Below, one piece after another: positions 1 through 64,000 of a stretch of 64,000 nucleotides of DNA. The stretch comes from Bacillota bacterium (GTDB lineage: Bacteria > Bacillota > Sulfobacillia > JAJZYS01 > JAJYTV01): positions 62,001 to 126,000 of the forward strand of contig JAJYSJ010000005.1 of the NCBI GenBank assembly GCA_021793645.1, given 5' to 3'. The notes below the pieces were generated by a model. It saw only the letters and a list, made by a program, of their open reading frames with translations, did not search any database and was not told the origin of the DNA. Both the position numbers and the translations under genes were made by a program. Numbering within the stretch: the stretch's first letter is position 1; every line of letters starts with the position of its first letter.

Positions 1-24
1 AGATTAGCATTGGGAGGCTCGCAT

Positions 25-483
25 ATGGCAGATCTCACGTACGATGCGCACATCGCCTGGAGCGGCCTTGCGCGTGAAGGAGAGGGCATCGTCGCACTCG
101 GCGTCGCCGAAGTTCCCTACTCCGCACCGGCAGACATGGGCGGCAAGGGCGAGGGCACAAGCCCCGAGCAGCTCCTGCTCGCTGCGGTCGGATCCTGTTA
201 CAGCGCGACGCTCTACCGCTCCTTGCAGCGCGCGGGGCTGCCCGTCAGCCGGGTCGCGACGCGAGTCGTGGGTACGGTCGCAGACTTCCCGCGCATGGCC
301 CACGTCAGCCGAGTCGTCGTCCATCCGGTGGTGGTTGGCGCAGACGCCACACGCCTCGAAGACTACCGTGACCAGGCGCTCGCCTCCCGCGACCAGTGCC
401 TCATCGGCAAGGCCATCCGCGGCAGCGTCGACTACGAGGTCGGCGAGGTGCAGGTAGAGGTTGGCATCAGCGCTTCACTTTGA
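25..483 (+). CDS. OsmC family protein (first copy)
   Basis: This 152-residue protein has the OsmC/Ohr fold, whose members are cytoplasmic thiol peroxidases acting on organic hydroperoxides. The family's two reactive cysteines are visible: C58 in AAVGSCYSAT at the start of the long central helix and C125 in SRDQCLIGKA. Length matches the family (about 140-155). The ATG at 25 is chosen over the TTG at 10 because GGGAGG at 12-17 sits 7 bases ahead of it and would otherwise be translated. A second OsmC gene lies at 4173. The gene stands alone and converges on the lipoprotein gene across a strong hairpin. The exact substrate (peroxide or other thiol chemistry) cannot be read from the sequence. Confidence 0.9.
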   Translation: MADLTYDAHIAWSGLAREGEGIVALGVAEVPYSAPADMGGKGEGTSPEQLLLAAVGSCYSATLYRSLQRAGLPVSRVATRVVGTVADFPRMAHVSRVVVHPVVVGADATRLEDYRDQALASRDQCLIGKAIRGSVDYEVGEVQVEVGISASL

Positions 484-490
484 GCGGCAT

Positions 491-533
491 GCAGGAGGGC
501 CCGTCCTGGCGCTGCCAGGGCGGGCCCTCCTGC
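491..533. terminator. Bidirectional hairpin between convergent genes
   Basis: GCAGGAGGGCCCG (491-503) pairs with CGGGCCCTCCTGC (521-533). An inner CCTGGC/GCCAGG stem closes on a 3-base loop after one mismatch. It lies between two convergent genes and has no U-run. Confidence 0.75.
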
Positions 534-551
534 GCTTGCTAAGGAAGCATT

Positions 552-1646
552 CTACCCGGGGGGCAGTCGCACCCAACGCACTCCCTGGGGTGTGATGTAG
601 GTCAGCAGGTCCCCAAACAGCTGAGGTAACACGCCCGGCACCCGGTACACGCGATCGCTGCCGATGTCGAAGACGAAGGGAGACTGGCTCCACCAGGTGA
701 CGTATCCCGCGCCGAAGCTCGGATGGGACGGGAACTGACTCGGCGCCGTAAGGCGCGAGAGCCCTCCTTGGCGCAGGAAGTAGAGCGCTTCGTCGGTACC
801 GTAGTCGGCGGTGAAGAGCAGTCCCGCCTGCGCAGCGACAACGGACGTGATCACTCCCGCACCGCGCCAGAGCACGCGCCTCGGTCCGCCGTTCTGCGGC
901 AGCGCAAGGAGTGCACTGAAGGCGCTGTCGCCTGGATCAGCGGGCTTCAGCGCCACATAGACCCAGCCGGCATCGGCCGTGAGGGCAATCACGTCAGTCT
1001 GCGACAAACCGCTATTCTCGAACATGAGATTTTTGCACGGACCATTCGGCAGCCTGCAGGCGACAGCGCCCGTCAGGTCGTTGTCGCCTGACTCGCGTGT
1101 GGTGAGAAAGTCCAGGTATCCGCCCTGGATCGTCATCAGGGTGTGAATTCCGCCGCGATCTCGCTTGGGCAGCGTGATGGCATGCGGCGCGCCGCCGGGC
1201 ACCGCTTGCAGTTCGACCGGTGCGGTGCGCGGCCCGGACTCCGGACCGATCTGGTAGGCGATGTATCCGTCGCCAACCGCCGAGGAGGTCGCAACGTCCC
1301 GCGAAGGACCGGGGGCGATCCTCTCGACGCGCGTCAGCGTTCCCGTAGCCGTGCTGTAGAGGTAGAGTCCGTCCGCAGGGCCGCCCTTCGAGGGCGGGAC
1401 GGGTATCAGCAGTCCTTCGCCTGCTGCATAGCTCGTGGGCGGCGTAAAGACGCCCTTCAGGAGTCCGCCAGGGAGACCGTGCGGCAAGGGCACTGGATGG
1501 AAAGAAGCGTAAACCGCCAGGGCAGCCGGCGGCGGCGCCGGTTCCGTGGGACCGAAGCCGGGCCCCGGGTATGTTTTGCAGCCAGTCAGCAGAATGGCAG
1601 CTGCCGCCACGGCACCTGCCATTCTGCCCATGCGCCGACGCATCAT
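552..1646 (-). CDS. Predicted lipoprotein, beta-propeller-like, unknown function
   Basis: This 364-residue protein starts with an arginine-rich n-region, a hydrophobic stretch and the lipobox LLTGC (Cys23). It should therefore be lipidated and anchored outside the membrane. The rest is rich in Gly, Pro and aromatic residues, with repeated segments of the type GYIAYQIG, GGYLDFLT, GWVYVAL and GYVTWWS spaced about 45 residues apart. That spacing suggests the blades of a TolB- or WD-like beta-propeller; this is an inference from pattern only. GGAGG lies 8 bases upstream of the ATG at 1646, which sets the start. It is divergent from the MmgE/PrpD operon. I do not recognise a specific family. Confidence 0.75.
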   Translation of the reverse strand: MMRRRMGRMAGAVAAAAILLTGCKTYPGPGFGPTEPAPPPAALAVYASFHPVPLPHGLPGGLLKGVFTPPTSYAAGEGLLIPVPPSKGGPADGLYLYSTATGTLTRVERIAPGPSRDVATSSAVGDGYIAYQIGPESGPRTAPVELQAVPGGAPHAITLPKRDRGGIHTLMTIQGGYLDFLTTRESGDNDLTGAVACRLPNGPCKNLMFENSGLSQTDVIALTADAGWVYVALKPADPGDSAFSALLALPQNGGPRRVLWRGAGVITSVVAAQAGLLFTADYGTDEALYFLRQGGLSRLTAPSQFPSHPSFGAGYVTWWSQSPFVFDIGSDRVYRVPGVLPQLFGDLLTYITPQGVRWVRLPPG

Positions 1647-1917
1647 GAGGCTCGCCTCCAGGCGGCCCTGCGCTTCGGAGGGCCGGCAATCACTCCGCGG
1701 TTTTCTCCGTGGACAGTTCACAATAGCTGTGTGCAGGCGTACGTCGCGGCATCATGCATCACGTCGGGGAGGGTCTACGCGGGCCGGGGCGGCCGAAGCC
1801 GTTCCCAGTGCGAAAATGCATCGATATGCGATCTTTCGATGGCGCACATGCGGACTTGGATCGCTCCCCCCAGAGCACCTGCGCCTATGCTGAGTTGCCA
1901 GATGGGAGATGTTTTCA

Positions 1918-3321
1918 ATGACAACTGGCAGTGCATCCGTCCGGATCGGGACCAAGGTACAAGGACTGGCCGCGTTCGCCGTAGGCGCGCGCTGGGAAGA
2001 TGTGTCGCACGCTGCCGCAGCCGCGCTGAAGGCGCGGGTGCTCGACGCACTCGGCTGCGGCCTGGGCGCACTCTCTGCGCCGCCTGTGCGTACTGTGCGG
2101 CGCCTCACCGCATCGCTCGGCGGCGAGCCTTCCGCTACACTGATCGGCGGTGGCAAGACCGCCCCCGACCGCGCAGCCTTCTTCAACGGAGCGGCGATAC
2201 GCTACCTCGACTTCAACGACGCATACCTCGCACCCTATGAGACCTGCCATCCCAGCGACAATGTCGCCCCCCTGCTCGCTGCGGCTGAATATGCGCACGC
2301 CAGCGGGAGCGACTTCCTTACCGCCCTCGCTGTCGCCTACCAGGTCCAGTGCCGCCTTTCGGACGTCGCGCCAGTACGGGCCAAGGGCTTTGACCACACT
2401 GTACAGGGCGTCTACTCTAGCGCAGCCGGCGCTGCACGCGCCATGGGCCTGCCGCGTACCGAAGCGGCGCACGCCATCGCAATTGCAGGAACTGGGAACA
2501 ACGCGCTACGCGTGACCCGCACCGGAGAGCTCTCGAATTGGAAGGGCCTCGCCTTCCCGCATGCCGCAATGAACGCGGTCCACGCCGCGTTGCTCGCGCG
2601 GTGGGGCATCACAGGTCCTTTGGAAGTGTTCGAGGGCAACAAGGGCCTCGAGGACGCGATCACCGGCCCTTTCACAATCGACTGGGCGCACGAGGATCTC
2701 AGCCGGGTGACGCAGACGATCACAAAGCGCTTCAACGCGGAGATCCATGCGCAGTCCGCAATCGAGGCCCTGTTGACATTGCGCCGCCAAACGGGCCTTC
2801 CGGCGTCTGCCCTGGAGGCGATCGAACTCGACACGTTCCAGGTGGCCTTCCAGATCATCGGAGGCGGTGAGGAAGGCGGCAAGAAGCTCGTTCGTACCAA
2901 GGAGGAAGCCGACCACTCACTTCCCTACATGCTGGCCGCCGCCTACCTCGATGGCGAGTTGACGCCCGCGCAGTACAGGGACGAACGCATCGCCCAAGGC
3001 GATGTGCAAGATCTCTTGCAGCGGGTGGACGTTCGCCCGGATCCCGCGTACAGCGCTCGTTTCCCGCAGGAGATGGCCTGCCAGGTGACGCTCAGGGCAC
3101 GCGATGGCCGCAGCTTCACGATCGAGCAGCGCGACTACGAGGGCTTCACCACCCGCCCCGTCACGTGGGAGCAGACCGTCAGGAAGTTCCGTGCTCTCGC
3201 GCGCGGCGTCGATCCGGACCTCGCCCAGCGCATCATCGATGCCGTCTCACGCCTGGAGGATCTGTGGATTACCGACCTCACGTCACTGCTTGCAGAGGTC
3301 CGCATTCCCGAGGAGGAGTAG
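1918..3321 (+). CDS. MmgE/PrpD family protein
   Basis: This 467-residue protein belongs to the MmgE/PrpD superfamily, which includes 2-methylcitrate dehydratase, cis-aconitate decarboxylase and iminodisuccinate epimerase. Typical features are the N-terminal helical domain with DALGCGLGAL, the segment FFNGAAIRYLDFNDAYL, the helix DFLTALAVAYQVQCRL, and a C-terminal alpha/beta lid rich in charged residues. Length is normal for the family (about 450-480). The ATG at 1918 has GGGAG 9 bases upstream; the ATG at 1909 abuts that site and is less likely. The next gene starts 2 bases after the stop, so the two are co-translated. No 2-methylcitrate cycle genes (prpB, prpC) are near, so a role in propionate breakdown is not supported by context. 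Confidence 0.85.
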   Translation: MTTGSASVRIGTKVQGLAAFAVGARWEDVSHAAAAALKARVLDALGCGLGALSAPPVRTVRRLTASLGGEPSATLIGGGKTAPDRAAFFNGAAIRYLDFNDAYLAPYETCHPSDNVAPLLAAAEYAHASGSDFLTALAVAYQVQCRLSDVAPVRAKGFDHTVQGVYSSAAGAARAMGLPRTEAAHAIAIAGTGNNALRVTRTGELSNWKGLAFPHAAMNAVHAALLARWGITGPLEVFEGNKGLEDAITGPFTIDWAHEDLSRVTQTITKRFNAEIHAQSAIEALLTLRRQTGLPASALEAIELDTFQVAFQIIGGGEEGGKKLVRTKEEADHSLPYMLAAAYLDGELTPAQYRDERIAQGDVQDLLQRVDVRPDPAYSARFPQEMACQVTLRARDGRSFTIEQRDYEGFTTRPVTWEQTVRKFRALARGVDPDLAQRIIDAVSRLEDLWITDLTSLLAEVRIPEEE

Positions 3322-3323
3322 AC

Positions 3324-4139
3324 ATGCAAGATCGCGCGTTTTCCTTCCTGCGCACCAACCGTCGTCCCGCAAAGCCGCGTACGCGTGGCGTCACCGAGAT
3401 CCGCGGCCCATACTACAGTGTGGTCGGCCGACACTACCTCTCCGACGTCCTGGAGACCGCCGGCGACTACGTCGACATCCTCAAGTTCGCAGGCGGCTCC
3501 TTCAGCCTGCTCCCGGAGACATCGCTCCGCGAGATCATCGACCTTGCGCATGCGCATGATGTGAAGGTCTCGACCGGGGGCTTTCTGGAGCACGTCCTGA
3601 CCCAGGGGCCGGACGCGGTAGACCGCTACCTGCAGGAGTGCCGCAGGGTCGGCTTCGATATCGTGGAGATCTCCACGGGCTTCATCACCATGCCGGTCGA
3701 CGATATCCTCCGCCTGGTCGGCAAGGTCGCGGAGGTCGGGCTCTTGCCGAAGCCCGAAGTCGGTGTGCAATTCGGCGCTGGTGGCACCACGACTGCCGAC
3801 GAGCTCGCGGCCGAGGGCATCGCGGATCCCGCCCGCGCCATCGCGGTTGCCAAGCGGTGCCTCGACGCCGGAGCCTACATGATCATGATCGAGTCGGAAG
3901 GCATCACGGAAAGTGTGCGGACGCCGCGCACCGACATCGCGCAGCGCATCGCCGCGGAACTCGGTACGGAGCACGTGATGTTCGAGGCCGCCGATCCCAA
4001 CGTGTTCGAATGGTACGTGAAGAACTACGGGCCCGACGTGAACCTGTTCGTCGACCACAGCCAGATTCTGCAGCTGGAGGGCCTGCGAGAGGGCCTGTGG
4101 GGTACGAAGAGCCTCTGGGGACGCGTCCTCACCTACTAA
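3324..4139 (+). CDS. Phosphosulfolactate synthase-like (ComA family) enzyme
   Basis: This 271-residue protein fits the (2R)-phospho-3-sulfolactate synthase family, a TIM barrel that adds sulfite to phosphoenolpyruvate. Characteristic stretches are DYVDILKFAGGSFSLLP, KVSTGGFLEH, FDIVEISTGF, MIMIESEGI and NLFVDHSQI, with Lys and Glu residues at barrel strand ends. In methanogens the reaction begins coenzyme M synthesis; in Bacillus the homologue is linked to sulfolactate. No comB, comC, comD or comE homologue is in the window, so the product's fate is unknown. The gene sits between MmgE/PrpD (2-base gap, shared GAGGAG site) and OsmC (33-base gap). Family assignment is strong; substrate is inferred. 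Confidence 0.85.
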   Translation: MQDRAFSFLRTNRRPAKPRTRGVTEIRGPYYSVVGRHYLSDVLETAGDYVDILKFAGGSFSLLPETSLREIIDLAHAHDVKVSTGGFLEHVLTQGPDAVDRYLQECRRVGFDIVEISTGFITMPVDDILRLVGKVAEVGLLPKPEVGVQFGAGGTTTADELAAEGIADPARAIAVAKRCLDAGAYMIMIESEGITESVRTPRTDIAQRIAAELGTEHVMFEAADPNVFEWYVKNYGPDVNLFVDHSQILQLEGLREGLWGTKSLWGRVLTY

Positions 4140-4172
4140 CCTCCACTGCGCCAAAAAAGGGAGTGGTCGCAA

Positions 4173-4631
4173 GTGTCCGAGCAGATGGCATTCACCGTGC
4201 ATTCCGCATCCGAGGCGGGCATGCTGACCTCGCACAGGACCCAGGCCGGCGTCCTGCTCACCGACGAACCGCCCGCGATGGGGGGCAGTGGACAGGCACC
4301 GAATCCGATCGAGATGCTGCTCGCCGCGTGGTCAGGGTGCCTCGTCGCCACCGCCCGCATGGTCGCAAGAGAGCATGGCGTGAACCTTGGTGGCATCACG
4401 GCTACAGTGGAAGGCTCGATCGACCCCCGCCGCGTGCAGGGCGATCGAACGGCTCCTGCGGGGCTTTGCAGCGCACAGGCCGTCTTGCGCGTCTCCGTCG
4501 CCGACCCCTTGCCGTGGCTCGCTGCGGATGTGGAATCGCGCTGTCCGGTGAGCGGAGTGATCGGTGCGAGCGGCGCTGACATACAGATCTCCATCGAGCA
4601 CGCAGATCCCGCAGAGGCGCTCTTCCGCTAG
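4173..4631 (+). CDS. OsmC family protein (second copy)
   Basis: This 152-residue protein has the OsmC signature, with C56 in AAWSGCLVAT and C124 in VESRCPVSGV. It differs clearly from the copy at 25-483, so the two are not a recent duplication. The GTG start follows AAGGGAG by 9 bases. It is the last gene of the MmgE/PrpD and ComA-like operon and is followed by a strong hairpin. Family members reduce organic hydroperoxides with their cysteine pair. In this context a role in protecting or processing sulfur compounds is possible but not shown. Confidence 0.88.
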   Translation: MSEQMAFTVHSASEAGMLTSHRTQAGVLLTDEPPAMGGSGQAPNPIEMLLAAWSGCLVATARMVAREHGVNLGGITATVEGSIDPRRVQGDRTAPAGLCSAQAVLRVSVADPLPWLAADVESRCPVSGVIGASGADIQISIEHADPAEALFR

Positions 4632-4646
4632 CCTGCGCAACACCAC

Positions 4647-4693
4647 ATACCGAGATGGCTCCCCCGCGCCGTGCGGGCGAGCCATCTCGGTAT
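4647..4693. terminator. Perfect 15-bp inverted-repeat terminator
   Basis: ATACCGAGATGGCTC (4647-4661) pairs perfectly with GAGCCATCTCGGTAT (4679-4693). The 17-base loop holds a further CCCGC/GCGGG stem. TATATTTCT follows on the plus strand. It lies between the OsmC gene and the convergent membrane protein gene, so it probably works in both directions. Confidence 0.8.
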
Positions 4694-4780
4694 ATTTCTG
4701 CACTTGTCCGAGCCTGGTATCCAGCGCTGCTCTCGGGTCCCCGTCCGCTGGAGCAGCCGGTCGCCTGCGGGCTGCGTCAG

Positions 4781-5695
4781 CTAGCGCGCATTACTCGCCC
4801 GCCAGCCGCTCGGGAAACGTGACCGCCAGCCGGCCCAGAGCAGCAGGGCGAGCACAGGAGCAGTGTTCGGGTCTGTTGCCATGCCGCCGAAGAGCATGCC
4901 GAGGTCCTGCCCAAACCACCATGTAGCCGCCAGCCAGATGATCGTCAACCAGAACACTGTTCGGCTGCGCGGGTAGAAGATCAGGGCGGCGCCGAGCAGC
5001 ATCGTCACTCCGATGATCACCGCGTTTGCCACGATTGGGCTATTGCCCACAAGCGTTGCGGCGAAACCCAGTGTGTTGCGAATGAAGAGCGGCTGCGGCA
5101 TCATCGCACCCGAACCGAATGGCGCCGCGAGCCCGAGTCCCGTCCAGTACACAGGGGCGAACTGCAGCAGGCCGCCAAGCAGCAGCGTCAGCGCAACAAC
5201 CCATGTCGCGCCATCGACCCTGCGGCCCTGCCACCACGAACTGCGCTCTTCTTGCAGCAGGAGCACCGATGCGGCGACGTAGAGCAGCACCGAGCCCGGA
5301 GCACCGGTCAAAAACGTCGCGGCCCCGGTGAACAACTGGCCGAGTCCCTCGCCGAACAACCAAACGATCATTCCCCAAGCGATCGACAGCCACAGCCCAG
5401 CGACGACAAAGCGGCGGCGCGGCATCAGAAGCAGCACGCCGATCGCGAGCTGAACCACGACGACGAACCAGTTGAACAGGACAATGTGCGGTGTCGTCAG
5501 ATGGATCGACCATTGGATCAGCGCGTTCAGCCAATGCGGCTCCCCAGTAGCCGCCGGCTGCATGATTGTGCTGACCATGTCCATCGTGAACATCCCAGGC
5601 TGCAGCTGCAGCAGCCCGTCGAGCAGCCAAAGGCTTGCGAGCCCGTACAGAAGCATCCGTCGAGGTGCATTGTGTGAATGGTTGATTGTCTGCAT
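4781..5695 (-). CDS. Multi-pass membrane protein (possibly DoxX-like)
   Basis: This 304-residue, very hydrophobic protein has roughly eight predicted membrane helices in two similar halves. Each half has a segment of the type W..GQDLG or W.FGEGLG followed by a G-rich LF.G pattern (FGEGLGQLFTGAA and FGQDLGMLFGGMA), which points to internal duplication. Trp is abundant. The layout recalls DoxX/DoxD-type quinone-interacting membrane proteins, but no diagnostic motif is decisive. The ATG at 5695 follows AGGGGGG by 9 bases. It lies downstream of the nuo genes on the same strand, 540 bases away, so it may or may not share their transcript. Confidence 0.72.
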   Translation of the reverse strand: MQTINHSHNAPRRMLLYGLASLWLLDGLLQLQPGMFTMDMVSTIMQPAATGEPHWLNALIQWSIHLTTPHIVLFNWFVVVVQLAIGVLLLMPRRRFVVAGLWLSIAWGMIVWLFGEGLGQLFTGAATFLTGAPGSVLLYVAASVLLLQEERSSWWQGRRVDGATWVVALTLLLGGLLQFAPVYWTGLGLAAPFGSGAMMPQPLFIRNTLGFAATLVGNSPIVANAVIIGVTMLLGAALIFYPRSRTVFWLTIIWLAATWWFGQDLGMLFGGMATDPNTAPVLALLLWAGWRSRFPSGWRASNAR

Positions 5696-6235
5696 GGAAT
5701 TGCGCCCCCCTGCAAAGACGGCTCGTTCGCGCCGCCGTCTGGACAGAGCATAGACCCTGTGCACCGCAAGTCGGCAGGTGTGAACGGACGCAAACGGCAC
5801 AGGCCAACGGCGCCACGCCCGCACGTCCGAACGGACATCTGCCGCGCGCGTGGGCTTCTCTATACGACAGCTGTCATGCGATGGCGATGCTACTTCGCCG
5901 ACATGTGGTCGCGATCCTGTATCCGCGACGGGCGTATCGCCGAGATCGACATCGTGATGCACCTGGACAGACTCTCGATGCAGCGATCCCATCAGGCTGA
6001 TCCCGCTATCCCTTCCATCGCCTCAAACCCTCTGCGTCCTGCATCCGCCACGGCCCGTAGCACGGCATAGGCAATCCGCTAACGGTAGCCGGATGCCGAG
6101 CCGACGCGAGACGTCGCTGGGCGCAGCAGTCCGGCGACCAGATCTGCCCGGTCTCCCGCGTCGCCAAAGCTCCTGTCCAGCACGCGGGTCCCATCTTCAG
6201 AGAGGAACCGGTCGAAGTGGGCCGTTCTCTGTGCG
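5696..6235. other. 540-base region without a convincing gene
   Basis: No known gene or RNA is recognised. On the minus strand a frame just after nuoI reads through 6235-6076 with plausible amino-acid use, meets one stop (CGT TAG) near 6076 and continues to about 6000. This could be a decayed 70-90 codon gene or chance in GC-rich DNA. A GTG overlapping the nuoI stop opens a different 77-codon frame (6006-6239) without similarity to anything I know. The leader of the 4781-5695 gene lies at 5696-5900. Confidence 0.4.
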
Positions 6236-6844
6236 TCACTTCTTCGCCTTCGCTCTCCCATCAGGCCCAGGCACAGCGCTTGGCAGGTAGCTCTCGACCA
6301 ACGGGTAATCCATATGCGGGCGGAAGCCCGCACCGTAGGCCGCAATTTCTGGGCGCTGAGTCAGCGCGGAGATGCCATAGGTCAGTCGCTCCGGCTCCCG
6401 TGAAGTGGCGCTCAGGTCATATTCCCGGCTCATGATCAGCGCCTCCTCTGGGCACGCCTCAACGCAGAAGCCGCAGAAGATGCACCGACTGAGGTCGATC
6501 TCGTATACGGACGGCGCCTTCTCGACGGTCGGGTCCTCGACATCCATTGCCTCGATCGTGATGCACTGCGCTGGGCAGACAGTCTCGCACAGGTAGCACG
6601 CCGTACATTTCAGGCGGCCGTCGTCGCGCAGCGTAAGGACGTGCACTCCACGGAAGCGGCGGGAATACGGCTTGCGCTGCTCTGGGTACTGGATCGTCAC
6701 GTGCTTTCGTTCGACGGTCGCACGAACCATGTTGCGCAACGTGACCTCCATCCCGGCAAGCGTGCCTGCCGCTTCCTGCAGGGGTCCTGAGGCAGCATCG
6801 ACCGCTGCCCGTACGTCAACGACCCGCGAAGCCTTCTTGGCCAT
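6236..6844 (-). CDS. nuoI: NADH-quinone oxidoreductase subunit I (NuoI)
   Basis: This 202-residue protein is the ferredoxin-like subunit of the complex I peripheral arm. It carries two tetranuclear clusters through CTACYLCETVCP and CIFCGFCVEACP, both of the C-x2-C-x2-C-x3-CP type. An N-terminal stretch of about 50 residues precedes the HVTIQYPEQ and RFRG.H segment typical of NuoI. The ATG at 6844 is preceded by AAGGGAGGA with 6-base spacing, and the start overlaps the end of nuoG by 29 bases, so the two are translationally coupled. It normally passes electrons from NuoG clusters to NuoB. It is the last recognisable gene of the cluster; the usual following nuoJ, K, L, M, N and the preceding nuoH are absent. 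Confidence 0.93.
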   Translation of the reverse strand: MAKKASRVVDVRAAVDAASGPLQEAAGTLAGMEVTLRNMVRATVERKHVTIQYPEQRKPYSRRFRGVHVLTLRDDGRLKCTACYLCETVCPAQCITIEAMDVEDPTVEKAPSVYEIDLSRCIFCGFCVEACPEEALIMSREYDLSATSREPERLTYGISALTQRPEIAAYGAGFRPHMDYPLVESYLPSAVPGPDGRAKAKK

Positions 6845-8465
6845 AATGCATCCTCCCTTCCGGCGGATAGGTCGTAGCGGTGCGGCTATCGAGCATCGCA
6901 TAGTCCATTCCCTGATAGGCGGGAACCGTACGCGCAAGCTCGGCGAAGAGGCGCTCGGCGTCCGCATCCGGGCGCCGGTAGACCTGGTGCTCGACGAGGT
7001 CGGCCAGAACAGCCGTCGCTGGCCTCGACATACCTGGTGGGATGATGGCGCGCTCGACAACCTGCACGGTCCCTGCGAAGTTGGTGTACGTCCCTTCTTC
7101 CTCGCTCCATGCGGCGACCGGAAGCTGTAGCGCTGCACCCTGCAGGTACGGTAGCCGGTGGGTGGTGAGGACGACGCTGCGCGGCACATTGGCAAGCAGA
7201 CGGGCAATGCCCTCTGCCACACCCGCAGACTCCTCGCCAACGAGCGGCGGGTAGTAGACCAGAAGCAGCGCGCCGATCTCGCCCGTTTGCGCCGCCTCGA
7301 GCATGGCCGGCAATCCCCCGCGGGCGCCGGCGAGGCCGAGATAGACCGCACCCAGCGTGTTCGGATGTTTGTCGCGGCGCCGCAGCAGCTGATCTTCCCG
7401 CTCGCCGACGAGTTGCACCTCCTCCGCCAGCCGGAAGTCCAGCCAGTGCTCGCTATGGGCCTGCTCCGCATACCGGCGCAGTAGGAGGAGCGTCTCGTTC
7501 GTGGCCGACGCCGATCCGAGCACCGCCAGAGGGCGCTCTCCGCGGTCGGTGAGCAACTCGTGCGCTGCCTTCACCGCCTCGGACCAGCGGATCTCCGGAG
7601 GATATCCACCACCCGATGCGGGTTGGGTCAGGCGCTCTCCCCCTTGCGCGGCTTGCCAGCTAAGGCGCCCCTCGTCGCAGATCCAGCTGCTGTTGACGGA
7701 CGGATTGCGCCGTGGCACTACCCGTTCGATGTGGTTTTGGAAGTGGTCGATGCGCACGTTGCAGCCTGTACTGCAACCTGCGCATACCGAATTCGTGTGC
7801 TCGAGGTGCCAAACGCGGCGCTTGAAACGGAAGTCCCGGGAGGTGAGCGCGCCGACAGGACAGACGTCCGCTAGGTTGCCTGCGTACGGGTCCTCGAGCG
7901 CCCTGTCCTCGAAGGCCATCAGCTCGACGTGGTTGCCGCGCTGGATGAACTGGAGTTCCGCCTTCCCGGACACGTCTGCGGAGAACCGGACGCAACGTGA
8001 GCACATCACGCAGCGTTCTGCGTCCAGGACGATCCGGGGACCGAGGTCGATCCGCTTGCGCTTGTGCACCTTCTCCGCCGGATCGACATGACTCTTATGC
8101 AGCCCGTAGTCGGGGTGCATGTAGAAGTCCTGTAGCGAACATTCGCCTGCTTGGTCGCAGATCGGACAGTCGAGCGGATGGTTGACGAGCAAGAACTCCA
8201 ACACGCCGTTGACTGCCTGCGAGGCCTGCGGACTCGTGTGCGGCGAGCGTACGACCATGCCGTCAGCTACCGGGGTCGCGCAGGCCACAGCCAACCGGGC
8301 GAAGCCGTCGACTTCGACAAGGCACATCCGGCAGTTGCCCTCCGGCCGCAGGTCTGGATGGTAGCAAAAGCGGGGTATCTCCACGCCGAGACGATCGGCT
8401 GCTTGGATGATGCTCGTTCCGGGTTCGACCTCGATCTGCCGCCCGTCGATCGTCACCATCGGCAT
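6816..8465 (-). CDS. nuoG: NADH-quinone oxidoreductase subunit G (NuoG), short form
   Basis: This 549-residue iron-sulfur subunit relays electrons through complex I. In order it shows the N-terminal 2Fe-2S domain (RFCYHP, GNCRMCLVEV), the His-ligated cluster segment (LDCPICDQAGECSLQD), the two-cluster ferredoxin part (RCVMCSRCVRF and DVCPVGAL), and the extra cluster motif CAGCSTGCNVRI with a later CDEGRLSW. The molybdopterin-type C-terminal part is cut to about 300 residues, shorter than the 680-900 total usual for NuoG, as in some Thermus-like or Bacillota forms. The ATG at 8465 follows AGGAGGG. The gene lies 12 bases after nuoF. Confidence 0.92.
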   Translation of the reverse strand: MPMVTIDGRQIEVEPGTSIIQAADRLGVEIPRFCYHPDLRPEGNCRMCLVEVDGFARLAVACATPVADGMVVRSPHTSPQASQAVNGVLEFLLVNHPLDCPICDQAGECSLQDFYMHPDYGLHKSHVDPAEKVHKRKRIDLGPRIVLDAERCVMCSRCVRFSADVSGKAELQFIQRGNHVELMAFEDRALEDPYAGNLADVCPVGALTSRDFRFKRRVWHLEHTNSVCAGCSTGCNVRIDHFQNHIERVVPRRNPSVNSSWICDEGRLSWQAAQGGERLTQPASGGGYPPEIRWSEAVKAAHELLTDRGERPLAVLGSASATNETLLLLRRYAEQAHSEHWLDFRLAEEVQLVGEREDQLLRRRDKHPNTLGAVYLGLAGARGGLPAMLEAAQTGEIGALLLVYYPPLVGEESAGVAEGIARLLANVPRSVVLTTHRLPYLQGAALQLPVAAWSEEEGTYTNFAGTVQVVERAIIPPGMSRPATAVLADLVEHQVYRRPDADAERLFAELARTVPAYQGMDYAMLDSRTATTYPPEGRMHYGQEGFAGR

Positions 8466-8477
8466 ATAGCAACCCTC

Positions 8478-9845
8478 CTATAACGCTGCGTCGGGCGGTC
8501 CGTCGACAGGTTCCGAGCGCAAGGCCTCATCCCCCGGCGCGCCATGGCGCGCCGTGCGCGGTCCGTGCCCATGGCGCTGCCACTCAGGCCCGGCGTCGCG
8601 CGCCGGCGGCAACAACGCCTCGAACTCGGGGCGGAACTTCTGCAGGAAGCTGCGCACCGGCTGTACCGACGCGTCGCCCAGTCCACAGATCGTTCGCCCC
8701 TCGATGTTCCCGCCAACGCGCAGCAGGAGCTCCAGATCCCCCGGTCTACCCTCGCCCGCCACCAGGCGCCGCAGGACCCAGGCCATCCAGCCTGTACCCT
8801 CGCGGCAGGGCGTGCATTCGCCACATGACTCGTGTGCGTAGAACTCCGCGATGCGCAGCAGGGCCTTTGGCATGTCGGCCGTCTCGTCGAAGACGATCAT
8901 TCCGCCGCTGCCGAGCATCGTACCCGCCGCCTGCATGGATTCGTAGTCGATCATGACAGGCGCGGCCTCTTCGGCCGTGAGCACCGGCACCGACGTTCCT
9001 CCGGGAATGATCGCCTTCAGCCTTCGTCCGAGGCGGACGCCAGCCGCCTCGCGGCGCAACGCCTCCAGCAGGGGATAGCCCATCTCGACCTCGTAGACCC
9101 CTGGCCGCGCGACGGCACCGCTGATACAGATCAGCTTCGTGCCAGTGCTTCGGTCGGTGCCAAGAGCGGCAAACGCCTGTGCGCCCTCGACGAGGATGTA
9201 GGACAGGTTCGCGAGCGTCTCCACGTTGTTGACGACCGTAGGCTGATCGACGAAGCCATGCACGGCGGGGAAGGGCGGGCGTACCCGCGGGTAGGCTCGC
9301 TTGCCCTCGAGCGACTGGATGAGCCCCGTCTCCTCGCCGCAGATGTAGGCTCCGGCCCCGAGCTGAATCTCGATCTGCAGGCTGAAGTCCGTCCCAAGGC
9401 AATGGTCTCCAAGGATCCCCGCGGCCGAAGCTTCCTGCAACGCTGCCTGGACGTCGCGCGCGATCGATGCGTACTCCCCGCGCATGTACAGGTACGCCTT
9501 GGCCGCTCCGATGGCGTGGGCAGCGATCGCGATCCCCTCGAGCACCAGGTGGGGATCATGCTTGAGCAGGTAGTGGTCCTTGAACGTGCCTGGTTCGCTC
9601 TCGTCGGCGTTACAGAGAAGGTAGACCGGCTGTCCGGGCTGCGGATGGATGAAGGACCACTTGCGCCCGGTCGGGAAACCGGCTCCGCCGCGTCCGCGCA
9701 ATCCCGAGGCAGTCACTTCGGCAATCAGCTCCGCCGGGCTGAGCTTCAACGCCCGGCGCAAGCCCTCATACGCACCGCCCCGCAGCGCTACCGCGAGGCG
9801 AGCCTGATCCCGCTGTTCGATATGCCGCGTCAACACGTTCGTCAT
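8478..9845 (-). CDS. nuoF: NADH-quinone oxidoreductase subunit F (NuoF)
   Basis: This 455-residue flavoprotein oxidises NADH. It has the FMN/NADH-binding loop GLRGRGGAGFPTGRKW, the NADESEPGTFKD segment, GAGAYICGEETGLI with SLEG, and the C-terminal 4Fe-4S motif SCGECTPCREGT with the later cysteine in GRTICGLGD. A tail of about 45 residues rich in Arg, Pro, His and Gly follows the domain and is not part of the family core. The ATG at 9845 has GAGGGGGG upstream. It lies 14 bases after nuoE, which forms the NADH-dehydrogenase pair with it. Confidence 0.95.
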   Translation of the reverse strand: MTNVLTRHIEQRDQARLAVALRGGAYEGLRRALKLSPAELIAEVTASGLRGRGGAGFPTGRKWSFIHPQPGQPVYLLCNADESEPGTFKDHYLLKHDPHLVLEGIAIAAHAIGAAKAYLYMRGEYASIARDVQAALQEASAAGILGDHCLGTDFSLQIEIQLGAGAYICGEETGLIQSLEGKRAYPRVRPPFPAVHGFVDQPTVVNNVETLANLSYILVEGAQAFAALGTDRSTGTKLICISGAVARPGVYEVEMGYPLLEALRREAAGVRLGRRLKAIIPGGTSVPVLTAEEAAPVMIDYESMQAAGTMLGSGGMIVFDETADMPKALLRIAEFYAHESCGECTPCREGTGWMAWVLRRLVAGEGRPGDLELLLRVGGNIEGRTICGLGDASVQPVRSFLQKFRPEFEALLPPARDAGPEWQRHGHGPRTARHGAPGDEALRSEPVDGPPDAAL

Positions 9846-9859
9846 ACTGCACCCCCCTC

Positions 9860-10318
9860 TCAGAGGTCCTTCATCGCGTGCAGGGACTGTGGGTCGAAGG
9901 GCCCGACGAACTCGTCATCGAGCAGAGCCGCCGGAGCATGGCTGCAGTCGCCGATGCACTCCGCCAGGCGCAGCGTCAGGCGTCCATCAGAGGTCGTCCC
10001 GCCCGCCGGCACATCCAGTATCTGCTCCGTCTCCTCCGCCACCGCATCGGCGCCACAGAGGTAGCAGGAGATGCCGCGGCACAGGGTCAGCACGTGCCGT
10101 CCGACCGGTTCCTTCGTGATCTGGTCGTAGAACCGTGCGACGCCCTCCACCGTCGCCGGGCTCAGATCCAAGAGGCCGGCCAGGAACTCGACCTCTTGGG
10201 GTCCGACGTGCAACCGTTCGGCCTGCATGCATCGCAGCGCGGTGAGCAGCGCGTGCTGCGACGATGCCTCCTGGCTTTGAACCGACGCAATCTCGTGCAA
10301 AGCCTGTTGCGAGAGCAT
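9860..10318 (-). CDS. nuoE: NADH-quinone oxidoreductase subunit E (NuoE)
   Basis: This 152-residue thioredoxin-like 2Fe-2S subunit is the partner of NuoF. The four ligands follow the family spacing: C80 and C85 in LCRGISCYLC (C-x4-C), and C121 and C125 in ECIGDCSHAP (C-x3-C). The helical N-terminus with LSPATVEGVARFYDQ is typical. It starts with ATG 2 bases after the nuoBCD stop and lies in the order BCD-E-F-G-I. Confidence 0.94.
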   Translation of the reverse strand: MLSQQALHEIASVQSQEASSQHALLTALRCMQAERLHVGPQEVEFLAGLLDLSPATVEGVARFYDQITKEPVGRHVLTLCRGISCYLCGADAVAEETEQILDVPAGGTTSDGRLTLRLAECIGDCSHAPAALLDDEFVGPFDPQSLHAMKDL

Positions 10319-10320
10319 GG

Positions 10321-12582
10321 CTATCGCTCGCTTTCTCCCGCGATGATGTTCAGGCTGCCGAGCGTGGCAACGACATCAGCGGGGTAGGTGCCGCGGATCA
10401 TCGAGGGGAAGGCCTGGTAGATGGCGAACGAAGGCGGCCGGACCTTGACGCGGTAGGGGCGCTCGCCACCATCGCTGACGATGTAGAACCCGAGTTCGCC
10501 GTTCGCCGCCTCACTATAGCCGTACACCTCGCCGACCGGCGGTCTCACGCCGTGCATGATCAGCTTGAAGTGATCCATCATGTCCTCGATGTTCGTGTAG
10601 ACGCCGTGCTTTGGCGGCAGCGCCACGCGGCCGTCGTCGGCAATCACCGGTCCGGGCGGGAGGTTCTGGAGCGCCTGCTGGACGATGCGCAGGCTTTGCC
10701 GTATTTCCTCCATGCGCACGAGGAAGCGATCGAAGATGTCACCGCGATTGCCAATAGGGATGTCGAAGTCGAACTGGTCGTAGTCGTAGTACGGATGTGC
10801 CTTGCGCACGTCGTACGGCTCACCGCTCGCGCGCAGACAGGGTCCGGTGAACCCGTAGGCAATGGCGTCCTTGCGGCTGATCTCCCCAATTCCCCGCATC
10901 CGGTCGCGCGCGATGGCGTTGTGGGTAACCATCTTGTCCGTGTCCTTCAAGACCGGCGGGACATGCTCAACGATCGCACGCACCCGGTCCGCGAAATCCT
11001 CGGGCACGTCCTCGGTGAATCCGCCGATGCGCACGAAGCTGACCATCATTCGGGCGCCGGAGCACTCCTCCAAGAGGTCGTAGATCTCCTCGCGGATGTT
11101 CCAGAGGTAGAAGAAACTGCTGATCAGGCCCATGTCCATGAGGTTCGTGCCGATGCAAACGACATGGTCCATGATCCGGCTGAGTTCGTTGAGGATGACA
11201 CGCAGGTACTGGGCACGGCGCGGGATCTCGATATCCATCAACTTCTCGACGGCCATCGCAAAGCCGGAGCTGTTCATGAAGCTCGAGCAGTAGTTGAGGC
11301 GGTCGCAGTACGGAATCATGTTGTGGTAGGTATGCGTCTCGGCCATCTTCTCGAAGTTGCGGTGTAGATAACCGAGTTCGACGTCGGCTTCGCGAACGAT
11401 CTCCCCGTCAATCCGCGCGACGATGCGGAACGTGCCGTGCGTTGCCGGGTGGGAGGGCCCGATGTTCAAGATGGTGGGATGCTGCACGATTTCGACACCG
11501 GTGTCACCCATCGGCGAACGCTCCGCGATCGGCAGGGTCGCCGTCTGCTCGAACGGCTGGCGAAGGCCAGGCGGATAGTCCCGGCGCATCGGGTGAATGT
11601 TGCCGAACCCCTCGTGTGTCAAGATGCGGCGCAGATCCGGGTGCCCCCGGAAGCGGATCCCGTAGAGGTCGTACGCCTCGCGCTCGAACCAGCCGGCCGC
11701 TTTCCACAGGTCGCAAACGCTGTCGACTGACGGGTTGTCCGCTGGCAAGGGCACCGTCAAGCGTACCCGGTGCCCGTGCTGCAGCGAGTAGAGATGGTAA
11801 ACCGCGTCGTAGCGCGGCTCACGGTTCAAGTAGTCGACGCCCGCGACGTCCAGCAGCATGTCGAACTGGAGTGCGGGATCATCCCGCAGCAGTTCCGCCG
11901 CAGGCCGCAGTACTGACGGATCCAGGCGAACCGTCAGGTCGCCGCGGAACGCGTGGGAGGAGAGCACCTGGTCGCCAAACGCTTCCCTTAGGTGTTGGAC
12001 GATCGTCGCATCGGTGTGGCCTTGAGCGCCACGGAACGCCAAGAGCTCCGACGACGGCGGATCCAGCGTGGTCACTGACGCGTCGTCCATCCGCACGTGC
12101 AAGGGGCGCGCCGCCGCCCCACGACGCAACGTACCTGTCCGGATCCCCTCCTGCAGCTCCATGATGCCGTGCAGAAGGGCTTCTGGCGTCGGTGGGCAGC
12201 CTGGGACGTACACGTCGACGGGCAGCAGTTCGTCGATCCCCTGCATCACGTGGTAGGAGCGGTAGAATCCGCCGGACACCGTGCAAGCGCCCATCGCGAT
12301 CACCCACTTGGGTTCCGCGATCTGCGCGTAGATCGTCTGGAGTACGGGGGCCATCTTATCCGTGATGGTACCCATTACGAGTAGCAGATCCGACTGCCGG
12401 GGACTGAACCTCATCACTTCTGCGCCGAAGCGCGCAATGTCGTAGCGCGCCGACGCTGCAGCCATGAACTCGATGGCGCAGCAGGCAGTTCCAAAGGGAA
12501 GCGGCCAGAGAGATCCGCTCTCCGCCCAGCGAGCCAGTGCGTCTAAACGGGTGGTAAGGTAGTCCTTCGGTGTTGTCTCCAC
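10321..12582 (-). CDS. nuoBCD: Trifunctional NADH-quinone oxidoreductase subunits B/C/D fusion (NuoBCD)
   Basis: One 753-residue reading frame joins three complex I subunits. Residues 1-165 are NuoB with the N2-cluster ligands in [19 protein letters not shown] and [11 protein letters not shown]. About 175-355 is NuoC with [21 protein letters not shown]. About 365-753 is NuoD with [25 protein letters not shown], and the C-terminal ending [11 protein letters not shown]. The NuoD part lacks the CxxC pairs of NiFe hydrogenases, so it is a quinone-type subunit. The C/D fusion is common; the B/C/D fusion is a known but sparsely distributed variant. GTG start with GGAGGTGA 6 bases upstream. It is the first gene of the operon. 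Confidence 0.95.
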
Positions 12583-12953
12583 CGCGCTTCACCTCCGAAT
12601 GTGGAAGGCTTCGGAAGTGAGGCGTAAATATCCTCCTACGATACCTTACCGATCTGCTGCAACCCCTACCGGTGTCGACCCGTATATCGCCGCACGGCTC
12701 CCATTGGACCCAATCCACGCGAATATCGGTTTCAGGACCATGAGGGGCCGCACGGCTTCTCGCGCGATTTGTCGCGCCCGCCAGTCCGAATCGGCGACAA
12801 CTAGTCGGCAGACCACACCGATGGCCGCCATGGCGCAATGCGTCGGCGGTCGCGTGACGGTCCGCTCTGGTTCCCGGCGATGAGACGATCCCTCGCAGTG
12901 GGGATTGCGGTGCGCACCGCAATTGTCCCCTAACCCCCAAGGGCGGTTACGAG
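12583..12953. other. 371-base spacer upstream of the nuo operon
   Basis: It contains no recognisable gene. It should hold the nuo promoter, but I see no convincing -35/-10 pair. At 12899-12930 a hairpin lies just after the mvaK2 stop: TTGCGGTGC (12905-12913) abuts GCACCGCAA (12914-12922), with outer GGGGA/TCCCC pairing. It probably ends the mevalonate operon, although it lacks a U-tract. Confidence 0.5.
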
Positions 12954-14042
12954 TCAGATTTTCACGACGCGCGTCTCGACGCCTCCCGCATTGGCTAAAA
13001 GGTCCAACGGTTCCACACCTGCTGCGGCCCACATGTCCTGGAGGGCCGGCCAGCGTTCGGCTGGAACCACTGCGATCCCGCAGTCGCCGCCCCCGGCGCC
13101 GCACGGTTTTCCGGCGCCGCCCAGCAGCACCGCCGCGTCGGCCAGCGCCCGCAGCGACGTCGTTTCGGTAGGGAAGCCAAGCCGCGTGGATAACCGGTCG
13201 AGAACTGCTCTTCCCAAGCGGAGGGCCGCTGCAAACCTCGCCGCATCGCCTGCCTGCAGGGCGCATTTCAGGGCGTCGACCGCAATCTCGCTCTCGCGCA
13301 GAAAGATGCGGTATGCCCCCGGGTTGCGCGTTCGATACCCGCGGAGCTCTGCGAGGCGTTGCTGGGTGCTGGCCGACTCGCCTGTCCAGCCGACGCGAAG
13401 CGGCATCGGCGGTGCTGACAGCTCAGTAACCTCGTGCTGCGGCCATGCCAGCGCAGCAACATCGGCCGGCGAACGCCCGCGCGCCAGCTGGTCTTCAAGC
13501 CACGCCGTGCCGAACCCTCGGTAGAGGATCCAGCCGCCGTGGGTAGCCGCTGCCACGTCAACTCCCGATCCGCCGCCCTGCACCGCATGGTGCGCCGCGG
13601 CCGCAATCCGGAAGACCTCGCTGTGCGATGGCGACGTCCCGCGCACGGCATGCAGCAGGGCCGCCACGACCGCGACGATGGTTGCGGCGCTCGACCCGAG
13701 GCCGAGCTTCCGTCTACCTCGGGCAAACAGGCCGCTGCGCACCTCTAGGGCAAACGCCTCCGGGTGTTGGCCCTCGGCTAGCGCCGTTCCCAGCGCCGCG
13801 GACAGCGCTGACTCGATCAGCCGCAGCGCCGTGCCTTCGCCCGCGATGCGGACCCCGGCGCCCTGCGGCCGCCAGACAGCGACTTGGCCGGCCAAGTGGA
13901 TCGTCCGCTGAGCCGCGGGTCGCAGCAGGACCGTAACGTGGCGCCGTACGGCAGTCACGACCGCGCGGTGCCCCGCTTCCAAGACGGCAAACTCCCCCGC
14001 GACGACGACCTTGCCCGGAGCCCGCGCGACTACCGTGTGCAT
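12954..14042 (-). CDS. mvaK2: Phosphomevalonate kinase
   Basis: This GHMP-family kinase of 362 residues phosphorylates mevalonate 5-phosphate to the diphosphate. It shows the N-terminal motif APGKVVVAGEFAVLE, the ATP-binding glycine/serine loop KLGLGSSAA, GGGSGVDVAA in the middle, and C-terminal GKPCGAGGGDCGIAVV. Together these match phosphomevalonate kinase better than mevalonate kinase, which is encoded three genes upstream. The start ATG at 14042 shares its A with the mvaD stop (TGATG); a GTG one codon earlier is an alternative. It is the last gene of the mevalonate operon. Confidence 0.9.
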   Translation of the reverse strand: MHTVVARAPGKVVVAGEFAVLEAGHRAVVTAVRRHVTVLLRPAAQRTIHLAGQVAVWRPQGAGVRIAGEGTALRLIESALSAALGTALAEGQHPEAFALEVRSGLFARGRRKLGLGSSAATIVAVVAALLHAVRGTSPSHSEVFRIAAAAHHAVQGGGSGVDVAAATHGGWILYRGFGTAWLEDQLARGRSPADVAALAWPQHEVTELSAPPMPLRVGWTGESASTQQRLAELRGYRTRNPGAYRIFLRESEIAVDALKCALQAGDAARFAAALRLGRAVLDRLSTRLGFPTETTSLRALADAAVLLGGAGKPCGAGGGDCGIAVVPAERWPALQDMWAAAGVEPLDLLANAGGVETRVVKI

Positions 14043-15025
14043 CACGAGGCCTCAATGAGGGTAGCCCCGCCGCCTTGCCCGCAGCGCAGAACGCCGTGAA
14101 CCATAGGCAGATCTGCTAGCGCTGCCTGGACGCTGGGGACCGTTTCGAGAGGCGTCAGGACGTGCACGTGGGGCCCCGCGTCGACGGTGCAATACGCACT
14201 GATCCCAGTGGCCCGCAACCGCTCGACGCGCTCCATCACCGCCAACGTGCCCGCGTTCCAGTAGCGGATCGGCGGATCTGCTCCAAGCGCCGTCGCGTGC
14301 ATGCGCAGGGCGTTGCGCTCCGCCGTGAGTCCGAGCGCGGTAAAGTTCCGGTCGGCGATCGCCAGACGCATCGTCGTCAGGTCGTGCTCTGCAGCGGCCA
14401 GCCAAGCCGGGTAGAAGATGGAAGTGTTCACGCTGCGACGCATGCCGTCACGGCTCGATACCTCCTTCTCGCCGCTGCCGCAGAGTGCGATCACGTCGCA
14501 GACTTCCCACGCGTGAGGCACCAGCAGCTGATGCGCGATCGAGTCGCTCCCGTCCGGCGCTTCGCCGCGTTGCCATTCGACAAACCCGCCGTGGATCGAT
14601 CTGCAGGCCGATCCAGACCCTTGGCGCGCGAGGCGCGACAACTCCTCCGCGTCAAGGCTTAGCCCCGCAGCCGCGCTTGCCGCCAAAGCCAGCGCTGCGT
14701 AGGCCGCAGCGGATGATGCGAGTCCCGAGGCCAGCGGGACTGTACTCTCGCTGTCCACGGCGGCGCGCAGCGCAGTCCGCGCTCTGTGCCGAACGAGGTC
14801 AAGGAACGCGCTCACTCGCCCTCTCTCTTTCTCTCCTGCGGGCAGCCCGCCCATGCGGATGTCGTCATTTCCAAGTGCCGGATCGAACGCTACGCGCACG
14901 GTCGTGGAAAGCCCGTCAAGCGTCAGCGAAATGCTGCCGTGCTGCGGCAGAACGAGGGACTCATCGCGCTTGCCCCAGTACTTCACCAGGGCGACGTTGG
15001 CATTCGCCCGGGCGACCGCCCGCAT
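14042..15025 (-). CDS. mvaD: Diphosphomevalonate decarboxylase
   Basis: This 327-residue GHMP-superfamily enzyme converts mevalonate diphosphate to isopentenyl diphosphate with ATP. Family motifs are ANANVALVKYWGKRDE with the following SISLTLD, the loop PLASGLASSAAAYAAL, QGSGSACRSIHGGFVEW, and YWNAGTLAVMERV near the C-terminus. Length matches bacterial enzymes. It overlaps fni by one base (TGATG) and mvaK2 by one base, so the operon is tightly coupled. Confidence 0.94.
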   Translation of the reverse strand: MRAVARANANVALVKYWGKRDESLVLPQHGSISLTLDGLSTTVRVAFDPALGNDDIRMGGLPAGEKERGRVSAFLDLVRHRARTALRAAVDSESTVPLASGLASSAAAYAALALAASAAAGLSLDAEELSRLARQGSGSACRSIHGGFVEWQRGEAPDGSDSIAHQLLVPHAWEVCDVIALCGSGEKEVSSRDGMRRSVNTSIFYPAWLAAAEHDLTTMRLAIADRNFTALGLTAERNALRMHATALGADPPIRYWNAGTLAVMERVERLRATGISAYCTVDAGPHVHVLTPLETVPSVQAALADLPMVHGVLRCGQGGGATLIEAS

Positions 15026-16056
15026 CAGCGTACCTCCGCCAGCAGGTGGCGGCTCGCGCGCAGCGTCTCGACGTCCGGCGCGCCGATCAGGAACATCGCG
15101 AGCCGAAGTTCCTCCATATGCTGCCTTAGAACCTCGACGACCGCCCGGGCGGAGCGGGTCGCCGGCGCAAGCAGCGGCAGCGCCATGGCGACGAGGTTCG
15201 CCGAAAGGGCCAGGGCCTTCGCGCTGTCGATCCCGTTCCGGACGCCGCCAGAAGCGATCAAGGGGAGGTCAGGCAGTTCGGCGCGGCAGAGGATCAGACT
15301 CTCCTCCGTCGGAATGCCCCAGTCCTGAAAGGAAGCGCCAAGCCTCCGCTGCGATTCGTCGATAGAGCGCAGAGCTTCGATCTTCGCCCAGGAGGTGCCG
15401 CCCACACCGCTGACGTCAATGGCCGCCACCCCACAATCGGCTAGGAGCCGAGCCGTTTGCGGCGAGATGCCGCAGCCCACTTCCTTGGCAAGCACTGGGA
15501 AGTCCGCCTCCCGCGCCAGCTGCCTCAGCCGCGCCGCCAGCCCGCGAAAACCGGCCGTCCGGTCGCCTTGGATCACTTCCTGCAGCGGATTGAGGTGCAA
15601 AAAGAGTCCGTCGGCGTCCAGCATGTGGACCGCGTCTGCTACCTGCGCGGCGTCAAAGTGCACGCCAAGGTCCGCCGCACCGAGGTTTGCGAACACCGGT
15701 ACGTCCGGCGCCTGCTCTCGCACGACGGTGAAGCTCGATCGCGTCTCAGGGTGCCGCAGCGCAGCCCTCTGGCTGCCCACCGAGATCGGGAGGCCGAGTT
15801 CCTGCGCAGCCGCAGCCAGGTTGCGGTTGATCTCCGCGCCCAGCTCCGGGCCGCCGGTCATGCCGGAGATCAGGATCGGCGCGGCAACGCGGCGTCCGAG
15901 GAAGGTCGTCTCGAGGCGCACGTCGGCCAGGGAGATCTCCGGGAGCGCCTGGTGGAGAAAGTAGTACCGGCCGAAGCCGGTGCCGCGCCTGCCCTCAACA
16001 TCCTGTCGCAGGCAGATCTCGATGTGGTCGATCTTGCGCTCGAGAATCGGCTTCAC
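15025..16056 (-). CDS. fni: Isopentenyl-diphosphate delta-isomerase, type 2 (FMN)
   Basis: This 343-residue flavoenzyme interconverts isopentenyl and dimethylallyl diphosphate and needs reduced FMN. Diagnostic segments are ISGMTGG, VGSQRAAL, LHLNPLQEVIQGDR, AKEVGCGIS, DVSGVGGTSWAKIE and ASGGVRNGIDSAKAL. The GTG start overlaps the mvaK1 stop as GTGA. The type 2 enzyme is the usual partner of mevalonate operons in Bacillota and archaea. Gene position between mvaK1 and mvaD agrees. Confidence 0.94.
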   Translation of the reverse strand: MKPILERKIDHIEICLRQDVEGRRGTGFGRYYFLHQALPEISLADVRLETTFLGRRVAAPILISGMTGGPELGAEINRNLAAAAQELGLPISVGSQRAALRHPETRSSFTVVREQAPDVPVFANLGAADLGVHFDAAQVADAVHMLDADGLFLHLNPLQEVIQGDRTAGFRGLAARLRQLAREADFPVLAKEVGCGISPQTARLLADCGVAAIDVSGVGGTSWAKIEALRSIDESQRRLGASFQDWGIPTEESLILCRAELPDLPLIASGGVRNGIDSAKALALSANLVAMALPLLAPATRSARAVVEVLRQHMEELRLAMFLIGAPDVETLRASRHLLAEVR

Positions 16057-17012
16057 CCCGCATTCCCCCCGATCGGCTGTTGCCAGGTGCCCGTCGCACC
16101 TGCTGCGTGCAAGGCCTGCGTGATGTCGCGCGCGGCCGCGTCATCTGCCGCCAGTGCGATCATGCAGCCTCCGCGCCCCCCACCCGTCAGCTTCGCCCCG
16201 ATCGCCCCGGCCGCGCGGGCCGCCCGCACGAGTTCCTCAAGTTTAGGGTGAGAGACCCCCAGCGCCTCGAGCTTCTGCTGTGCAGCGTCCAGCGCTTCGC
16301 CGAGTCCAGATAGGTTGCCATCCTCCAATGCACGTTGCGCGGATAGCGCAAGTTCACCCAGTGCGGCCATCGTGCGCAGCACCTCCTGCGTCCGAGCATC
16401 CAGCAGCCGCCGAACCGCAGCGACCGCGCTGCGGGTCTCGGCACTAGAACCAGTGTCTCCGACCACAAGCACTGCACCGGCGCCTGGCTCCACCTTTTTG
16501 GGCGGCTGCCCGACGCGGAAGAGGAAGGGTCCCTGGGCTATCACGCCCGCGCTGTCGATCCCGCTGGCTGTGCCGTGCACCTGGTCTTCAGCGAGATCAA
16601 CGAACCGGCGCAGGTCATGCTCGTCCACAGTAGCGCCGAAGCAGGCGTACACCGCGCGGACGACGGCAGCCGCACTGGCTGCGCTGGAACCCAAGCCGCG
16701 TACCATCGGCATACTCGAGCGCAGGCTGAGAGAAAGGCCTTCGCGCCGCGCCCCCAGGTGATCCAGCGCTTGCGCGAAGGCGGTCGCGATGCCGGATAGT
16801 TCGAGGGGTGCCTCTCGCAGCGGCCCGAAATAGATCGGGCAGTCCAGAACCAGCGGTCCGTTTGTCGGCGCGATGACCGCTCGCATGGAGAGTGCCTGCA
16901 GCGGCATCGCAAGCGCTGGCTGTCCGTAGAGCACCGCATGTTCGCCAACCAAAATAACCTTCGCATGTGCGTGCCCGACCGCCACGGCGCGACTTGACGA
17001 AGGCACCGTCAC
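16053..17012 (-). CDS. mvaK1: Mevalonate kinase
   Basis: This 319-residue GHMP kinase phosphorylates mevalonate. It carries VILVGEHAVLYGQPALAMP, the loop VRGLGSSAASAAAVV, HGTASGIDSAGVI with the catalytic Asp, and KLTGGGRGGCMIAL. The GTG at 17012 overlaps the mvaA stop (GTGA), the same junction type used elsewhere in this operon; a second GTG at 17006 is possible. An open frame continues upstream to 17351, but that is the antiparallel shadow of mvaA and is not part of the gene. Confidence 0.93.
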   Translation of the reverse strand: MTVPSSSRAVAVGHAHAKVILVGEHAVLYGQPALAMPLQALSMRAVIAPTNGPLVLDCPIYFGPLREAPLELSGIATAFAQALDHLGARREGLSLSLRSSMPMVRGLGSSAASAAAVVRAVYACFGATVDEHDLRRFVDLAEDQVHGTASGIDSAGVIAQGPFLFRVGQPPKKVEPGAGAVLVVGDTGSSAETRSAVAAVRRLLDARTQEVLRTMAALGELALSAQRALEDGNLSGLGEALDAAQQKLEALGVSHPKLEELVRAARAAGAIGAKLTGGGRGGCMIALAADDAAARDITQALHAAGATGTWQQPIGGNAG

Positions 17013-18289
17013 GCGCGCCTCGCCAAAAGGTCCCGCGCTCTGCGGAGTCCGATCTCGCCTCGTGCCGCCATCTCCCTTGCAAGCGCATCCACCTGCTGCG
17101 GCGCCGCCCCTGCGGCGAGCGCCACGGTACGGGCGTGTAGCGCCATGTGGCCGCGCTGGATGCCCTCCGTCACGAGCGCACGAAGCGCAGCCAGGTTCTG
17201 CGCAAGCCCTACGGCCACGCAGATCTGCGCCAGTTCTCCGGCCGACTCCACCTCCAAGAGGTTGAGGGCTGTACGTACGGTAGGATTGATCCCAATCGAT
17301 CCTCCAACCGTACCGACCGGCATCGGCAGTTCGATCTCGCCGCGTAGACACCCGTCGGTACCGGTAGACCAGCGGGTCATCGCGGTGTACCGACCCGACC
17401 TGCAGGCGTGGGCATGCGCAGCCGCCTCGATCGCACGCCAGTCGTTTCCGGTCGCAAGCAGCACGGCATCGATTCCGTTCATCACACCCTTGTTGTGCGT
17501 CACGGCCCGGTACACATCCATCTCCGCGAACTGCCCTGCCGCGATGATGCCGTCCCGCACCATAGGTCCAGTCAACCCGCCCGTGGCAAGCATCTCTGGC
17601 GGAATTTCACAGGCGGCGCGCGCAAGGCAGCGGTCGGTGTAGTTCGAAAGAATGCGCAAGAGCACGCGTCCGCCGGCGATCCGCTGCACTGTCGGCGCGA
17701 TCGCCTCTACCATGGCGTTGACTGTGTTCGCGCCCATGGCGTCGCGCGTGTCGACGAGCAGATGCAAGACAAGCGAGGCCCGGCCGTTGCCAGGAGGTGG
17801 AATCCGCCGGACGCTGATCTCCTTTGCGCCGCCCCCCCGCGCCAGCATGCCTGGCCGCGCGGCGTTGGCCTCTTGCAACAGCAATGTGGTCTTGCGCAGC
17901 AGCGCGCGTTCCGCCGCCGCGACGTCGGGACACTCGACGATCTGCACCTGACCGATCATCAACCGCTCCTCGGCCTCCGCGCAAAAGCCGCCGGCAGAAC
18001 GGACAATGCGCGCCCCGTGGCTGGCGGCGGCAATCACGGACGGCTCTTCGACGACCATCGGGACAAGGTAGTCCCTCCCGTTCACCAGCAGGTTCGTCGC
18101 CACGCCGAACGGCAATGCGATCACGCCCAGGGAGTTCTCCACCATCTTGTCGGCAAGCTCCGGCGTCAGGCCCCCACCGGGGGTCAGGGCGTCGATATCT
18201 TCCTCTTGCAGCACGTCCGCCGCCTGCAGCCAATCGCGCCGCTCTGCCATCGACAGGCGGCGGAACCCCTCGATCCGCGAAGATGCCAT
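17009..18289 (-). CDS. mvaA: Hydroxymethylglutaryl-CoA reductase, class II
   Basis: This 426-residue enzyme of the bacterial class II type interconverts HMG-CoA and mevalonate. It shows ENSLGVIALPFGVATNLLVNG, PMVVEEPSVIAAAS, DAMGANTVNAMVEA, GRYTAMTRWSTGTDG, GTVGGSIGINPTV and the C-terminal catalytic His region RGHMALHARTVALAAG. The N-terminus SRIEGFRRLSMAERRDWL is typical, which selects the ATG at 18289 over upstream codons. First gene of the mevalonate operon; HMG-CoA synthase (mvaS) is not in the window. The reductase direction is inferred from the downstream kinases. Confidence 0.94.
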   Translation of the reverse strand: MASSRIEGFRRLSMAERRDWLQAADVLQEEDIDALTPGGGLTPELADKMVENSLGVIALPFGVATNLLVNGRDYLVPMVVEEPSVIAAASHGARIVRSAGGFCAEAEERLMIGQVQIVECPDVAAAERALLRKTTLLLQEANAARPGMLARGGGAKEISVRRIPPPGNGRASLVLHLLVDTRDAMGANTVNAMVEAIAPTVQRIAGGRVLLRILSNYTDRCLARAACEIPPEMLATGGLTGPMVRDGIIAAGQFAEMDVYRAVTHNKGVMNGIDAVLLATGNDWRAIEAAAHAHACRSGRYTAMTRWSTGTDGCLRGEIELPMPVGTVGGSIGINPTVRTALNLLEVESAGELAQICVAVGLAQNLAALRALVTEGIQRGHMALHARTVALAAGAAPQQVDALAREMAARGEIGLRRARDLLARRA

Positions 18290-18480
18290 ATTCCGCTTCG
18301 TGCCCCCCGACCGCTCCGCACCATACCGGCCTTTGCACCGGGACGTCTTTGGAGTGATGTCCTCCGCCTGACACCAACTATCCGGCATGAATCCCGATTC
18401 ATTAGTTCAGCAATCACATCGGCCGCGGCTATTGGACACTGCGACGGCGCGTTGCGCGACCAACCACGGCACAAGACACG

Positions 18481-18507
18481 GCCCCAGGCGCTACTTGCGC
18501 CTGGGGC
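18481..18507. terminator. 10-bp hairpin terminator
   Basis: GCCCCAGGCG (18481-18490) pairs perfectly with CGCCTGGGGC (18498-18507) across CTACTTG. It lies just past the 3' end of the membrane protein gene at 18537-18923. There is no U-run. Confidence 0.7.
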
Positions 18508-18536
18508 CTCAAGAGACAGCCGCGTGCAGTTCCGCG

Positions 18537-18923
18537 TCAGGCCTGTTGATGTGGCGCGCTCATGCGCAGCCCCGAATCCACCGCAGCCGCGAGCGCAGCG
18601 GGCAGGAGCCAGATGTCGATCCCGAAGGACAGCACGAAAAAGCCCATGATGACGGCGAACCAAACCACCTGCACCCAGAGGCGCCTCTCCAGAAGGAGCG
18701 GGACCAAAGAGAACGCAACGCTCGCGACGAGAACCGCCGCAAGCAAGGGGAGCGGCATCCCTGCAGCGAGCGTCGTCGATATGCAGTGCTGGATGCTGAC
18801 GCTCCCGCTAGTGCTGACGCAGCTCGTCCCTGAGGGACCAAGCCAGGTGTAGGCGAATCCCGCCAGCGCCAAAAGGCTTGCAAGCCATAGGACCGGCCTG
18901 TGGCCCTCAAGGGTGCGCTGCAC
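18537..18923 (-). CDS. Small four-helix membrane protein, unknown
   Basis: This 128-residue protein has about four predicted membrane helices (VLWLASLLALAGFAY, PLPLLAAVLVASVAF, VQVVWFAVIMGFF and IWLLPAALAAAV). A short extracytoplasmic loop holds two cysteines (GTSCVS, IQHCIS). The GTG at 18923 follows GGAGGGG by 6 bases and is preferred over an upstream open frame with no initiation signal. It is downstream of relA on the same strand and ends in a hairpin. I do not recognise a family. Confidence 0.7.
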   Translation of the reverse strand: MQRTLEGHRPVLWLASLLALAGFAYTWLGPSGTSCVSTSGSVSIQHCISTTLAAGMPLPLLAAVLVASVAFSLVPLLLERRLWVQVVWFAVIMGFFVLSFGIDIWLLPAALAAAVDSGLRMSAPHQQA

Positions 18924-19044
18924 AAAACACCCCTCCCCAGCCCATCGCTTCCTGCATCTTACGCTCTCCGGGCGCGCTGCGTCCCGCCGCGGCGTGCAAG
19001 GTGAATCCCCGGCCGCCTGCTGCGTTTGGGGCACATCAGATCGG

Positions 19045-21195
19045 TCAGTTCGCCTTCTGCCGCGCCACACGCTCCACGGAATAGACGTCGGGCAGGTGGC
19101 GCAGCCGCTCGATGATGCCGCGCAGCTCCCCGAGGTGATGAATCTCCATCACGACCTGCACGAGTGCAGTGCGATTGCGATAGCCACGCGCACGGGCGGA
19201 GAGGATGTTGAGGTTCGTCTCTGCGACGGCCTGGGCCACATCGGCAAGAAGCCCGGAGCGGTCAAGCGCATGCACCTCGATCTCCACCGGGTAGTTCTGC
19301 TGCAGCCCCTGATCCCACGCCACCTCGACGATGCGGTCGCCCTCCTGCATCAGCGCCTTCGCGTTCGGACACTCCAAGCGATGCACGGTGACCCCCTTGC
19401 CGCGGCTGACGTAGCCGATGATCGGGTCGCCAGGCACCGGCGTACAGCAGCGCGAGAACCGCACGAGAAGGTTGTCTGCACCGCGCACGCGCACGCCGTT
19501 CGTCGGCTTGCCATAGTCAGAGAAGGCTTTCGAATCCGACTCCGGAATGCGCTGCACCGGCTCCGGCAGCCGGTCGCGGAGGCGCGAGACAACCTGCTGC
19601 GAGGTGAGCCCTCCGTAGCCGACGGCCGCAAAGAGGTCATCCATCGAACCGTAGTGCAGCCGCCGCGACATGTCCTCCAGCCACTCCGGCCGCAGGATGT
19701 CATCCGGCGCAAGGTTGACGCGACGCGCTTCGCGCTCGACCATGTCGCGGCCGAGCTTCGCGTTCTCCTCGCGGTTTTTCTGCTTGAACCAGCTGCGGAT
19801 GCGCGAGCGCGCCGTCGAGGTCTGAACGAACTGCAGCCAGTCGAGGGACGGCCCCGAGGCGCCCTTGTTGGTCAGAATCTCGACGATGTCGCCGTTCTGC
19901 ATCTTGTAGTCGAGCGGCACGATCCGCCCATTGACCCGCGCCCCGACGCAGCGATGCCCGACGTCGGTGTGGATCCGGTAGGCAAAGTCGACGGGCGTCG
20001 CGCCGGCCGGAAGGTCGTGCACCTGCCCCTTGGGCGTGAACACGAACACTTCGTCCGCAAAGAGGTCGATCTTCAGGGTCTCGAGGAACTCGCGGGCGTC
20101 CCTGGCGTCCCCCTGCCACTCCAGCAATTGGCGCAGCCAGCCGAGCTTCTGGTCGAAGCGGGGGTCGGAGTGCCCTTCCTTGTACACCCAATGGGCCGCG
20201 ATGCCGAACTCCGCCGTTCGGTGCATCTCGCGCGTGCGGATCTGCACCTCCACCGGCTGGCCCCCCGGACCGACGACCGTCGTATGCAGGCTCTGGTAGA
20301 GGTTCGGCTTCGGCATGGCGATGTAGTCCTTGAAACGCCCCGGAAGCGGCGTGTAGACGGTGTGCACGATGCCCAGCACACCGTAGCAGTCCTTCACCGA
20401 GTCGACGATGATGCGCAGCGCGACGAGGTCGTAGATGTCGCCGAAGTCTTTGCCTTGGCGCATCTTCTGGTAAATGCTGAAGAAGCTCTTCGGCCGGCCG
20501 GATACCTCCGCCTCGACGCCGTGTTCCAGCAGACGCTCGCGCAGTTCCCTCGCGACCGACTCGATGTAGGTCTCGCGATCGTCGCGGCGCTGGCGCACGA
20601 GCTCCGCCAGGTTCTGGTAGACCTCCGGTTCCAGGTAGCGCAAAGAGAGGTCCTCGAGCTCCCATTTCAGCCGGTAGATCCCGAGTCGGTGTGCGAGCGG
20701 CGCGTAGATCTCCACCGTTTCCTGCGCGATGCGGCGCTGGCGCAGCGGCGGGAGATGCTTCAGGGTGCGAAGGTTATGCAGGCGGTCCGCGAGCTTGATG
20801 AGGATCACGCGCACGTCCTGGGCCATCGCCAGGAACATCTTGCGCAGGTTCTCTGCCTCCTGCTCCAGCTGCGAGCGGTCCTCCAGCAGCGAAAGCTTGG
20901 TCACTCCGTCGACAAGCGAGGCGACCTCCGCGCCGAAGGTGCGTCCGATCTCCTCGATGCTCGCCGAGGTATCCTCGACGACATCGTGCAGGAAGGCGGC
21001 CTCGAGCGTCACGGCGTCCATTTCAAGGTCGGCGAGGATCTCGGCGACCGCCTCCGGATGCGTGATGTAGGGCTCCCCGGACATGCGCGCCTGCCCCTCG
21101 TGGAAGTGCGCCGCGAAGTCGTGCGCCTGCACCACGAGACTGCGCTCGTGCGGCGTCAGGTAGTCGAGTTTCGTCGCGACATCGCTCCAGGCCAT
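19045..21195 (-). CDS. relA: Bifunctional (p)ppGpp synthetase/hydrolase (RelA/SpoT)
   Basis: This 716-residue protein is the long RelA-SpoT homologue that makes and degrades (p)ppGpp. The N-terminal HD hydrolase keeps HD.A..FHEGQARMSGEPYITHP and AAFLHDVVEDT, so it should be active. The synthetase follows (YQKMRQGKDFGDIYDLVALRII, AMPKPNLYQSLHTTV). Next come TGS (VFVFTPKGQVHDLPAGATPVDFAY), a helical/zinc-finger part with RCCTPVPGDPIIGYVSRGKGV, and a C-terminal ACT domain. ATG start with AGAGGGGGTG upstream. It closes the recJ-apt-relA unit, the usual Bacillota order. Confidence 0.96.
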   Translation of the reverse strand: MAWSDVATKLDYLTPHERSLVVQAHDFAAHFHEGQARMSGEPYITHPEAVAEILADLEMDAVTLEAAFLHDVVEDTSASIEEIGRTFGAEVASLVDGVTKLSLLEDRSQLEQEAENLRKMFLAMAQDVRVILIKLADRLHNLRTLKHLPPLRQRRIAQETVEIYAPLAHRLGIYRLKWELEDLSLRYLEPEVYQNLAELVRQRRDDRETYIESVARELRERLLEHGVEAEVSGRPKSFFSIYQKMRQGKDFGDIYDLVALRIIVDSVKDCYGVLGIVHTVYTPLPGRFKDYIAMPKPNLYQSLHTTVVGPGGQPVEVQIRTREMHRTAEFGIAAHWVYKEGHSDPRFDQKLGWLRQLLEWQGDARDAREFLETLKIDLFADEVFVFTPKGQVHDLPAGATPVDFAYRIHTDVGHRCVGARVNGRIVPLDYKMQNGDIVEILTNKGASGPSLDWLQFVQTSTARSRIRSWFKQKNREENAKLGRDMVEREARRVNLAPDDILRPEWLEDMSRRLHYGSMDDLFAAVGYGGLTSQQVVSRLRDRLPEPVQRIPESDSKAFSDYGKPTNGVRVRGADNLLVRFSRCCTPVPGDPIIGYVSRGKGVTVHRLECPNAKALMQEGDRIVEVAWDQGLQQNYPVEIEVHALDRSGLLADVAQAVAETNLNILSARARGYRNRTALVQVVMEIHHLGELRGIIERLRHLPDVYSVERVARQKAN

Positions 21196-21223
21196 GCCCT
21201 CACCCCCTCTTGGCGCGGATCAG

Positions 21224-21742
21224 CTAGTCCTCGAGTCGCACGACTGAATGGATCGGCAGCTTCGGCAGGCGGCTGCGCCCATCCAGGAACGCCAGTTCGA
21301 CCATGAAGCCGAGGCCTGGGACCAGCCCGCCCTGACGCTCGATGAGGCTGATCGTGGCGGCGACCGTACCGCCGGTCGCCAAGAGGTCGTCGACGACAAG
21401 GACGCGCTGCCCCGGTTTGACGGCGTCCACATGTATCTCGAGCGATGCCTCGCCGTATTCCAGTTCGTAGTCGACGCGCATTGTATCGTATGGCAGCCTG
21501 CCCGGCTTGCGCACCGGGGCGAAGCCGACGCCAAGTGCCAGCGCAAGCGGTGCACCGACCAGAAAGCCTCGTGCTTCCGGCCCCGCGACGAGGTCGACGC
21601 CCAGCGGCCGCGCGAAGGCCGCGAGCTCATCGATCGCCGCACGGAAGGCTTGGCCGTCCAATACCCACGGCGTGATGTCGATGAAGTTGATGCCGACGCG
21701 GGGAAAGTCGGGTATGGTGCGCAGCGGCGGACGAGCTTCCAT
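21224..21742 (-). CDS. apt: Adenine phosphoribosyltransferase
   Basis: This 172-residue purine salvage enzyme joins adenine to PRPP. It shows the N-terminal IPDFPRVGINFIDITPWV, GPEARGFLVGAPLA, the PRPP-binding VLVVDDLLATGGTVAA and a long flexible loop with RKPGRLPYDTM. The ATG at 21742 gives the usual length; the open frame further upstream has no family similarity. Spacing from recJ is 205 bases, with no extra gene seen. Position between recJ and relA is conserved in Bacillota. Confidence 0.94.
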   Translation of the reverse strand: MEARPPLRTIPDFPRVGINFIDITPWVLDGQAFRAAIDELAAFARPLGVDLVAGPEARGFLVGAPLALALGVGFAPVRKPGRLPYDTMRVDYELEYGEASLEIHVDAVKPGQRVLVVDDLLATGGTVAATISLIERQGGLVPGLGFMVELAFLDGRSRLPKLPIHSVVRLED

Positions 21743-21947
21743 CCTGCGGCCGGGCCGGCGGCTCGCCGCGCGGCCCTTTCCCCCTTCTGCACATAAATGA
21801 TGGCGGATGACCTGGGAGGAAAAGCGGCGAGCCGCCGCATGGCGTCCCGCCGAACACCTCGAAACTCCCAAGTCGATGTCGGAACGCGCTCTCGCGCAGT
21901 CCCCAAACGATTCTAGAATAGCCGACCTCCATCGACAAGGGAACGCG

Positions 21948-24275
21948 CTAGCGCGCGGCGGCGTCTTCCTGCACCGCGCAAAGAGCTGCCTGCAGTGCGC
22001 CGATCGGGCCGTAGAACAGCGCAGCTGTCTCCTCGAAGCGCGCAGCGCGACGACGAAATGACGCCAGCAGTTGGGAGTCCCCGAGGCTCGCGGGCTGCTC
22101 GCGCAGGCCTTCCCCGGTGAGCAGCCCGAGCTCGCGGAAGACGTGCCAGGCAAGCGCAAGACCGTCGTCCTCCGGCTGCGCGAGCAGCCGCTCGCGCGGC
22201 ATCTTGCGCATCGTGCGAAAGGCGTCGCGCAGCGCCTCGTCGCTCAGGGCCCACGCTGCCGCCTGGCGCTGCAGTACCGCTTCCTGGTCCCGCCCGTACG
22301 CGAGGACGAGACGGCGCCCGTCCGCGACGGCCCGCAGTTCTGCGGGTTCTGCCGGCCGCTCGAGGGCGATGACCTCATGCAGCGGCACGCCCGCCACGGC
22401 GTGCGGCCCGACTAGCCCGCGCAGCCGCCCGCTCTCGTAGAGCTCGAGAATTTCTTTCTCCGCGCCCGGCGCCGCCGGGAAGTAGCCCTCGCCAAACGCC
22501 TCCGTTGCCCGCGCGATCGTCAGCGTGTCGAGCGTGAAGTACTGGCAGGGTTCAATGCGTTCGGGCGGCCCCGAACCGCGCCGATCCACGATCTCCAAGG
22601 GTGCCCCTTCCGCGCGGGCAAGCGGCGGTCGGGCTGCCGCCTCATGGAGCAGGGCACGGGCGCTCGGTGCGCTCGCGATGATGCGCAGCCGCGCGCTTCG
22701 CTGGCCGCGAAAGGCGTTCTCCTCAAGCGCTGCGACAACGTCGAGGCGTGCACCGGGTGCCGGACCGCCTCGCCAGTGCACGGCGCTCGAGACCCCTGTC
22801 GCGTCTCGCAGTCGCATCAGACGGTGGCGACCATCCCCGATCGCGCGGTCCTCGATCACCTGTGCATCCTCCACGAGCCAGACGGGGGCGGGCAGCCCAG
22901 CGCCGTACGGCCGCAATCGGGAAAGCGCCTCCACCCCCGCAAGAGCCGCCTCTCCAAGCCGAAGCCTGCCGTCGGCCGGCACTGCAGCAGCTTGCGGCGC
23001 GCAATCAGCGTAGAAGGCCTGCAGGCCGTCGCGCAGTGCCTCTAGCCGGTCCGAAGCCAGGTGGAAGCCTGCAGCGCCAGCGTGGCCGCCGAAACTCTCC
23101 AGGAGTGCCGCATTCGCGCGGAGAGCCTCGAGCAGTGGCGTGCCGACGGGCGTTCGGGCGGAACCATGGGCCTGCTCGCCGTCAATGCCCAGCACGAAGG
23201 CCGGCTTGCCGGTCTCTTCGACAAGCCGCGCCGCCACGATCCCCACTACCCCGCGGTGCCAGCCTTCGCCTGCGGCGAAGGCGCAGCTGCCCCGTGCAGC
23301 CTGACTGCGCGCAGCATCCAGCACATCGCGCTCGATCGACTGGCGCTGGCGGTTCAGTTCGTCCGCATGCCGCGCCAGGGCGAGGGCCCCGTCCAGGTCC
23401 GAGCGCAGGATGGAAAGGGCCAGATCCGGTGTGTCGATCCGGCCACAGGCGTTCAGTCGCGGCGCCACCAGAAACGCGATCGCTTCCTCGTCGATCTCCC
23501 CCTGGTGCCGGGCGACAGCGAGCAGCGCCGCGATGCCCGGACGCGGTGCTCTTGCGAGCATGCGCAGGCCGCGGCGCACGATGCTGCGATTCGCGCCGAG
23601 CAGCGGCACCTGGTCCGCGAGCGTGCCGAGAGTGGCGAGATCGAGGAGGGCGTCTGCCTCCTCCCCGAGCCATGCCCTAGCGAGCTGCAGCGCCATTCCG
23701 GCCCCCGAGAGCGACCGCAGCGGGTGGCGCTCCGGGAGCACGCCGGGGTGGGCCATCAGCGCATCCGGCAGAATCGCCGGCAGCGCGTGGTGGTCTGTGA
23801 TCCAAAGGCGCATGCCGAGCTCTCTCGCGCGCTGCGCCGCTTCGACCGACGAGACGCCGCAGTCCACCGTCAGGATGCCGCCAATGCCACTGCCATTCAG
23901 CCGGTCCACTGTCGCAGCGCTGAGTCCGTAGCCGTCCTTCAGCCGGTGCGGCAGCACCGCTCGTGCGGTGAAGCCTATCTGCTCGATGGCCGCGAGGGCA
24001 ATCGCGGTGCCGCTCACGCCGTCGACGTCATAGTCGCCGTGCACGGCAAGGCGACCTCCACCATCAAGAAACTCCCGGACTTCTTGCGCGAGCTGCGCAA
24101 GGCCGGGAATCTCGTCCGGTGAAGGCACCAGCGGGTCCTCTACCAGCGCGAGCAGTTCCTGCGGAGTGATGCTCCGAGCCGCAAGCAGCCGGGCAAGGAT
24201 GGGCTCCGTCCCCGCCTGGAGATGCTCGCCCATCAGCTGCGCATCGAATGGGGCCAGGCGCACGTGAAGCGCCAC
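21948..24275 (-). CDS. recJ: Single-stranded-DNA-specific exonuclease RecJ
   Basis: This 775-residue exonuclease of the DHH family works 5' to 3' in recombination and repair. The DHH core shows HGDYDVDGVSGTA, LTVDCGVSS, WITDHHALP, HPGVLPERHPLRSLSGAGMA and a DHHA1 part with GGHAGAAGFHL. A C-terminal extension of roughly 200 residues with alternating charged and Ala-rich segments is longer than in E. coli RecJ, as is common in Bacillota. The GTG start shares a base with the CDF stop (TAGTG). Confidence 0.94.
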   Translation of the reverse strand: MALHVRLAPFDAQLMGEHLQAGTEPILARLLAARSITPQELLALVEDPLVPSPDEIPGLAQLAQEVREFLDGGGRLAVHGDYDVDGVSGTAIALAAIEQIGFTARAVLPHRLKDGYGLSAATVDRLNGSGIGGILTVDCGVSSVEAAQRARELGMRLWITDHHALPAILPDALMAHPGVLPERHPLRSLSGAGMALQLARAWLGEEADALLDLATLGTLADQVPLLGANRSIVRRGLRMLARAPRPGIAALLAVARHQGEIDEEAIAFLVAPRLNACGRIDTPDLALSILRSDLDGALALARHADELNRQRQSIERDVLDAARSQAARGSCAFAAGEGWHRGVVGIVAARLVEETGKPAFVLGIDGEQAHGSARTPVGTPLLEALRANAALLESFGGHAGAAGFHLASDRLEALRDGLQAFYADCAPQAAAVPADGRLRLGEAALAGVEALSRLRPYGAGLPAPVWLVEDAQVIEDRAIGDGRHRLMRLRDATGVSSAVHWRGGPAPGARLDVVAALEENAFRGQRSARLRIIASAPSARALLHEAAARPPLARAEGAPLEIVDRRGSGPPERIEPCQYFTLDTLTIARATEAFGEGYFPAAPGAEKEILELYESGRLRGLVGPHAVAGVPLHEVIALERPAEPAELRAVADGRRLVLAYGRDQEAVLQRQAAAWALSDEALRDAFRTMRKMPRERLLAQPEDDGLALAWHVFRELGLLTGEGLREQPASLGDSQLLASFRRRAARFEETAALFYGPIGALQAALCAVQEDAAAR

Positions 24276-25141
24276 TACTCTTCCTCCGGATTGACGTGGA
24301 CGTGAACAGCGACGACCTCTGGACGGCTCTTCATGATGGCCTCCTTGACTGAGGTTGCGACGGAGTGTCCCTCGCGCACCGTGAACTCGCCAGGCACCGC
24401 GATCTCCAGATCGATGAGCACCTCCGCGCCCATGTAGCGGCCGCGGATGCCCGTGACTTCCATGACGCCGCCCACACCCGTCGCCACTCCGCGCAGTGAA
24501 TCAAGCAGCGCGCGGTCATCGAAGCGGTCCATCAGGTCCGCGACGGCGCGGTTCACCAGGAGCCATCCGCTGTAGATGACGAAGAGTGAGACGACGGCCG
24601 CGAGCACGGGATCGAAGATTGGGGACCAGAGCCTTGCCAAGATGATTCCGATCAGCGCGACGACGCTCGTCACGGCGTCCAGTCGGTTGTCTACCGCGGA
24701 CGCAGCGAGCGCTTTCGAGTGCGCCCGGTCTGCAGCGTGGTGATTGTAGCGGTAGAGCACTTCCTTGACGACGATCGAACCGGCGGCCACGTATGCCGCG
24801 GCCAACCCGGGAACGGCTGCGTTGCCGCGTAGGATGTTCTGCCCCGCCTGGTAGAGGATCTCGATGCCGGCAAGGAGCAGAAGGATGCCAACGATCTTCT
24901 GCGCCACCGATTCCGCTTTCTGGTGGCCGTAGGGATGTTCGAAGTCCGCCGGAACGTGCGCGACCTTCACGCCGATCGCAACGGCTAGGCTTGCGCCGAG
25001 ATCGGCGAAGTTGTGCAGCCCGTCGGCGACCAGCACCTGGGCATTGGTCGCCAGACCGAACCCAATTTTCAGGACGGTGAGCAGCGCGTTGCCGACGACG
25101 GTGAGAGACCCTGCGACCTTTGCCTCCCGGTCCGACTGCAA
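24275..25141 (-). CDS. Cation diffusion facilitator (CDF) family transporter
   Basis: This 288-residue divalent metal/proton antiporter has six helices. The metal site residues are visible: ADGLHNFADLGAS in helix II (the D-x3-D type pattern appears as H-N-x2-D) and a second set in helix V (ASAVDNRLDAVTS). HPYGHQKAES is the conserved loop. The C-terminal cytoplasmic domain has REGHSVATSVKEAI and ends in VHVHVNPEEE. The TTG at 25141 places the family N-terminus correctly; the open frame upstream overlaps the next gene. The metal cannot be predicted with confidence; Fe, Mn or Zn are all possible. Confidence 0.88.
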   Translation of the reverse strand: MQSDREAKVAGSLTVVGNALLTVLKIGFGLATNAQVLVADGLHNFADLGASLAVAIGVKVAHVPADFEHPYGHQKAESVAQKIVGILLLLAGIEILYQAGQNILRGNAAVPGLAAAYVAAGSIVVKEVLYRYNHHAADRAHSKALAASAVDNRLDAVTSVVALIGIILARLWSPIFDPVLAAVVSLFVIYSGWLLVNRAVADLMDRFDDRALLDSLRGVATGVGGVMEVTGIRGRYMGAEVLIDLEIAVPGEFTVREGHSVATSVKEAIMKSRPEVVAVHVHVNPEEE

Positions 25142-25205
25142 CGCCGCACCCCCACTCTCCTCAAGAATGTAGTCGAAGGAGGAGTGGAGCGCTAGAGGCT
25201 TGTCC

Positions 25206-25616
25206 TCAGGAAGCGGCGGCAAAGAGTGCGAGAACGAGCAGTACGCCCAAGGCGCGCAGCCCTCTGGCCTCGAGGTCGCGCATGGCGAGCGACGGGTCGA
25301 TGCCGCCGGATACGGCTGCCATCCACGTGCCAGCGCCGGCCGCCGCTCCGAGGATGCGACCAAGCACGACGAGCGCCCCTGCCTGCGCGAGTGTCGGATC
25401 TCGCGGCGGAGCGACGCGAATCGCCAGAAACTCGGCGACGAGCGCTATCAGCAACACCGCAACCGAAAACGGAAGGGCGTACGACGCAAGAAAAAGGCCG
25501 GCCGCCACGCCTGCAATCAGCGAGACGAGCGGCACGCCAAGGATCGCAGCGACAACAAGGACGCCTGTGGCGAAGAATGCGGCGAGGGGCATCATGACCA
25601 GAGTCTGCCACTGCAA
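25206..25616 (-). CDS. Small membrane protein, unknown
   Basis: This protein of up to 136 residues has four hydrophobic segments, separated by a charged loop (RVAPPRDPTLAQ). The TTG at 25616 has no clear ribosome site. The ATG pair at 25595/25592, giving about 129 residues, is equally likely. It lies 8 bases after the MBL gene and 64 bases before the CDF start, inside an otherwise conserved secF-recJ interval. I do not recognise a family. Confidence 0.65.
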   Translation of the reverse strand: MQWQTLVMMPLAAFFATGVLVVAAILGVPLVSLIAGVAAGLFLASYALPFSVAVLLIALVAEFLAIRVAPPRDPTLAQAGALVVLGRILGAAAGAGTWMAAVSGGIDPSLAMRDLEARGLRALGVLLVLALFAAAS

Positions 25617-25624
25617 TCGGGGCG

Positions 25625-26578
25625 CTATGTGCCGAACGGCAGTTGCATCCCGTCGCGTGCGGCCACGACGTCTGCACCGGACTCCTGTGCCACGTAGCGT
25701 GCGATCGCCGCAGCGTCCGGTGCTGCGCTGCGGTCGAAGTGGGTGATGATCGCCTTGCGGACGCCGGCGCGCCGCAGGAGGTCGGCCGCGCCCATCGCAG
25801 TCAGATGGCGGTGCGCATGCTGCCAGAAGAAGCTGACGTTGAGGATTGCGAGGTCCGCTCCAAAGAATGGCGCCAGCACGTCCTCACGCACCTGCGTGAT
25901 CGCGCGCGGCGCCGGGAGCGGTTCGCCAGGGCGCGGTGCGAGGCTCTTGCCAAATTCGTCCTCGTAGAGGAGTACGTAGGACGTGTCGGAGCTGTAGACG
26001 ATGCGCCGGCCGGCGTAGGCGAAGGTAATGCCGTAGTTCTCCGGTCCATGATGCACTCGAAAGGGCGTCAGGGTCACGGGCCCCAGAGCCACCTCCCGGC
26101 CGTCCTCCCAGGGCGTCACAACCGGACCGCCGGGGTACCAGGGAACCGGGTCGAGGCCGAGGTGGTAGCGGCCGATCAGTCCGAGGGCGAGCGCCTCGCG
26201 CGGCAGGCAGAGCAGCCCGCCGCGCCGTGACATGCCGCGGCACATCCCCTCGATGAGCGCGGGTGCATCCATGTAGTGGTCCGTATGCCCATGCGAAATG
26301 AGCACGGCATCCAGCCCCCGTGCGTCGAGGCCCGACCGCGCAGCGTGAAAGGCGGCGCCGGGCCCGGGATCCAGCGCAATGCGCTTGCCGCCCAGAGAGA
26401 GCCAAATGCCCCCCGTTCTCCGGCGTTGCCCAATTACACCCGACGGATTGCCGCCGGTGCCCAGAAAGCGCAAGAAGTCCCCCTGCGCAGGGGGGACTTC
26501 CTCTGTGCGAAGCCATGCGGCGGAGCGGCGGACGCGCAGAGCGCTGCGCCGCAGAAGCCGCAGACCTTCCTCGTTCAC
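25625..26578 (-). CDS. MBL-fold metallohydrolase
   Basis: This 317-residue protein of the metallo-beta-lactamase fold shows the metal motif SHGHTDHYMDAP (HxHxDH). Later ligands probably come from RVHHGPENYGITF, SSDTSY and IITHFD. The arrangement resembles RNase Z-like or phosphodiesterase-type MBL proteins rather than beta-lactamases. The first 30 residues are Arg-rich. The GTG start overlaps the secF stop (GTGA), so it is coupled to secDF. Substrate unknown. Confidence 0.85.
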   Translation of the reverse strand: MNEEGLRLLRRSALRVRRSAAWLRTEEVPPAQGDFLRFLGTGGNPSGVIGQRRRTGGIWLSLGGKRIALDPGPGAAFHAARSGLDARGLDAVLISHGHTDHYMDAPALIEGMCRGMSRRGGLLCLPREALALGLIGRYHLGLDPVPWYPGGPVVTPWEDGREVALGPVTLTPFRVHHGPENYGITFAYAGRRIVYSSDTSYVLLYEDEFGKSLAPRPGEPLPAPRAITQVREDVLAPFFGADLAILNVSFFWQHAHRHLTAMGAADLLRRAGVRKAIITHFDRSAAPDAAAIARYVAQESGADVVAARDGMQLPFGT

Positions 26579-27495
26579 CGACCAGCCTTCGCAGGACTCC
26601 GCTTGGCCGTCTGCGTGGCTCGTTCGACGCTGTCCACCCAGATGTACCAGAGCGGGCTCGCGAACAGAATCGAGGAGTAGGCGCCGAAGGTGACCCCGAT
26701 CAGGATGGCGGCCGATAGGTCCTCTGTGGACGTCCCGCCGAACAGAAGCAGCGCGAGCATGGCTGCGATCACGACGACGGCGGTGATGATCGACCGCGCC
26801 AGGGTCTGGTTGAGAGAACGGTTCGTCAGCTCCGCAAGCGATTCGCCGCGCTTTCTGAGCCGCATGTTCTCTCTGATGCGATCGAAGATGATGATACGGT
26901 CGTTGAGCGAGTAGCCGATGATGATCAGCACCGCGACGACGATATTCTGGCTGATCTGGAAGTGGATCAGCGCGACGAGGCCAAGTGTCACGAGCGCATC
27001 GTAGAAGATGGCTGCGATACCTGTGAGGGCGAAGCGCAGGTCGAAGCGGATCATCATGTAGAGCACGATCGCTAGCGATGCGATCAGGACGGCGAGGATG
27101 CCCGCTCGCACGAGCTCGCCGGAGAAGGTGCCCGTCACCTTGTTCAGACCGGTGATCGAGTACTTGCCCACCTTCTGCTGCAGTGCGTTCTGAAGGGAGT
27201 AGCGGGCGCTCTCATGCAGGGATGGCGTTTCGATCAGCACCGTCTTCGAGGTTTGTCCAACCTCGGTGCCCACGAGCTGGACGAGCGCATCGCTGATGTG
27301 CTGCTCCGAGAGCACGGTACGCACTTGCGCGACCGAAACGGGTCGATCGAACGTCAGGTTGTAGGTAATGCCGCCTGTGAAGTCGATGCCGAGGTTGAGC
27401 CCGCGCAGGAAGAAGCCTCCGATCGCTACAACCAGGACCACGATGGAGACGATGAACCAGGTGCGGCGATTGCCGATGAAGTCAAAGCGCGGCAT
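26575..27495 (-). CDS. secF: Protein translocase subunit SecF
   Basis: This 306-residue membrane protein works with SecD to drive late steps of Sec export with the proton gradient. It has an N-terminal helix followed by LGIDFTGGI, a periplasmic P4 domain, and five further helices with FYDALVTLGLVAL, VLIIIGYSLNDRIIIFDRIREN and RSLNQTLARSIITA. Length is typical of the separate SecF. It starts 16 bases after secD ends. Confidence 0.95.
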   Translation of the reverse strand: MPRFDFIGNRRTWFIVSIVVLVVAIGGFFLRGLNLGIDFTGGITYNLTFDRPVSVAQVRTVLSEQHISDALVQLVGTEVGQTSKTVLIETPSLHESARYSLQNALQQKVGKYSITGLNKVTGTFSGELVRAGILAVLIASLAIVLYMMIRFDLRFALTGIAAIFYDALVTLGLVALIHFQISQNIVVAVLIIIGYSLNDRIIIFDRIRENMRLRKRGESLAELTNRSLNQTLARSIITAVVVIAAMLALLLFGGTSTEDLSAAILIGVTFGAYSSILFASPLWYIWVDSVERATQTAKRSPAKAGR

Positions 27496-27511
27496 CTCTG
27501 TCGTCCCCTTT

Positions 27512-28714
27512 CTAGCCCAGGAAGAGCTTCGGATTGCGCACCAGTACCGTTCCCTCGGAGAGGCGCAGGAGGTAGCGGGTCACACCGACGGCCGTGACGA
27601 AGCTCGCCAGGACTCCGATGATCAGCGTCACCGCAAAGCCGCGCACCTCACCGGTGCCGAAATAGTATAGTACCGAGGCCGCGATCACGGTCGAGACGTT
27701 CGAGTCCATGATCGCGCGCAGAGCGTTCTTGAAGCCGTGGTCGATCGCCGCTCCGATCGTTCTGCCCGCACGCAGCTCGTCGCGGATTCGCGCGAAGATG
27801 ATGACGTTCGCGTCGACCGCAATGGCAGCGGACAGGATGATACCTGCAACCCCAGGCAGTGTCAGGACCGCCCCGAAGGAGATCAGTGCGCCGACGACGA
27901 TGATGAGGTAGATCGAGAGGGCGATGTCGGCGATCAGACCGGCGTAGCGGTAGATGCCGAGCATGATCAGGATGATCAGCGCCATGGAGACGAGACCCGC
28001 AATTGCACTGCGGGCAACCGAGTCTTGCCCAAGTGTCGGCGATACCGTCTGGGCCTCGATGATGTGCATCGGGATCGGCAGGGCACCGGAGTTCAGGAGG
28101 TTCGCCATCTGCTGCGCCTGCGTGAGGTTGGAGAACCCACCCGAGATCATCGCCTGGCCGCCCGTGATGACCTGCTGAACCGTAGGGCTTTCAATCAGGG
28201 ACTTGTCGAGGTAGATCGAGATCGTCTTGTTGAGGTAGGTCTTCGTCGCTTGCGCGAATGCCCGCGTGCCCGCCGCGTTGAACTGCAGGTTGACGATGGG
28301 ACCGACCGCCTGATCCAGTGACGCCGACGCGGATGTAAGGTCCTTGCCGGTCAGGATGACCGACCCGTTCGGAGCCTTGAAGGTCAACTGTGCCGTCTGG
28401 CCGATCATCTTGATCGCCGCCTGCTGGTCTTTCACTCCGGCGAGGTCAGCCACGATCTGGTTGTTGCCCTGAAGCTGGATGGCGGGCTCGGAGATGCCGA
28501 ACTTGTTCGCACGGAAGGCGATAATGGTCTCGGCCTTCTTCATGTCGGCCAAAGTCGCTGGGCCCGTCGCCTGTAGGACGACGTGTACCCCGCCCTTCAA
28601 GTCAAGGCCTTCCTTGATGTAGCGCGTGATAGGATTCACCGCGGTGAAATAGGCGTACACCGCGACTACCACAACAACGATCAAGATAAGGCCGACGATT
28701 CCGCGGCCGCGCAC
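27512..28714 (-). CDS. secD: Protein translocase subunit SecD
   Basis: This 400-residue partner of SecF has helix 1, the GLDLKGGVHVVLQ motif, a P1 periplasmic domain, and a C-terminal six-helix part with GVAGIILSAAIAVDANVIIFARIRDELRAG. It is shorter than E. coli SecD (615) because the P1 head is reduced, as in many Gram-positives. The GTG start follows GAGGAGG by 7 bases. A TATAAT box lies 52 bases upstream. Confidence 0.95.
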   Translation of the reverse strand: MRGRGIVGLILIVVVVVAVYAYFTAVNPITRYIKEGLDLKGGVHVVLQATGPATLADMKKAETIIAFRANKFGISEPAIQLQGNNQIVADLAGVKDQQAAIKMIGQTAQLTFKAPNGSVILTGKDLTSASASLDQAVGPIVNLQFNAAGTRAFAQATKTYLNKTISIYLDKSLIESPTVQQVITGGQAMISGGFSNLTQAQQMANLLNSGALPIPMHIIEAQTVSPTLGQDSVARSAIAGLVSMALIILIMLGIYRYAGLIADIALSIYLIIVVGALISFGAVLTLPGVAGIILSAAIAVDANVIIFARIRDELRAGRTIGAAIDHGFKNALRAIMDSNVSTVIAASVLYYFGTGEVRGFAVTLIIGVLASFVTAVGVTRYLLRLSEGTVLVRNPKLFLG

Positions 28715-29011
28715 AGCTTGTCCTCCTCTTTCGTCTCATGCGCTATCAGAGGCGGTCCAAACCGCATTATACGGGACACTGGCCATGGAATCCACCAAAG
28801 GCGAAAGGCGGGCGGGGCTACGCCAAAGTCGCCGACCGCAAGCGAGGCGGCGGCAGCGGATCAGGGCGCGGATTGCGTGCGCGCCGCCAGTCCCCAGAAG
28901 GCCCCACGCGCGCCCATCGCCGGCCAGCATGACGTTCGCAGACAGCTAGGAGGTGTCCCCAAGGCGAGGGTTGGGCGCCCCCCTTTTCAGGGTTGAGACG
29001 CTGTTCCCCAG
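28715..29011 (-). promoter_or_regulatory. secD upstream region with a -10 box
   Basis: TATAAT on the minus strand (28771-28766) is a consensus -10 for secD. The bases about 17 upstream (TGGATT) are a poor -35. Nothing else is recognised in this 297-base spacer. Confidence 0.45.
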
Positions 29012-30112
29012 CTACTTCGTCTGCGCCCTCGCGAGCTGCGCCTGCACGGCGGACTCAAGCTCGGGGACGCCCAGCCACCCGTCGTGCGTCCAGAGAATCC
29101 GCCCACCTGCCCCCGTCAGCGTGAACCAGGGGATGTCCTGGGCACCGTAGGCGTCGGCGACAGCACCCGTCTTGTCGATCCCGACAGGATAGGTGATCTT
29201 GCCGGCATCGCCCGAAAGGACGCCCTGCAGAGCGGCCGCGGAGGGTTCCGTATCCTCGACGTCGATCGCCGTGAGCGGCGGAAGTCCGAACGCCCCCTTG
29301 CCATAGGCGGAAAGGGCCGCGAGTTCAGCCTGGACATCAGGCGCCCAGGAGGCGAAGAACAGGGTAAGATGCGCCGAGCTCGGCGAGAGTCTTACCTGTC
29401 CACCCGAGGGCGCCGGGACGGACAAGGGCTTCCTAGTCGAGAGGATCTTCGGCGCGCCGAGCGGGCGAACCGTCACGTGCCCCGGCAGGAGCTTGGCTAC
29501 CGTCTTCGCAAGCACGTACGCCTCCTGTCCGACGCCGGCGTAGCGCATGCTCGTCATGAACAAGCGGTTCTCCCTGCCCTTGGCATCGATGACATAGAGC
29601 GCGGGCGTGTGGTCGAGCGCTCCCTTGACGATCTTCACGTAAATGCCGTAGTTGCGCCAGACGGCCCGGACCTGCGCCACTGTCCCCGTGAGGAACAGCC
29701 AGTTGCGCGTGAGGCCGTGCGCCGTCGTGTATGCTGCGACATCTTCGAGGCTAAGGTGCTGAGGGTTCGCGTTCACCCCCAGCAGCTGCACACGGCCAGC
29801 CGCCGGACCGAGTAGGTCGAGCGCAAGCTTCATGCTCTCGGTCGTTAGAGGGCAGACGGTCGTACAGGCGCTGTCGACAAACGCCAAAACGACGACCTTG
29901 CCTTTGAACTGCGAGAGGGACACCGTCTTGCCAGACTGATCGACCAGGGTAAAGCCCGGCGCAGGGCGCCCGCCGAGGTTCACACCCTGGTCCACGTAGG
30001 CGGCGATCTTGGGTCCGTTCGCGGCTGGCGCCTTGGTCGCGGTGCCGCAGCCGCCAAGGAGCAGGCTCAAGGCCAGAAGTGCCAAGAGCGGCCTCTGGAT
30101 GCGCACGAGCAT
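29012..30112 (-). CDS. SCO1/SenC-type thioredoxin lipoprotein with a second, cysteine-less thioredoxin-like domain
   Basis: This 366-residue protein carries a signal with lipobox LLGGC (Cys22). Residues 45-210 are a SCO1-like domain with the copper/redox motif C83-x3-C87 (ACTTVCPLT) and the third ligand H168 in ALDHTPALYVID. SCO proteins deliver copper to cytochrome oxidase outside the membrane. Residues about 220-366 look like a second TlpA/thioredoxin fold (LTLFFASWAPDVQAEL, IPWFTLTGAGGRILWTHDGW), but the active-site CxxC is replaced by APDV. The ATG at 30112 abuts the GGGGG ribosome site, so the GTG at 30106 may be the true start. Confidence 0.82.
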   Translation of the reverse strand: MLVRIQRPLLALLALSLLLGGCGTATKAPAANGPKIAAYVDQGVNLGGRPAPGFTLVDQSGKTVSLSQFKGKVVVLAFVDSACTTVCPLTTESMKLALDLLGPAAGRVQLLGVNANPQHLSLEDVAAYTTAHGLTRNWLFLTGTVAQVRAVWRNYGIYVKIVKGALDHTPALYVIDAKGRENRLFMTSMRYAGVGQEAYVLAKTVAKLLPGHVTVRPLGAPKILSTRKPLSVPAPSGGQVRLSPSSAHLTLFFASWAPDVQAELAALSAYGKGAFGLPPLTAIDVEDTEPSAAALQGVLSGDAGKITYPVGIDKTGAVADAYGAQDIPWFTLTGAGGRILWTHDGWLGVPELESAVQAQLARAQTK

Positions 30113-30150
30113 CCCCCGTTCGTGGAATTCATCATGCGCATTCTAGCATG

Positions 30151-30196
30151 CCGCAGGGCCGACCCCAGGTCGGCATGCCCGGGGCCGGCCCTGCGG
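30151..30196 (-). terminator. Hairpin terminator after the HD gene
   Basis: CCGCAGGGCCG (30151-30161) pairs perfectly with CGGCCCTGCGG (30186-30196). The 24-base interior can also pair. It lies 5 bases past the HD gene stop. Confidence 0.7.
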
Positions 30197-30200
30197 CGCA

Positions 30201-30878
30201 TCAGAGCAGACGTTGTCCGTTCGCAGTCAGACCGAAGCGACAGTTGAGCACTTCCGCGGCACGGCGGCACATGACCATCCGACTGAGGAAGATCTCAAAG
30301 TAATCCATTGGGGCGATCGAGTCGTCGATGTCCAGCTGCAGCACGATCAGCCGAGACTGCGGATCGACAACCAGGTCGGAGCGCTGCACAGCCGCGTTGA
30401 CCCGGTCATGCACATCGTACTCTGCTGGATCCTCGGTCTGGACCCGGCTGCGATGGACGTCCGACTTGTCAGCGAGGATGAGCGCGGCCGAGACGGGCGA
30501 GATCGCCTCGCCGTACTCCTCTTCGTGGTTCCCGATCGCACCGAGCACCATCGCGATCTCCTTCGGCGACATGCCCTCCTCGCGCAGGATGGGGAACGCC
30601 AGAAGAGCTGACGTCTGCCCATGGTGGCTGCGCCCGGCGATGTTGCCGATGTCGTGCAGATACCCCGCGATCTCCGCAAGGTCCGCGTCGCGATGCGAAT
30701 ACCCGAGTTCCAGCAAGACGCGCCGCGCCACCTTGGCGACGAGGCGCACATGGCGCTCCCCGTGCTCGGTGTAACCCATCGCGCGCAATGCGCCGTTCGC
30801 CGACTCGACGAACTGGCGCACATCCTCACGTGCGGTGAGCACCTCGAGTGTTACTACCGTGCGTTCTACGATGGCCAT
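30201..30878 (-). CDS. HD-domain phosphohydrolase
   Basis: This 225-residue protein has an HD metal-dependent phosphohydrolase domain: H40-area (EHGERHVRLVAKVA), the HD pair H75-D76 in AGYLHDIGN, RSHHGQTSA and AIGNHEEEYGE. The C-terminal 70 residues (LADKSDVHRSRV, LIVLQLDIDDSIAPMDYFEIFLSRM) match the conserved family seen in Clostridia and Bacillota whose function is not known. The ATG is 184 bases beyond the selB stop, so it may be transcribed with selB. No substrate can be assigned. Confidence 0.82.
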   Translation of the reverse strand: MAIVERTVVTLEVLTAREDVRQFVESANGALRAMGYTEHGERHVRLVAKVARRVLLELGYSHRDADLAEIAGYLHDIGNIAGRSHHGQTSALLAFPILREEGMSPKEIAMVLGAIGNHEEEYGEAISPVSAALILADKSDVHRSRVQTEDPAEYDVHDRVNAAVQRSDLVVDPQSRLIVLQLDIDDSIAPMDYFEIFLSRMVMCRRAAEVLNCRFGLTANGQRLL

Positions 30879-31061
30879 GGACCCCTTTCTGCTGCAGGAC
30901 GAGCCGACGGCTCGTCAACGTGCAGGCCGTGTACTGGCGCAGAGGCTCCGCCCGATTCCCAGCATACCCCCGCAGGGGCAGTCGCCTTCGTCCTTGCGCG
31001 GACCGTGCATGGTCATGCTACGCGGAAAGGCGAAGGACTGCCCAACAGTCTGCGCAATCGT

Positions 31062-32963
31062 CTACGCCTGCCCACGTTCGAGCAGGCGGCGTACGTCGCC
31101 GAAGCGACGCGTCATGCGCTGCTGGTCGAAGTGCTCCAGCAGCGGCACCGCAAACTTGCGACTCGTGCCAAGTGCCTCGCGCAGCTGCGCGGTCGTCGCC
31201 TCGCGCCCGCCCGCGAGTGCGTCGCGGAGCAGCCGCTCCGCCTGTGCGACCGCTCCCTGGCCGAACCAGATGTCACCCGCGCGCACGACCCTTCCCTCAG
31301 CCTGCAAGTACGCGAGCATGTCCTCGAGCCGCCCTGCTCCGACCGCACCAGCCTGCATCCATTCGCCTGGGGCTCCCGGCTGCAGCCCGCCCGCGTCGAG
31401 AAACTGTGCAAGTCCATCGAGGTCCCGCTGCAGTGCCTCGGGAAGCGGCTCGGCCGCTCCCGCAGGCAGCACGCGGTCCCCTGCAAGGCGGAGCCTACCC
31501 GCGTCCGCGAGTTCCTGGACGAGCTGCGCCGCACCGCGCGCCTCGATCTCCGGAACGACGTCGCGCCGCCATCCTGCGCGGTCCATGCCGCGCCATAAGG
31601 GATCCTTTGCTCGCAGTTCGCGCATTGCACGGTCCGTCCGCTCCACGCGCCGATCTAGTTCCTCGGCGTCCAGCCAGGTGTCTCCCAGCCTGCGCAGGCT
31701 GCCGCCGGCGGCCAGCATTCCGGCAGCTTCCTGCACCGTCGGCTGCGGCAGTCCTAGCTCGAGGGCCAGTTGGCCGTCCTTTTGGGCAAAGCTGCGCCGC
31801 ACCGCGCCGAGGACCATCTCCTCCGGAGCGGCCTTTTGCCGACGTTCTAGATCCTCGATGTCCTCCCTGCGGAAGCGGCGCTGGTGACCGTAGACATCCA
31901 GCACGATCCCGCCCCCGATGGTATGGGGCGGCGAGAAGCTTCTCAGGACGAAGCGGTCCCTCGCTGCAGCCGCCATGGGCTCCTCCGCGCGAAAGCGTGC
32001 GTAACCCTGCCCACCTGGCGGTATCTCCGCGGCGTCAAGGGGTATGATGCGTCCGATCACCTCCGCTGTGCCGAGGTGCAGGCGCACCCGCGTGCGGACA
32101 GGGAGCGGCGGCGCTCCATCCAGAAGGCCGAGGTGCAAGGTCACCTGCATCGTCTGGACGACGCTGCCTGGCGTCGCAAGCACCTGTCCGCGCGCCACGT
32201 CGCTGCGTTCGATGCCGCTGAGGTTCACAGCCGTGCGTTCCCCCGCGCGACAGAGGTCGCGCGGCAGGCCGTGCGACTGGAGGCCACGCACGCGCACGCT
32301 GATGCCGCCGGGCATAATCTCCAGTCTGTCATCCACTTGCACCTGACCGGATACAAGCGTCCCTGTGACGACGGTGCCGAAACCGGCCAGCGTGAACACG
32401 CGGTCGATCGGCAGGCGCATCGGCCCGATTGCACTGCGCGGCCGCATTCCGTCAAGGGCCTCTTCAAGCAACTGCAGCAGTTCTTGGATCCCTTCGCCGG
32501 TTACAGACGAGATCGGCACCACCGGCGCATTCTCAAGGAAAGTGCCCTGCAGTTCGCGGTGCAGATCATCGAGTACGAGTGCGCGCCATTCCGGGTCGAC
32601 GAGATCGATCTTCGTCAGGCAAACAATGCCTTGTGGCACGTCGAGCAACGACAGGATGTCGAGATGCTCACGCGTTTGCGGCATCACCCCCTCGTCCGCA
32701 GCCACGACCAGCAGTACGATGTCCATCCCTTGTGCTCCCGCCAGCATGTGGTGCACGAAACGCTCGTGGCCGGGGACATCGACGACGGCCGCACGCCGCC
32801 CGGACGGCAAAGAGAACGGTGCGAATCCAAGCTCGATCGAGATGCCGCGTTGACGCTCCTCCGGCAGCCGGTCTGTCTCGCGCCCCGTCAGGGCACGAAT
32901 CAATGCCGTCTTGCCATGGTCGACGTGTCCCGCCGTTCCGACCACCAGCCGTAGATCCTCCAA
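31062..32963 (-). CDS. selB: Selenocysteine-specific translation elongation factor SelB
   Basis: This GTPase of about 633 residues brings Sec-tRNA to UGA codons. The G motifs are GTAGHVDHGKT, DVPGHERFVHHM and TKIDLVD. Domains II and III follow (FGTVVTGTLVSGQ, GGQGYARFRAEEP). Four C-terminal winged-helix repeats, which bind the SECIS hairpin, occupy residues about 370-633 and distinguish it from EF-Tu. The TTG at 32963 has GGGAAGG 8 bases upstream and matches family N-termini. The ATGs at 32990 and 32984 lack such a site. No selA, selD, selC or selenoprotein was recognised in this window. An imperfect inverted repeat at 30976-31043 could be its terminator. Confidence 0.93.
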   Translation of the reverse strand: MEDLRLVVGTAGHVDHGKTALIRALTGRETDRLPEERQRGISIELGFAPFSLPSGRRAAVVDVPGHERFVHHMLAGAQGMDIVLLVVAADEGVMPQTREHLDILSLLDVPQGIVCLTKIDLVDPEWRALVLDDLHRELQGTFLENAPVVPISSVTGEGIQELLQLLEEALDGMRPRSAIGPMRLPIDRVFTLAGFGTVVTGTLVSGQVQVDDRLEIMPGGISVRVRGLQSHGLPRDLCRAGERTAVNLSGIERSDVARGQVLATPGSVVQTMQVTLHLGLLDGAPPLPVRTRVRLHLGTAEVIGRIIPLDAAEIPPGGQGYARFRAEEPMAAAARDRFVLRSFSPPHTIGGGIVLDVYGHQRRFRREDIEDLERRQKAAPEEMVLGAVRRSFAQKDGQLALELGLPQPTVQEAAGMLAAGGSLRRLGDTWLDAEELDRRVERTDRAMRELRAKDPLWRGMDRAGWRRDVVPEIEARGAAQLVQELADAGRLRLAGDRVLPAGAAEPLPEALQRDLDGLAQFLDAGGLQPGAPGEWMQAGAVGAGRLEDMLAYLQAEGRVVRAGDIWFGQGAVAQAERLLRDALAGGREATTAQLREALGTSRKFAVPLLEHFDQQRMTRRFGDVRRLLERGQA

Positions 32964-33063
32964 CTGTGGGTTCCTTCCCTTCATGCACATCTGTGCGGGC
33001 GCGTGCGCGCGCGTGCCGCCGCATCTTTGCGCGATCTCAATCGTGTTTGGCTCGGCACGCTGT

Positions 33064-33093
33064 TTGACAGGAACGATCGCGGCCTTCTATAAT
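33064..33093 (+). promoter_or_regulatory. Consensus sigma-A promoter of tRNA-Pro
   Basis: TTGACA (33064-33069), an 18-base spacer and TATAAT (33088-33093) form a perfect consensus promoter. Transcription would start near 33100, 7 bases before the tRNA. Confidence 0.9.
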
Positions 33094-33106
33094 TCGCGTT
33101 GTCGAT

Positions 33107-33184
33107 CGGGGAGTGGCGCAGTTTGGCTAGCGCGCTGCGTTCGGGACGCAGAGGTCGCAGGTTCAAATCCTGTCTCCCCGACCA
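33107..33184 (+). tRNA. tRNA-Pro (anticodon CGG)
   Basis: The cloverleaf is complete. The acceptor stem is CGGGGAG/CTCCCCG and the D-arm GCGC/GCGC. The anticodon stem CTGCG/CGCAG has loop TTCGGGA, giving anticodon CGG (33142-33144). The T-arm is GCAGG TTCAAAT CCTGT. Discriminator A and an encoded CCA end the gene at 33184. Anticodon CGG reads the proline codon CCG, which is frequent in this GC-rich genome. Confidence 0.96.
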
Positions 33185-33190
33185 CTTTTC

Positions 33191-33221
33191 CAGGCCGTCG
33201 CGTTGCGGCGGCCTCTTTTTT
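33191..33221 (+). terminator. Intrinsic terminator of tRNA-Pro
   Basis: GGCCG (33193-33197) and CGGCC (33209-33213) with extra inner pairs (CGC/GCG) form a hairpin followed by TCTTTTTT. It is one of the few terminators here with a real U-tract. Confidence 0.9.
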
Positions 33222-33235
33222 CGAAGGCGGGGCCG

Positions 33236-33643
33236 CTAAGCCTGCGGCCATCGGGCACTCAGTTCCCGCGCGCGACGCAGCATGACCCGGTAGCCCGGAT
33301 AGCCATAGGCTCTGAGCTGCTCCTGCGCTGCGTCGAAGGTGAACCAGCGTGCTTCCGAAATCTCCGCATGCAGCGGAGCCAGTTCACCGCCTTCGAAGCG
33401 CATCAAGTAGAATGTGATCTTCTTGCTGTTGCCGCCCGGAAGCGCATACTCAACTCGGCCCAGCCGGGCACTGATCGCGGCGCGCACTCCGGTCTCCTCC
33501 AGCACTTCGCGCGCTGCTGCCTGCCTCGCCGTTTCACCCGGCTCCAGATGGCCCTTGGGGAATGTCCAGCGCCCGAAGCGGTCTCGGATCATCAGGACTT
33601 CCTGACCCCGAACCACCAGGCCGCCGGCGGACTCCTCAGTCAT
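33236..33643 (-). CDS. NUDIX hydrolase
   Basis: This 135-residue protein has a canonical Nudix box, GHLEPGETARQAAAREVLEETGV, matching G-x5-E-x7-REUxEExGU. Preceding FGRWTFPKG is typical of small Nudix enzymes of the MutT or diadenosine-polyphosphate hydrolase type. GKxLEPGE-like lysine positions do not settle the substrate. It is divergent from the trkA-like pair. ATG with GAGGTG upstream. Confidence 0.9.
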   Translation of the reverse strand: MTEESAGGLVVRGQEVLMIRDRFGRWTFPKGHLEPGETARQAAAREVLEETGVRAAISARLGRVEYALPGGNSKKITFYLMRFEGGELAPLHAEISEARWFTFDAAQEQLRAYGYPGYRVMLRRARELSARWPQA

Positions 33644-33685
33644 TATCGCACCTCACTACTCCCAAGAACGCGGAGGGATCTTCTG

Positions 33686-34093
33686 GTGTTCATTATAATC
33701 GTAGGTTGCGGACGCCTGGGATCGTCGCTTGCGCGAAGCCTCTCCGTTGCAGGGCACCGCGTGACGGTGGTCGACTGGACTCCCGCATCGTTCGAACGAC
33801 TTGAGGACATCGCGGAGATCGAGAAGGTGCTCGGCACCGGCATTGACATCGACGTGCTGCGAGGTGCCGGGGCGGAGGAGTGCGACGCGCTGGCCGCCGT
33901 CACCGACCATGACAACGCCAATATTATGATCGCCCAGACGGCCGAACAGATCTTCCACATCGAGCATGTGGTTGCGCGCGTCAATGAACCGCGCACAGAG
34001 GACCTCTTGCGACGTTTCGGCATCGCGTCGGTCTGTCCGACGCAACTCGCTGCGAACGCACTCTTTGACGTCCTGAACTCGCGCCCGGCCTAG
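33686..34093 (+). CDS. TrkA-N (RCK) domain protein, single domain
   Basis: This 135-residue protein consists only of an RCK N-terminal Rossmann fold: IIIVGCGRLGSSLARSL with an acidic residue in VTVVD ending strand 2, then GTGIDIDVLRGAG and AAVTDHDNANIM. Such domains bind NAD(H) or nucleotides and gate Trk/Ktr potassium channels. It lacks the RCK_C domain present in the next gene, so the two probably act as a pair in a hetero-ring. GTG start with GGAGGGAT upstream. No TrkH/KtrB channel subunit is in the window. Confidence 0.88.
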   Translation: MFIIIVGCGRLGSSLARSLSVAGHRVTVVDWTPASFERLEDIAEIEKVLGTGIDIDVLRGAGAEECDALAAVTDHDNANIMIAQTAEQIFHIEHVVARVNEPRTEDLLRRFGIASVCPTQLAANALFDVLNSRPA

Positions 34094-34152
34094 GGCGCAT
34101 CCTGCAGCGCAGAGGAGGCGGGCCCGGAGGCTGCGGCCGGTCCGGGAAACGA

Positions 34153-34818
34153 ATGTACGTCATCGTCGTCGGCGGCGGGAAGGTCGGCTACTATCTCGCA
34201 AAGACACTGCTCGCGGAAGGGCACGAGGTCGCTGTCATCGAGAAGGACCCAGCGCGCAGCCGGAAGATTGAACCGGACATCGGCGACATCCTGGTGCTCG
34301 GCGACGGATCTACGCCGGACGGCCTCGAGCGCGCCGGTGCTTCGCGCGCAGCCGTCGTCGCCGCCGTCACTGGCCAGGACGAGACGAATCTCGTCGCCTG
34401 CCAGGTCGCCAAGACCTTCTTCAATGTGGCGCGTACGATCGGCCGGGTAAACAACCCCAAGAACGAGGCGCTTTTCCGCGCACTTGGCGCTGGCATCGCG
34501 GTCAGTTCCACACAGGTCATCACCGATCTCATCCAACGAGAGGTCGACACGCGCAAGCTGCAGAAGCTGCTCACGTTCGAGGCCGGCGAGATCAACCTGA
34601 TCGAGGTGGACCTTCCGTCCACAGCGCCCGTCGCCGGACAGAACCTCGCAGATGTGCGACTCCCGCAGGGCAGCCTGCTTGTCGCGGTCCTGCGATCGGG
34701 TCGCCTGATCATCCCGGACGGTCGTACGCAACTCTTGGGTGGCGATCGCCTGATCGCCGTCTCACAGTCGGACCGGGAGAGCGACCTGACGCAGGTGCTG
34801 CTCGGCGAAGGCGACTAG
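34153..34818 (+). CDS. TrkA family potassium uptake regulator (RCK_N plus RCK_C)
   Basis: This 221-residue protein has an N-terminal RCK_N (MYVIVVGGGKVGYYLAKTL, AVIEKD, GDGSTPDGLERAG, AAVTGQDETN) and a C-terminal RCK_C/TrkA_C domain (INLIEVDLPSTAPVAGQNLADVRLPQGSLLVAVLR, LLGGDRLIAVSQ). It is the cytosolic nucleotide-sensing ring of a potassium transporter. It follows the single-domain homologue by 59 bases. The pair arrangement is common in Bacillota and Thermotogae next to a TrkH gene, which is absent here. Confidence 0.9.
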   Translation: MYVIVVGGGKVGYYLAKTLLAEGHEVAVIEKDPARSRKIEPDIGDILVLGDGSTPDGLERAGASRAAVVAAVTGQDETNLVACQVAKTFFNVARTIGRVNNPKNEALFRALGAGIAVSSTQVITDLIQREVDTRKLQKLLTFEAGEINLIEVDLPSTAPVAGQNLADVRLPQGSLLVAVLRSGRLIIPDGRTQLLGGDRLIAVSQSDRESDLTQVLLGEGD

Positions 34819-34834
34819 ACAAAGAGGGAAAGAT

Positions 34835-34860
34835 ACACCGCGGAGGTGCATCCGCGGTGT
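34835..34860 (+). promoter_or_regulatory. Hairpin enclosing the ribosome site and start codon of the next gene
   Basis: ACACCGCGGA (34835-34844) pairs perfectly with TCCGCGGTGT (34851-34860) across GGTGCA. The stem contains part of the GGAGGTG ribosome site (34842-34848) and the GTG start (34857-34859). CTTTTCTT follows, so it also has the form of an intrinsic terminator for the trkA unit. Confidence 0.6.
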
Positions 34861-36341
34861 CTTTTCTTGCTGTTTTCCTCGCAAGCCTTGCGGCCGGCGC
34901 CGTCCTGCTGATCGCTGGAATGCTGGTGCTGCCACCCCTGATGCGCGGCATCGGCAACCGCATGATGCGCATCATGATCCGAGATGTCTACACGGGAAAC
35001 CTCTTCGGCATGGTCAGCGTCGCGCGGCGCCTGACCCTGCAAGGGACCGGCGAAACACTGCTGCGTGCAGGGTCACAGGGGAAGGCGATCCAGCGGCCCA
35101 TGGGCAGCCCCTTGCATTTCTCGCCCTGGGAGGATCTCTTGTTCACGCCGGCCCAACTCGGGCGCCAGCCGCTGCTCGCGAGTGAGAAGACAGATCTCTC
35201 CGTCGTGATCGGACCGCGCGCAAAGCGTCCGCTAAAGGTCGACATCCCCCTGCTCGTGACCGGCATGTCGTACGGCGGCGCCCTAACGGGAAAGGCAAAG
35301 GTCGCGCTCGCCCGGGCGGCCAACCGGGTCGGCACGGCGACAAACAGCGGTGAAGCCTTCCTGGCCTCCGAGCGGCGTGAAGCCGAGCGGCTGATCGTGC
35401 AGTTTCACCGCGGTACATGGCCAAAGTCGCCGCAGAACCAGCCGCAGCTTCTGGCCGCTGCGGATGCGATCGAGATCCAGGTTGGACAGGGCGCTCAGGC
35501 TGGGGCGCCGATCCGCACAGCTGCCGAGAACGTCGACAAGAACATGCGCAGCGCGTACGGTCTCGAACCCGGGAAAGACGCCTTGATCGACGGGCGATTC
35601 AAAGAAGTCGACAGCCCGGAGGACCTGCGAACCCTGATCGACCGACTCCACGAGGAGTACCCGGTGCCGGTCGGGGTAAAGCTGGCGGCGGCCGACACGA
35701 TCGAGGACGACATCGAACGCCTGATGGACGCGAAGCCGGACTTCATCTGCATCGACGGGGCAGAGGGCGGAACGCACGGCGGTCCGATCATCCTGCAGGA
35801 TGATTTCGGCCTTCCCACGATGCACGCGATCGCACGAGCCGACAAGCACCTGCGCGATCTCGGCCTGCGCGACGGCGTCACGTTGATCGCGGCGGGCGGC
35901 CTGCATTCCCCTGGCATCTGCCTCAAGGCGATCGCTCTCGGCGCCGATGCCTGCTACCTCGGGACAACCCTGATGCTGGCGATCGCTTCAGACCAAGTGA
36001 TCCAGGCACTGCCATGGGAACCCCCGTACAGCCTCTTCCTCGAAACGGGCTCCCGCAAGGGCAGCTTCTCCGTGGAGGAGGGCGCGCAGCGCGCAGGAGA
36101 CTTCCTCCAGTCCAGCGCGCAGGAACTCGACTTCGGATTGAGGGCGCTTGGCAAGAGTGCGGTCGCGGAAGTGTCGCGCGAGGACATGATCGCCCTGACG
36201 CCGGAGGCATCGCGGCTGACGGGATGCCGCATGCCCTACGGGCCGGAGCACAAGGCGCCGCGGACGGAAGAGCAGGGGCCCCGCTACGCGCCGCCGGCCT
36301 GGGAGGAGCAGCCGCAACAGGAGAGACGTCCGTTGCATTAG
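34857..36341 (+). CDS. FMN-binding glutamate synthase-like protein
   Basis: This 494-residue protein starts with a hydrophobic segment (residues 3-25) that probably anchors it in the membrane. It then carries the FMN-binding TIM-barrel domain of glutamate synthase: LVTGMSYGGALTGKAKVALARAA, GTATNSGEAFLASER, DAIEIQVGQGAQAG, PVPVGVKLAAADTIEDD, DFICIDGAEGGTHGGP and IAAGGLHSPGICLKAIALGAD. The glutaminase domain and the 3Fe-4S cysteine cluster region of full GltB are missing, so classical glutamate synthesis is uncertain. The GTG start has GGAGGTG 8 bases upstream, inside a hairpin. Physiological electron donor and substrate unknown. Confidence 0.85.
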   Translation: MSFLAVFLASLAAGAVLLIAGMLVLPPLMRGIGNRMMRIMIRDVYTGNLFGMVSVARRLTLQGTGETLLRAGSQGKAIQRPMGSPLHFSPWEDLLFTPAQLGRQPLLASEKTDLSVVIGPRAKRPLKVDIPLLVTGMSYGGALTGKAKVALARAANRVGTATNSGEAFLASERREAERLIVQFHRGTWPKSPQNQPQLLAAADAIEIQVGQGAQAGAPIRTAAENVDKNMRSAYGLEPGKDALIDGRFKEVDSPEDLRTLIDRLHEEYPVPVGVKLAAADTIEDDIERLMDAKPDFICIDGAEGGTHGGPIILQDDFGLPTMHAIARADKHLRDLGLRDGVTLIAAGGLHSPGICLKAIALGADACYLGTTLMLAIASDQVIQALPWEPPYSLFLETGSRKGSFSVEEGAQRAGDFLQSSAQELDFGLRALGKSAVAEVSREDMIALTPEASRLTGCRMPYGPEHKAPRTEEQGPRYAPPAWEEQPQQERRPLH

Positions 36342-36678
36342 CGCACCCAGAAGATGGACGGCACTCTCCCGCAGCTGCGGGAGAGTGCCGTTTGGGCGCG
36401 TGTCGAACACCTGCACACTTTCCCAAGGCGCATATCCGGACGAATCTCGGCGATCGGGGATAATGCTACGCTGCGAGCGGTGGCGCTGCCCAGAATGCAG
36501 GCGCGAATTCGCATACCCCTAGTGGGCTTGACACAATCAGAGTCAAAGCGTCAGCCGCAGCACGCCGCTCTCCCTTCTTTTCCCTTCTTCTCCCTGCGAG
36601 AGGGGGATCCTGATGCTACGCGTCGAATCACTACTAGCGCGCCTTTCGCGCGACTTGCCTCGAAGAAGGGGCCGCTAC
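36342..36678. other. 337-base spacer with a 17-bp palindrome
   Basis: The spacer holds the hairpin at 36358-36391 and otherwise no gene. TTGACA occurs at 36528-36533, but no -10 box stands 16-18 bases downstream. A plus-strand open frame that enters from the glutamate-synthase region is only a shadow of surrounding genes. Confidence 0.5.
36358..36391 (+). terminator. 17-bp perfect palindromic terminator
   Basis: ACGGCACTCTCCCGCAG (36358-36374) is directly followed by its full reverse complement (36375-36391). TTTGGG follows. It lies 16 bases after the glutamate-synthase-like gene. Confidence 0.75.
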
Positions 36679-37551
36679 ATGAGTCTTACCGGTTGGATTA
36701 TCGTTATCATCATTGTGCTGCTACTGCTTGGGCTGCGCATCGTGCAGCAGGGAACCCAGGGCGTCATTGTGCGGTTTGGGCGCTACAGTCGGCCCGCTCA
36801 GGCGGGCATTGCGTTCATCATTCCACTCGCGGAGCGGATGATGCGCGTATCGACACGTTCCCAGACGGTTCAGCTCCCTGCGTCCCCCGTCCTGACTGGG
36901 GACAACGTCTCACCGGTGATCGATGCCTACTTCGTCTACCGGGTGATCGATCCGCGCGCGTTCCTCTTCGAGATCTCCAACCCGGTGGAGACAGTCCAGG
37001 CGATCATGTTCAGCACGATCCGCCGCGTCATCGCGGAGATGCACCTCTCCGAAGCGATGGCCGCCCGCGACAAGATCGACGCCGAACTGCGCCACGAACT
37101 GGACCAGAAGACAGCGGGCTGGGGCTTCCGGGTGGAGCAGGTCTCGATCCGAGACTTCCAACTTCCCAACGAGATGAAGGCAGCCATGGAACAGCAGAAG
37201 ATCGCGGACTCGCAGCGCCACGCAGCGATCAACCGCGCGGAGGGCGAGAAGCAGTCCGCAATCTTGGCCGCGGAAGGGCAGCGCGCCGCAGCGATCGCCC
37301 AGGCCGAAGGCGAGGCCCAGGCCATCCTGAACGTCGCGACCGCCCAGGCCAGAGCGATTACGCAGGTCTATGGCGCCTACCTGGCCGCCGGAGGCGAGGA
37401 TGCGCGCGACGCCGTGCTGACGGTGCGCGCGCTGGAGACCCTCGAGCGAGTTGCGAACGGCCAGGCGACCACGATCCTGCTGCCGAACAATCTGGCAGGC
37501 ATCGCCGGAACGCTCGCCGCCCTGACGGAAATCGGGAAGAGCGGGACGTAG
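36679..37551 (+). CDS. SPFH/Band 7 family membrane protein
   Basis: This 290-residue stomatin/prohibitin-like protein has one N-terminal helix (WIIVIIIVLLLLGL). The SPFH domain follows (VIVRFGRYSRPAQAGIAFIIPLAERMMRV, TGDNVSPVIDAYFVYRVIDP, VRALETLERVA), and then a long Ala/Glu coiled coil with repeated AEGE units (residues about 190-245). It fits the QmcA/YbbK type. Such proteins oligomerise into membrane microdomain scaffolds and often assist proteases. The ATG at 36679 follows AAGGGG. A longer frame from 36613 lacks a ribosome site. No NfeD partner is adjacent. Confidence 0.9.
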   Translation: MSLTGWIIVIIIVLLLLGLRIVQQGTQGVIVRFGRYSRPAQAGIAFIIPLAERMMRVSTRSQTVQLPASPVLTGDNVSPVIDAYFVYRVIDPRAFLFEISNPVETVQAIMFSTIRRVIAEMHLSEAMAARDKIDAELRHELDQKTAGWGFRVEQVSIRDFQLPNEMKAAMEQQKIADSQRHAAINRAEGEKQSAILAAEGQRAAAIAQAEGEAQAILNVATAQARAITQVYGAYLAAGGEDARDAVLTVRALETLERVANGQATTILLPNNLAGIAGTLAALTEIGKSGT

Positions 37552-37564
37552 AAGACCCGCCGAG

Positions 37565-37598
37565 GCGAAGGAGCGGGGCAGTTGCCCCGCTCCTTCGC
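37565..37598 (+). terminator. 15-16 bp hairpin after the SPFH gene
   Basis: GCGAAGGAGCGGGGCA (37565-37580) pairs with TGCCCCGCTCCTTCGC (37583-37598). It is 13 bases past the SPFH stop and overlaps the -35 of the MFS promoter. No U-tract. Confidence 0.75.
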
Positions 37599-37609
37599 TG
37601 TGCTACTAT
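37582..37609 (+). promoter_or_regulatory. Extended -10 promoter directly at the MFS gene
   Basis: TTGCCC (37582-37587), a 16-base spacer and TGCTACTAT (37601-37609) make an extended -10 promoter. Transcription would start near 37617, which is an in-frame ATG of the MFS gene, suggesting a leaderless mRNA. Confidence 0.45.
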
Positions 37610-37616
37610 GATTGGC

Positions 37617-39101
37617 ATGCAGTCAACTAATCCGGTCCCTGCGCAGCAGGCAAAAGCGCGCAAACTTGTCCTTTTGGCCCTGATCCTTGCGATGGGGCTT
37701 GCCGCCCTGGACTCCACGATCGTCTCCACCGCACTGCCGACGATCGTCGGCGAGTTGGGCGGATTCGCGCAGTTCAGTTGGGTATTCTCGCTCTACCTCC
37801 TGACCCAGACCGCGACGATACCGATCTTCGGGCGGCTGTCCGACATGTACGGCCGCAAGATGGTGTTGGCTGTCTCGATCCTTATCTTCATGGGCGGTTC
37901 CGCACTCTGCGGCCTCAGCACAAGCATGACGGCCCTCATCATCTTCCGCGCCCTCCAGGGCATCGGCGCAGGTGGTCTCCTGCCGGTCGCACAGACGATC
38001 GTCGGTGACCTGTATACCCTTGAGCAGCGGGCGAGGATGCAGGGTCTGTTCAGCTCCGTCTGGGCCATCGCCGCCGTCCTCGGTCCGCTGCTCGGCGGCG
38101 TGCTGGTCACGCTGTCGTGGCGTCTTGTGTTCTATGTGAACGTACCCGTGACGGCGTTCGCCCTTCTGCTGCTGCTGACGCAGTTCCACGAGTCCGTGGG
38201 CCGCGAGAAACACCGTCAAACTCTCGACGTACCTGGTTCGGTGCTGCTGCTGGTCTGGGTCTCAGCCCTGATTCTTGCCCTTCTCCAGGGCCCGACCTGG
38301 GGCTTCACCTCGACCAAGGACCTGATTGCCTTCGCCGTCGCCATCCTTGGCCTTGTCGGTTTCGTTTGGCGCGAACTGCATACCCCGCAGCCGATCTTCT
38401 CGTTGTCGCTCCTGCGCATTCCGGTCGTCGCCGTAGGCAACCTCGGGACACTGCTCGCCGGCGGGCTGACGATCGGGCTAACGGGCTATATTCCGACCTT
38501 CGTGCAGGGGGTGCTGAACGGCAGCCCGACCGAGGCCGGCCTTGTCGTGACCGCGATGTCGATCGGCTGGCCCCTTGCATCGACGATCTCCGGGCGCATG
38601 ATCCTGCGCTTCGGGGCCCGCGTCTCGGCGGTGATCGGGGGCCTTGCAGCGATGGCCGGCACCTACACCTTGCTCAGCCTGGGGACGGGAACGTCCATCT
38701 GGGCGATCGCGCCGCGCACCTTCCTCGTCGGGATCGGCCTTGGCTTCATCACCACAACCGCCATCGTGCTGATCCAGGAGGTCGTCGGCTGGAAGCTGCG
38801 CGGCGCCGCGACGGGCAGCAACCTGTTCGCGCGCATGCTCGGATCGAGCGTGTTCGTCGGCGTCATGGGCGGCATCCTCAACGCCTCCCTGAGCCATCGC
38901 GTGCCCGGCGGTCCCGAAGCCGTCAGCAAGCTGCTGGCGGCGACATCCCAGGGGCCAGGGAACGTTCTGCATTTGTCGGGTGTCCAAGCCGCGCTGTCGG
39001 CCGGACTGCACGGGGTCTTCGTGCTCGCGTTCGCCTTGGCGATTGTGGCGTTCGTCGTACTCTTGTTCATGCCGCACCGCGTGGAGTCGGCTGAGTCCTG
39101 A
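37617..39101 (+). CDS. MFS drug exporter, DHA2 (14-helix) type
   Basis: This protein of about 494 residues has 14 predicted helices. It shows the DHA2 signatures AALDSTIVSTALPTI in helix 1 (motif D1) and GRLSDMYGRKMVLAVSI (motif A), plus IGAGGLLPVAQTIVGD and VLGPLLGGVLVTLSWRLVFYVNVP (motif C region). Relatives export drugs or dyes by proton antiport. The ATG at 37608 also lies in frame, but it overlaps the -10 box and no ribosome site precedes either ATG. The gene stands alone; no TetR/MarR regulator is adjacent. Confidence 0.9.
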   Translation: MQSTNPVPAQQAKARKLVLLALILAMGLAALDSTIVSTALPTIVGELGGFAQFSWVFSLYLLTQTATIPIFGRLSDMYGRKMVLAVSILIFMGGSALCGLSTSMTALIIFRALQGIGAGGLLPVAQTIVGDLYTLEQRARMQGLFSSVWAIAAVLGPLLGGVLVTLSWRLVFYVNVPVTAFALLLLLTQFHESVGREKHRQTLDVPGSVLLLVWVSALILALLQGPTWGFTSTKDLIAFAVAILGLVGFVWRELHTPQPIFSLSLLRIPVVAVGNLGTLLAGGLTIGLTGYIPTFVQGVLNGSPTEAGLVVTAMSIGWPLASTISGRMILRFGARVSAVIGGLAAMAGTYTLLSLGTGTSIWAIAPRTFLVGIGLGFITTTAIVLIQEVVGWKLRGAATGSNLFARMLGSSVFVGVMGGILNASLSHRVPGGPEAVSKLLAATSQGPGNVLHLSGVQAALSAGLHGVFVLAFALAIVAFVVLLFMPHRVESAES

Positions 39102-39575
39102 CGCGAAAGCGGGTGCCTAGACCCACGTGATCGCTCTACAGGGGTCAGATTCACGCGGCTCCTCCTGCCGAGCGCCGGGCGACAGTTGAACGCGTACCGC
39201 GCCATTGCGGCCTGCCTCGAGAGAGGTGGACCTGCAGCGCGGTTGCCACTTGCAGCGGGTACCAACACTTAGATTCTGCTGAAAAAGTGGAGGACCTCGC
39301 CCAGGTTGGCGCTGCGACGCCTCCGGAGGACCCGGAACAAGCGCCCGCCCCCAGCCTCTGACACGTGCTACACCAGTTTCCCCGGGGAGGCCGATCCTGT
39401 CCAGGATCTCCTGCGGTCCTCCGGTGGTGCGATCGCCCGCTTCCACCACGTGATCCGCCAGGCCCGTGCGCTCAAGCTGCTCCGAGGACTCGGCTGCCCG
39501 CGCGAGGTGCCACTCCAGGCGTCGCGGTCACGCCGGTGTAGCCGAGGGTCGCTCTCCTCCTCGCAGAGTTTGCCG
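39102..39575. other. 474-base region without a recognised gene
   Basis: No gene with family similarity is seen. On the minus strand a frame at 39117-39449 reads plausibly (segment LADHVVEAGDR...PQEILDRIGLPGETG) but has no start signal or known homologue. It may be a decayed gene. The stretch around 39130-39300 is lower in GC than its surroundings. Nothing allows an insertion sequence to be named. Confidence 0.35.
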
Positions 39576-40367
39576 CTACCCGCCGGCGCCCCCCTCTTCG
39601 TCTTCCTCGCGCCAAATCGCCTTGACAGTCTCATACGTAGCAGGGTAGTCCGCCGTATAGCGGAGGTAGTGCGGGATCGGATAGCGCACGCCCCCCTGGT
39701 GGGTGCCTTCTAGACCCGCCCGGAAGCTCTCCGCGTCCTCCCAGGGGAAGGTGAATGCCATCTCGTGGTCCTGGGTCTGCCCGAACACGCGGTCTCCGTA
39801 GCAGGGTAGGATCACCTGCGGCTTGTGGGTCTGACGCGTGCGGTTGACGATCTCCGCGCAGTCGGCGCGAGCGCTGAACTCGGAGATGATGCTGCCGCCC
39901 TTGTCAAAGAGAGCGGCCGCGACCATGCGCATCACCTGTGCCGAGTTGCCGTAGACCGCAACCACCTCTGGCACGAATTCGGCGCGGGAGAGCGGCGCTA
40001 CCACGACCGTGCCCGCGACTTCGGCGCGAGCCACCACCCGCTCCGTGCGTCGGGCGCCGTCGGCATCCTTCGCGTACATGCCCTTCGCCAGGTTGCCTTC
40101 GGCGTAAAACGGCGGCGCCTCGCGGAAGGCGAATGCCACCTGGGCGATCGGGCAGGAGAGGTCCTCGCCGCTCATCGCGATCGTCCAGCCGTACCGGCGC
40201 GCCATCGAGATCCCCTGGCAGATGCTCACCTGGATTCCGAGGTCGCGGTGCGGCAGCCTTGCCTTCTGCGGTATCTCCTCCTCGCGCTGCAGCACGCGCA
40301 GCGCAAGCGGGAAGGTTTCTGGACGCACGTAGCGGTCAATCGCCTGGGCGAGTTCCTTTGGCTCCAT
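39576..40367 (-). CDS. DUF169 family protein
   Basis: This 263-residue cytoplasmic protein fits the DUF169 family: RYVRPETFPLALRVLQ near the N-terminus, CQGISMARRYGWTIAMSGEDLSCPIAQVAFAF with two conserved cysteines, and PCYGDRVFGQTQDHEMAFTFPW near the C-terminus. Members occur in anaerobes and Bacillota. The Cys and His content suggests a metal or Fe-S site, but biochemical function is unknown. The ATG at 40367 gives the family N-terminus. It is divergent from the acylase gene. Confidence 0.82.
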   Translation of the reverse strand: MEPKELAQAIDRYVRPETFPLALRVLQREEEIPQKARLPHRDLGIQVSICQGISMARRYGWTIAMSGEDLSCPIAQVAFAFREAPPFYAEGNLAKGMYAKDADGARRTERVVARAEVAGTVVVAPLSRAEFVPEVVAVYGNSAQVMRMVAAALFDKGGSIISEFSARADCAEIVNRTRQTHKPQVILPCYGDRVFGQTQDHEMAFTFPWEDAESFRAGLEGTHQGGVRYPIPHYLRYTADYPATYETVKAIWREEDEEGGAGG

Positions 40368-40517
40368 GCTGGCGCACCGCCCCTTCGGGCGGCGCTGGCC
40401 CCCTTTCCTCGATCGCCGGGTCACTTCTATTCTCCCGGTGGTACCGCTGCCCCGTCAACGCAGCAGGACTTCACTCGCCACCAGAGAACGTGGCTATATC
40501 TGCCAAGGAGGCGACGT

Positions 40518-43012
40518 ATGCGCTGGTTGAAGGGCGTTTTGCTCCTCGCACTCGCCGTGGTGATGACATTGGCGCTCTCGAGTCCCTTAGGACCCGTACC
40601 CGCAATACTACCCCTTCTAAATCCCGGTCAAGGTGTCTGGGGAGTCGCCGCCGATGCAGTGGCCAGCCCAGCCGGCACAGAGAAGCTGCCCGGCCTTCTG
40701 GATTCCGTGCATGTATCGTACGCATCGGGCGATGTGCCACACGTCTTCGCGCAGAACGACCACGACCTCTTCTTCATGCAGGGCTACCTGCAGGCGAAGA
40801 ACCGACTCTTCCAGATGGACGCGATGCGCCGGCAGGGCGAGGGCAAGCTGTCTGCGGTGGTCGGGCCGGCAGCCCTCTCGACCGACAAGGCCTTTTTGCA
40901 GTGGGGACTTCTAGTGGGGGCGCAGAGAACGCTCGCCCTGATGCGTTCTACGTCGGCAGGCCGCCAGACGCTGCGGGACATCGCCGCGTACAGCGCCGGA
41001 GTGAACCTGCGCATCTCCCAGGATGAGCAGACAAATCGCCTGCCGCTCATCTTCCACCTGCTTGGCTATCGGCCAACGGCTTGGACGGTGCTCGATACGC
41101 TCGTCGTCCAGGAAGACATGCAGCAGGACCTGTCGTTGAGCTTCACGCCGCTCGACTACGCCATCATGACACAGCGTCTTGGCCCCTCCCTTGCGGCCCA
41201 GCTCTTCCCGCCCTACACCCCGACAGTACAACATCCCTACGACCCGGGCCCCTATGCGAACCCCGCGCCGCCGCCCGCGCCGCTGCCCTCCGGTACCGCA
41301 CCAAACGCCACTGCCGCCGCGGCGCAGGCAATCCTGGCACAGACGTACCAGGTCCACCCGCTCATGGCTGGCATGCTCCAAGGCATGCAGATGAGCAACA
41401 ACTGGGCAGTCGGGGGCCAGCTGACGGCGTCGGGAAAGCCCCTGCTGGCCGGGGATCCGCACCTTGACCTCACGCTTCCCTCGATCTGGTACGAGATGCA
41501 GCTCACGGACCCGCACTTCGACGTGGCAGGCGTCAGCCTGCCCGGCGCGCCGGGCATCTTGATCGGCCACAACCAATCCATGGCCTGGAGCCTCACCGAT
41601 ACCCAGAGCCAGAGTACGTTCTTCTACCAGGAGAAGACGAGCCGAGCGCACCCCCACATGTACTACTTCAACGGCCACTGGCGCCCTGAAGCGCTGCACA
41701 CCTACCACATCCAGGTGAAGGGAGGCGCCACGGTCTCCCTAACCGTTCCCTGGACCAACAACGGGCCTATCCTGACCCGATTCAAGCAGACGGTGGCGAT
41801 GGACTGGACGGGGCAGTACGCCTCGCAGGACATCACGGCACTGCTTGCAGTCGATCGGGCCCAGAACCAGACGCAGTTCATCTCAGCGCTACAGCCGTAC
41901 TGGAACAACCCGCCGCACAACTTCGCGTTCGCCGACAAAAGGGGCAGATCGGGATCATCGCACCGGGCTTCTACCCGATCTTCCCCAAGGGCGTGAACCC
42001 TGCCCTGCCGATGGACGGGACCGGCGGCTCCGAGTGGATCGGCCGCATTCCCGCAAGCCAGGTGCCGCACGTCTACAACCCGCCCTCGCACTTCGTGCTG
42101 TCGGCGAACCAGCGGCCGGTTTCCCCGGACTACCCGTACTACATCGGCACCGCGTGGAACGACTTCTCCGGGGGCTACCGCGCGAACACGATCTACGACT
42201 TCCTCTCCAACAAGTCCAACCAGCCGTTCACGGTCGCCAAGATGGAGCAGCTGCAGTCTGACAACCAGGACTACCTGGCGCTGCAGATGGCGCCCCTGAT
42301 CGCGAAGGCAGGCCGGCAGCTCGGCCTCGCCGGCCCGCAGGGCGCGGCGGTCGCCAAGATGGCCACCTGGGCGGGCACGATGACCAAAGATTCGGTGCAA
42401 GCCTCGATCTACTACACGTTCTGGAACCAGTACATGCTTGACACCTTCGGTCCTTGGTGGAAGCACGACAAGATCCCGACGAAGTCAGACCCAGAACTCC
42501 AGTTGGGCCCGAACTTCACGCCACTCGACGAGGACCTCCAGCACTGGACCCTGCACGCTGTCTCCTCACCCTTCCTGACAAACCCTGTCACGGGCACGCA
42601 GCGCACCACCGCCGAACTGATGCGCCAGGCGCTGAAGGGAGCGCTGAAGACGCTGGCCAAGAGGTACGGCAAGGACCCGGCCAACTGGATCTGGGGGAGG
42701 ATCCACACCCGCACCTTCTACTCCGTCTCCGGCATCCCCGCACTCGCGCGCGGCCCGTACCCGTCCGGCGGCGACTTCATTACCCCGGATGCCGCCTCTG
42801 GGCTCAAGTCCACCCACGGACCAAGCTGGCGCATGATCGCGGATCTCGGCAATCTCCAAAACTCCGTCGCCATCTACCCCGGCGGCGAGTCGGAGAACCC
42901 GCTGTCACCGAACTACGCGAACTTCCTACCGTTCTGGTTGAACTACCGCTACCAGCCCTTCGTATTCGAGAACGCACCGCAGCCTAGCCACACGTCCATC
43001 TATCAGCCGTAG
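40518..43012 (+). pseudogene. Penicillin acylase family protein, interrupted by one frameshift
   Basis: The gene encodes about 831 residues if one frameshift is corrected. It has a signal peptide (MRWLKGVLLLALAVVMTLAL), an alpha-chain part (FAQNDHDLFFMQGYLQAKNRLFQMD), and a proline-rich spacer. The autocatalytic site MSNNWAVGG follows, where Ser293 would become the N-terminal nucleophile of the beta chain. GKPLLAGDPHLDLTLPSIWYEM comes next. The frame breaks at AAAAGGGG (about 41936-41943): the next family motif (GQIGIIAPGFYPIFPKG) continues in the frame that ends at 43012. One base is missing, or two are extra. The rest (DYPYYIGTAWNDFSGGYRA) is intact. AAGGAGG lies 6 bases before the ATG. Substrate may be N-acyl-homoserine lactones or amides; penicillin itself is only the family name. 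Confidence 0.85.
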
Positions 43013-43024
43013 GAGGGAAGCGAG

Positions 43025-43414
43025 ATGCAGGGAAGCCGCCTTTGGACATTGATCATCTCTGGACTCCTGGCATGGCTCCTCACGCTGCTGCTTGGCGTCT
43101 GGGGTCCGATTCTGGCGGGCCTCGCCGCAGGCCGCTTCGCACCGCAACGCGGTGCATTCCGCTGGGCGGCCCTTGGAGCGTTCGCGGCCTGGATCGCCTG
43201 GTTCGTCGTCTCAGCCGCGACCGTGCCGATCATCGGCCTTGCACGCCTGCTGGGACAGATCGTCGGCATCGGGGCTTCGGGCGGGCTCGTTCTGCCAGTC
43301 CTGGCCGCCATCTTCGCAGGGCTGATTGCTGGCGTCGCCGCCAGCGCAGGCCTAGCACTGTTTACGGCGTCCCACCGCGACAAGGCGCAGCAGCCAACCG
43401 TCCTCGCACCCTAA
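43025..43414 (+). CDS. Small membrane protein, unknown
   Basis: This 129-residue protein has three to four hydrophobic helices rich in Ala, Gly and Leu and a short charged C-terminus (ASHRDKAQQP). GGAGGG lies just before the ATG and the gene starts 12 bases after the acylase stop, so the two are one transcript. Its 3' end overlaps the minus-strand LuxR-type frame by 53 bases. No family recognised. Confidence 0.7.
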   Translation: MQGSRLWTLIISGLLAWLLTLLLGVWGPILAGLAAGRFAPQRGAFRWAALGAFAAWIAWFVVSAATVPIIGLARLLGQIVGIGASGGLVLPVLAAIFAGLIAGVAASAGLALFTASHRDKAQQPTVLAP

Positions 43415-43820
43415 TCGCACACGCAAAGATCCTTGCAAGACGCGAGGCATCTGCTTCTCGGTCCTTTCCCACGATGACGCGCGTCAGGTTTCGATATCGT
43501 TGCCGTACCAGTTGCCTGCCCCCCAGTCCTGTTGGCACCCACCATGCTGCGGCGGCCGCGCGGTTCGGCACATCGATCTTTCGGAAGAGATGATGCGTGA
43601 GGTTTTTCACCGTATGAACATCACGCATCAGAACCCGGGCAATCTCTTCGTTCGTCTCGCCTCGGCAGATGCGATGGAGCAGTTGACATTCATCCTCGGT
43701 CAGGCAGGGCCTATCCGATGCGACACTGCTCTGGCGGCGGCGAAGTTCCGCTGCTACGACGTTAGCGAGGGCGGGCTCGACAGGTGCGAGACCCCGCGCC
43801 ACCTCCCGGATGGCCTGCAC
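43362..43820 (-). CDS. LuxR-type HTH protein, N-terminally truncated
   Basis: The frame (GTG start) encodes 152 residues with a clear LuxR/GerE helix-turn-helix: LTEDECQLLHRICRGETNEEIARVL followed by VHTVKNLTHHLFRKIDV. No receiver or ligand domain precedes it. The best upstream ribosome site (GAAGGAGG, near 43855-43862) opens a GTG that lies in another frame. This implies either a frameshift near the 5' end or a decayed gene. The 3' end overlaps the membrane protein gene on the other strand. The C-terminal 40 residues are basic and unlike the family. Treat as a probable remnant or atypical regulator. Confidence 0.6.
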   Translation of the reverse strand: MQAIREVARGLAPVEPALANVVAAELRRRQSSVASDRPCLTEDECQLLHRICRGETNEEIARVLMRDVHTVKNLTHHLFRKIDVPNRAAAAAWWVPTGLGGRQLVRQRYRNLTRVIVGKDREADASRLARIFACAIRVRGRLAAAPCRGGTP

Positions 43821-43870
43821 CAGGGCGTCTTGTGTCGCCTTGCACCAGTGCCTCCTTCGTTAACATGGCA

Positions 43871-43907
43871 AAGCGAGGCGCCCGGCCGTTGACCGGGCGC
43901 CTCGCTT
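43871..43907 (-). terminator. 15-bp perfect hairpin after the Fe-S carrier gene
   Basis: AAGCGAGGCGCCCGG (43871-43885) pairs with CCGGGCGCCTCGCTT (43893-43907) across CCGTTGA. It lies 12 bases past the stop of the A-type carrier gene; TTTGCC follows on the minus strand. Confidence 0.75.
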
Positions 43908-43919
43908 GCTAATAGCCTC

Positions 43920-44267
43920 TTAGCAGTGTGAGTGCACACTGCCTTCCTCGGTCGAGAACGAGTGGCCGCATGAGCACGACTTCACTGCGTTCGGGTTGTG
44001 GATTGTAAAGCCGCTGCCCTGGATCGAGTCGACGTAGTCGATCTCGGCCCCGCGCAGAAGCGGCGCTGAGTTCTCGTCAACGATCAGGCGAACGCCGGCG
44101 ACTTCGGCAACTTCGTCGCCGTCGCGCTCCTCGTTGTCGAACGCCATGCCGTAGCTGTAGCCAGCACAGCCGCCGCCGGAGACGAAGAGGCGAAGGCTCT
44201 GCGAGCCGCCTTCCTGGGCCATCAGCTCCTGCACCTTCTGGGCAGCAGCCGTTGAGATCTGCACCAT
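43920..44267 (-). CDS. erpA: A-type iron-sulfur cluster carrier/insertion protein
   Basis: This 115-residue HesB/IscA-type protein delivers Fe-S clusters to target enzymes. It has the three ligand cysteines in the family pattern: GGGCAGYSYGMAFD, and the C-terminal SCSCGHSF (C-x-C). HNPNAVKSC precedes the last pair. The ATG at 44267 follows AAGGGGAG. It has its own promoter and terminator, so it is monocistronic. The erpA label is by family; IscA or SufA equivalence cannot be excluded. Clients in this window include the Nuo subunits and IspH. Confidence 0.9.
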   Translation of the reverse strand: MVQISTAAAQKVQELMAQEGGSQSLRLFVSGGGCAGYSYGMAFDNEERDGDEVAEVAGVRLIVDENSAPLLRGAEIDYVDSIQGSGFTIHNPNAVKSCSCGHSFSTEEGSVHSHC

Positions 44268-44335
44268 GTTTGCGCTCCCCTTCCTTCCTGAGCCCCCGTC
44301 GGAATACCCGGCAGGCGCCTTCTCGGACAATATGT

Positions 44336-44364
44336 ATTATAGCGGTCAGGGCCCTTCGGCTCAA
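44336..44364 (-). promoter_or_regulatory. Sigma-A promoter of the A-type carrier gene
   Basis: On the minus strand TTGAGC (44364-44359), a 17-base spacer and TATAAT (44341-44336) precede the gene start by about 70 bases. Confidence 0.75.
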
Positions 44365-44405
44365 CGGCAGCCAAACCATGCGCTTGCCGAGCGGGCGCTC
44401 CACTG

Positions 44406-45152
44406 TCAGCCTAGCATATCGAGAAACGGCGCAAGGTCGCGGAAGAGGCCTTGTCGTTCCATGATGCCGAGGGCGACGAGGCGAACACCCGCAGCGTAGC
44501 AGCTGCGATCCAGGGCGTCGTGGCGCAGGGAGAGCGTTTCGCCGGTGCGTCCCAGGAGAACCTCCTGATGCGCAACAAAGCCCTCGAGTCTCACGCTGTG
44601 CACCGGCACTTCATCCTGGCCTTCCGCGCGCAGGCGGGCCTGCAGTCTTCGTGCGGTGCCGGACGGCTTGTCGAGTTTGTGCGGGCCGTGCATCTCGATG
44701 AGTTCCACGCCGTCGAAGTGCGGAGCGGCGCGCAGCGCAAACTCTGTCAAAAGCGCCGAGACGACCGAGAAGTTCGCGATCACTGCCGCCGACAGCCCGA
44801 ACTGCTTGGAAAGCGCTTCAGCTTCCCTCAAAGCGGCGTCGCCAAGGCCCGTCGTGCCGATGACTGGCCGCACGCCCGCAAGCAGCGCCGTCTTGAGGCT
44901 GCCTTCAGCGGCGTGCGCCACCGTGAAGTCGACGAGGACATCCGGCCGCAGTTCCGCAAGCGCCGCCTGTACATCCCCGTAGACCGACCGGCCGTCGGGC
45001 CGGCCGTGCCAGAGGGCACCTAGGTCCCGTCCGGCGGCGGATGGGGCGACGCCGCCCACTATCTCCAGATCCGGCAGGAGATCGAGGGCGGCGCCAGTGG
45101 CGCGGCCGGTTCGGCCGGATGGGCCGGCAAAGACGACGCGCACAGTTGCCAT
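44406..45152 (-). CDS. dapB: 4-hydroxy-tetrahydrodipicolinate reductase
   Basis: This 248-residue enzyme of the lysine and diaminopimelate pathway has the N-terminal nucleotide motif FAGPSGRTGRATG, VDFTVAHAA, GTTGLGDAAL, and the catalytic segment ELIEMHGPHKLDKPSGTA. The usual HH pair before the catalytic Lys appears as HG, with an extra His two residues on. C-terminal EVLLGRTGETLSLRHDALDR is typical. It starts 1 base after the SCP2 stop (TGATATG), at the end of the mutase operon, which is an unusual place for dapB. Assignment as DapB is good; the altered active site leaves some doubt. Confidence 0.85.
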   Translation of the reverse strand: MATVRVVFAGPSGRTGRATGAALDLLPDLEIVGGVAPSAAGRDLGALWHGRPDGRSVYGDVQAALAELRPDVLVDFTVAHAAEGSLKTALLAGVRPVIGTTGLGDAALREAEALSKQFGLSAAVIANFSVVSALLTEFALRAAPHFDGVELIEMHGPHKLDKPSGTARRLQARLRAEGQDEVPVHSVRLEGFVAHQEVLLGRTGETLSLRHDALDRSCYAAGVRLVALGIMERQGLFRDLAPFLDMLG

Positions 45153-45153
45153 A

Positions 45154-45477
45154 TCAGCTGCGGAAGAGGCTCTCCAGGCGGAACGCTTCGCCCATGTCGC
45201 CCTGCAGGCGGATCTTGCCCTGCATGAAGAGCGCCATGGCGGAGACCCTCTCCTGGATCAGGGCGCCAAAGTCCGAAGCAGCCAGCGTCACAGCTGCCTT
45301 CGGCGGCGTCCCTTCGTCGTCGACGATCGCGACCTTGCGATCGGCAATGCGCAGGCGGAACTTGCCGCCGCCTTCTCCCGTCAGATCGACGACGTAGTCG
45401 GAGTTAAATCCCTCGAGCTTTTCAGGGTGCTCGTTTGCTCGCTGCAGAACGCTGTCTACCAGTTCACGCCCGTTCAT
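45154..45477 (-). CDS. SCP2 sterol-binding domain protein
   Basis: This 107-residue protein is a single SCP2 domain: YVVDLTGEGGGKFRLRIADRKVAI, AAVTLAASDFGALIQERVSAMALFMQGKIRLQGDMGEAFRLESLF. The domain binds acyl-CoAs or other lipids in a hydrophobic tunnel. It sits between an acyl-CoA dehydrogenase and dapB on the same strand. A role as acyl-CoA carrier for the mutase/dehydrogenase pathway is plausible but inferred. Confidence 0.9.
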   Translation of the reverse strand: MNGRELVDSVLQRANEHPEKLEGFNSDYVVDLTGEGGGKFRLRIADRKVAIVDDEGTPPKAAVTLAASDFGALIQERVSAMALFMQGKIRLQGDMGEAFRLESLFRS

Positions 45478-45569
45478 TACGGCCCCGCCGCGCCGCAGCG
45501 CGACGAGTCCTCCCTTCCTATAACTTGCTCTTTCAGGGTGTTCTGCTCGGATGCAGGAGATTCCTCTGC

Positions 45570-46730
45570 CTAGGAATCGTTCCCCCGGTATCCCTCGAGG
45601 AGCGCCCGCGCCACGACGAGGCGCTGGATCTCGCTCGTGCCTTCGTAGATCTCCGTAATCTTGGCGTCGCGCATCAGGCGCTCCTGAGGGTATTCCGACA
45701 TGTAGCCGTAGCCGCCCAGGATCTGAACACCGCGTAGGGTACCCTCCACCGCGACGCGGGAGGCGAAGAGCTTCGCCATCGAGATCTCTTTCGTTGCGCG
45801 GATGCCTTCGCCGTGCATCCAGGCCGCGCGATAGAGGAGGAGACGCGCCGCCTCGAGCTCTGTCGCCATCTCGGCAAGGTGCCACTGGATCATCTGGTGG
45901 TCTGCGATCTTCTTGCCGAACGTTTCACGCTGCAGCGTATAGCGCGCCGCATTGTCCAAGGATGCCTGCAGGATGCCGACGGCCTGCGCGGCGATGCCGA
46001 TGCGCCCGCTGTGCAGTGTGCGAAGAGCGATCTTGTAGCCCTCGTGCACCGTGCCGAGCACGCGGTCGTCCGGCACGAAGACGTCCTCCAGGATGACGTC
46101 GGTTGTAGCGGAGGCCCGGATCCCGAGCTTCTCGAGCGGCGGCCCGAAGGAGATGCCGGGAGCCTCCTTCGGAACGATGAAGCAGGTGATGCCGCGGCTA
46201 CCCCGAGAGGAATCGGATGAGGCGTAGACGAGGTATTCGTCGGCCTCGCCGCCGTTCGTGATGAAGACCTTGCGGCCATTCAGCCGCCAGCCGCCGTCGA
46301 CGCGGGACGCTGTCGCGGCGATCGCCGCAGCGTCGGAGCCCGCGTTTGGTTCCGTCAGCGCATAGGCGCCGAGCCGCTCGCCGCGGCAGAGCGGCGGCAG
46401 GAAGCGTTCGCGCTGCTCCTCCGTACCGTGGTTGAATACCGCTTCCGAATGCAGCGAATTATGCACTTCGAAGATGACTCCGGTCGTGGCGCAGGCCTGG
46501 GAAAACGCCTCGACGCACAGCGTGTATGACAGATAGCCTGCTTCTCCGCCGCCGTAGCGGGCGGGAAGCGTCATGCCGAGGTAGCCTCCTTGTGCCAAGA
46601 GGTCGAAGTTGCGTCTCGGGAACTGGTGCGTACGGTCGTATTCGGCCGCATGCGGCGCGAATTCCTTGCGGGCAAGCTCACGCGCCGCAGCCTGAATCGC
46701 CTGCTCCTCCTCCGTCAAACGGAAGTCCAA
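45570..46730 (-). CDS. Acyl-CoA dehydrogenase
   Basis: This 386-residue FAD enzyme introduces a double bond into short or branched acyl-CoAs. It has YALTEPNAGSDAAAIAATA, KVFITNGGEADEYLVYA, GIRASATTDVILEDVFVP, the FAD-contact QRETFGKKIADHQMIQWHLAEM, and the C-terminal QILGGYGYMSEYPQERLMRDAKITEIYEGTSEIQ. The Glu in this last motif (TEIYEGT) is the position of the catalytic base in short-chain enzymes. The TTG start lies 1 base after the meaB stop, preceded by GGGAG. Context with the mutase suggests isobutyryl-, 2-methylbutyryl- or butyryl-CoA as substrate. Confidence 0.93.
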   Translation of the reverse strand: MDFRLTEEEQAIQAAARELARKEFAPHAAEYDRTHQFPRRNFDLLAQGGYLGMTLPARYGGGEAGYLSYTLCVEAFSQACATTGVIFEVHNSLHSEAVFNHGTEEQRERFLPPLCRGERLGAYALTEPNAGSDAAAIAATASRVDGGWRLNGRKVFITNGGEADEYLVYASSDSSRGSRGITCFIVPKEAPGISFGPPLEKLGIRASATTDVILEDVFVPDDRVLGTVHEGYKIALRTLHSGRIGIAAQAVGILQASLDNAARYTLQRETFGKKIADHQMIQWHLAEMATELEAARLLLYRAAWMHGEGIRATKEISMAKLFASRVAVEGTLRGVQILGGYGYMSEYPQERLMRDAKITEIYEGTSEIQRLVVARALLEGYRGNDS

Positions 46731-46731
46731 A

Positions 46732-47664
46732 TTACTCCCGCTCCTCTCCGCCTTCAAGTTCCTTTGCAGCCCACACCGGATCCTTGCGCCGACGGGCGAC
46801 GTCCTCGACGAGCGATTCCCAGCGTCCAGCGGCTTTCGCGCGCGCGACCGCATGCGCAACGAGCTGATCGGCGAGGGCTTGACGCAAGAAGCGCTCCGCC
46901 TCACGGACATGTCGGGTGCCGACCTCTGGGTTTCGCTCCGCAGAGTCCTTGTGCTGGAGGACCGCCGCGGCGATCTCCTCGATCCCCTCGCCGCTCTGCG
47001 CCTTCGCCGCCAATACAGGCGGCTGCCAAGCCTTGCGCGGACCTAGGGAGAGCATCTGGCGCAGTTCTCGCATCGTCTGGTCGGCGCCGGGTCGGTCGGC
47101 CTTGTTCACGACGAACACGTCGCCGATCTCTAGGATGCCTGCCTTGAATGCCTGCACATCGTCGCCGAGGCCCGGCACGACGACGACGACCGTCGTGTCG
47201 GCGTAGCCCATCACGTCCACTTCGCTCTGGCCCGCACCGACAGTCTCCAGGAGGATGAGGTCCTTCCCCGCTGCCTCGAGCAACTGGATGGCCCGCGGCG
47301 TTGCCCGCGCAAGCCCTCCGAGGTGTCCGCGCGCCGCCAGCGAGCGCATGAACACCACGCTGCCGCGGCCCTCCATGCGCACGCGATCGCCGAGCAGCGC
47401 ACCGCCTGAAAAAGGCGACGAGGGATCCACGGCCAGAACGCCGACCTGACGGCCGAGCGAAAGGAAGTGCCCCGTGAGGCGATCGACAAGCGTCGACTTG
47501 CCGACGCCAGGCGCCCCGGTAATGCCCACGACGATAGCACGGCCAGTGTGGCCGAAGACCTCTCGGACGATCTCGTCGGCTTCCGGCATCTGGTTCTCCA
47601 CGAGTGTCAGGGCGCGCGCAAGCGCCCTTCTGTCACCTTGCAGAATGTCCTTGCCGAGGCTCAT
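46732..47664 (-). CDS. meaB: Acyl-CoA mutase-associated GTPase MeaB (ArgK family)
   Basis: This 310-residue G3E GTPase protects and reloads B12-dependent acyl-CoA mutases. Its Walker A is [31 protein letters not shown] is the switch region, and [14 protein letters not shown] and [12 protein letters not shown] follow. Its ATG overlaps the small mutase subunit by 4 bases. MeaB is found with both methylmalonyl- and isobutyryl-CoA mutases, so it does not settle the substrate. Confidence 0.94.
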
Positions 47665-48083
47665 GCTCCACGCGCGCAGGATCGCGTGAAGCGCACGATC
47701 TCCTCCGTCTCGGTACCGGGTCCGAAGACCGCTACAACACCCAGACGCCGAAGCTCTGCGGCGTCCTCCTCCGGTACGATGCCTCCGACCATCACACGTA
47801 CGTCTTCCATGCCCTGCTGACGCAAGAGCTCAAGGACGCGAGGGACGAGCGTGTTGTGAGCGCCGGACAGGATTGAAAGGCCAACGACGTCGACATCCTC
47901 CTGCAGCGCCGCCTCGACGATTTCCTCTGGGGTCTGGTGCAATCCGGTGTAGATCACTTCCATGCCGGCGTCGCGCAGCGCCCGCGCGACGACCTTCGCG
48001 CCGCGGTCGTGGCCGTCTAGTCCAGGCTTGCCGACGAGCACGCGGATCGGGCGTGTCGCTTCTGCGTCCGAAGTCTCTGTCAA
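47661..48083 (-). CDS. icmB: Acyl-CoA mutase small subunit, cobalamin-binding
   Basis: This 140-residue B12-binding protein has the base-off motif D-x-H-x2-G in [16 protein letters not shown], then [26 protein letters not shown] and [15 protein letters not shown]. It pairs with the catalytic subunit encoded upstream. The TTG start overlaps that gene's stop (TTGA). A separate small subunit is the arrangement of isobutyryl-CoA mutase and of archaeal/Bacillota methylmalonyl-CoA mutase. The symbol follows the large subunit and is tentative. Confidence 0.88.
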
Positions 48084-49663
48084 AACACTGCCGCCTCCCG
48101 GTAACTGCCAAATACGGTCCTCATCGTCCGGACGATTTCGCCTTCCGTGGCATAGGCACGCACTGCGTCGAGGATCGGAGGCATCAGGTTCGTATCCGAC
48201 GCAGCCGCCTGACGCACCGCCTCGAGCGCGCGGTCCACCGCCGCCTGATCGCGTTCCGCGCGGACGGCCTGCACAGCCTTGACCTGCGTCTCTTCGAGGG
48301 CGGGGTTGATGCGCAGGGTCGGAATCGGCTCCTCGTCGGGCTCTACGAAGCTGTTGACACCCACGATGAGCCGCTCCTTGCGGTCGACCTCGAGTTGGTA
48401 GCGGTAGGCCGCGTCCGCGATCTCGCGCTGGAAGAAGCCGTTTTCGATGCCCGCGAGTACACCGCCGAGCTCGTCGATCCGGCGGAAATACTCCTCGGCG
48501 GCAGCCTCCATGCGGTTTGTGAGTTCCTCGATGAAGTAGGAGCCGGCGAGGGGATCCACGGTGTCTGCGACGCCCGTCTCATGCGCAAGCACCTGCTGCG
48601 TGCGCAAGGCGATCGTCACCGCCTTCTCGGTCGGCAGCGAGAGCACTTCGTCCATCGAGTTGGTGTGCAGCGACTGCGTGCCGCCCAAGACGCCCGCCAT
48701 CGCCTCATAGGCCGTGCGGATGATATTCACCTCAGGCTGCTGCGCCGTGAGGGAGCAGCCTGCTGTCTGGGTATGGAAGCGCATCATCCAGGAGCGCGGG
48801 TTCTTCGCACCGTACTTCTCCCGCATCCTACGAGACCAGATGCGGCGTGCCGCGCGGTACTTCGCGATCTCTTCGAAAAAGTCGATGTGCGCATTGAAAA
48901 AGAAGGATAGCCGCGGTGCGAAGGCGTCGACTTCAAGGCCTCGGGCCATGCCTGCCTCGACGTAGGCGAAGCCGTCAGCCAGCGTGAAGGCGAGTTCCTG
49001 CACTGCGGTCGAGCCCGCTTCGCGGATGTGATAGCCGGAAATGGAGATCGTGTTCCATTGGGGCACTTCACGCGTGGCGAATTCCATCATGTCGACAATC
49101 AGGCGCATCGAGGGTTCGGGCGGAAAGATCCACTCCTTCTGCGCGATGTACTCCTTGAGGATGTCGGCCTGCAGCGTGCCGCGCACCTGCGACCAGGAAA
49201 CGCCCTGGCGCTCGGCAACGGCAAGGTACATGGCGAAGAGAATGATGGCCGGACCGTTGATGGTCATCGACGTCGATACCTCGCCCAAGGGGATGCCCTC
49301 AAACAGCCGTTCCATGTCGCGCAGGGAATCGACGGCGACGCCCTCGCGGCCCACCTCGCCGAGCGAGTGGGCATCATCCGAGTCGTACCCCATCAGGGTC
49401 GGCATGTCGAACGCCGTGGAGAGTCCCGTCTGGCCCTGACGCAGCAGATAGTGGAAGCGCTCGTTCGTTTCGCGAGCCGTGCCGAAGCCTGCAAACTGCC
49501 GCATCGTCCAGAGGCGGTCGCGGTACATTCTGGGATGGATGCCGCGCGTGTAGGGATACGCGCCCGGTTCACCGAGGTCGCGGTCGTGGTCCACTTGGGC
49601 GTCCTGCGGACGGTAGACCGGCTTGACCTCGAGCCCTGACAGAGTCTCGCGTCTTTCCGCCAT
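48080..49663 (-). CDS. icmA: Acyl-CoA mutase large subunit, probably isobutyryl-CoA mutase
   Basis: This 527-residue radical B12 enzyme subunit has the substrate TIM barrel but no cobalamin domain. Motifs include [79 protein letters not shown] and [22 protein letters not shown]. In methylmalonyl-CoA mutase, Tyr89 and Arg207 hold the substrate carboxylate. Here those positions are F57 (RQFAG) and Q175 (YIAQKE), the pair found in isobutyryl-CoA mutase. The ATG has GGAGGTG 5 bases upstream. Annotation pipelines would probably call it methylmalonyl-CoA mutase. Confidence 0.87.
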
Positions 49664-49763
49664 GTGCGCACCTCCGTACGGGAGCCGCCTGCCTGGCGCA
49701 GCGCGCCCGGCGGCGAGGTCGCAAGAAATACGGGACGGCGATTGCCCTCCCTTAGCCATAGTC

Positions 49764-49793
49764 ATTCTACGCACACCGTGGTCCAAGCGACAA
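49764..49793 (-). promoter_or_regulatory. Promoter of the mutase operon
   Basis: On the minus strand TTGTCG (49793-49788), an 18-base spacer and TAGAAT (49769-49764) lie about 100 bases before the icmA start. Confidence 0.6.
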
Positions 49794-49862
49794 GACGAGA
49801 GCAGGCACCGAGGCGCACCGTGTAGAAAGCTGTTCCAATCATAGCCATGGGGTGATCGACGC

Positions 49863-51239
49863 TTGGAACTCGCACCTGAACTCTTCCGGCAGTATGACAT
49901 CCGCGGACACGTCGGGCAGGACCTGACAGCGGACGCTGCCCACCAGATCGCACTCGGAACGGCAGCCTACTTTTTGCGCCACCAGGAGACGATCTGCGTC
50001 GTCGGCCGCGACTGCCGGCTTTCCTCGCCGCAGCTCCACGACGCGTTCGTGCAGGGCCTCCTGGATGGCGGCATGGAGGAGATCGTCGACCTCGGCATGG
50101 TCCCGACGCCCTTCGTGTACTTTGCAAGGCACCACCTTGGCATCGGCCCGGCGGCGATGATCACAGGGAGTCACAACCCGCCGGAGATGAACGGCTTCAA
50201 ACTGGCGCTCGGCCCAGGAACGCTCTACGGGCAGGAAATCCAGGATGTGCAGGCGCTCGCGCATGCCGCCTCGCCGCATCCTGCGAATGGCAAGGTCCGC
50301 AGCGTTGACATCTTCCCGGCATACCGTGCGAAGATGAGCGAGCTGTTCCCGCAGGGTATGCAAGGCCTGCAAGTCGTCGCGGACGCAGGAAACGGTGCTG
50401 GCGGTCCCTACGCACCAACGGTGCTGCGCGATCTGGGCATGGACGTGCAGGATCTTTTCTGTGAGCCGGACGGCCGGTTCCCCAACCACCACCCGGATCC
50501 TTTGCAGCCGAAGAACATGGTCGCTCTGCAGGAAGTTGTACGCCAGCAGCACGCGGACCTCGGCTTCGCGTTCGACGGCGACATGGATCGCCTCGGGGTC
50601 GTGGACGACGAGGGCCAGGTGCGCGCCGTCGACGAACTGCTGATCGTCTACTGGCGCGACATCTATCCGCGCCACCCAAAGACGAGGACGCTCGTCGAGG
50701 TAAAGTGCTCTAACCGGCTCGTAGACGACCTGATCCGCCTGGGCGCACGTCCCGAGTTCACCCCTACAGGCCACTCGCTGATCAAGGCGCGCATGCGAGA
50801 GGTCGGCGCCGTCTTCGCCGGCGAACTCTCCGGCCACATCTTCTTCGCCGACCGCTTCACGGGTGACGACGATGCGCTCTATGCGGCGCTGCGCCTGGGT
50901 GAGATCGTTGCACAAAGCGGGCGCTCGCTGCGTAGTCTCCTAGCGGACCTCCCCCCCTCCTTTGCAACGCCCGAGACGCGTGTCCATTGCGCGGAAAGCG
51001 AGAAGTGGCGCGTCACGGGCGCTGTCACGAGCCGCTTCGAGGGGCGCTTCCCCGTTGTGACGGTCGACGGCGTACGCGTGCAGTTCCCTCACGCCTGGGC
51101 GCTGTTGCGCGCCTCGAATACGGAGCCGGCGCTCGTTCTGCGCGCCGAGGGCGAGACCGAACTGGATCTACAGCAAGCCAAGGGCGAGATGGAGGCCGCG
51201 CTCAAGGGGCTCGACGGGGTTGGGCGCTTGGAGTGGTAG
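49863..51239 (+). CDS. Phosphomannomutase/phosphoglucomutase
   Basis: This 458-residue alpha-phosphohexomutase has the N-terminal FRQYDIRG, the phosphoserine loop [14 protein letters not shown], the metal loop [15 protein letters not shown], the sugar-binding [10 protein letters not shown] and a C-terminal phosphate-binding [15 protein letters not shown]. Dual specificity for mannose and glucose phosphates is common in this subfamily (AlgC-like). The TTG at 49863 is used because the ATG upstream is followed by a stop in its frame. The gene is divergent from the mutase operon and stands alone. Confidence 0.92.
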
Positions 51240-51246
51240 CAACTTC

Positions 51247-51279
51247 TCCTTCTAGCCGAGTGCGGCGGAGCTAGAAGGA
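51247..51279 (+). terminator. Hairpin after the phosphohexomutase gene
   Basis: TCCTTCTAGC (51247-51256) pairs perfectly with GCTAGAAGGA (51270-51279), 7 bases past the stop. A second smaller hairpin (TTGAT.GGCA/TGCC.ATCAA) lies at 51301-51323. Confidence 0.7.
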
Positions 51280-51338
51280 CCTTCGAAGTGATTCGCGTCA
51301 TTGATCGGCAAAAATGCCATCAAATCGCCGCACAAGTG

Positions 51339-51366
51339 TTGCATTGGCAGCACAGCGTGCTATATT
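51339..51366 (+). promoter_or_regulatory. Promoter of the M-box transcript
   Basis: TTGCAT (51339-51344), a 16-base spacer and TGCTATATT with -10 TATATT (51361-51366) predict a start near 51373, just ahead of the riboswitch. Confidence 0.65.
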
Positions 51367-51376
51367 GGTATTGGAT

Positions 51377-51536
51377 CGTCTGTTAGGTGAGGCTACCCGC
51401 GAGAGACATGCTCTTGCCCGGAAACATCGAGAGATGCCCACGGGTGAAACAGTTCCGGTCGGAAGAAGGCCGGAACCAGAGGGCTGGAGCCAAACGGTTC
51501 CTATGCCGCGCGGTGCTGAAGCTCAACGAGGAGACG
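51377..51536 (+). promoter_or_regulatory. M-box (ykoK) magnesium riboswitch
   Basis: The leader matches the M-box consensus in order: GTTAGGTGAGGCT at 51382, TGCCCGGAAACATCGAGAGA from 51415, ATGCCCACGGGT, AACAG, a variable hairpin (GTTCCGGTCGG...CCGGAAC), and GTGCTGAAGCTCAACGA at 51513-51529. P1 is closed by CGTCT (51377-51381) with AGACG (51532-51536) and GTT with AAC. M-box RNAs bind several magnesium ions and switch off transporter expression when magnesium is high. An intrinsic terminator follows at once, so control is by transcription termination. Confidence 0.92.
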
Positions 51537-51545
51537 CCAGTTTTT

Positions 51546-51576
51546 CTGGGCGTGTTCTCACGCCCAGATTTCTTTT
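51546..51576 (+). terminator. Riboswitch expression-platform terminator
   Basis: CTGGGCGTG (51546-51554) pairs with CACGCCCAG (51559-51567) over TTCT and is followed by ATTTCTTTT. GAGACGCCAG just upstream, which includes the 3' side of P1, can pair with part of this stem and act as antiterminator. Confidence 0.88.
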
Positions 51577-51762
51577 CGAAGGGGGGGATCGGCCGTGCCG
51601 GATGATAGTCCTGATGGGAAGCGCCGCGAGATGCTAGGCGGGACCACATGCGCGGCCCGGCCCCCCCAACGTCGTACTCGCTAGTCGGTACCCTTGGGGG
51701 CTTGCCCCTCGCCGTCGCTTCCCCTCATGCCGCTGCACGCGGAACGAGAAGGGGGCGAACGC

Positions 51763-53115
51763 ATGGACTCGGTGAACCTTCAGGACCTCGAACGCACACT
51801 GCCGCGGGACGTGCGTCAGCGTGCCCAGGACCGCGTGGAGATTCGTCGGGCGCGAGAGGCGAGCGGCATTCTCGGGCGCCTGAGGATCCTTCTGCTCCTT
51901 CTGGGGCCGGGGATCCTGGTGATGATCGCGGACAACGACGCCGGCGGCGTCATCACCTATGCACAAACCGGCGCCAGCTATCACCTCGGGTTCTTCATTC
52001 CCTTCCTCGTGCTGATGATCCCAGTGGCGTTCGTCGTCCAGGAGATGACGGTACGGCTGGGTGCGGTGACGCGCCGCGGCCACGCCGAGATGATTTTCAT
52101 GCGCTACGGGAGGTTCTGGGGAACGTTCTCGGCCCTCGACCTCGTCATCGCCAACGCGTTGACGCTCATTACGGAATTTATCGGCATCGGCGCAGGCCTC
52201 TCCGCCTTCGGCGTGCCGCTGCCGGCTGGAGTGCTGGCCGGGCTTGCCCTGGTGCTCCTCGTAACGCTGATCGGGCGCTACCGGCTATGGGAGCGCATCT
52301 CGCTTTGGATCGCACTCCTCAACCTCGTGTTCGTCCCGCTCGCACTGTACGCACACCCCAACTGGGCCCTCGTAGCACGCAGCTTCGGCAGCTGGCACGT
52401 CGCTGGAGGGGTGGACGGCACCTTCCTCATGCTGCTGCTGGCGAACCTCGGCACGACGATCGCACCATGGATGCTCTTCTTCCAGCAGTCGGCAGTCGTC
52501 GACAAGGGGCTGACTCCAAAGGAGATGCGCTTCGGTCGCATCGACACGATGGTCGGCGGGATCGTCATGGGGATCGTCGCGCTCGCAATCGTCATCCTTG
52601 CCGCGACCGTGATGCATGGTGTGCCGGGCTCCACCGGACTTGAGATCCAGAACATCCTCCAGGCGGTCGGCCGCAGGATCGGTCCAGCCGCGCAGTCGCT
52701 CTTCGCCCTAGGTCTTGTCGAGGCCGGCTTGATCGCCGCCATGGCGATCACCGCCAGCACTTCTTGGGCCGCAGGAGAAGCGCTCGGCCTAAGGGTGCGC
52801 AGCCTGAACGCGAAGCCCAAGGAGGCGCTCTCCTTCTACCTTCCCGGCGTCATCGCGGCAACGGTAGCAGCCTTTGTCGTGCTGATCCCCGGTGCACCCC
52901 TGGGGTACCTCAACATTCTCGTGCAGGTGTTGGCGACCGTCTTCATGCCCGCCGCTCTCCTCTTCCTGCTGCTGCTCGTCAACGACCGCGAGGTGATGGG
53001 CAGCTACGTCAACTCGAAGCTGCAGAATGTAGCCGCCATCGGGATAGTCGGTTTCCTCATCGTGATGAACGGGGCCTTCGGCGCCTCGATCCTCTTCCCG
53101 CATCTGATTCGCTAA
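51763..53115 (+). CDS. NRAMP-related divalent metal transporter, probably magnesium (NRMT type)
   Basis: This 450-residue transporter has about 11 helices after a 40-residue charged N-terminus. The NRAMP metal-site motifs are altered: helix 1 has ADNDAGG (57-62) where manganese/iron transporters have DPGN, and helix 6 has TTIAPWMLFFQ (APW at 234-236) where they have a MPH motif. The missing methionine and the DAGG form characterise NRAMP-related magnesium transporters. The M-box riboswitch 190 bases upstream fits magnesium uptake. The ATG at 51763 follows AAGGGGG by 7 bases. A 62-residue membrane protein follows in the same transcript. Manganese transport cannot be excluded. Confidence 0.9.
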   Translation: MDSVNLQDLERTLPRDVRQRAQDRVEIRRAREASGILGRLRILLLLLGPGILVMIADNDAGGVITYAQTGASYHLGFFIPFLVLMIPVAFVVQEMTVRLGAVTRRGHAEMIFMRYGRFWGTFSALDLVIANALTLITEFIGIGAGLSAFGVPLPAGVLAGLALVLLVTLIGRYRLWERISLWIALLNLVFVPLALYAHPNWALVARSFGSWHVAGGVDGTFLMLLLANLGTTIAPWMLFFQQSAVVDKGLTPKEMRFGRIDTMVGGIVMGIVALAIVILAATVMHGVPGSTGLEIQNILQAVGRRIGPAAQSLFALGLVEAGLIAAMAITASTSWAAGEALGLRVRSLNAKPKEALSFYLPGVIAATVAAFVVLIPGAPLGYLNILVQVLATVFMPAALLFLLLLVNDREVMGSYVNSKLQNVAAIGIVGFLIVMNGAFGASILFPHLIR

Positions 53116-53136
53116 GCCTGAAGGGAGGTACCGCCC

Positions 53137-53325
53137 ATGGCTCGTGCCATTGCACCGGACGAGATCCTCCGCATCGTCGACGAGGAGGACCTCCTGCAGG
53201 AACCGCCCGTCTACGGCCGCGTCGCCGTGCGCGGACCGATCGCCTTGGTCTGGTGGGGTCTGCGCATCTACGTGCTCCTCATGGCCGTCCTTGTTGCGGT
53301 CGGATTCGCACACGGTCTTCACTGA
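53137..53325 (+). CDS. 62-residue single-helix membrane protein
   Basis: This small protein has a charged, acidic N-terminal half (PDEILRIVDEEDLLQEPPVYG) and one membrane helix at residues 36-57 (IALVWWGLRIYVLLMAVLVAV). GGGAGGT lies 7-8 bases before the ATG, and the gene starts 21 bases after the transporter, so it is co-expressed under the M-box. No family recognised. It could be an accessory peptide of the transporter, which is inference from position. Confidence 0.7.
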   Translation: MARAIAPDEILRIVDEEDLLQEPPVYGRVAVRGPIALVWWGLRIYVLLMAVLVAVGFAHGLH

Positions 53326-53333
53326 TACGTCAA

Positions 53334-53374
53334 GGGGGAACTCTGGGCGGAGAAGGTCCGCCCGGAGTTCCCTC
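53334..53374. terminator. Bidirectional hairpin between convergent genes
   Basis: GGGAACTC-T-GGGCGGA pairs with TCCGCCC-G-GAGTTCCC over GAAGG, with one internal mismatch. It separates the transporter operon from the LysR gene. Confidence 0.8.
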
Positions 53375-53380
53375 CTGCGA

Positions 53381-54268
53381 CTACACTTGCCTGCCGCTCG
53401 GCTTCAGCGCTTCCCAGAGCGCCGCTTCGGCGGGCAATTGCTGTCGGCCCCGACGCCTTCCGGCATAGATCTGCCGCGGCCCACCAAGCGCACTGCAGGT
53501 CGCCTGAGCGAGCCTGCCGCACTCAATCTCCCAACGAATCGACATCTCGGAGAGCACCGCAACGCCAAGTCCGGAGGCGACGGCGCGCTTCACCGCCTCG
53601 CTGGCCGCGAATTCCAACGTTGCCTGCAGATCGGCCCCGAGCACCCGGTCGACGATGGCGCGCGTGTTCGAGTCTGGTTCACGCAGGATGAGGCGTTCCG
53701 CGCGCAGCTCTTCCAAGGAGAGATCCCGCCCCGCCCGTGGGTCGCCAGGCGGCAGCGCAACGCGCAGCGCGTCTTGGGCCAGTGGCTGCGTCTCGATCTG
53801 TGGCCCCCATGGCGGCTCGTCGATGCCGCCGACTGCCACCGCCACGTCGATGGCTCCTGATTCCAACTCCTCCGCCAGTTCCGCAGGGTTGCCAACCTGC
53901 AGCCTCAGGGAGACCGCGGGGTGCTGCCGCACGAACGGTCCCAGACGATCGGGCAGCAGGTAGATCGCCGGAGTCGCACTGGCTCCGATGCGCAAGGGGC
54001 CGCCGCCCGTACGGATGCGCTCCATGGCGCGCTCAGCATTCTCGATCCCCTCTAGCACTTGGTCCGCGTAGCTGAGGAGTTCTCGACCGGCAGGCGTGAG
54101 CTGCAAGCGCCGATGCGTGATCTCGACCAGTGCCAGCCCTACTTCCTCCTCCAAGGCCCGCACTTGCATGCTCACGGCGGGCTGGCTGCGGCCCAGCTGT
54201 TCGGCCGCTTCGGTGAACGTTCTGGCACTGGCCACCGCCCGGAAGAATCGCAACTGCTGCAAATGCAC
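53381..54268 (-). CDS. LysR family transcriptional regulator
   Basis: This 295-residue regulator has the N-terminal winged HTH (LRFFRAVASARTFTEAAEQLGRSQPAVSMQVRALEEEVG) and a periplasmic-binding-protein-like effector domain (GPLRIGASATPAIYLLPDRLGPF, VAVAVGGID). It is closest in pattern to CysL/CbbR-type members. The GTG at 54268 follows GGGGGG by 7 bases, which is better than the GTG/ATG at 54289/54283. It is divergent from the MFS gene, which it probably controls. Effector unknown. Confidence 0.9.
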   Translation of the reverse strand: MHLQQLRFFRAVASARTFTEAAEQLGRSQPAVSMQVRALEEEVGLALVEITHRRLQLTPAGRELLSYADQVLEGIENAERAMERIRTGGGPLRIGASATPAIYLLPDRLGPFVRQHPAVSLRLQVGNPAELAEELESGAIDVAVAVGGIDEPPWGPQIETQPLAQDALRVALPPGDPRAGRDLSLEELRAERLILREPDSNTRAIVDRVLGADLQATLEFAASEAVKRAVASGLGVAVLSEMSIRWEIECGRLAQATCSALGGPRQIYAGRRRGRQQLPAEAALWEALKPSGRQV

Positions 54269-54357
54269 ATCGCAGCCCCCCATAAACACTCCTTATGTTA
54301 ATACTAAGTCAATATGCCGTTTCCCTTTGCGTCGCGATGCACTATGCTGGATGTATC
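54269..54357. promoter_or_regulatory. Divergent LysR/MFS control region
   Basis: The AT-rich stretch at 54290-54315 (CTTATGTTAATACTAAGTCA and on) includes T-N11-A patterns typical of LysR operators. A TATGCT at 54343-54348 could be the -10 of the MFS gene. Confidence 0.5.
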
Positions 54358-55767
54358 ATGAGAGATGCACACGCCGAACCCCCAGAACAGGGCCTCGCAG
54401 CACATCCCTGGCTCGCGGTCGCAACGGTTTGCCTCGGAGCGGCGATGGCCGCAATCGACGCCAGCATCGTCACTGTCGGACTGCCAACGATGCAGCACTT
54501 CTTTCATTCCTCGTACACCGACATCGCGTGGGTTTCGCTCTCATACCTCCTGGCGCTGACGACGGTCGTCGTGCTCGCAGGACGGCTCGCAGACAGCATC
54601 GGCCGCTCGCGGATGTACCGCTTCGGATTCCTCGTATTCGGAATCGCTTCCGCTGGCTGCGGCTTCGCTCCGAGCCTTTGGGTGTTGATCGTGTCCCGCG
54701 TCGTGCAGGGTCTTGGCGCGGCGATGCTCCAGGCGAACTCCGTGGCCATCGTCACCTCCAGCGTTCCCGCAAGTATGCGTGGGCGCGCGATCGGCGTGCA
54801 GGGTGCCGCTCAGGCGGTTGGGCTCTCGATCGGGCCTGCAGTTGGGGGCATCTTGATCGGCGCGTTCTCCTGGCAGGCAATCTTTCTTGTCAACCTGCCA
54901 ATCGCGGCCCTCGCCTTGATCGTCGCGCCGTTCACCCTGCCGCATGACAGTATCAGGACCGCGGACCAACCGCGGCAGAAGGTCGACGTACTGAGCTCCG
55001 CCCTGCTTGCCGTCTCGTTGACGCTGCTGCTGCTTGCTTTCAAGGGCCGCGGCATCTGGTACATAGAACTCCTCGGCGGCCTCCTGATCGGCTACTTCTT
55101 CACCCGTCGCCAGGTTCGCATCGAGCAGCCGCTCGTACATCCAAGCGTAGTGCGGATCATTCACGTGACGGGCGGCGTGGTGCTGGGCGTCCTCTCGTTC
55201 AGCGTGCTCTACGGCGTGTTCTTCCTGCTGCCCTACTACTTCGAGAATGTGCGCGGTCTCCCAACAGCCCACATGGGCATCATCGTCAGCTCCATCGCTC
55301 TTTCGATGACGGCGGTGGCACCACTCGCCGGTACGCTTGCAGACCGTTTCGGCAATCGTACGGTCGCGGTGACAGGCCTGGTCATCACGGCCGTAGGATC
55401 TCTCCTCATGTATCTTTGGACCACCAACATCGCATTCGCCTGGACTATTCCGGCCCTTGTGCTGATTGGCGCTGGCGCCGGCGTCTTCACCCCGCCGAAC
55501 AACAGCTCCGTGATGGGCCACTCGCCCAAAGAACACCTTGGTGTGACGGGCGGTCTCCTCAACATGGGGCGCTCGATCGGGATGAGCGCCGGCATCGCCC
55601 TCTCAGCCGCGATGTACGCGATGTCCCGCACCGACCCATTCCAGGGCTTCCGCAACGGGGCTCTGGCCCTCTTGATCATCGCAGTGGTGTCGATCGTCGT
55701 GCAGGCGGTGCTGCCGAAGGAGACGCACCCCGGAGCAGGGCGCGACATGCCGTTCCTGCCTGACTAG
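54358..55767 (+). CDS. MFS transporter, DHA2 type
   Basis: This 469-residue transporter has 14 predicted helices, with AAIDASIVTVGLPTM in helix 1, GRLADSIGRSRMYRFGFLVF (motif A) and IGPAVGGILIGAFSWQAIFLVNLP (motif C). It shares family but little close identity with the exporter at 37617. The ATG at 54358 places helix 1 after a short cytosolic N-terminus; the ribosome site is weak (TGGATG). It is divergent from the LysR gene, the usual arrangement for an inducible exporter. Confidence 0.9.
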   Translation: MRDAHAEPPEQGLAAHPWLAVATVCLGAAMAAIDASIVTVGLPTMQHFFHSSYTDIAWVSLSYLLALTTVVVLAGRLADSIGRSRMYRFGFLVFGIASAGCGFAPSLWVLIVSRVVQGLGAAMLQANSVAIVTSSVPASMRGRAIGVQGAAQAVGLSIGPAVGGILIGAFSWQAIFLVNLPIAALALIVAPFTLPHDSIRTADQPRQKVDVLSSALLAVSLTLLLLAFKGRGIWYIELLGGLLIGYFFTRRQVRIEQPLVHPSVVRIIHVTGGVVLGVLSFSVLYGVFFLLPYYFENVRGLPTAHMGIIVSSIALSMTAVAPLAGTLADRFGNRTVAVTGLVITAVGSLLMYLWTTNIAFAWTIPALVLIGAGAGVFTPPNNSSVMGHSPKEHLGVTGGLLNMGRSIGMSAGIALSAAMYAMSRTDPFQGFRNGALALLIIAVVSIVVQAVLPKETHPGAGRDMPFLPD

Positions 55768-55823
55768 GCGCGCAGAGAGAACACTCTTGGCGCGGTCCGC
55801 CCCCGCAAAGAGCAGTTGGTCAT

Positions 55824-55883
55824 GCGGCAAAGGAAGAGCGCCTGCCGGACGGCAACGTCCGGCAGGCGCTCTTCCTTTGCCGC
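55824..55883. terminator. 28-bp perfect hairpin with GCAA tetraloop
   Basis: The left arm (55824-55851) and right arm (55856-55883) are perfect reverse complements, closed by GCAA (55852-55855). The stem core reads AGCGCCTGCCGGACG. It lies between the convergent MFS and ywiC genes. The arms contain AAAGGAAG/CTTCCTTT, which gives a T-rich 3' side in both directions. Confidence 0.85.
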
Positions 55884-55907
55884 TGCACAGAGACCACAGG
55901 GTTTCGT

Positions 55908-56738
55908 TCACGCGTGCGCCACCAGCGTGAAGAGTGCCATCAGCGCCACAGCGAGGACAACCTCCTGGCGCCCCATCCTGCGCATATTGAGCCAGGGATG
56001 CTGCCCTCCGAGCCAGAGATACGCCCGCGCCATCTGCGGCAGGAGCGGCACCGCTGCCCAGATCGGCAGGTAGCCGAAGAGGCTGAGCGCAACGACGAGC
56101 AGGGTCAGCAGCGAGGCCGAGCCGGCGAGCAGCAGCGTGCCCTGGCGGACGTCCGCTGCGTCCATGTTCGTCTTCGCTGCGACGATCTGCAGCCGCAAAA
56201 AGCCGACGCCGTAGAGGAAGTGCAGCACGAGACCGAAGTAGACGATCAGCATCGCCATGTCCGCGGGAAGGCCGAGTGCGGCCCAGGTGCCTGGTACGAT
56301 GAGACATAGCCCTGTTGTCGCGACGAGTTCGCGCAGCGTCCGCCACTTTTCGGGCAGGAATCCGAGCAGAACCGCGAAGGCGTACGGCGGTACGGCGAGG
56401 ATGGGCAAAAGGTACAGCAGGGCGGCGTGGGAGGTTCGGGCTGCAAGGACGCCTGCAACCGCAGATGCGGCGAGTTCGCCGGTTGCGATCCAGGCGTACA
56501 ACGCCCGGCCCCCCGCTTTAGCTCGCAATAGGCGGTCGACGGGTTCCTTCGCGAGCAGCAGGAACACAACTGCGGGGATCAGCAGCAGCGCCGCAGTCGA
56601 AAAAGCGTCCGCGACCATCAGCGTCGTCAGGTATCCCGTGACGAGCATTGTCCAGGCACCGAACTCGCGCGGAACGAACCACCAGTATCCCCGGCGGGGC
56701 TGCGCTTCGTGGCCGCTCAGGGCGCTCGCGGTGTACAC
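55908..56738 (-). CDS. ywiC: YwiC-like family membrane protein
   Basis: This 276-residue protein has about eight helices and starts with the family signature WWFVPREFGAWTMLVTGYL (equivalent to PxEHGAWAM, with His replaced by Phe). The family is known from Bacillus next to nar genes but has no proven function. The GTG at 56738 follows the ispH stop by 2 bases, with AAGG ahead of it. It is the last gene of the heme operon. The prenyltransferase-like topology and the link to ispH and menaquinone genes hint at an isoprenoid or quinone role; this is inference. Confidence 0.8.
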   Translation of the reverse strand: MYTASALSGHEAQPRRGYWWFVPREFGAWTMLVTGYLTTLMVADAFSTAALLLIPAVVFLLLAKEPVDRLLRAKAGGRALYAWIATGELAASAVAGVLAARTSHAALLYLLPILAVPPYAFAVLLGFLPEKWRTLRELVATTGLCLIVPGTWAALGLPADMAMLIVYFGLVLHFLYGVGFLRLQIVAAKTNMDAADVRQGTLLLAGSASLLTLLVVALSLFGYLPIWAAVPLLPQMARAYLWLGGQHPWLNMRRMGRQEVVLAVALMALFTLVAHA

Positions 56739-56740
56739 GG

Positions 56741-57634
56741 CTAGCCTTGCGCGGTTGCCTGTGCTGCTGGCTCGTACCCCTCGAGGAACTGCACTACCTC
56801 TCGGGTGATTGGAGATGGAGTGGAAGAGCCGGCGGTGACGCCAACCGTCTGCTTGCCCGCGAGCCACTCCGGCTCGATGTCCGCAACCGTGTCGACGAGG
56901 TAGGCCGGGCGCCCCGCCTGTTCCTGGACGACTTGCACGAGGCGGTTCGAGTTGTTGGACCGGATGTCGCCTACGACAATCACGACATCGCAGCGCGCGG
57001 CTTCGCGCACCGCTGCCTCCTGGCGAAGCTGGGTTGCAAGGCAGATCTCGTTGAACACCTCGATCTGAGGATAGGCCTCTTTGAGGCTCTGGATGGTCTC
57101 CTCCGTGTCCCAGCTCGACAGGGTCGTCTGTGTGACGACAGCGAGCTTCCTCCCAGCGAGGTCTAGACCCTCCGCATCCGCAGCGGTCTCGATCAGGTGG
57201 ACGTGGTCGGGGGCCTCCCCCATGGCGCCTTCGGGCTCGGGGTGGCCGCGTCGGCCGATGTACAGGATCGTGTAGCCGCCATCTGCTAGATGACGGATCA
57301 GATCATGCGTCTTCGTCACGTCTGGGCATGTCGCGTCGACAACGTCCAGCCCCTTCGCCTCGGCGCGCTCGCGCACCGCCTGCGAGACCCCGTGGGCAGT
57401 AAAGACGACCGTGCCCTCCGTCACCTGCTCGATCAGCTCGAGCCGGTTCTCTCCGTCGAGCGAAATCACGCCATAGCGATCAAGTTCCTCAACCGCATGG
57501 CGATTGTGGACAATCAGGCCAAGAACGAAGATCGGCTTCTTGGCGGTTGGGTTCTCCGCGACCTGCCGTACCAGCTTCATCGCATCGACGACGCCGTAGC
57601 AGTATCCGCGAGGCGAAATCTTGACAACTTCCAA
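56741..57634 (-). CDS. ispH: 4-hydroxy-3-methylbut-2-enyl diphosphate reductase
   Basis: This 297-residue Fe-S enzyme performs the last step of the MEP isoprenoid pathway. The three cluster cysteines are present: C12 in SPRGYCYGVV, C103 in VDATCPDVTKTH and C198 in NEICLATQLRQ. Substrate histidines (H43 in IVHNRHAVEEL, H81 in FTAHGVS and H131 in GHPEPEG) and GDIRSNNSNRL are also kept, so the enzyme looks functional. The N-terminus resembles the Bacillus enzyme. The TTG start follows GGGGGAG. It sits downstream of hemB in the heme operon, while the window also holds a mevalonate operon. Confidence 0.95.
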   Translation of the reverse strand: MEVVKISPRGYCYGVVDAMKLVRQVAENPTAKKPIFVLGLIVHNRHAVEELDRYGVISLDGENRLELIEQVTEGTVVFTAHGVSQAVRERAEAKGLDVVDATCPDVTKTHDLIRHLADGGYTILYIGRRGHPEPEGAMGEAPDHVHLIETAADAEGLDLAGRKLAVVTQTTLSSWDTEETIQSLKEAYPQIEVFNEICLATQLRQEAAVREAARCDVVIVVGDIRSNNSNRLVQVVQEQAGRPAYLVDTVADIEPEWLAGKQTVGVTAGSSTPSPITREVVQFLEGYEPAAQATAQG

Positions 57635-57650
57635 AAGGGCTCTCCCCCTC

Positions 57651-58631
57651 TTATCGACACAGGCCTCGCCGCGCCCATTCGAGGGCGTAGTAGGTCACGA
57701 TGAAGTCGGCGCCGGCACGCCGCATTGCGTAGAGAGACTCCGTAACGGCCATGTCGCGATCCAGCCAGCCGCGACTCGCCGCCGCCTCAAGCATCGCATA
57801 TTCGCCGGACACCTGGTAGGCCCCCACGGGCAGGTCAGTCGCGGCACGCACCGACGCGAGCACGTCGAGATAGGGCATGCCGGGCTTTACGAGCAGCATG
57901 TCCGCCCCTTCGTCGACGTCCAGCCGCGCCTCGCGCAATGCTTCCCTGCCGTTGCGGAAGTCCATCTGGTACGTCGAACGGTCCCCCTCGCGCGGTGCGG
58001 ATCCGGCCGCTTCGCGGAACGGTCCGTAGAATGCAGAGCGGTACTTCACGGCATACGAAAGAATCGCCGTCTCGATGAAGCCGGTCTCGTCCAGCGCACG
58101 GCGTAGCGCACTAACTCTCCCGTCCATCATGTCCGACGGTGCGACGACATCGGCACCCGCCTCCGCCTGCGAGACGGCAGCCTGCATGAGCAGCGGCAGG
58201 GTCGCGTCGTTGTCGACGCTGCCGTCCTCTCGCACGACGCCGCAGTGTCCATGGTCCGTGTACTCGCAAAGGCATAGATCGCAGATCACGACGAGTTCGG
58301 GCACGGCGTCCTTGATGCGTCGCACTGCTTCTTGCACAGGAGCGTCGGCGCGTGCGGCATAGCTTCCCACCGCGTCCTTTTCAGGCGGGATGCCGAAGAG
58401 CAGCACGGCCGGAATCCCCGCCGCGCGGATCTCCTTGGCGAGGTCGGCCGCCTTGTCAGGCGAAAGGTGCATCTGCCCGCTTAGTGCCTCGATCGGGCGC
58501 GCGATCGCACTCCCCGGAACGACAAACAGAGGCTGCACAAGGTTCCTAGGGGCAATCACGGTCTGGGCTACGAGATCGCGCATCGCTGCACTGCGCCGCG
58601 TGCGGCGCGGCCGGTAGATGATGTCTGCCAA
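57651..58631 (-). CDS. hemB: Delta-aminolevulinic acid dehydratase (porphobilinogen synthase)
   Basis: This 326-residue enzyme condenses two aminolevulinates. It has RPRRTRRSAAMRDL, the metal-binding cysteine cluster CDLCLCEYTDHGHCG (zinc type), APSDMMDGRV, the first Schiff-base Lys in AVKYRSAFYGPFR and the second in LLVKPGMPYLD. The TTG start follows AGGAAGG by 7 bases and is 3 bases from the hemD stop. Confidence 0.96.
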   Translation of the reverse strand: MADIIYRPRRTRRSAAMRDLVAQTVIAPRNLVQPLFVVPGSAIARPIEALSGQMHLSPDKAADLAKEIRAAGIPAVLLFGIPPEKDAVGSYAARADAPVQEAVRRIKDAVPELVVICDLCLCEYTDHGHCGVVREDGSVDNDATLPLLMQAAVSQAEAGADVVAPSDMMDGRVSALRRALDETGFIETAILSYAVKYRSAFYGPFREAAGSAPREGDRSTYQMDFRNGREALREARLDVDEGADMLLVKPGMPYLDVLASVRAATDLPVGAYQVSGEYAMLEAAASRGWLDRDMAVTESLYAMRRAGADFIVTYYALEWARRGLCR

Positions 58632-58634
58632 GTT

Positions 58635-59690
58635 TCAGCCTTCCTCTCTCTTCGGGTGCTGCACGATATCGCACAACGCTTCGACGACAGCAGCGTCGGA
58701 TGGCTCAGTCGCGATTGCGTCGGGCGAGAGTCCGGATTCACGCAGCGCCGCAGCTGTCGTCGGACCAACCGCGATGATCCGGCCCTGCCGCAAGAATTCC
58801 TGCGGCAGCGCAGACAGCGTTCCGCGCACTGCCGACGGGCTGTAGAAGAGGGCGGCCTGCGGCGGAGGGGCCTCCAAGACCGCTGCTGCCGCCGCCTGAT
58901 CGACGCCGGAAACCGTGCGATAGGCGGCAACCGGCCGCACCTGCAGGCCGTTCTTTTGCAGCGAGAGCAACAGGGCGGTGTCGGACGACTCCGGCCCGAC
59001 GATCAACCCACGCTCGTCGGGTGCTGCGCGCTCGCGCAACAGCTGCGCCAGGCCCTCCGCGCGCTGACGAACGGGCAGAGCTTCGCTTCTGAGTCCCTCG
59101 CCGGCAACCGCCGCGGCGGTTGCCGGGCCGACCGCATACAGTCGAAGGCCGAGCCTACCCGCATCGTGCCCTGCCGCGCGCATCTCCGCAAGGAAGCTGC
59201 GCACACCGGTTGCGCTCGTGAAGACAGCGTAGCGGCAGTTTGTCACTTCCCGGATCGCCGCTTCGAGCGAGGTCCTATCTTCGGGCGGCGCGTAGCGGAT
59301 CGCTGGCAGAACGCAAGGCTCTGCACCGTGCAGCCGCAGAAGAGCCATAAGCCGCTCGGTCTGTTCTCGCGCCCGAGTCGTGAGTACGCGCATGCCCTCA
59401 AGCCGCTTTGTGGTGCCGCTCACCTCAGAAAGGAAGTGGACCACGGCGCCAGCCTCGCGAAGTGATTCCGCCTCAGCGCGTACATGTGGCGACATCGCTT
59501 GATACAGCCGTGCGCAAATGCCATCGGGCAGCCGCGCAGGGTCTTGCGGCATGGCGTGTATCGACTGCACGCCGGCGCGAAGCGGCATGGGTGACGCATC
59601 CGCGAAGACCGCCTGTGCCACAGTGAACAGATCGTCGATGGCCGCGTCCGGGAGCCCGTCTGCTCGCGCGTAATAGACTGCGCGAACCAT
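58635..59690 (-). CDS. hemD: Uroporphyrinogen-III synthase with an extra N-terminal region
   Basis: This 351-residue protein is about 95 residues longer than usual. Residues about 97-351 form the HemD bilobal fold: LEGMRVLTTRAREQTERL, VFTSATGVRSFL, YAVGPATAAAVAGEG, and in the second lobe LFYSPSAVRGTL and IIAVGPTTAAAL. Sequence conservation in HemD is low, so placement between hemC and hemB supports the call. The ATG at 59690 overlaps the hemC stop (TAATG). The first 96 residues (VYYARADG, AAIDDLFTVAQAVFADASPMPLR) match no family I know. Confidence 0.88.
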   Translation of the reverse strand: MVRAVYYARADGLPDAAIDDLFTVAQAVFADASPMPLRAGVQSIHAMPQDPARLPDGICARLYQAMSPHVRAEAESLREAGAVVHFLSEVSGTTKRLEGMRVLTTRAREQTERLMALLRLHGAEPCVLPAIRYAPPEDRTSLEAAIREVTNCRYAVFTSATGVRSFLAEMRAAGHDAGRLGLRLYAVGPATAAAVAGEGLRSEALPVRQRAEGLAQLLRERAAPDERGLIVGPESSDTALLLSLQKNGLQVRPVAAYRTVSGVDQAAAAAVLEAPPPQAALFYSPSAVRGTLSALPQEFLRQGRIIAVGPTTAAALRESGLSPDAIATEPSDAAVVEALCDIVQHPKREEG

Positions 59691-60601
59691 TACGTCACGT
59701 CCCGCAGCAGACGCTCGGCGCCCATGCGCAAGAGCGCCAGGGCGGCCTCCTTCCCGACCTCCTCGGCTCGGGTGCCGACGACCTCGGTACGCAGTGCAGC
59801 CGAGCCATCCGTCGCGAAGACACCCGCGCGCAGGCGAATCGTGCGCCCCTGGACTTCCGCGAGCGCACCGATCGGCACGGCGCACCCGCTGCCCAGTCCC
59901 GCCAGGAACGCGCGTTCTGCGCTTGAGGCACGCCGTGCGGCGCGGTCGCTGATTGCCCGGAGGAAGTCACGCAGGTCTTTGCGTGCACTCCGCGCCTCAA
60001 ACGCGATGACGCCCTGTGCGGGTGCTGGCAGCATTTCCTCGGGGTCAAGATACTCTGCGATGCGCGACCCTTCGCCCGCGCGCAGCAGGCCCGCAGCCGC
60101 CATCACAAGGCCGTCAACTTCGCCTTCACCAAGCTTGCGCAGACGGGTCCCGACGTTGCCCCGCACTCCTTCCACGCGAAGGTCCGGCCGCCACAGGCGA
60201 AGCTGGGCCTGCCTGCGGGGACTCGATGTGCCAATGCACGCTCCTGGCGGCAGATCGCGTAAGCGCTTGCCGTCCCGGGTCACAAGGACGTCCCGCGGGT
60301 CCTCACGCGGCAGCGCAGCAACAATGCGCAAGCCGCGCGGCAATGTGGTCGGTAGGTCCTTCAGACTGTGCACCGCCAAGTCGGCCTCATCGCGCCGCAG
60401 CATCTGTTCGATTTCCTGCGTGAAGACACCCTTCCCGCCGATTTCCACCAGGGGTGCGGACTGCCGGCGATCGCCCTCCGTCTCGATGGTGATGAAGGAG
60501 ATGTCGAGGTGTGCGTAGCGCTCGTGCAGTGTTTTGGCCGCAAGCTCCGCTTGGGCCCTCGCCAAAGGGCTGCGGCGAGAGGCGATCCGAATTTCCATCA
60601 T
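59690..60601 (-). CDS. hemC: Hydroxymethylbilane synthase (porphobilinogen deaminase)
   Basis: This 303-residue enzyme builds the linear tetrapyrrole on a dipyrromethane cofactor. C240 in GLGSGCAVPIGA carries the cofactor. Further motifs are IASRRSPLARAQAE, the active-site GDRR, AVHSLKDLPT, GTSSPRRQAQL and VEGVRGNVGTRL. ATG-ATG start with GGGGAGG upstream. Confidence 0.96.
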   Translation of the reverse strand: MMEIRIASRRSPLARAQAELAAKTLHERYAHLDISFITIETEGDRRQSAPLVEIGGKGVFTQEIEQMLRRDEADLAVHSLKDLPTTLPRGLRIVAALPREDPRDVLVTRDGKRLRDLPPGACIGTSSPRRQAQLRLWRPDLRVEGVRGNVGTRLRKLGEGEVDGLVMAAAGLLRAGEGSRIAEYLDPEEMLPAPAQGVIAFEARSARKDLRDFLRAISDRAARRASSAERAFLAGLGSGCAVPIGALAEVQGRTIRLRAGVFATDGSAALRTEVVGTRAEEVGKEAALALLRMGAERLLRDVT

Positions 60602-60616
60602 GCTAGCCTCCCCGGA

Positions 60617-61399
60617 TTACCAGTTGAAGTGGTGCGGCCCCGTGAGCAGCCCGACCGCCCAGATATTTGCCAACATGCCCACGAGCCCTGTGGCGGCAAG
60701 CCAGTCCCCGAGCGCGAGCCGACGCCCGGCCCGCACAGCGAGATACGCACAGAGATCGATCATCCAGACGATGAGCGTTACCGTCTCCTTCAGATCCCAA
60801 GACCAGTAGGCACCCCAGGCAGCGCGGGCGTAAACCGCCCCGAGCGCGATGCCAACGGCATCGAGGATAAGTCCCGTCCCGAGGAAACGGCGAACCGCCA
60901 CTTGCAGCTGCGGCAGGGGTGCCGTGGTGCCAAACGCGCCGCGCCGAAGGCGGGATTCGGCGAGTCGCCGCAGAAGAGCAGCAGCGCCCGCAAGCGCCAG
61001 GCAAGCGAACCCGAACGCGAGGAAGCCAACGTGCAGCCAAAGCAGCGCCGATCCATGCAAAGGGGCCGGTCCACTGCCGCGTCCAAGAAGCGCGGTTGCC
61101 GCCGTAACGGCGAAGGCGATTGGCAGCACGATCGCGCCGGCGCCGGCCCCGCGATCGCCGCGAGCCCAAATGGCAAATGCGAGCACAAAGGAGAAAAGGG
61201 CCGTCTGCAACCAGTCGAAGAGGTCCATCGGCATGCCGCGCAGCGCCTGCGCCACGATCAGCAGCGCCTGAACCGAGAGCGCCGCGAAGGTCATCAAGGT
61301 CGCAGGCCGCAGCAGCCAGCGTCGGCGCTGTGCCAGGAAATGCAAAAGCGCCGCCCCGCCGTAGGCGACGCTGGCGGCTGCGAGCAGGTATGCGCTCAC
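60617..61399 (-). CDS. ccsA: Cytochrome c assembly / HemX-type membrane protein
   Basis: This 260-residue protein has eight helices and belongs to the CcsA/CcmC/HemX heme-handling family. The tryptophan-rich motif is GAYWSWDLKETVTL, flanked by conserved histidines (ALLHFLAQ, WLHVGFLAFG, GPHHFNW). In Bacillus the gene in this position is hemX, which modulates HemA level. The GTG at 61399 overlaps the hemA stop (GTGA); a GTG at 61414 is an alternative. Confidence 0.88.
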   Translation of the reverse strand: MSAYLLAAASVAYGGAALLHFLAQRRRWLLRPATLMTFAALSVQALLIVAQALRGMPMDLFDWLQTALFSFVLAFAIWARGDRGAGAGAIVLPIAFAVTAATALLGRGSGPAPLHGSALLWLHVGFLAFGFACLALAGAAALLRRLAESRLRRGAFGTTAPLPQLQVAVRRFLGTGLILDAVGIALGAVYARAAWGAYWSWDLKETVTLIVWMIDLCAYLAVRAGRRLALGDWLAATGLVGMLANIWAVGLLTGPHHFNW

Positions 61400-62676
61400 G
61401 CTTGCTGAGGCCACTCCTGTCCGTCAAGGTGGAACAGACGCGCCGCTAGGCGCAGGCACGCGTCGGCATCCTCCCGCGCCGCGCACTCCTTGAGTGCGAC
61501 GGTGGGGTCGTTCAGAAGCTTATTGACGATGCGCGACGCGAGCTGTTCGATCACGCGGCGCTCATCCGGCGCAACGTCGCCAAGGCGGCGGAAGGCACGC
61601 TGCAGTTCGTCGTCCCGAACCCTGTCCGCCTTGCCGCGCAGAGATTGGATGAGCGGTACTGCGGCGCGTTCAGACGTGCGTCGATGGTAGTCCGCGGCGG
61701 CCCGCACGACGATCTCTTGTGCATGCTTCGCCTCGCGCAGCCGCTCGGCCCGGCTGGACGCCGTGATCTCCGCAAGATTATCGAGGTCATAGAGAAAGAC
61801 GCCGGGAATCTGCCCGCACCTGGTCTCGATGTCCCTCGGAACCGCCAAGTCGATCAAGATCATCTGACGGTCGCGGCGCGCGCGCAGGATGCGCCGCAGG
61901 TCCCGGGCGTACAGGATCGTGTGTGGAGCACTCGTCGACGAGAGTACGAGATCTGCATGGCGCAGCCAGTCCTCGCTCTCCTCCCAACCGGCGGCACGTC
62001 CACCGAAGCGGTGTGCCAGTTCCTCAGCGCGCTCTCGCGTGCGGTTGGAAACCACGACGTCGGTAGCCCCAGCCTCCCGCAGATGGGTGAGGCAAAGTTC
62101 TGCTACCTCACCGGCGCCGATCATGAGGACCGTCTTACCCGTCAAGTCGCCGAACGCCTGACGTCCAAGTGCGACAGCCGCTGCCCCTACCGAAACAGGA
62201 TGCGCGTCGAGGCCGGTTTCGCGGTGGGCGCGGCGCGCCGCGGCCAGAGCTGCCTGCACTGCCATGCTGAGCTCCTTGCCGACCGCGCCGGCAGCGGCCG
62301 CGTCTGCAAACGCTTCCTTCAGTTGACCAAGGATCTGGGTCTCTCCGACGATCTGGGCGTCGAGTCCAGCCGCAACCAGGAAGAGGTGTTCGACTGCGTC
62401 CCTGCCTTCGAGACGCTGGGCATGCTGGTTGAGGAGTTCTCCCGCAGCGTCGGCGTTGCGCTTCCACGACGCTCGGATCGCCTCATCGACGTCGTCCGCT
62501 TTGCCAAAGGCATACACCTCACTGCGGTTGCAGGTGGAGAGCACGAGAACTTCCTTGGCCGTCTCTAATACGTCACGGTACACAGCCTCGGCGAGATGCT
62601 CAAGGCTGAGGCGGCCGCGCACGTCCACTCCTGCATCGCGGTGCGTCAGCCCGATCATGGTCCAGGAAGACTTCAC
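61396..62676 (-). CDS. hemA: Glutamyl-tRNA reductase
   Basis: This 426-residue enzyme makes glutamate-1-semialdehyde from Glu-tRNA and sets the heme rate. It has IGLTHRDAGVDVRGRL, the catalytic C49 in VLSTCNRSEVY, GLDAQIVGETQILGQLKEAF, the NADPH domain VLMIGAGEVAELCLTHLREAG, IDLAVPRDIE and a C-terminal dimerisation helix with LLNDPTVALK. The GTG start follows GGGGGGAGGTG by 5 bases and overlaps the ubiE stop (GTGA). Confidence 0.96.
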   Translation of the reverse strand: MKSSWTMIGLTHRDAGVDVRGRLSLEHLAEAVYRDVLETAKEVLVLSTCNRSEVYAFGKADDVDEAIRASWKRNADAAGELLNQHAQRLEGRDAVEHLFLVAAGLDAQIVGETQILGQLKEAFADAAAAGAVGKELSMAVQAALAAARRAHRETGLDAHPVSVGAAAVALGRQAFGDLTGKTVLMIGAGEVAELCLTHLREAGATDVVVSNRTRERAEELAHRFGGRAAGWEESEDWLRHADLVLSSTSAPHTILYARDLRRILRARRDRQMILIDLAVPRDIETRCGQIPGVFLYDLDNLAEITASSRAERLREAKHAQEIVVRAAADYHRRTSERAAVPLIQSLRGKADRVRDDELQRAFRRLGDVAPDERRVIEQLASRIVNKLLNDPTVALKECAAREDADACLRLAARLFHLDGQEWPQQA

Positions 62677-63398
62677 GTGCGCACCTCCCCCCGGTGTACT
62701 GCGACGGAGCCAAGTGTCAGAGGCCATGCCTCGACCGCGTCAAAGCCGGCATCCCGATACAGCCCAGAGAGCACCTCTCGGCCGGGAAAGCGGCGGTGTG
62801 ATTCAGGCAGCCAAGCGTAGGCGCGGCCGCCGCGGCCGGCCAATCTACCGAGCCTCGGCACGAGGCCGTAGAAATACAGGCGGAAGCCCCACCAGACGAG
62901 CTTGTTCTGGGGGCGGGAGACTTCGAGCGAGAGCGCCCTGCCGCCGGGCTTCAAAACGCGCCGCATCTCAGAGAGGGCCTGCGGCAGATCTGGGAAGTTG
63001 CGCAGTCCAAAGCCGCACGTCACGACATCGAATGTTTGATCGGGAAAAGGTAACATCAGGGCGTTCCCTTCGACAACCGTCACGCGCTCCTCCAGTCCCC
63101 TGCGTCGGATTTTTTCCTCTGCCACGTCTAGCATGTCCCGGCTGAGGTCAAGTCCGGTCACACGGATCCTAGATGCGCTGTCGGCGATAAGAATCGCAAG
63201 GTCGCCGGTGCCGGTAGCGATGTCAAGGCAATACTCGCCATCGCGCGGTGCTACAAGGTCCAAAAAGCGCCGTTGCCAACTGCCCCAAAGGCCGAGCGTA
63301 ATGACGCGGTTCATCGGGTCGTAGACGCGCGCGATCGCTCCGAAAATGTCGCGGATCTTGTCATTATGCGCGTCATACCGTGCTGCCACTGAAGGCAT
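62673..63398 (-). CDS. ubiE: Demethylmenaquinone/ubiquinone methyltransferase
   Basis: This 241-residue SAM methyltransferase adds the quinone ring C-methyl (menG in Gram-positives). It has IFGAIARVYDPMNRVITLGLWGSWQRRFL, motif I LDIATGTGDLAI, LDLSRDMLDVA, FDVVTCGFGLRNFPD and ALSEMRRVLKPGG. Menaquinone as substrate is inferred from lineage. GGAAGGGG abuts the ATG at 63398, so the GTG at 63389, with 9-base spacing, may be used instead. First gene of the heme operon. Confidence 0.92.
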   Translation of the reverse strand: MPSVAARYDAHNDKIRDIFGAIARVYDPMNRVITLGLWGSWQRRFLDLVAPRDGEYCLDIATGTGDLAILIADSASRIRVTGLDLSRDMLDVAEEKIRRRGLEERVTVVEGNALMLPFPDQTFDVVTCGFGLRNFPDLPQALSEMRRVLKPGGRALSLEVSRPQNKLVWWGFRLYFYGLVPRLGRLAGRGGRAYAWLPESHRRFPGREVLSGLYRDAGFDAVEAWPLTLGSVAVHRGEVRT

Positions 63399-63579
63399 CC
63401 CCTTCCGGCGTCTTACGGCCAACCGGCGTTCCGAAAACTCGCCGTGGGCACCATCGTTGAGTTTACCATAGGGCAGTGCTTGATGGTGTGGCCTTCGCCA
63501 CCATCTCTGGCAGATCTGCAAGGTCAAAACAGAAACGAGCTGCACACCAATATTCGTCGGGTAACTTCCTGGGGCGCAC

Positions 63580-63648
63580 AGAATCCGTGTTCGGCTTCTG
63601 TTGGAATCCTGGTTCGACTTGCTCTGGAATCAGCGTTCGGCTTGCGTC
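63580..63648. repeat. Three imperfect 23-bp tandem repeats
   Basis: Units 63580-63602, 63603-63625 and 63626-63648 share RGAATC-N3-GTTCGRCTT and have an exact 23-bp period. The period is not a multiple of three, so this is a DNA- or RNA-level repeat, not a protein repeat. Confidence 0.7.
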
Positions 63649-63732
63649 TGGGCGTGCCTATTGGAACCCTCTTTTAGCCTAGTTCCGATTACGCGAGTGG
63701 GCCCGTCTTCCTGGATCATAGCCTCATAGACG

Positions 63733-63765
63733 GCAGCGCTGCCTTCACTGGCAGCGCTGCTTTTT
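63733..63765 (+). terminator. Intrinsic terminator
   Basis: GCAGCGCTGCC (63733-63743) pairs perfectly with GGCAGCGCTGC (63750-63760) over TTCACT and is followed by TTTTT. It is strong in the plus direction. Confidence 0.85.
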
Positions 63766-63883
63766 GTCCTTATTTCCCACGTTTCTTTTGAGCTGAGGTT
63801 TCAAAGGCCATCGCGTGCTGTGCTGCACCTTTGGTCTCTACTCCACATAACGCTATGTCGTAACGATGTGGGGAGGGAAGCTC

Positions 63884-64000
63884 GTGGCAGTCTTCGAAGG
63901 CGACCTGTCCTTCTTCGCGTTTGGCAGCAGGCTCTTGAGGCTTCGTCAACCCAACATGCGGGGTACCGACGTCAAAGTGCTCCAAGACCTCTACGATCAG
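63884..64000 (+). CDS. Peptidoglycan-binding domain protein (5' part only)
   Basis: The first 39 codons of a gene run off the right edge. GTG start with GGGAGGG 6 bases upstream. The translated segment RLLRLRQPNMRGTDVKVLQDLYD matches the start of a PG_binding_1 repeat (LR.G..G.DV..LQ..L), which binds peptidoglycan in cell-wall hydrolases and spore-cortex enzymes. There is no signal peptide ahead of it. The catalytic domain, if any, is outside the window. Confidence 0.7.
   Translation, partial: MAVFEGDLSFFAFGSRLLRLRQPNMRGTDVKVLQDLYDQ

Follow-up and report, generated by a model that had tools for sequence, protein, structure and literature searches.

A terminator-like hairpin behind a trkA-like gene encloses the start codon of the following glutamate-synthase-like gene

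On the forward strand of the 64-kb window, by which we mean the whole stretch of DNA analysed, from a poorly known lineage of Bacillota, a pair of TrkA genes is followed by a glutamate-synthase-like gene, and a short hairpin spans the junction between them. The features of this region are:

33686..34093, + strand: first gene of the TrkA pair, TrkA_N domain only, 135 aa (PF02254, 95.4 bits; GTG start assumed)
34153..34818, + strand: trkA-like gene, second of the pair, TrkA_N and TrkA_C domains, 221 aa (PF02254 and PF02080)
34819..34834, + strand: 16-nt spacer from the trkA stop to the stem; a GGG and a single A do not vary among the nine aligned genomes
34835..34844, + strand: hairpin 5′ arm, ACACCGCGGA, the same in eight of the nine aligned loci
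34842..34848, + strand: Shine-Dalgarno (SD) sequence GGAGGTG, its first 3 nt in the stem top and the other 4 in the loop, invariant in all nine loci
34845..34850, + strand: loop GGTGCA (GGTGCAA in genus g2)
34851..34860, + strand: 3′ arm TCCGCGGTGT, containing the GTG start, identical in 8 of 9 aligned loci
34857..34859, + strand: GTG start codon of the downstream gene, the first start of its open frame, GTG in 9 of 9 loci
34861..34868, + strand: T-tract CTTTTCTT, which together with T34860 makes up codons 2–4 (TCT TTT CTT)
34857..36341, + strand: gene for a stand-alone glutamate-synthase central-domain (FMN) protein, 494 aa (PF01645, 181 bits)
36358..36391, + strand: perfect 15-bp stem with a weak T-tract, 16 nt 3′ of the downstream gene

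The trkA-like gene ends in a TAG at 34816–34818, and its best NCBIfam model, NF007039, scores 163 bits, below the cut-off of 293. The 494-aa protein has a hydrophobic N-terminus, and all five PDB sequences that it matches are glutamate synthase large chains or ferredoxin-dependent glutamate synthase. A full glutamate synthase is rejected as its identity by a score of 68.8 bits against NF008730, whose cut-off is 1047, so the label "glutamate-synthase-like" given in a previous reading of the sequence alone holds for the FMN/glutamate-synthase central domain and not for the complete enzyme. The GTG at 34857 is the first ATG, GTG or TTG of the open frame and is preceded by the 7-nt SD. In tblastn searches, matches to class-level homologues begin at query residue 4 (L017), 5 (L024), 6 (L013) and 7 (L028), others start only at residues 24–73, and a pairwise BLASTP alignment with L028 runs from residue 32. 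This N-terminal homology weakly supports GTG 34857 as the putative start. The stem behind the gene is possibly the end of the transcription unit. Upstream of the TrkA pair, the window holds a gene on the reverse strand for the selenocysteine elongation factor SelB (31062–32990; TIGR00475, 325 bits, cut-off 242) and a tRNA-Pro(CGG) within 33064–33214, which has an upstream sigma-70 promoter (TTGACA-18-TATAAT, 12 of 12 consensus positions) and a terminator-like hairpin behind it at 33192–33214.

The overall design of the junction hairpin looks like that of an intrinsic terminator into which a translation start has been built. Positions 34835–34860 form a perfect stem of ten Watson-Crick pairs, seven of them GC, with no bulge and a 6-nt loop; read 5′ to 3′, the hairpin is ACACCGCGGA-GGTGCA-TCCGCGGTGT and is followed by the T-tract CTTTTCTT. 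The predicted minimum free energy (MFE) is −19.0 kcal/mol. As expected of an intrinsic terminator, the GC-rich hairpin is uninterrupted and a U-rich tract lies directly behind the stem, and as in a dual terminator/RBS platform, the SD and the GTG both fall within 34835–34860. The sequence-only reading had described a perfect 10-bp stem with a T-run at this exact position, overlapping the ribosome site and the GTG, and both parts of that description are borne out. The stop-to-stem distance, counted by eye, is 16 nt in genus g1 (3 genomes) and 17 nt in genus g2 (5 genomes), a near-constant length maintained despite much sequence turnover in the spacer.

Comparison with the rest of the window sets this start apart. 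Under a strict test on the forward strand (a perfect stem of at least 10 bp, a loop of 3–8 nt and at least 6 T in the next 9 nt), the 64 kb yield only three places, at 34835, 51545 and 63733 (four matches, one place occurring at two loop sizes), while each of 20 first-order Markov sequences yields none. In a terminator scan of 30–40 kb, the hairpin is among 10 sites against a shuffle mean of 4.5, which proves little. Across 52 heuristic gene starts, obtained with a simple ORF and GC3 script and therefore approximate, the local 26-nt MFE is lowest at GTG 34857 (−19.0 kcal/mol; next −13.0, median −6.3). The GTG has a predicted unpaired probability of 0.005, a value that is not unique, as starts 12582 and 61399 give 0.000 and 0.007. 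The place at 51545 is a terminator-like stem (51545–51568) immediately behind an M-box (Mg2+) riboswitch (RF00380, 113.9 bits; 51372–51568 together with the stem), so that terminators of this kind seem to be in use in the lineage. Downstream of the M-box is an Nramp-family gene (51763–53115; PF01566, 219 bits), a candidate Mg2+-type transporter under M-box control. A perfect inverted repeat of 28 bp at 55824–55883 encloses a loop of 4 nt and lacks a T-tract.

The downstream protein is matched in 43 of 61 genomes searched (its own and 60 relatives), and orthologues at 60–100% identity occur in its own genome and in G001–G008 of the family. No ortholog was found in the family genome G009 (76% complete), and in G002 the best match spans residues 1–331 only, with a second piece on another contig. 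The nine loci were aligned at the junction. In all eight family genomes with trkA upstream, which represent two genera only, both arms are identical, and the loop reads GGTGCA in g1 (own, G002, G003) and GGTGCAA in g2 (G004–G008). A change of one base in loop length from genus to genus, with both arms left intact, is as expected of an RNA hairpin; the same 1-nt indel would shift the frame of an overlapping ORF through the hairpin, and such an ORF is rejected. The T-tract is likewise unchanged in these eight genomes except for CCTTTCTT in G002 and CTTTTTTT in G006. Elsewhere the locus has diverged, the downstream protein being 61–86% identical between its own genome and the eight relatives (from codon 26) and 4-fold sites 34–49% identical. 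In the 302-column alignment of the eight trkA-linked genomes, the hairpin is the longest invariant run, at 28 columns if the one column with the loop indel is bridged and 16 and 12 otherwise; the next longest run is 7, and 105 of 267 columns outside columns 218–252 are invariant. A run of at least 16 arises in a fraction of 5e-05 of 20,000 simulations, which assume independent columns and are generous since the genomes are related.

This conservation bears on one alternative, that the hairpin is a plain intrinsic terminator of the trkA unit, the second gene being expressed from its own promoter or by constitutive leakage and the start overlap reflecting genome compaction without regulation. 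The T-tract agrees with such a terminator, and hairpins seen by eye shortly after trkA at two of nine inspected non-family loci (L049 and L053) indicate that trkA genes elsewhere in the class can have a hairpin close behind them. With a plain terminator, however, one would expect the SD and start to have drifted away from the stem, yet they lie inside it in 8 of 8 genomes, and a weak scan finds no consensus forward-strand promoter near 34.1–34.9 kb. We consider this reading unlikely.

The opposite simplification, a hairpin that acts purely on translation by limiting initiation at the GTG, with no real termination and with the T-run serving merely as codons of the hydrophobic N-terminus, would account for a GTG and part of an SD held in a −19.0 kcal/mol stem. 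It is also consistent with the surrounding fold: in the consensus structure, the spacer GGGAA/GGGCA pairs with the T-tract in a 5-bp helix (95% of cells paired across eight sequences, three pairs never varying), which would lengthen the blocking stem. The composition of the T-tract speaks against it. Wobble T occupies 25 of 27 codons at codons 2–4 over the nine loci, in a gene with 4–12% T wobble from codon 22 on, and 7 T follow GTG 34857 against at most 4 at the other 51 starts in the window (best of three 9-nt windows). The early codons are T-enriched in general, with 4–9 wobble T in codons 2–21, which weakens the signal at codons 2–4 as an argument for termination. On balance, a purely translational role seems rather improbable to us.

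None of the ten stem pairs carries a compensatory double change, so conservation alone cannot separate RNA pairing from a constraint on the sequence itself. Pairs 1–26, 5–22, 6–21 and 7–20 are fixed by neither the SD nor the start codon and have nonetheless stayed the same in all eight genomes; either two genera are perhaps too small a sample for such changes to show, or a factor may recognise the base sequence as such. These four pairs argue for a trans-acting RNA-binding protein or small RNA that recognises the hairpin and sets its terminator/RBS state, an explanation that the small number of genera makes less compelling and that we regard as very unlikely, no second copy of the hairpin having been found in the genome.

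The search for further copies was made at several levels. In its own genome, the hairpin has no second exact copy, and near-matches with up to 3 mismatches (7 forward and 8 reverse, the target included) are no more frequent than those of the reversed-pattern control (9 and 12). These 15 near-matches comprise the target, 9 hits at eight other loci and 5 hits with no locus assigned; the eight loci have MFE values of −5.4 to −14.4 and no more than 2 T among the 9 nt behind the stem, where the target has 6, and a T-tract is absent at all of them. A covariance model built from the nine aligned loci has hits at E ≤ 2.3e-10 in 9 of the 10 family genomes, the nine family matches being its own training sequences. 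Among 154 class genomes in all, screened under the tighter filter settings that large searches use, no strong copy appears outside the family. The four weak matches (G115, G125, G135 and G143; E 0.014–0.097) are hairpins of −13.8 to −25.3 kcal/mol that look terminator-like by eye, and the reading frames that begin at starts inside them or immediately downstream run to no more than 69 codons. The reverse strand of the locus is hit by the model as well (E 0.075 in its own genome, 0.055 in G003), as an inverted repeat should be. An exact-core pattern search of an 84,980-species collection returns seven contigs, all from MAGs named "Bacillota bacterium" and apparently those of G002–G008; from isolate labels such as DX, YF and DBS, our guess is that the relatives derive from acid-mine metagenomes.

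An inverted repeat of this kind could also be a DNA operator, its 26 bp binding a dimeric repressor, and the perfect palindrome with half-sites invariant in eight genomes would suit that function. A spacer that measures 6 bp in g1 but 7 bp in g2 is awkward for a dimer, and the position after trkA lies away from any recognised promoter. A scan of 10 family genomes for half-sites at a 6-bp spacer with up to 3 mismatches recovers the locus itself in three and no other site; thus neither the fixed half-site spacing nor, at that spacer, the repeated sites of a DNA operator are seen. An operator is, in our estimation, extremely unlikely. Sequestration of the SD and start is the architecture of RNA thermometers, which the hairpin would share. 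Its stem has neither mismatches nor bulges, and its predicted stability is still −15.0, −12.0 and −9.0 kcal/mol at 50, 60 and 70 °C. The temperature control proposed in the sequence-only reading is disfavoured by this bulge-free stem and its predicted −12.0 kcal/mol at 60 °C, and a thermometer receives almost no weight in our assessment.

One relative, G001, offers a natural loss of the trkA pair. Its alignment with the window skips from 33674 to 34805, so that a segment of 1,130 nt that includes the trkA pair has a counterpart of only 64 nt in G001; no TrkA pair separates the glutamate-synthase-like gene from the NUDIX-side upstream region there, and a trace of the trkA end remains (locus L004). 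The hairpin there carries four substitutions and is predicted at −11.0 kcal/mol, with an alternative register that still pairs the start, a point in favour of a translational role. Compensatory evolution through the alternative register was considered and rejected: 24% of 5,000 random 4-substitution variants are as stable as the G001 stem, so its stability is what random substitution would leave, and nothing in it points to compensation. The weaker stem of this single MAG fits a relaxed constraint in the absence of trkA.

Searches for a partner structure upstream of the hairpin return no conserved element. In up to 400 nt upstream at the family loci, no conserved antiterminator is seen, nor is the upstream sensor or antiterminator of a dual platform. 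The best competitors for the 5′ arm reach −10.8 to −14.6 against −19.4 for the arm in the eight intact genomes; among the best three sites per genome, competing pairings have no one conserved place, the −14.6 site recurs near −160 in 3 of 9 genomes, and in G001 two sites (−14.7 and −13.0) beat the weakened arm (−12.8). At the hairpin no Rfam family exceeds its gathering score, and window-wide only the M-box and tRNA do; between 33600 and 36400 at E ≤ 1 the single match is a sub-threshold RF01720 (24.8 of 45 bits) at 34016–34109, the end of the first TrkA gene. RNAalifold on the 302 columns predicts 66 pairs, 14 with changes on both sides and none of these in the hairpin, with a covariation term of −0.2. 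Possible outer helices would join approximately 34816–34834 with 34861–34876. An outer 4-bp helix (A3 columns 201–204 and 258–261) has both-sided changes in 3 of 4 pairs and 5 of 32 cells unpaired, and the covariation score of the 19-pair structure is reached in 1 of 500 shuffles, whereas sliding the partners by −2 leaves the number of changed pairs at 3 and takes the score from 0.126 to 0.113. With mixed controls and a genus split that amounts to one event, we draw no conclusion on the outer helices and regard them as a lead only.

Several known systems resemble parts of this arrangement. The rpsU-T1-dnaG region of E. coli, which we take to contain an intra-operon terminator that lowers expression of the next gene, is presumably akin to the trkA hairpin in that respect. 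In the account of Barrick and Breaker (PMC2258182), some riboswitch terminators lie near the next gene and carry its RBS in the 3′ side of the hairpin, and could therefore act on both transcription and translation. Common to these dual platforms and to the trkA hairpin is the placement of the next gene's RBS in a terminator hairpin. The riboswitches as described there have a ligand aptamer, whereas the trkA hairpin lies between two genes with no Rfam family or conserved antiterminator found, and, unlike theirs, its stem includes the start codon itself. In the pT181 repC attenuator, too, the 3′ half of a terminator hairpin carries the RBS, and reporters have shown that it combines termination with RBS occlusion (PMC5435934); it is, however, a plasmid leader controlled by antisense RNA with an antiterminator, and none was found at the trkA hairpin. 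In lambda tR2 constructs (PMC4824070), a terminator also sits shortly past a stop codon and the trailing ribosome sets its efficiency; these constructs are engineered and placed in E. coli, and the reporter start apparently lies outside the hairpin. A literature search, made partly with narrow phrases and in the open literature only, brought no intercistronic case of this anatomy to our notice. Dual terminator/RBS hairpins are thus already known from riboswitch leaders and pT181, and what is unusual here is the placement between two genes.

Taken together, the stem, the retained T-tract, the SD and start inside the stem and the near-invariance of the arms are best fit by a dual function, to which we assign a probability of roughly 0.55: the hairpin would be an intercistronic dual platform without an aptamer, a terminator whose 3′ arm is the initiation site of the next gene, giving that gene low, trkA-coupled expression. 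The stem, the T-tract and the wobble T in codons 2–4 point to termination, and the enclosure of the SD and start by that stem suggests that translation of read-through mRNA is blocked. The combination of terminator and translational block put forward in the sequence-only reading is therefore the best account of the junction, with termination, ribosome coupling and block each inferred from sequence features. As the switching part was not found, the hairpin is classed as a variant of the dual platform, and by analogy would work like one without it.

In the proposed mechanism, RNA polymerase leaving trkA would make the hairpin 16 nt past the stop codon. With no ribosome close behind, the hairpin would fold and the T-tract would release the transcript, leaving a trkA-only mRNA; with a trkA-translating ribosome close behind, folding would be hindered and transcription would read through into the glutamate-synthase-like gene. 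On the read-through mRNA, the stem would hold part of the SD and the GTG, and initiation would stay low unless ribosomes arriving from trkA opened the stem. For the stem-opening factor that had been suggested from the sequence, the translating ribosome is the simplest candidate. The net effect would be a second gene expressed at a low level and tied to both the transcription and the translation of trkA. In E. coli, as reported by Li et al. (PMC4824070), a trailing ribosome represses a terminator near a stop codon, which gains full efficiency only beyond 27 nt; the 16- or 17-nt distance at the trkA junction lies within this repressed range, and we therefore propose read-through that depends on trkA translation. 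Two features may soften the control: the predicted unpaired probability of the SD averages 0.574, roughly half open, and the block may thus be incomplete, and a ribosome terminating at the trkA stop would end several nucleotides short of the stem, so that coupling may be weak. A bolder version, which we hold to be quite doubtful, would make the hairpin a self-contained switch that works without aptamer or antiterminator, in which the base sequence and not pairing alone is selected and is read by a trans-acting factor or by the trkA ribosome. Across the family, the 26-nt element would then link the expression of a potassium-uptake gene with that of a glutamate-related enzyme, in transcription and in translation alike.

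If the dual function is true, the compact terminator/start hairpin would also exist as a stand-alone coupler of two neighbouring genes, and the natural deletion in G001 would serve as a comparison. Such a junction would be a minimal system for how a trailing ribosome tunes termination and re-initiation, and a predicted terminator between two genes would then not need to mark the end of an operon.

Follow-up and report, generated by a model that had tools for sequence, protein, structure and literature searches.

The stretch of DNA analyzed here (the window, 64,000 nucleotides of a Bacillota draft genome of 3.4 Mb in 94 contigs) contains a magnesium riboswitch, a gene for an NRAMP-related transporter of the magnesium type (NRMT) and, starting 21 bases past the transporter stop codon, a 62-codon ORF with a good ribosome binding site. 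The small ORF is a real, selected gene, and its product is a dedicated companion of one clade of NRMTs. In our view, these elements are likely to form a magnesium-import operon switched by an M-box, in which the small protein would serve as a subunit of the transporter NrmT.

A 2014 paper (PMC4072509) described NRMT genes under the control of an M-box and showed that their products transport magnesium, and the locus is a further instance of this known arrangement. The small protein is apparently undescribed: it has no match in Pfam, NCBIfam or PDB, and the passages of the open-access literature that were searched, including those from NRMT papers, gave no description of a small NRMT partner. 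The original prediction described positions 51339-53325 as a riboswitch and an NRMT. This part of the account stands; it was incomplete, as the interval ends at the stop codon of the 62-codon ORF, which was left unmentioned.

Riboswitch and expression platform

The promoter, the M-box core and the terminator with its U-tract of the original prediction were all confirmed (Table 1). The promoter has a weak -35 element and scores under the threshold of a consensus scan, which reported none at this place; both hexamers and the spacer are unchanged in all six M-box loci checked in the window's genus and its sister genus. The cmscan gathering match to the M-box family RF00380 (113.9 bits, the cut-off being 44; E = 1.1e-24) spans the full-length aptamer (model positions 1-169). 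It is the only riboswitch that Rfam identifies in the window and the sole M-box of the genome. The terminator has a folding energy of -18.8 to -19.4 kcal/mol (z = -7.3), and an equivalent is present in most orthologs.

In folding of growing transcripts, the minimum free energy structure of the transcripts ending at 51557 and 51560 is the antiterminator, which is replaced by P1 and the terminator in the transcript ending at 51576; an equivalent antiterminator pairing folds in five relatives. The terminator and antiterminator of the predicted expression platform exclude each other, which suggests a standard magnesium OFF switch, the control by magnesium itself being assumed from the known M-box family. 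The ykoK/mgtE M-box of Bacillus subtilis, also an RF00380 aptamer and a transcriptional OFF switch, controls mgtE, whereas the M-box of the window precedes an NRMT gene.

Table 1. Features of the M-box and NRMT locus (positions in the window)
Feature	Position	Strand	Details
Promoter	51339..51366	+	TTGCAT (51339-51344), 16-nt spacer, TATATT (51361-51366)
M-box (ykoK leader) magnesium riboswitch aptamer	51372..51541	+	RF00380 match
Predicted antiterminator	51528..51559	+	3' strand of aptamer P1 pairs with 5' arm of terminator
Intrinsic terminator	51545..51576	+	Stem 51545-51568, then UUUCUUUU (U-tract)
NRMT-type NRAMP-related transporter, 450 aa	51763..53115	+	DAGG / TTIA-PW metal site; Asp126 in TM3
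Small one-helix membrane protein, 62 aa (MARAIAPDEILRIV...WWGLRIYVLLMAVLVAVGFAHGLH), proposed NRMT partner subunit	53137..53325	+	SD AGGGAGG before ATG
Strong 3' hairpin after the operon, without U-tract	53334..53374	+	-38 kcal/mol, z = -5.75

Identity and metal site of the transporter

The transporter matches the Pfam Nramp domain (219 bits) and carries the two motifs noted in the original prediction, DNDAGG in helix 1 and (GTTI)APW in helix 6. Its site, DAGG / TTIAPWM, combines a helix-1 DxxG with a helix-6 TxxA/T, lacks both the Met and the His pair, and agrees with the published NRMT consensus DxxG-TxxA (PMC8806188). Among solved structures, its best match is EleNRMT, a transporter of magnesium (E = 2e-53, against 6e-15 for MntH); a family profile, which itself contained an EleNRMT row, matched the solved structures of EleNRMT and MntH with E-values of 5.6e-163 and 1e-29, respectively. 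EleNRMT (7qia, TMt 0.88) is also the best fold match of an AF2 model of the read-through chain described below. EleNRMT of Eggerthella lenta (PDB 7qia; PMC8806188) shares with the window transporter the LeuT fold, the DxxG-TxxA site and the Trp after Pro in helix 6, but the two proteins are 33% identical and belong to sister clades, and EleNRMT has no Asp at the position of Asp126; its clostridial relatives are not accompanied by the small gene. The manganese transporters MntH and DraNramp have the Pfam Nramp fold in common with the window protein, from which they differ by their DPGN and MPH sites, their distant branch and the lack of the small gene.

Magnesium is very probably the substrate, because the site residues, the homology to EleNRMT and the riboswitch all point to it. 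The assignment as an NRMT is upheld by the agreement with the published site consensus, by EleNRMT as the best PDB relative, by a tree position far from MntH and by the M-box kept ahead of the transporter's orthologs. The expectation that annotation by name would yield a manganese transporter was not borne out: the curated MntH model reached 107 bits against a cut-off of 430, the DPGN and MPH motifs are absent, and the protein barely passes the generic model "Nramp family divalent metal transporter" (51.9 against 50). The closest named relative among the matches is from an acid-mine Bacillota MAG (L054), with a transporter 85% identical.

The Clostridium acetobutylicum nrmT genes (Ca_c0685 and Ca_c3329; Shin et al. 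2014, PMC4072509) are likewise preceded by an M-box and a transcription terminator. The additional gene in their operon encodes a homolog of the MgtE N-terminal domain, in place of which the window operon has the one-helix LRxY protein. Such an MgtE_N-type companion is frequent with NRMTs and non-essential; neither MgtE nor MgtE_N (PF03448) was found in the genome of the window, which has one CorA match. The pairing of riboswitch and NRMT confirms the M-box as a means of distinguishing magnesium NRAMPs from those for manganese.

Phylogeny of the transporter

In a tree of 99 protein rows, MntH and DraNramp are split from all NRMT-like proteins, and the window protein is placed with the NRMT types, as the original prediction implied. 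The NRMT-like part consists of the EleNRMT/clostridial group, a small DAGS/AVIMPW paralog group and one large clade of 74 rows (SH-aLRT 96), which includes the window protein. This clade is sister to the EleNRMT/clostridial group and not inside it, the third paralog group lying between them (support 92 and 96). Within the clade, the window protein falls in a 35-row subclade (support 99) together with Alicyclobacillus, Sulfoacidibacillus, Acidithiobacillus and archaeal MAGs; an M-box lies upstream in 17 of the 35 rows, all of them from Bacillota-type loci.

A sister subgroup (L015-L025, L098, L105, L110, L111, L117-L120, L125-L129, L140) has a helix-1 motif ENDAPS or ENDGPS and a helix-6 motif GATVTPW, the latter with AxxT as in plant aluminium transporters, and keeps the small LRxY gene. 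The paralog group (L002/L026, encoded in the same genome as the window at C30:52617-53690, and L027, L028, L031-L034) has DTDAGS / GAVIMPW with the site Met kept, and has neither the small gene nor the TM3 Asp. The genome of the window also contains a further NRMT-like gene fragment at a contig end (C84:11616-11879; about 90 aa, 41% identical).

A conserved one-helix gene beside NRMTs

In the small protein, a basic N-terminal segment is followed by a single hydrophobic helix starting with (F/W)WGLRxY. The LRxY motif is invariant, as are Arg43 and Tyr45 in the paired set. Orthologs are 84-90% identical in the genus and about 63-66% in the sister genus; differences between the genes cluster at third codon positions (6, 1 and 21 by position in one example), and dN/dS is about 0.06-0.2, which indicates purifying selection. 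The genes of this conserved family are recorded as "hypothetical protein", as in Acidithiobacillus caldus and Acidiphilium cryptum, or are unannotated, as in a Serratia plasmid.

The small gene is directly downstream in nearly all of 80 named NRMT loci, and in most of the apparent exceptions it is either somewhat farther off or cut or frame-shifted. An HMM built from 23 copies was searched against 18,357 six-frame ORFs taken from all loci and identified one ORF per locus, just 3' of nearly every NRMT of one well-supported, multi-phylum clade. Nothing scored below E = 1 in the loci that served as controls, namely those of MntH, of the DAGS/AVIMPW paralogs and of the EleNRMT type (L141-L163); the best value there was 5.5 (L157). 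Among 398 whole genomes of the phylum, all 10 strong HMM matches adjoin an NRMT gene, and none was found elsewhere at E < 1e-7; five weak matches away from NRMTs (E = 0.003-0.006) look like chance. Profile scores between single helices are inflated by their hydrophobic composition, which tells against the subunit reading. A chance ORF was ruled out by the profile distribution, the whole-genome neighbourhood and dN/dS, and homology to a solved chain was rejected for want of a PDB match.

The small gene also accompanies two related groups in which the site is altered (DAPS or DGPS / ATVTPW). The small protein is not tied to magnesium alone, since the clade includes members with other site residues.

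Fusions and membrane topology

A C-terminal extension was found on NRMTs of Cellulomonas, Paraburkholderia, Methylobacterium, Streptomyces, Rhodococcus, Burkholderia and Alicyclobacillus curvatus plasmids. In these proteins of about 550 aa, TM11 is followed first by an extra helix of hydrophobic character, next by a linker containing WRMPPL or WRMSPL, and last by a helix with LRGY or LRAY. The small-protein HMM gives weak matches at the C-terminus of five long NRMTs (E = 0.007 to 1.9), and comparison of the tail profile with the small-protein profile by hhalign gave E = 2.6e-6 and a probability of 89. The two proteins are fused in some lineages and encoded side by side in others, a classical sign that points to a physical partnership.

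The free small proteins have 93 K/R residues before the helix and 2 after it. The small helix is probably inserted N-in, with its N-terminus in the cytosol, because of this bias and because the extra helix of the fused proteins fits such a topology.

Asp126 and a possible intramembrane contact

All 92 clade rows that have the small gene, and all 7 fused proteins, carry Asp126 in TM3, against 0 of 23 rows of the two groups without the small gene; the residue arose once on the tree, which makes these counts one event and not 99, and Asp126 a clade marker instead of an independent statistic. Gly120 follows the same pattern, and Ala391, Ala398 and Leu133 are nearly as strict. According to the topology reading, the helices of Arg43 and Asp126 both enter the membrane from the cytosolic side, and each of the two residues comes about eight positions after the start of its helix. 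We hypothesize that Arg43 of the LRxY motif and Asp126 form an intramembrane pair.

A role of Asp126 in the known TM3 proton path was considered and set aside as improbable: it sits 12 residues before Glu138 and, by alignment, off the DraNramp positions Glu124 and Asp131, and is probably on a different face. In the divergent NRMT-like protein of L030, the Asp126 equivalent is present beside a different small ORF, with no LRxY gene. An AlphaFold run on the NRMT and small protein as one read-through chain (32 paired rows, stops read as residues) gave the right fold for the transporter; the small protein appears in it only as one helix joined by a disordered stretch, with pLDDT of 67-75 and no readable interface.

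Proposed function and alternative explanations

The locus would be a magnesium-starvation operon of a Bacillota bacterium of acid-mine type, composed of promoter, M-box, terminator, nrmT and the small gene. At high cytosolic magnesium, the M-box would compact and P1 would keep the antiterminator strand, with the result that the terminator forms and transcription stops; at low magnesium, the antiterminator would form, and both nrmT and the small gene would be made. This switching is modeled on the known M-box mechanism, and the RNA elements come from the covariance model and folding. NrmT would import magnesium; as for EleNRMT, the ion is probably carried in a partly hydrated state and without coupling to protons. 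The most likely role of the 62-aa protein is that of a constitutive single-helix subunit, which may pack on the transporter near TM3/TM10, where Arg43 could pair with Asp126, and may be needed for the stability of the transporter or for its gating and activity.

Short single-helix partners of larger membrane proteins include MgtS, KdpF, AcrZ and CydX. The likeness to the 62-aa protein is one of kind, a short single-helix protein with a larger membrane protein; its family differs from them in a family-wide operon link and natural fusions. Extending this reading, we lean towards the view that the large multi-phylum NRMT clade, including its members from archaeal MAGs, is made up of two-part transporters whose dedicated one-helix subunit, whether separate or fused, is held in place by the Arg-Asp pair, and that the one-part NRMTs studied to date (EleNRMT and those of C. 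acetobutylicum) represent the other branch.

One alternative is the published arrangement alone, an M-box with a complete one-component NRMT and a small ORF that is unrelated or non-functional. EleNRMT carries magnesium without such a subunit (PMC8806188), so that the NRMT fold does not require one, and both EleNRMT-type and clostridial NRMTs lack the small gene. For the window locus, this explanation is quite unlikely given the purifying selection on the small gene, its adjacency to the transporter across phyla, its absence elsewhere in the 398 genomes at the above threshold and the similar helix fused to the transporter in some lineages. Import of manganese or another metal, with the M-box merely tying the transporter to magnesium status, is unlikely. 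At least one NRMT-type protein, from Acidobacterium capsulatum, acted as a manganese transporter, rescuing manganese uptake fully and magnesium uptake weakly (PMC4072509), and sister subgroups of the clade have altered site residues. The A. capsulatum gene, however, has no M-box, whereas that of the window is kept in orthologs; the window site is exactly that of EleNRMT (DAGG/TTIAPW), and the M-box-driven C. acetobutylicum proteins carried magnesium (PMC4072509).

Two further alternatives concern the small protein itself. Enterobacteria have single-helix regulators of magnesium transporters, and this precedent, together with the shared operon and riboswitch, makes it possible, though less likely than the subunit role, that the protein is a regulator or inhibitor that tunes uptake at low magnesium, like the small proteins acting on MgtA, and not a structural subunit; a constitutive part agrees better with the 1:1 operon order at nearly every clade member and with the natural fusion. 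Many bacterial NRAMPs have 11 helices, whereas those of animals have 12, and the small protein, which adds one helix, could be seen as the twelfth transmembrane helix of the fold in detached form. This origin is highly unlikely, as a separate hydrophobic helix precedes the LRxY helix in the fused proteins and the N-in charge pattern is opposite to that of TM12, which enters from outside.

As a subunit of NrmT, the small protein would matter more than the riboswitch-NRMT pair, for it offers a testable interface, Arg43-Asp126, and a marker of a functional NRMT clade. NRMTs were reported to be hard to express and reconstitute, 82 having been tested for one usable protein (PMC8806188); expression of many of them without their subunit, if that is the case, may be one reason for the difficulty.

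Variant loci

Several related loci differ in the company of the NRMT gene. A conjugative Serratia marcescens IncHI2 plasmid (CP068396; L166, 3682-3876) has an NRMT gene, an unannotated small LRxY gene and a gene for an MgtE_N/CBS-type protein in a row. In an acid-mine proteobacterium, a fluoride riboswitch (RF01734; L090, 4627-4697) lies just 3' of the pair of NRMT and small gene. The pair also occurs, without an M-box, on contigs that binning assigned to Micrarchaeota, Thermoplasmata or Marsarchaeota (L055, L068, L069, L073, L082-L084, L095), which may reflect either horizontal transfer among acidophiles or binning errors. Two NRMT genes are arranged in tandem in L187 (952-3876): the downstream one (ENDAPS) has the small gene, and the upstream one (GNAIAPW) has neither the small gene nor the TM3 Asp. 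Two divergent NRMT-like genes, L030 (1501-2691) and L186 (1081-2568, minus strand; GNAMAPW), are followed at the stop codon by a different one-helix ORF of 37-38 aa without LRxY, possibly a second kind of small partner.
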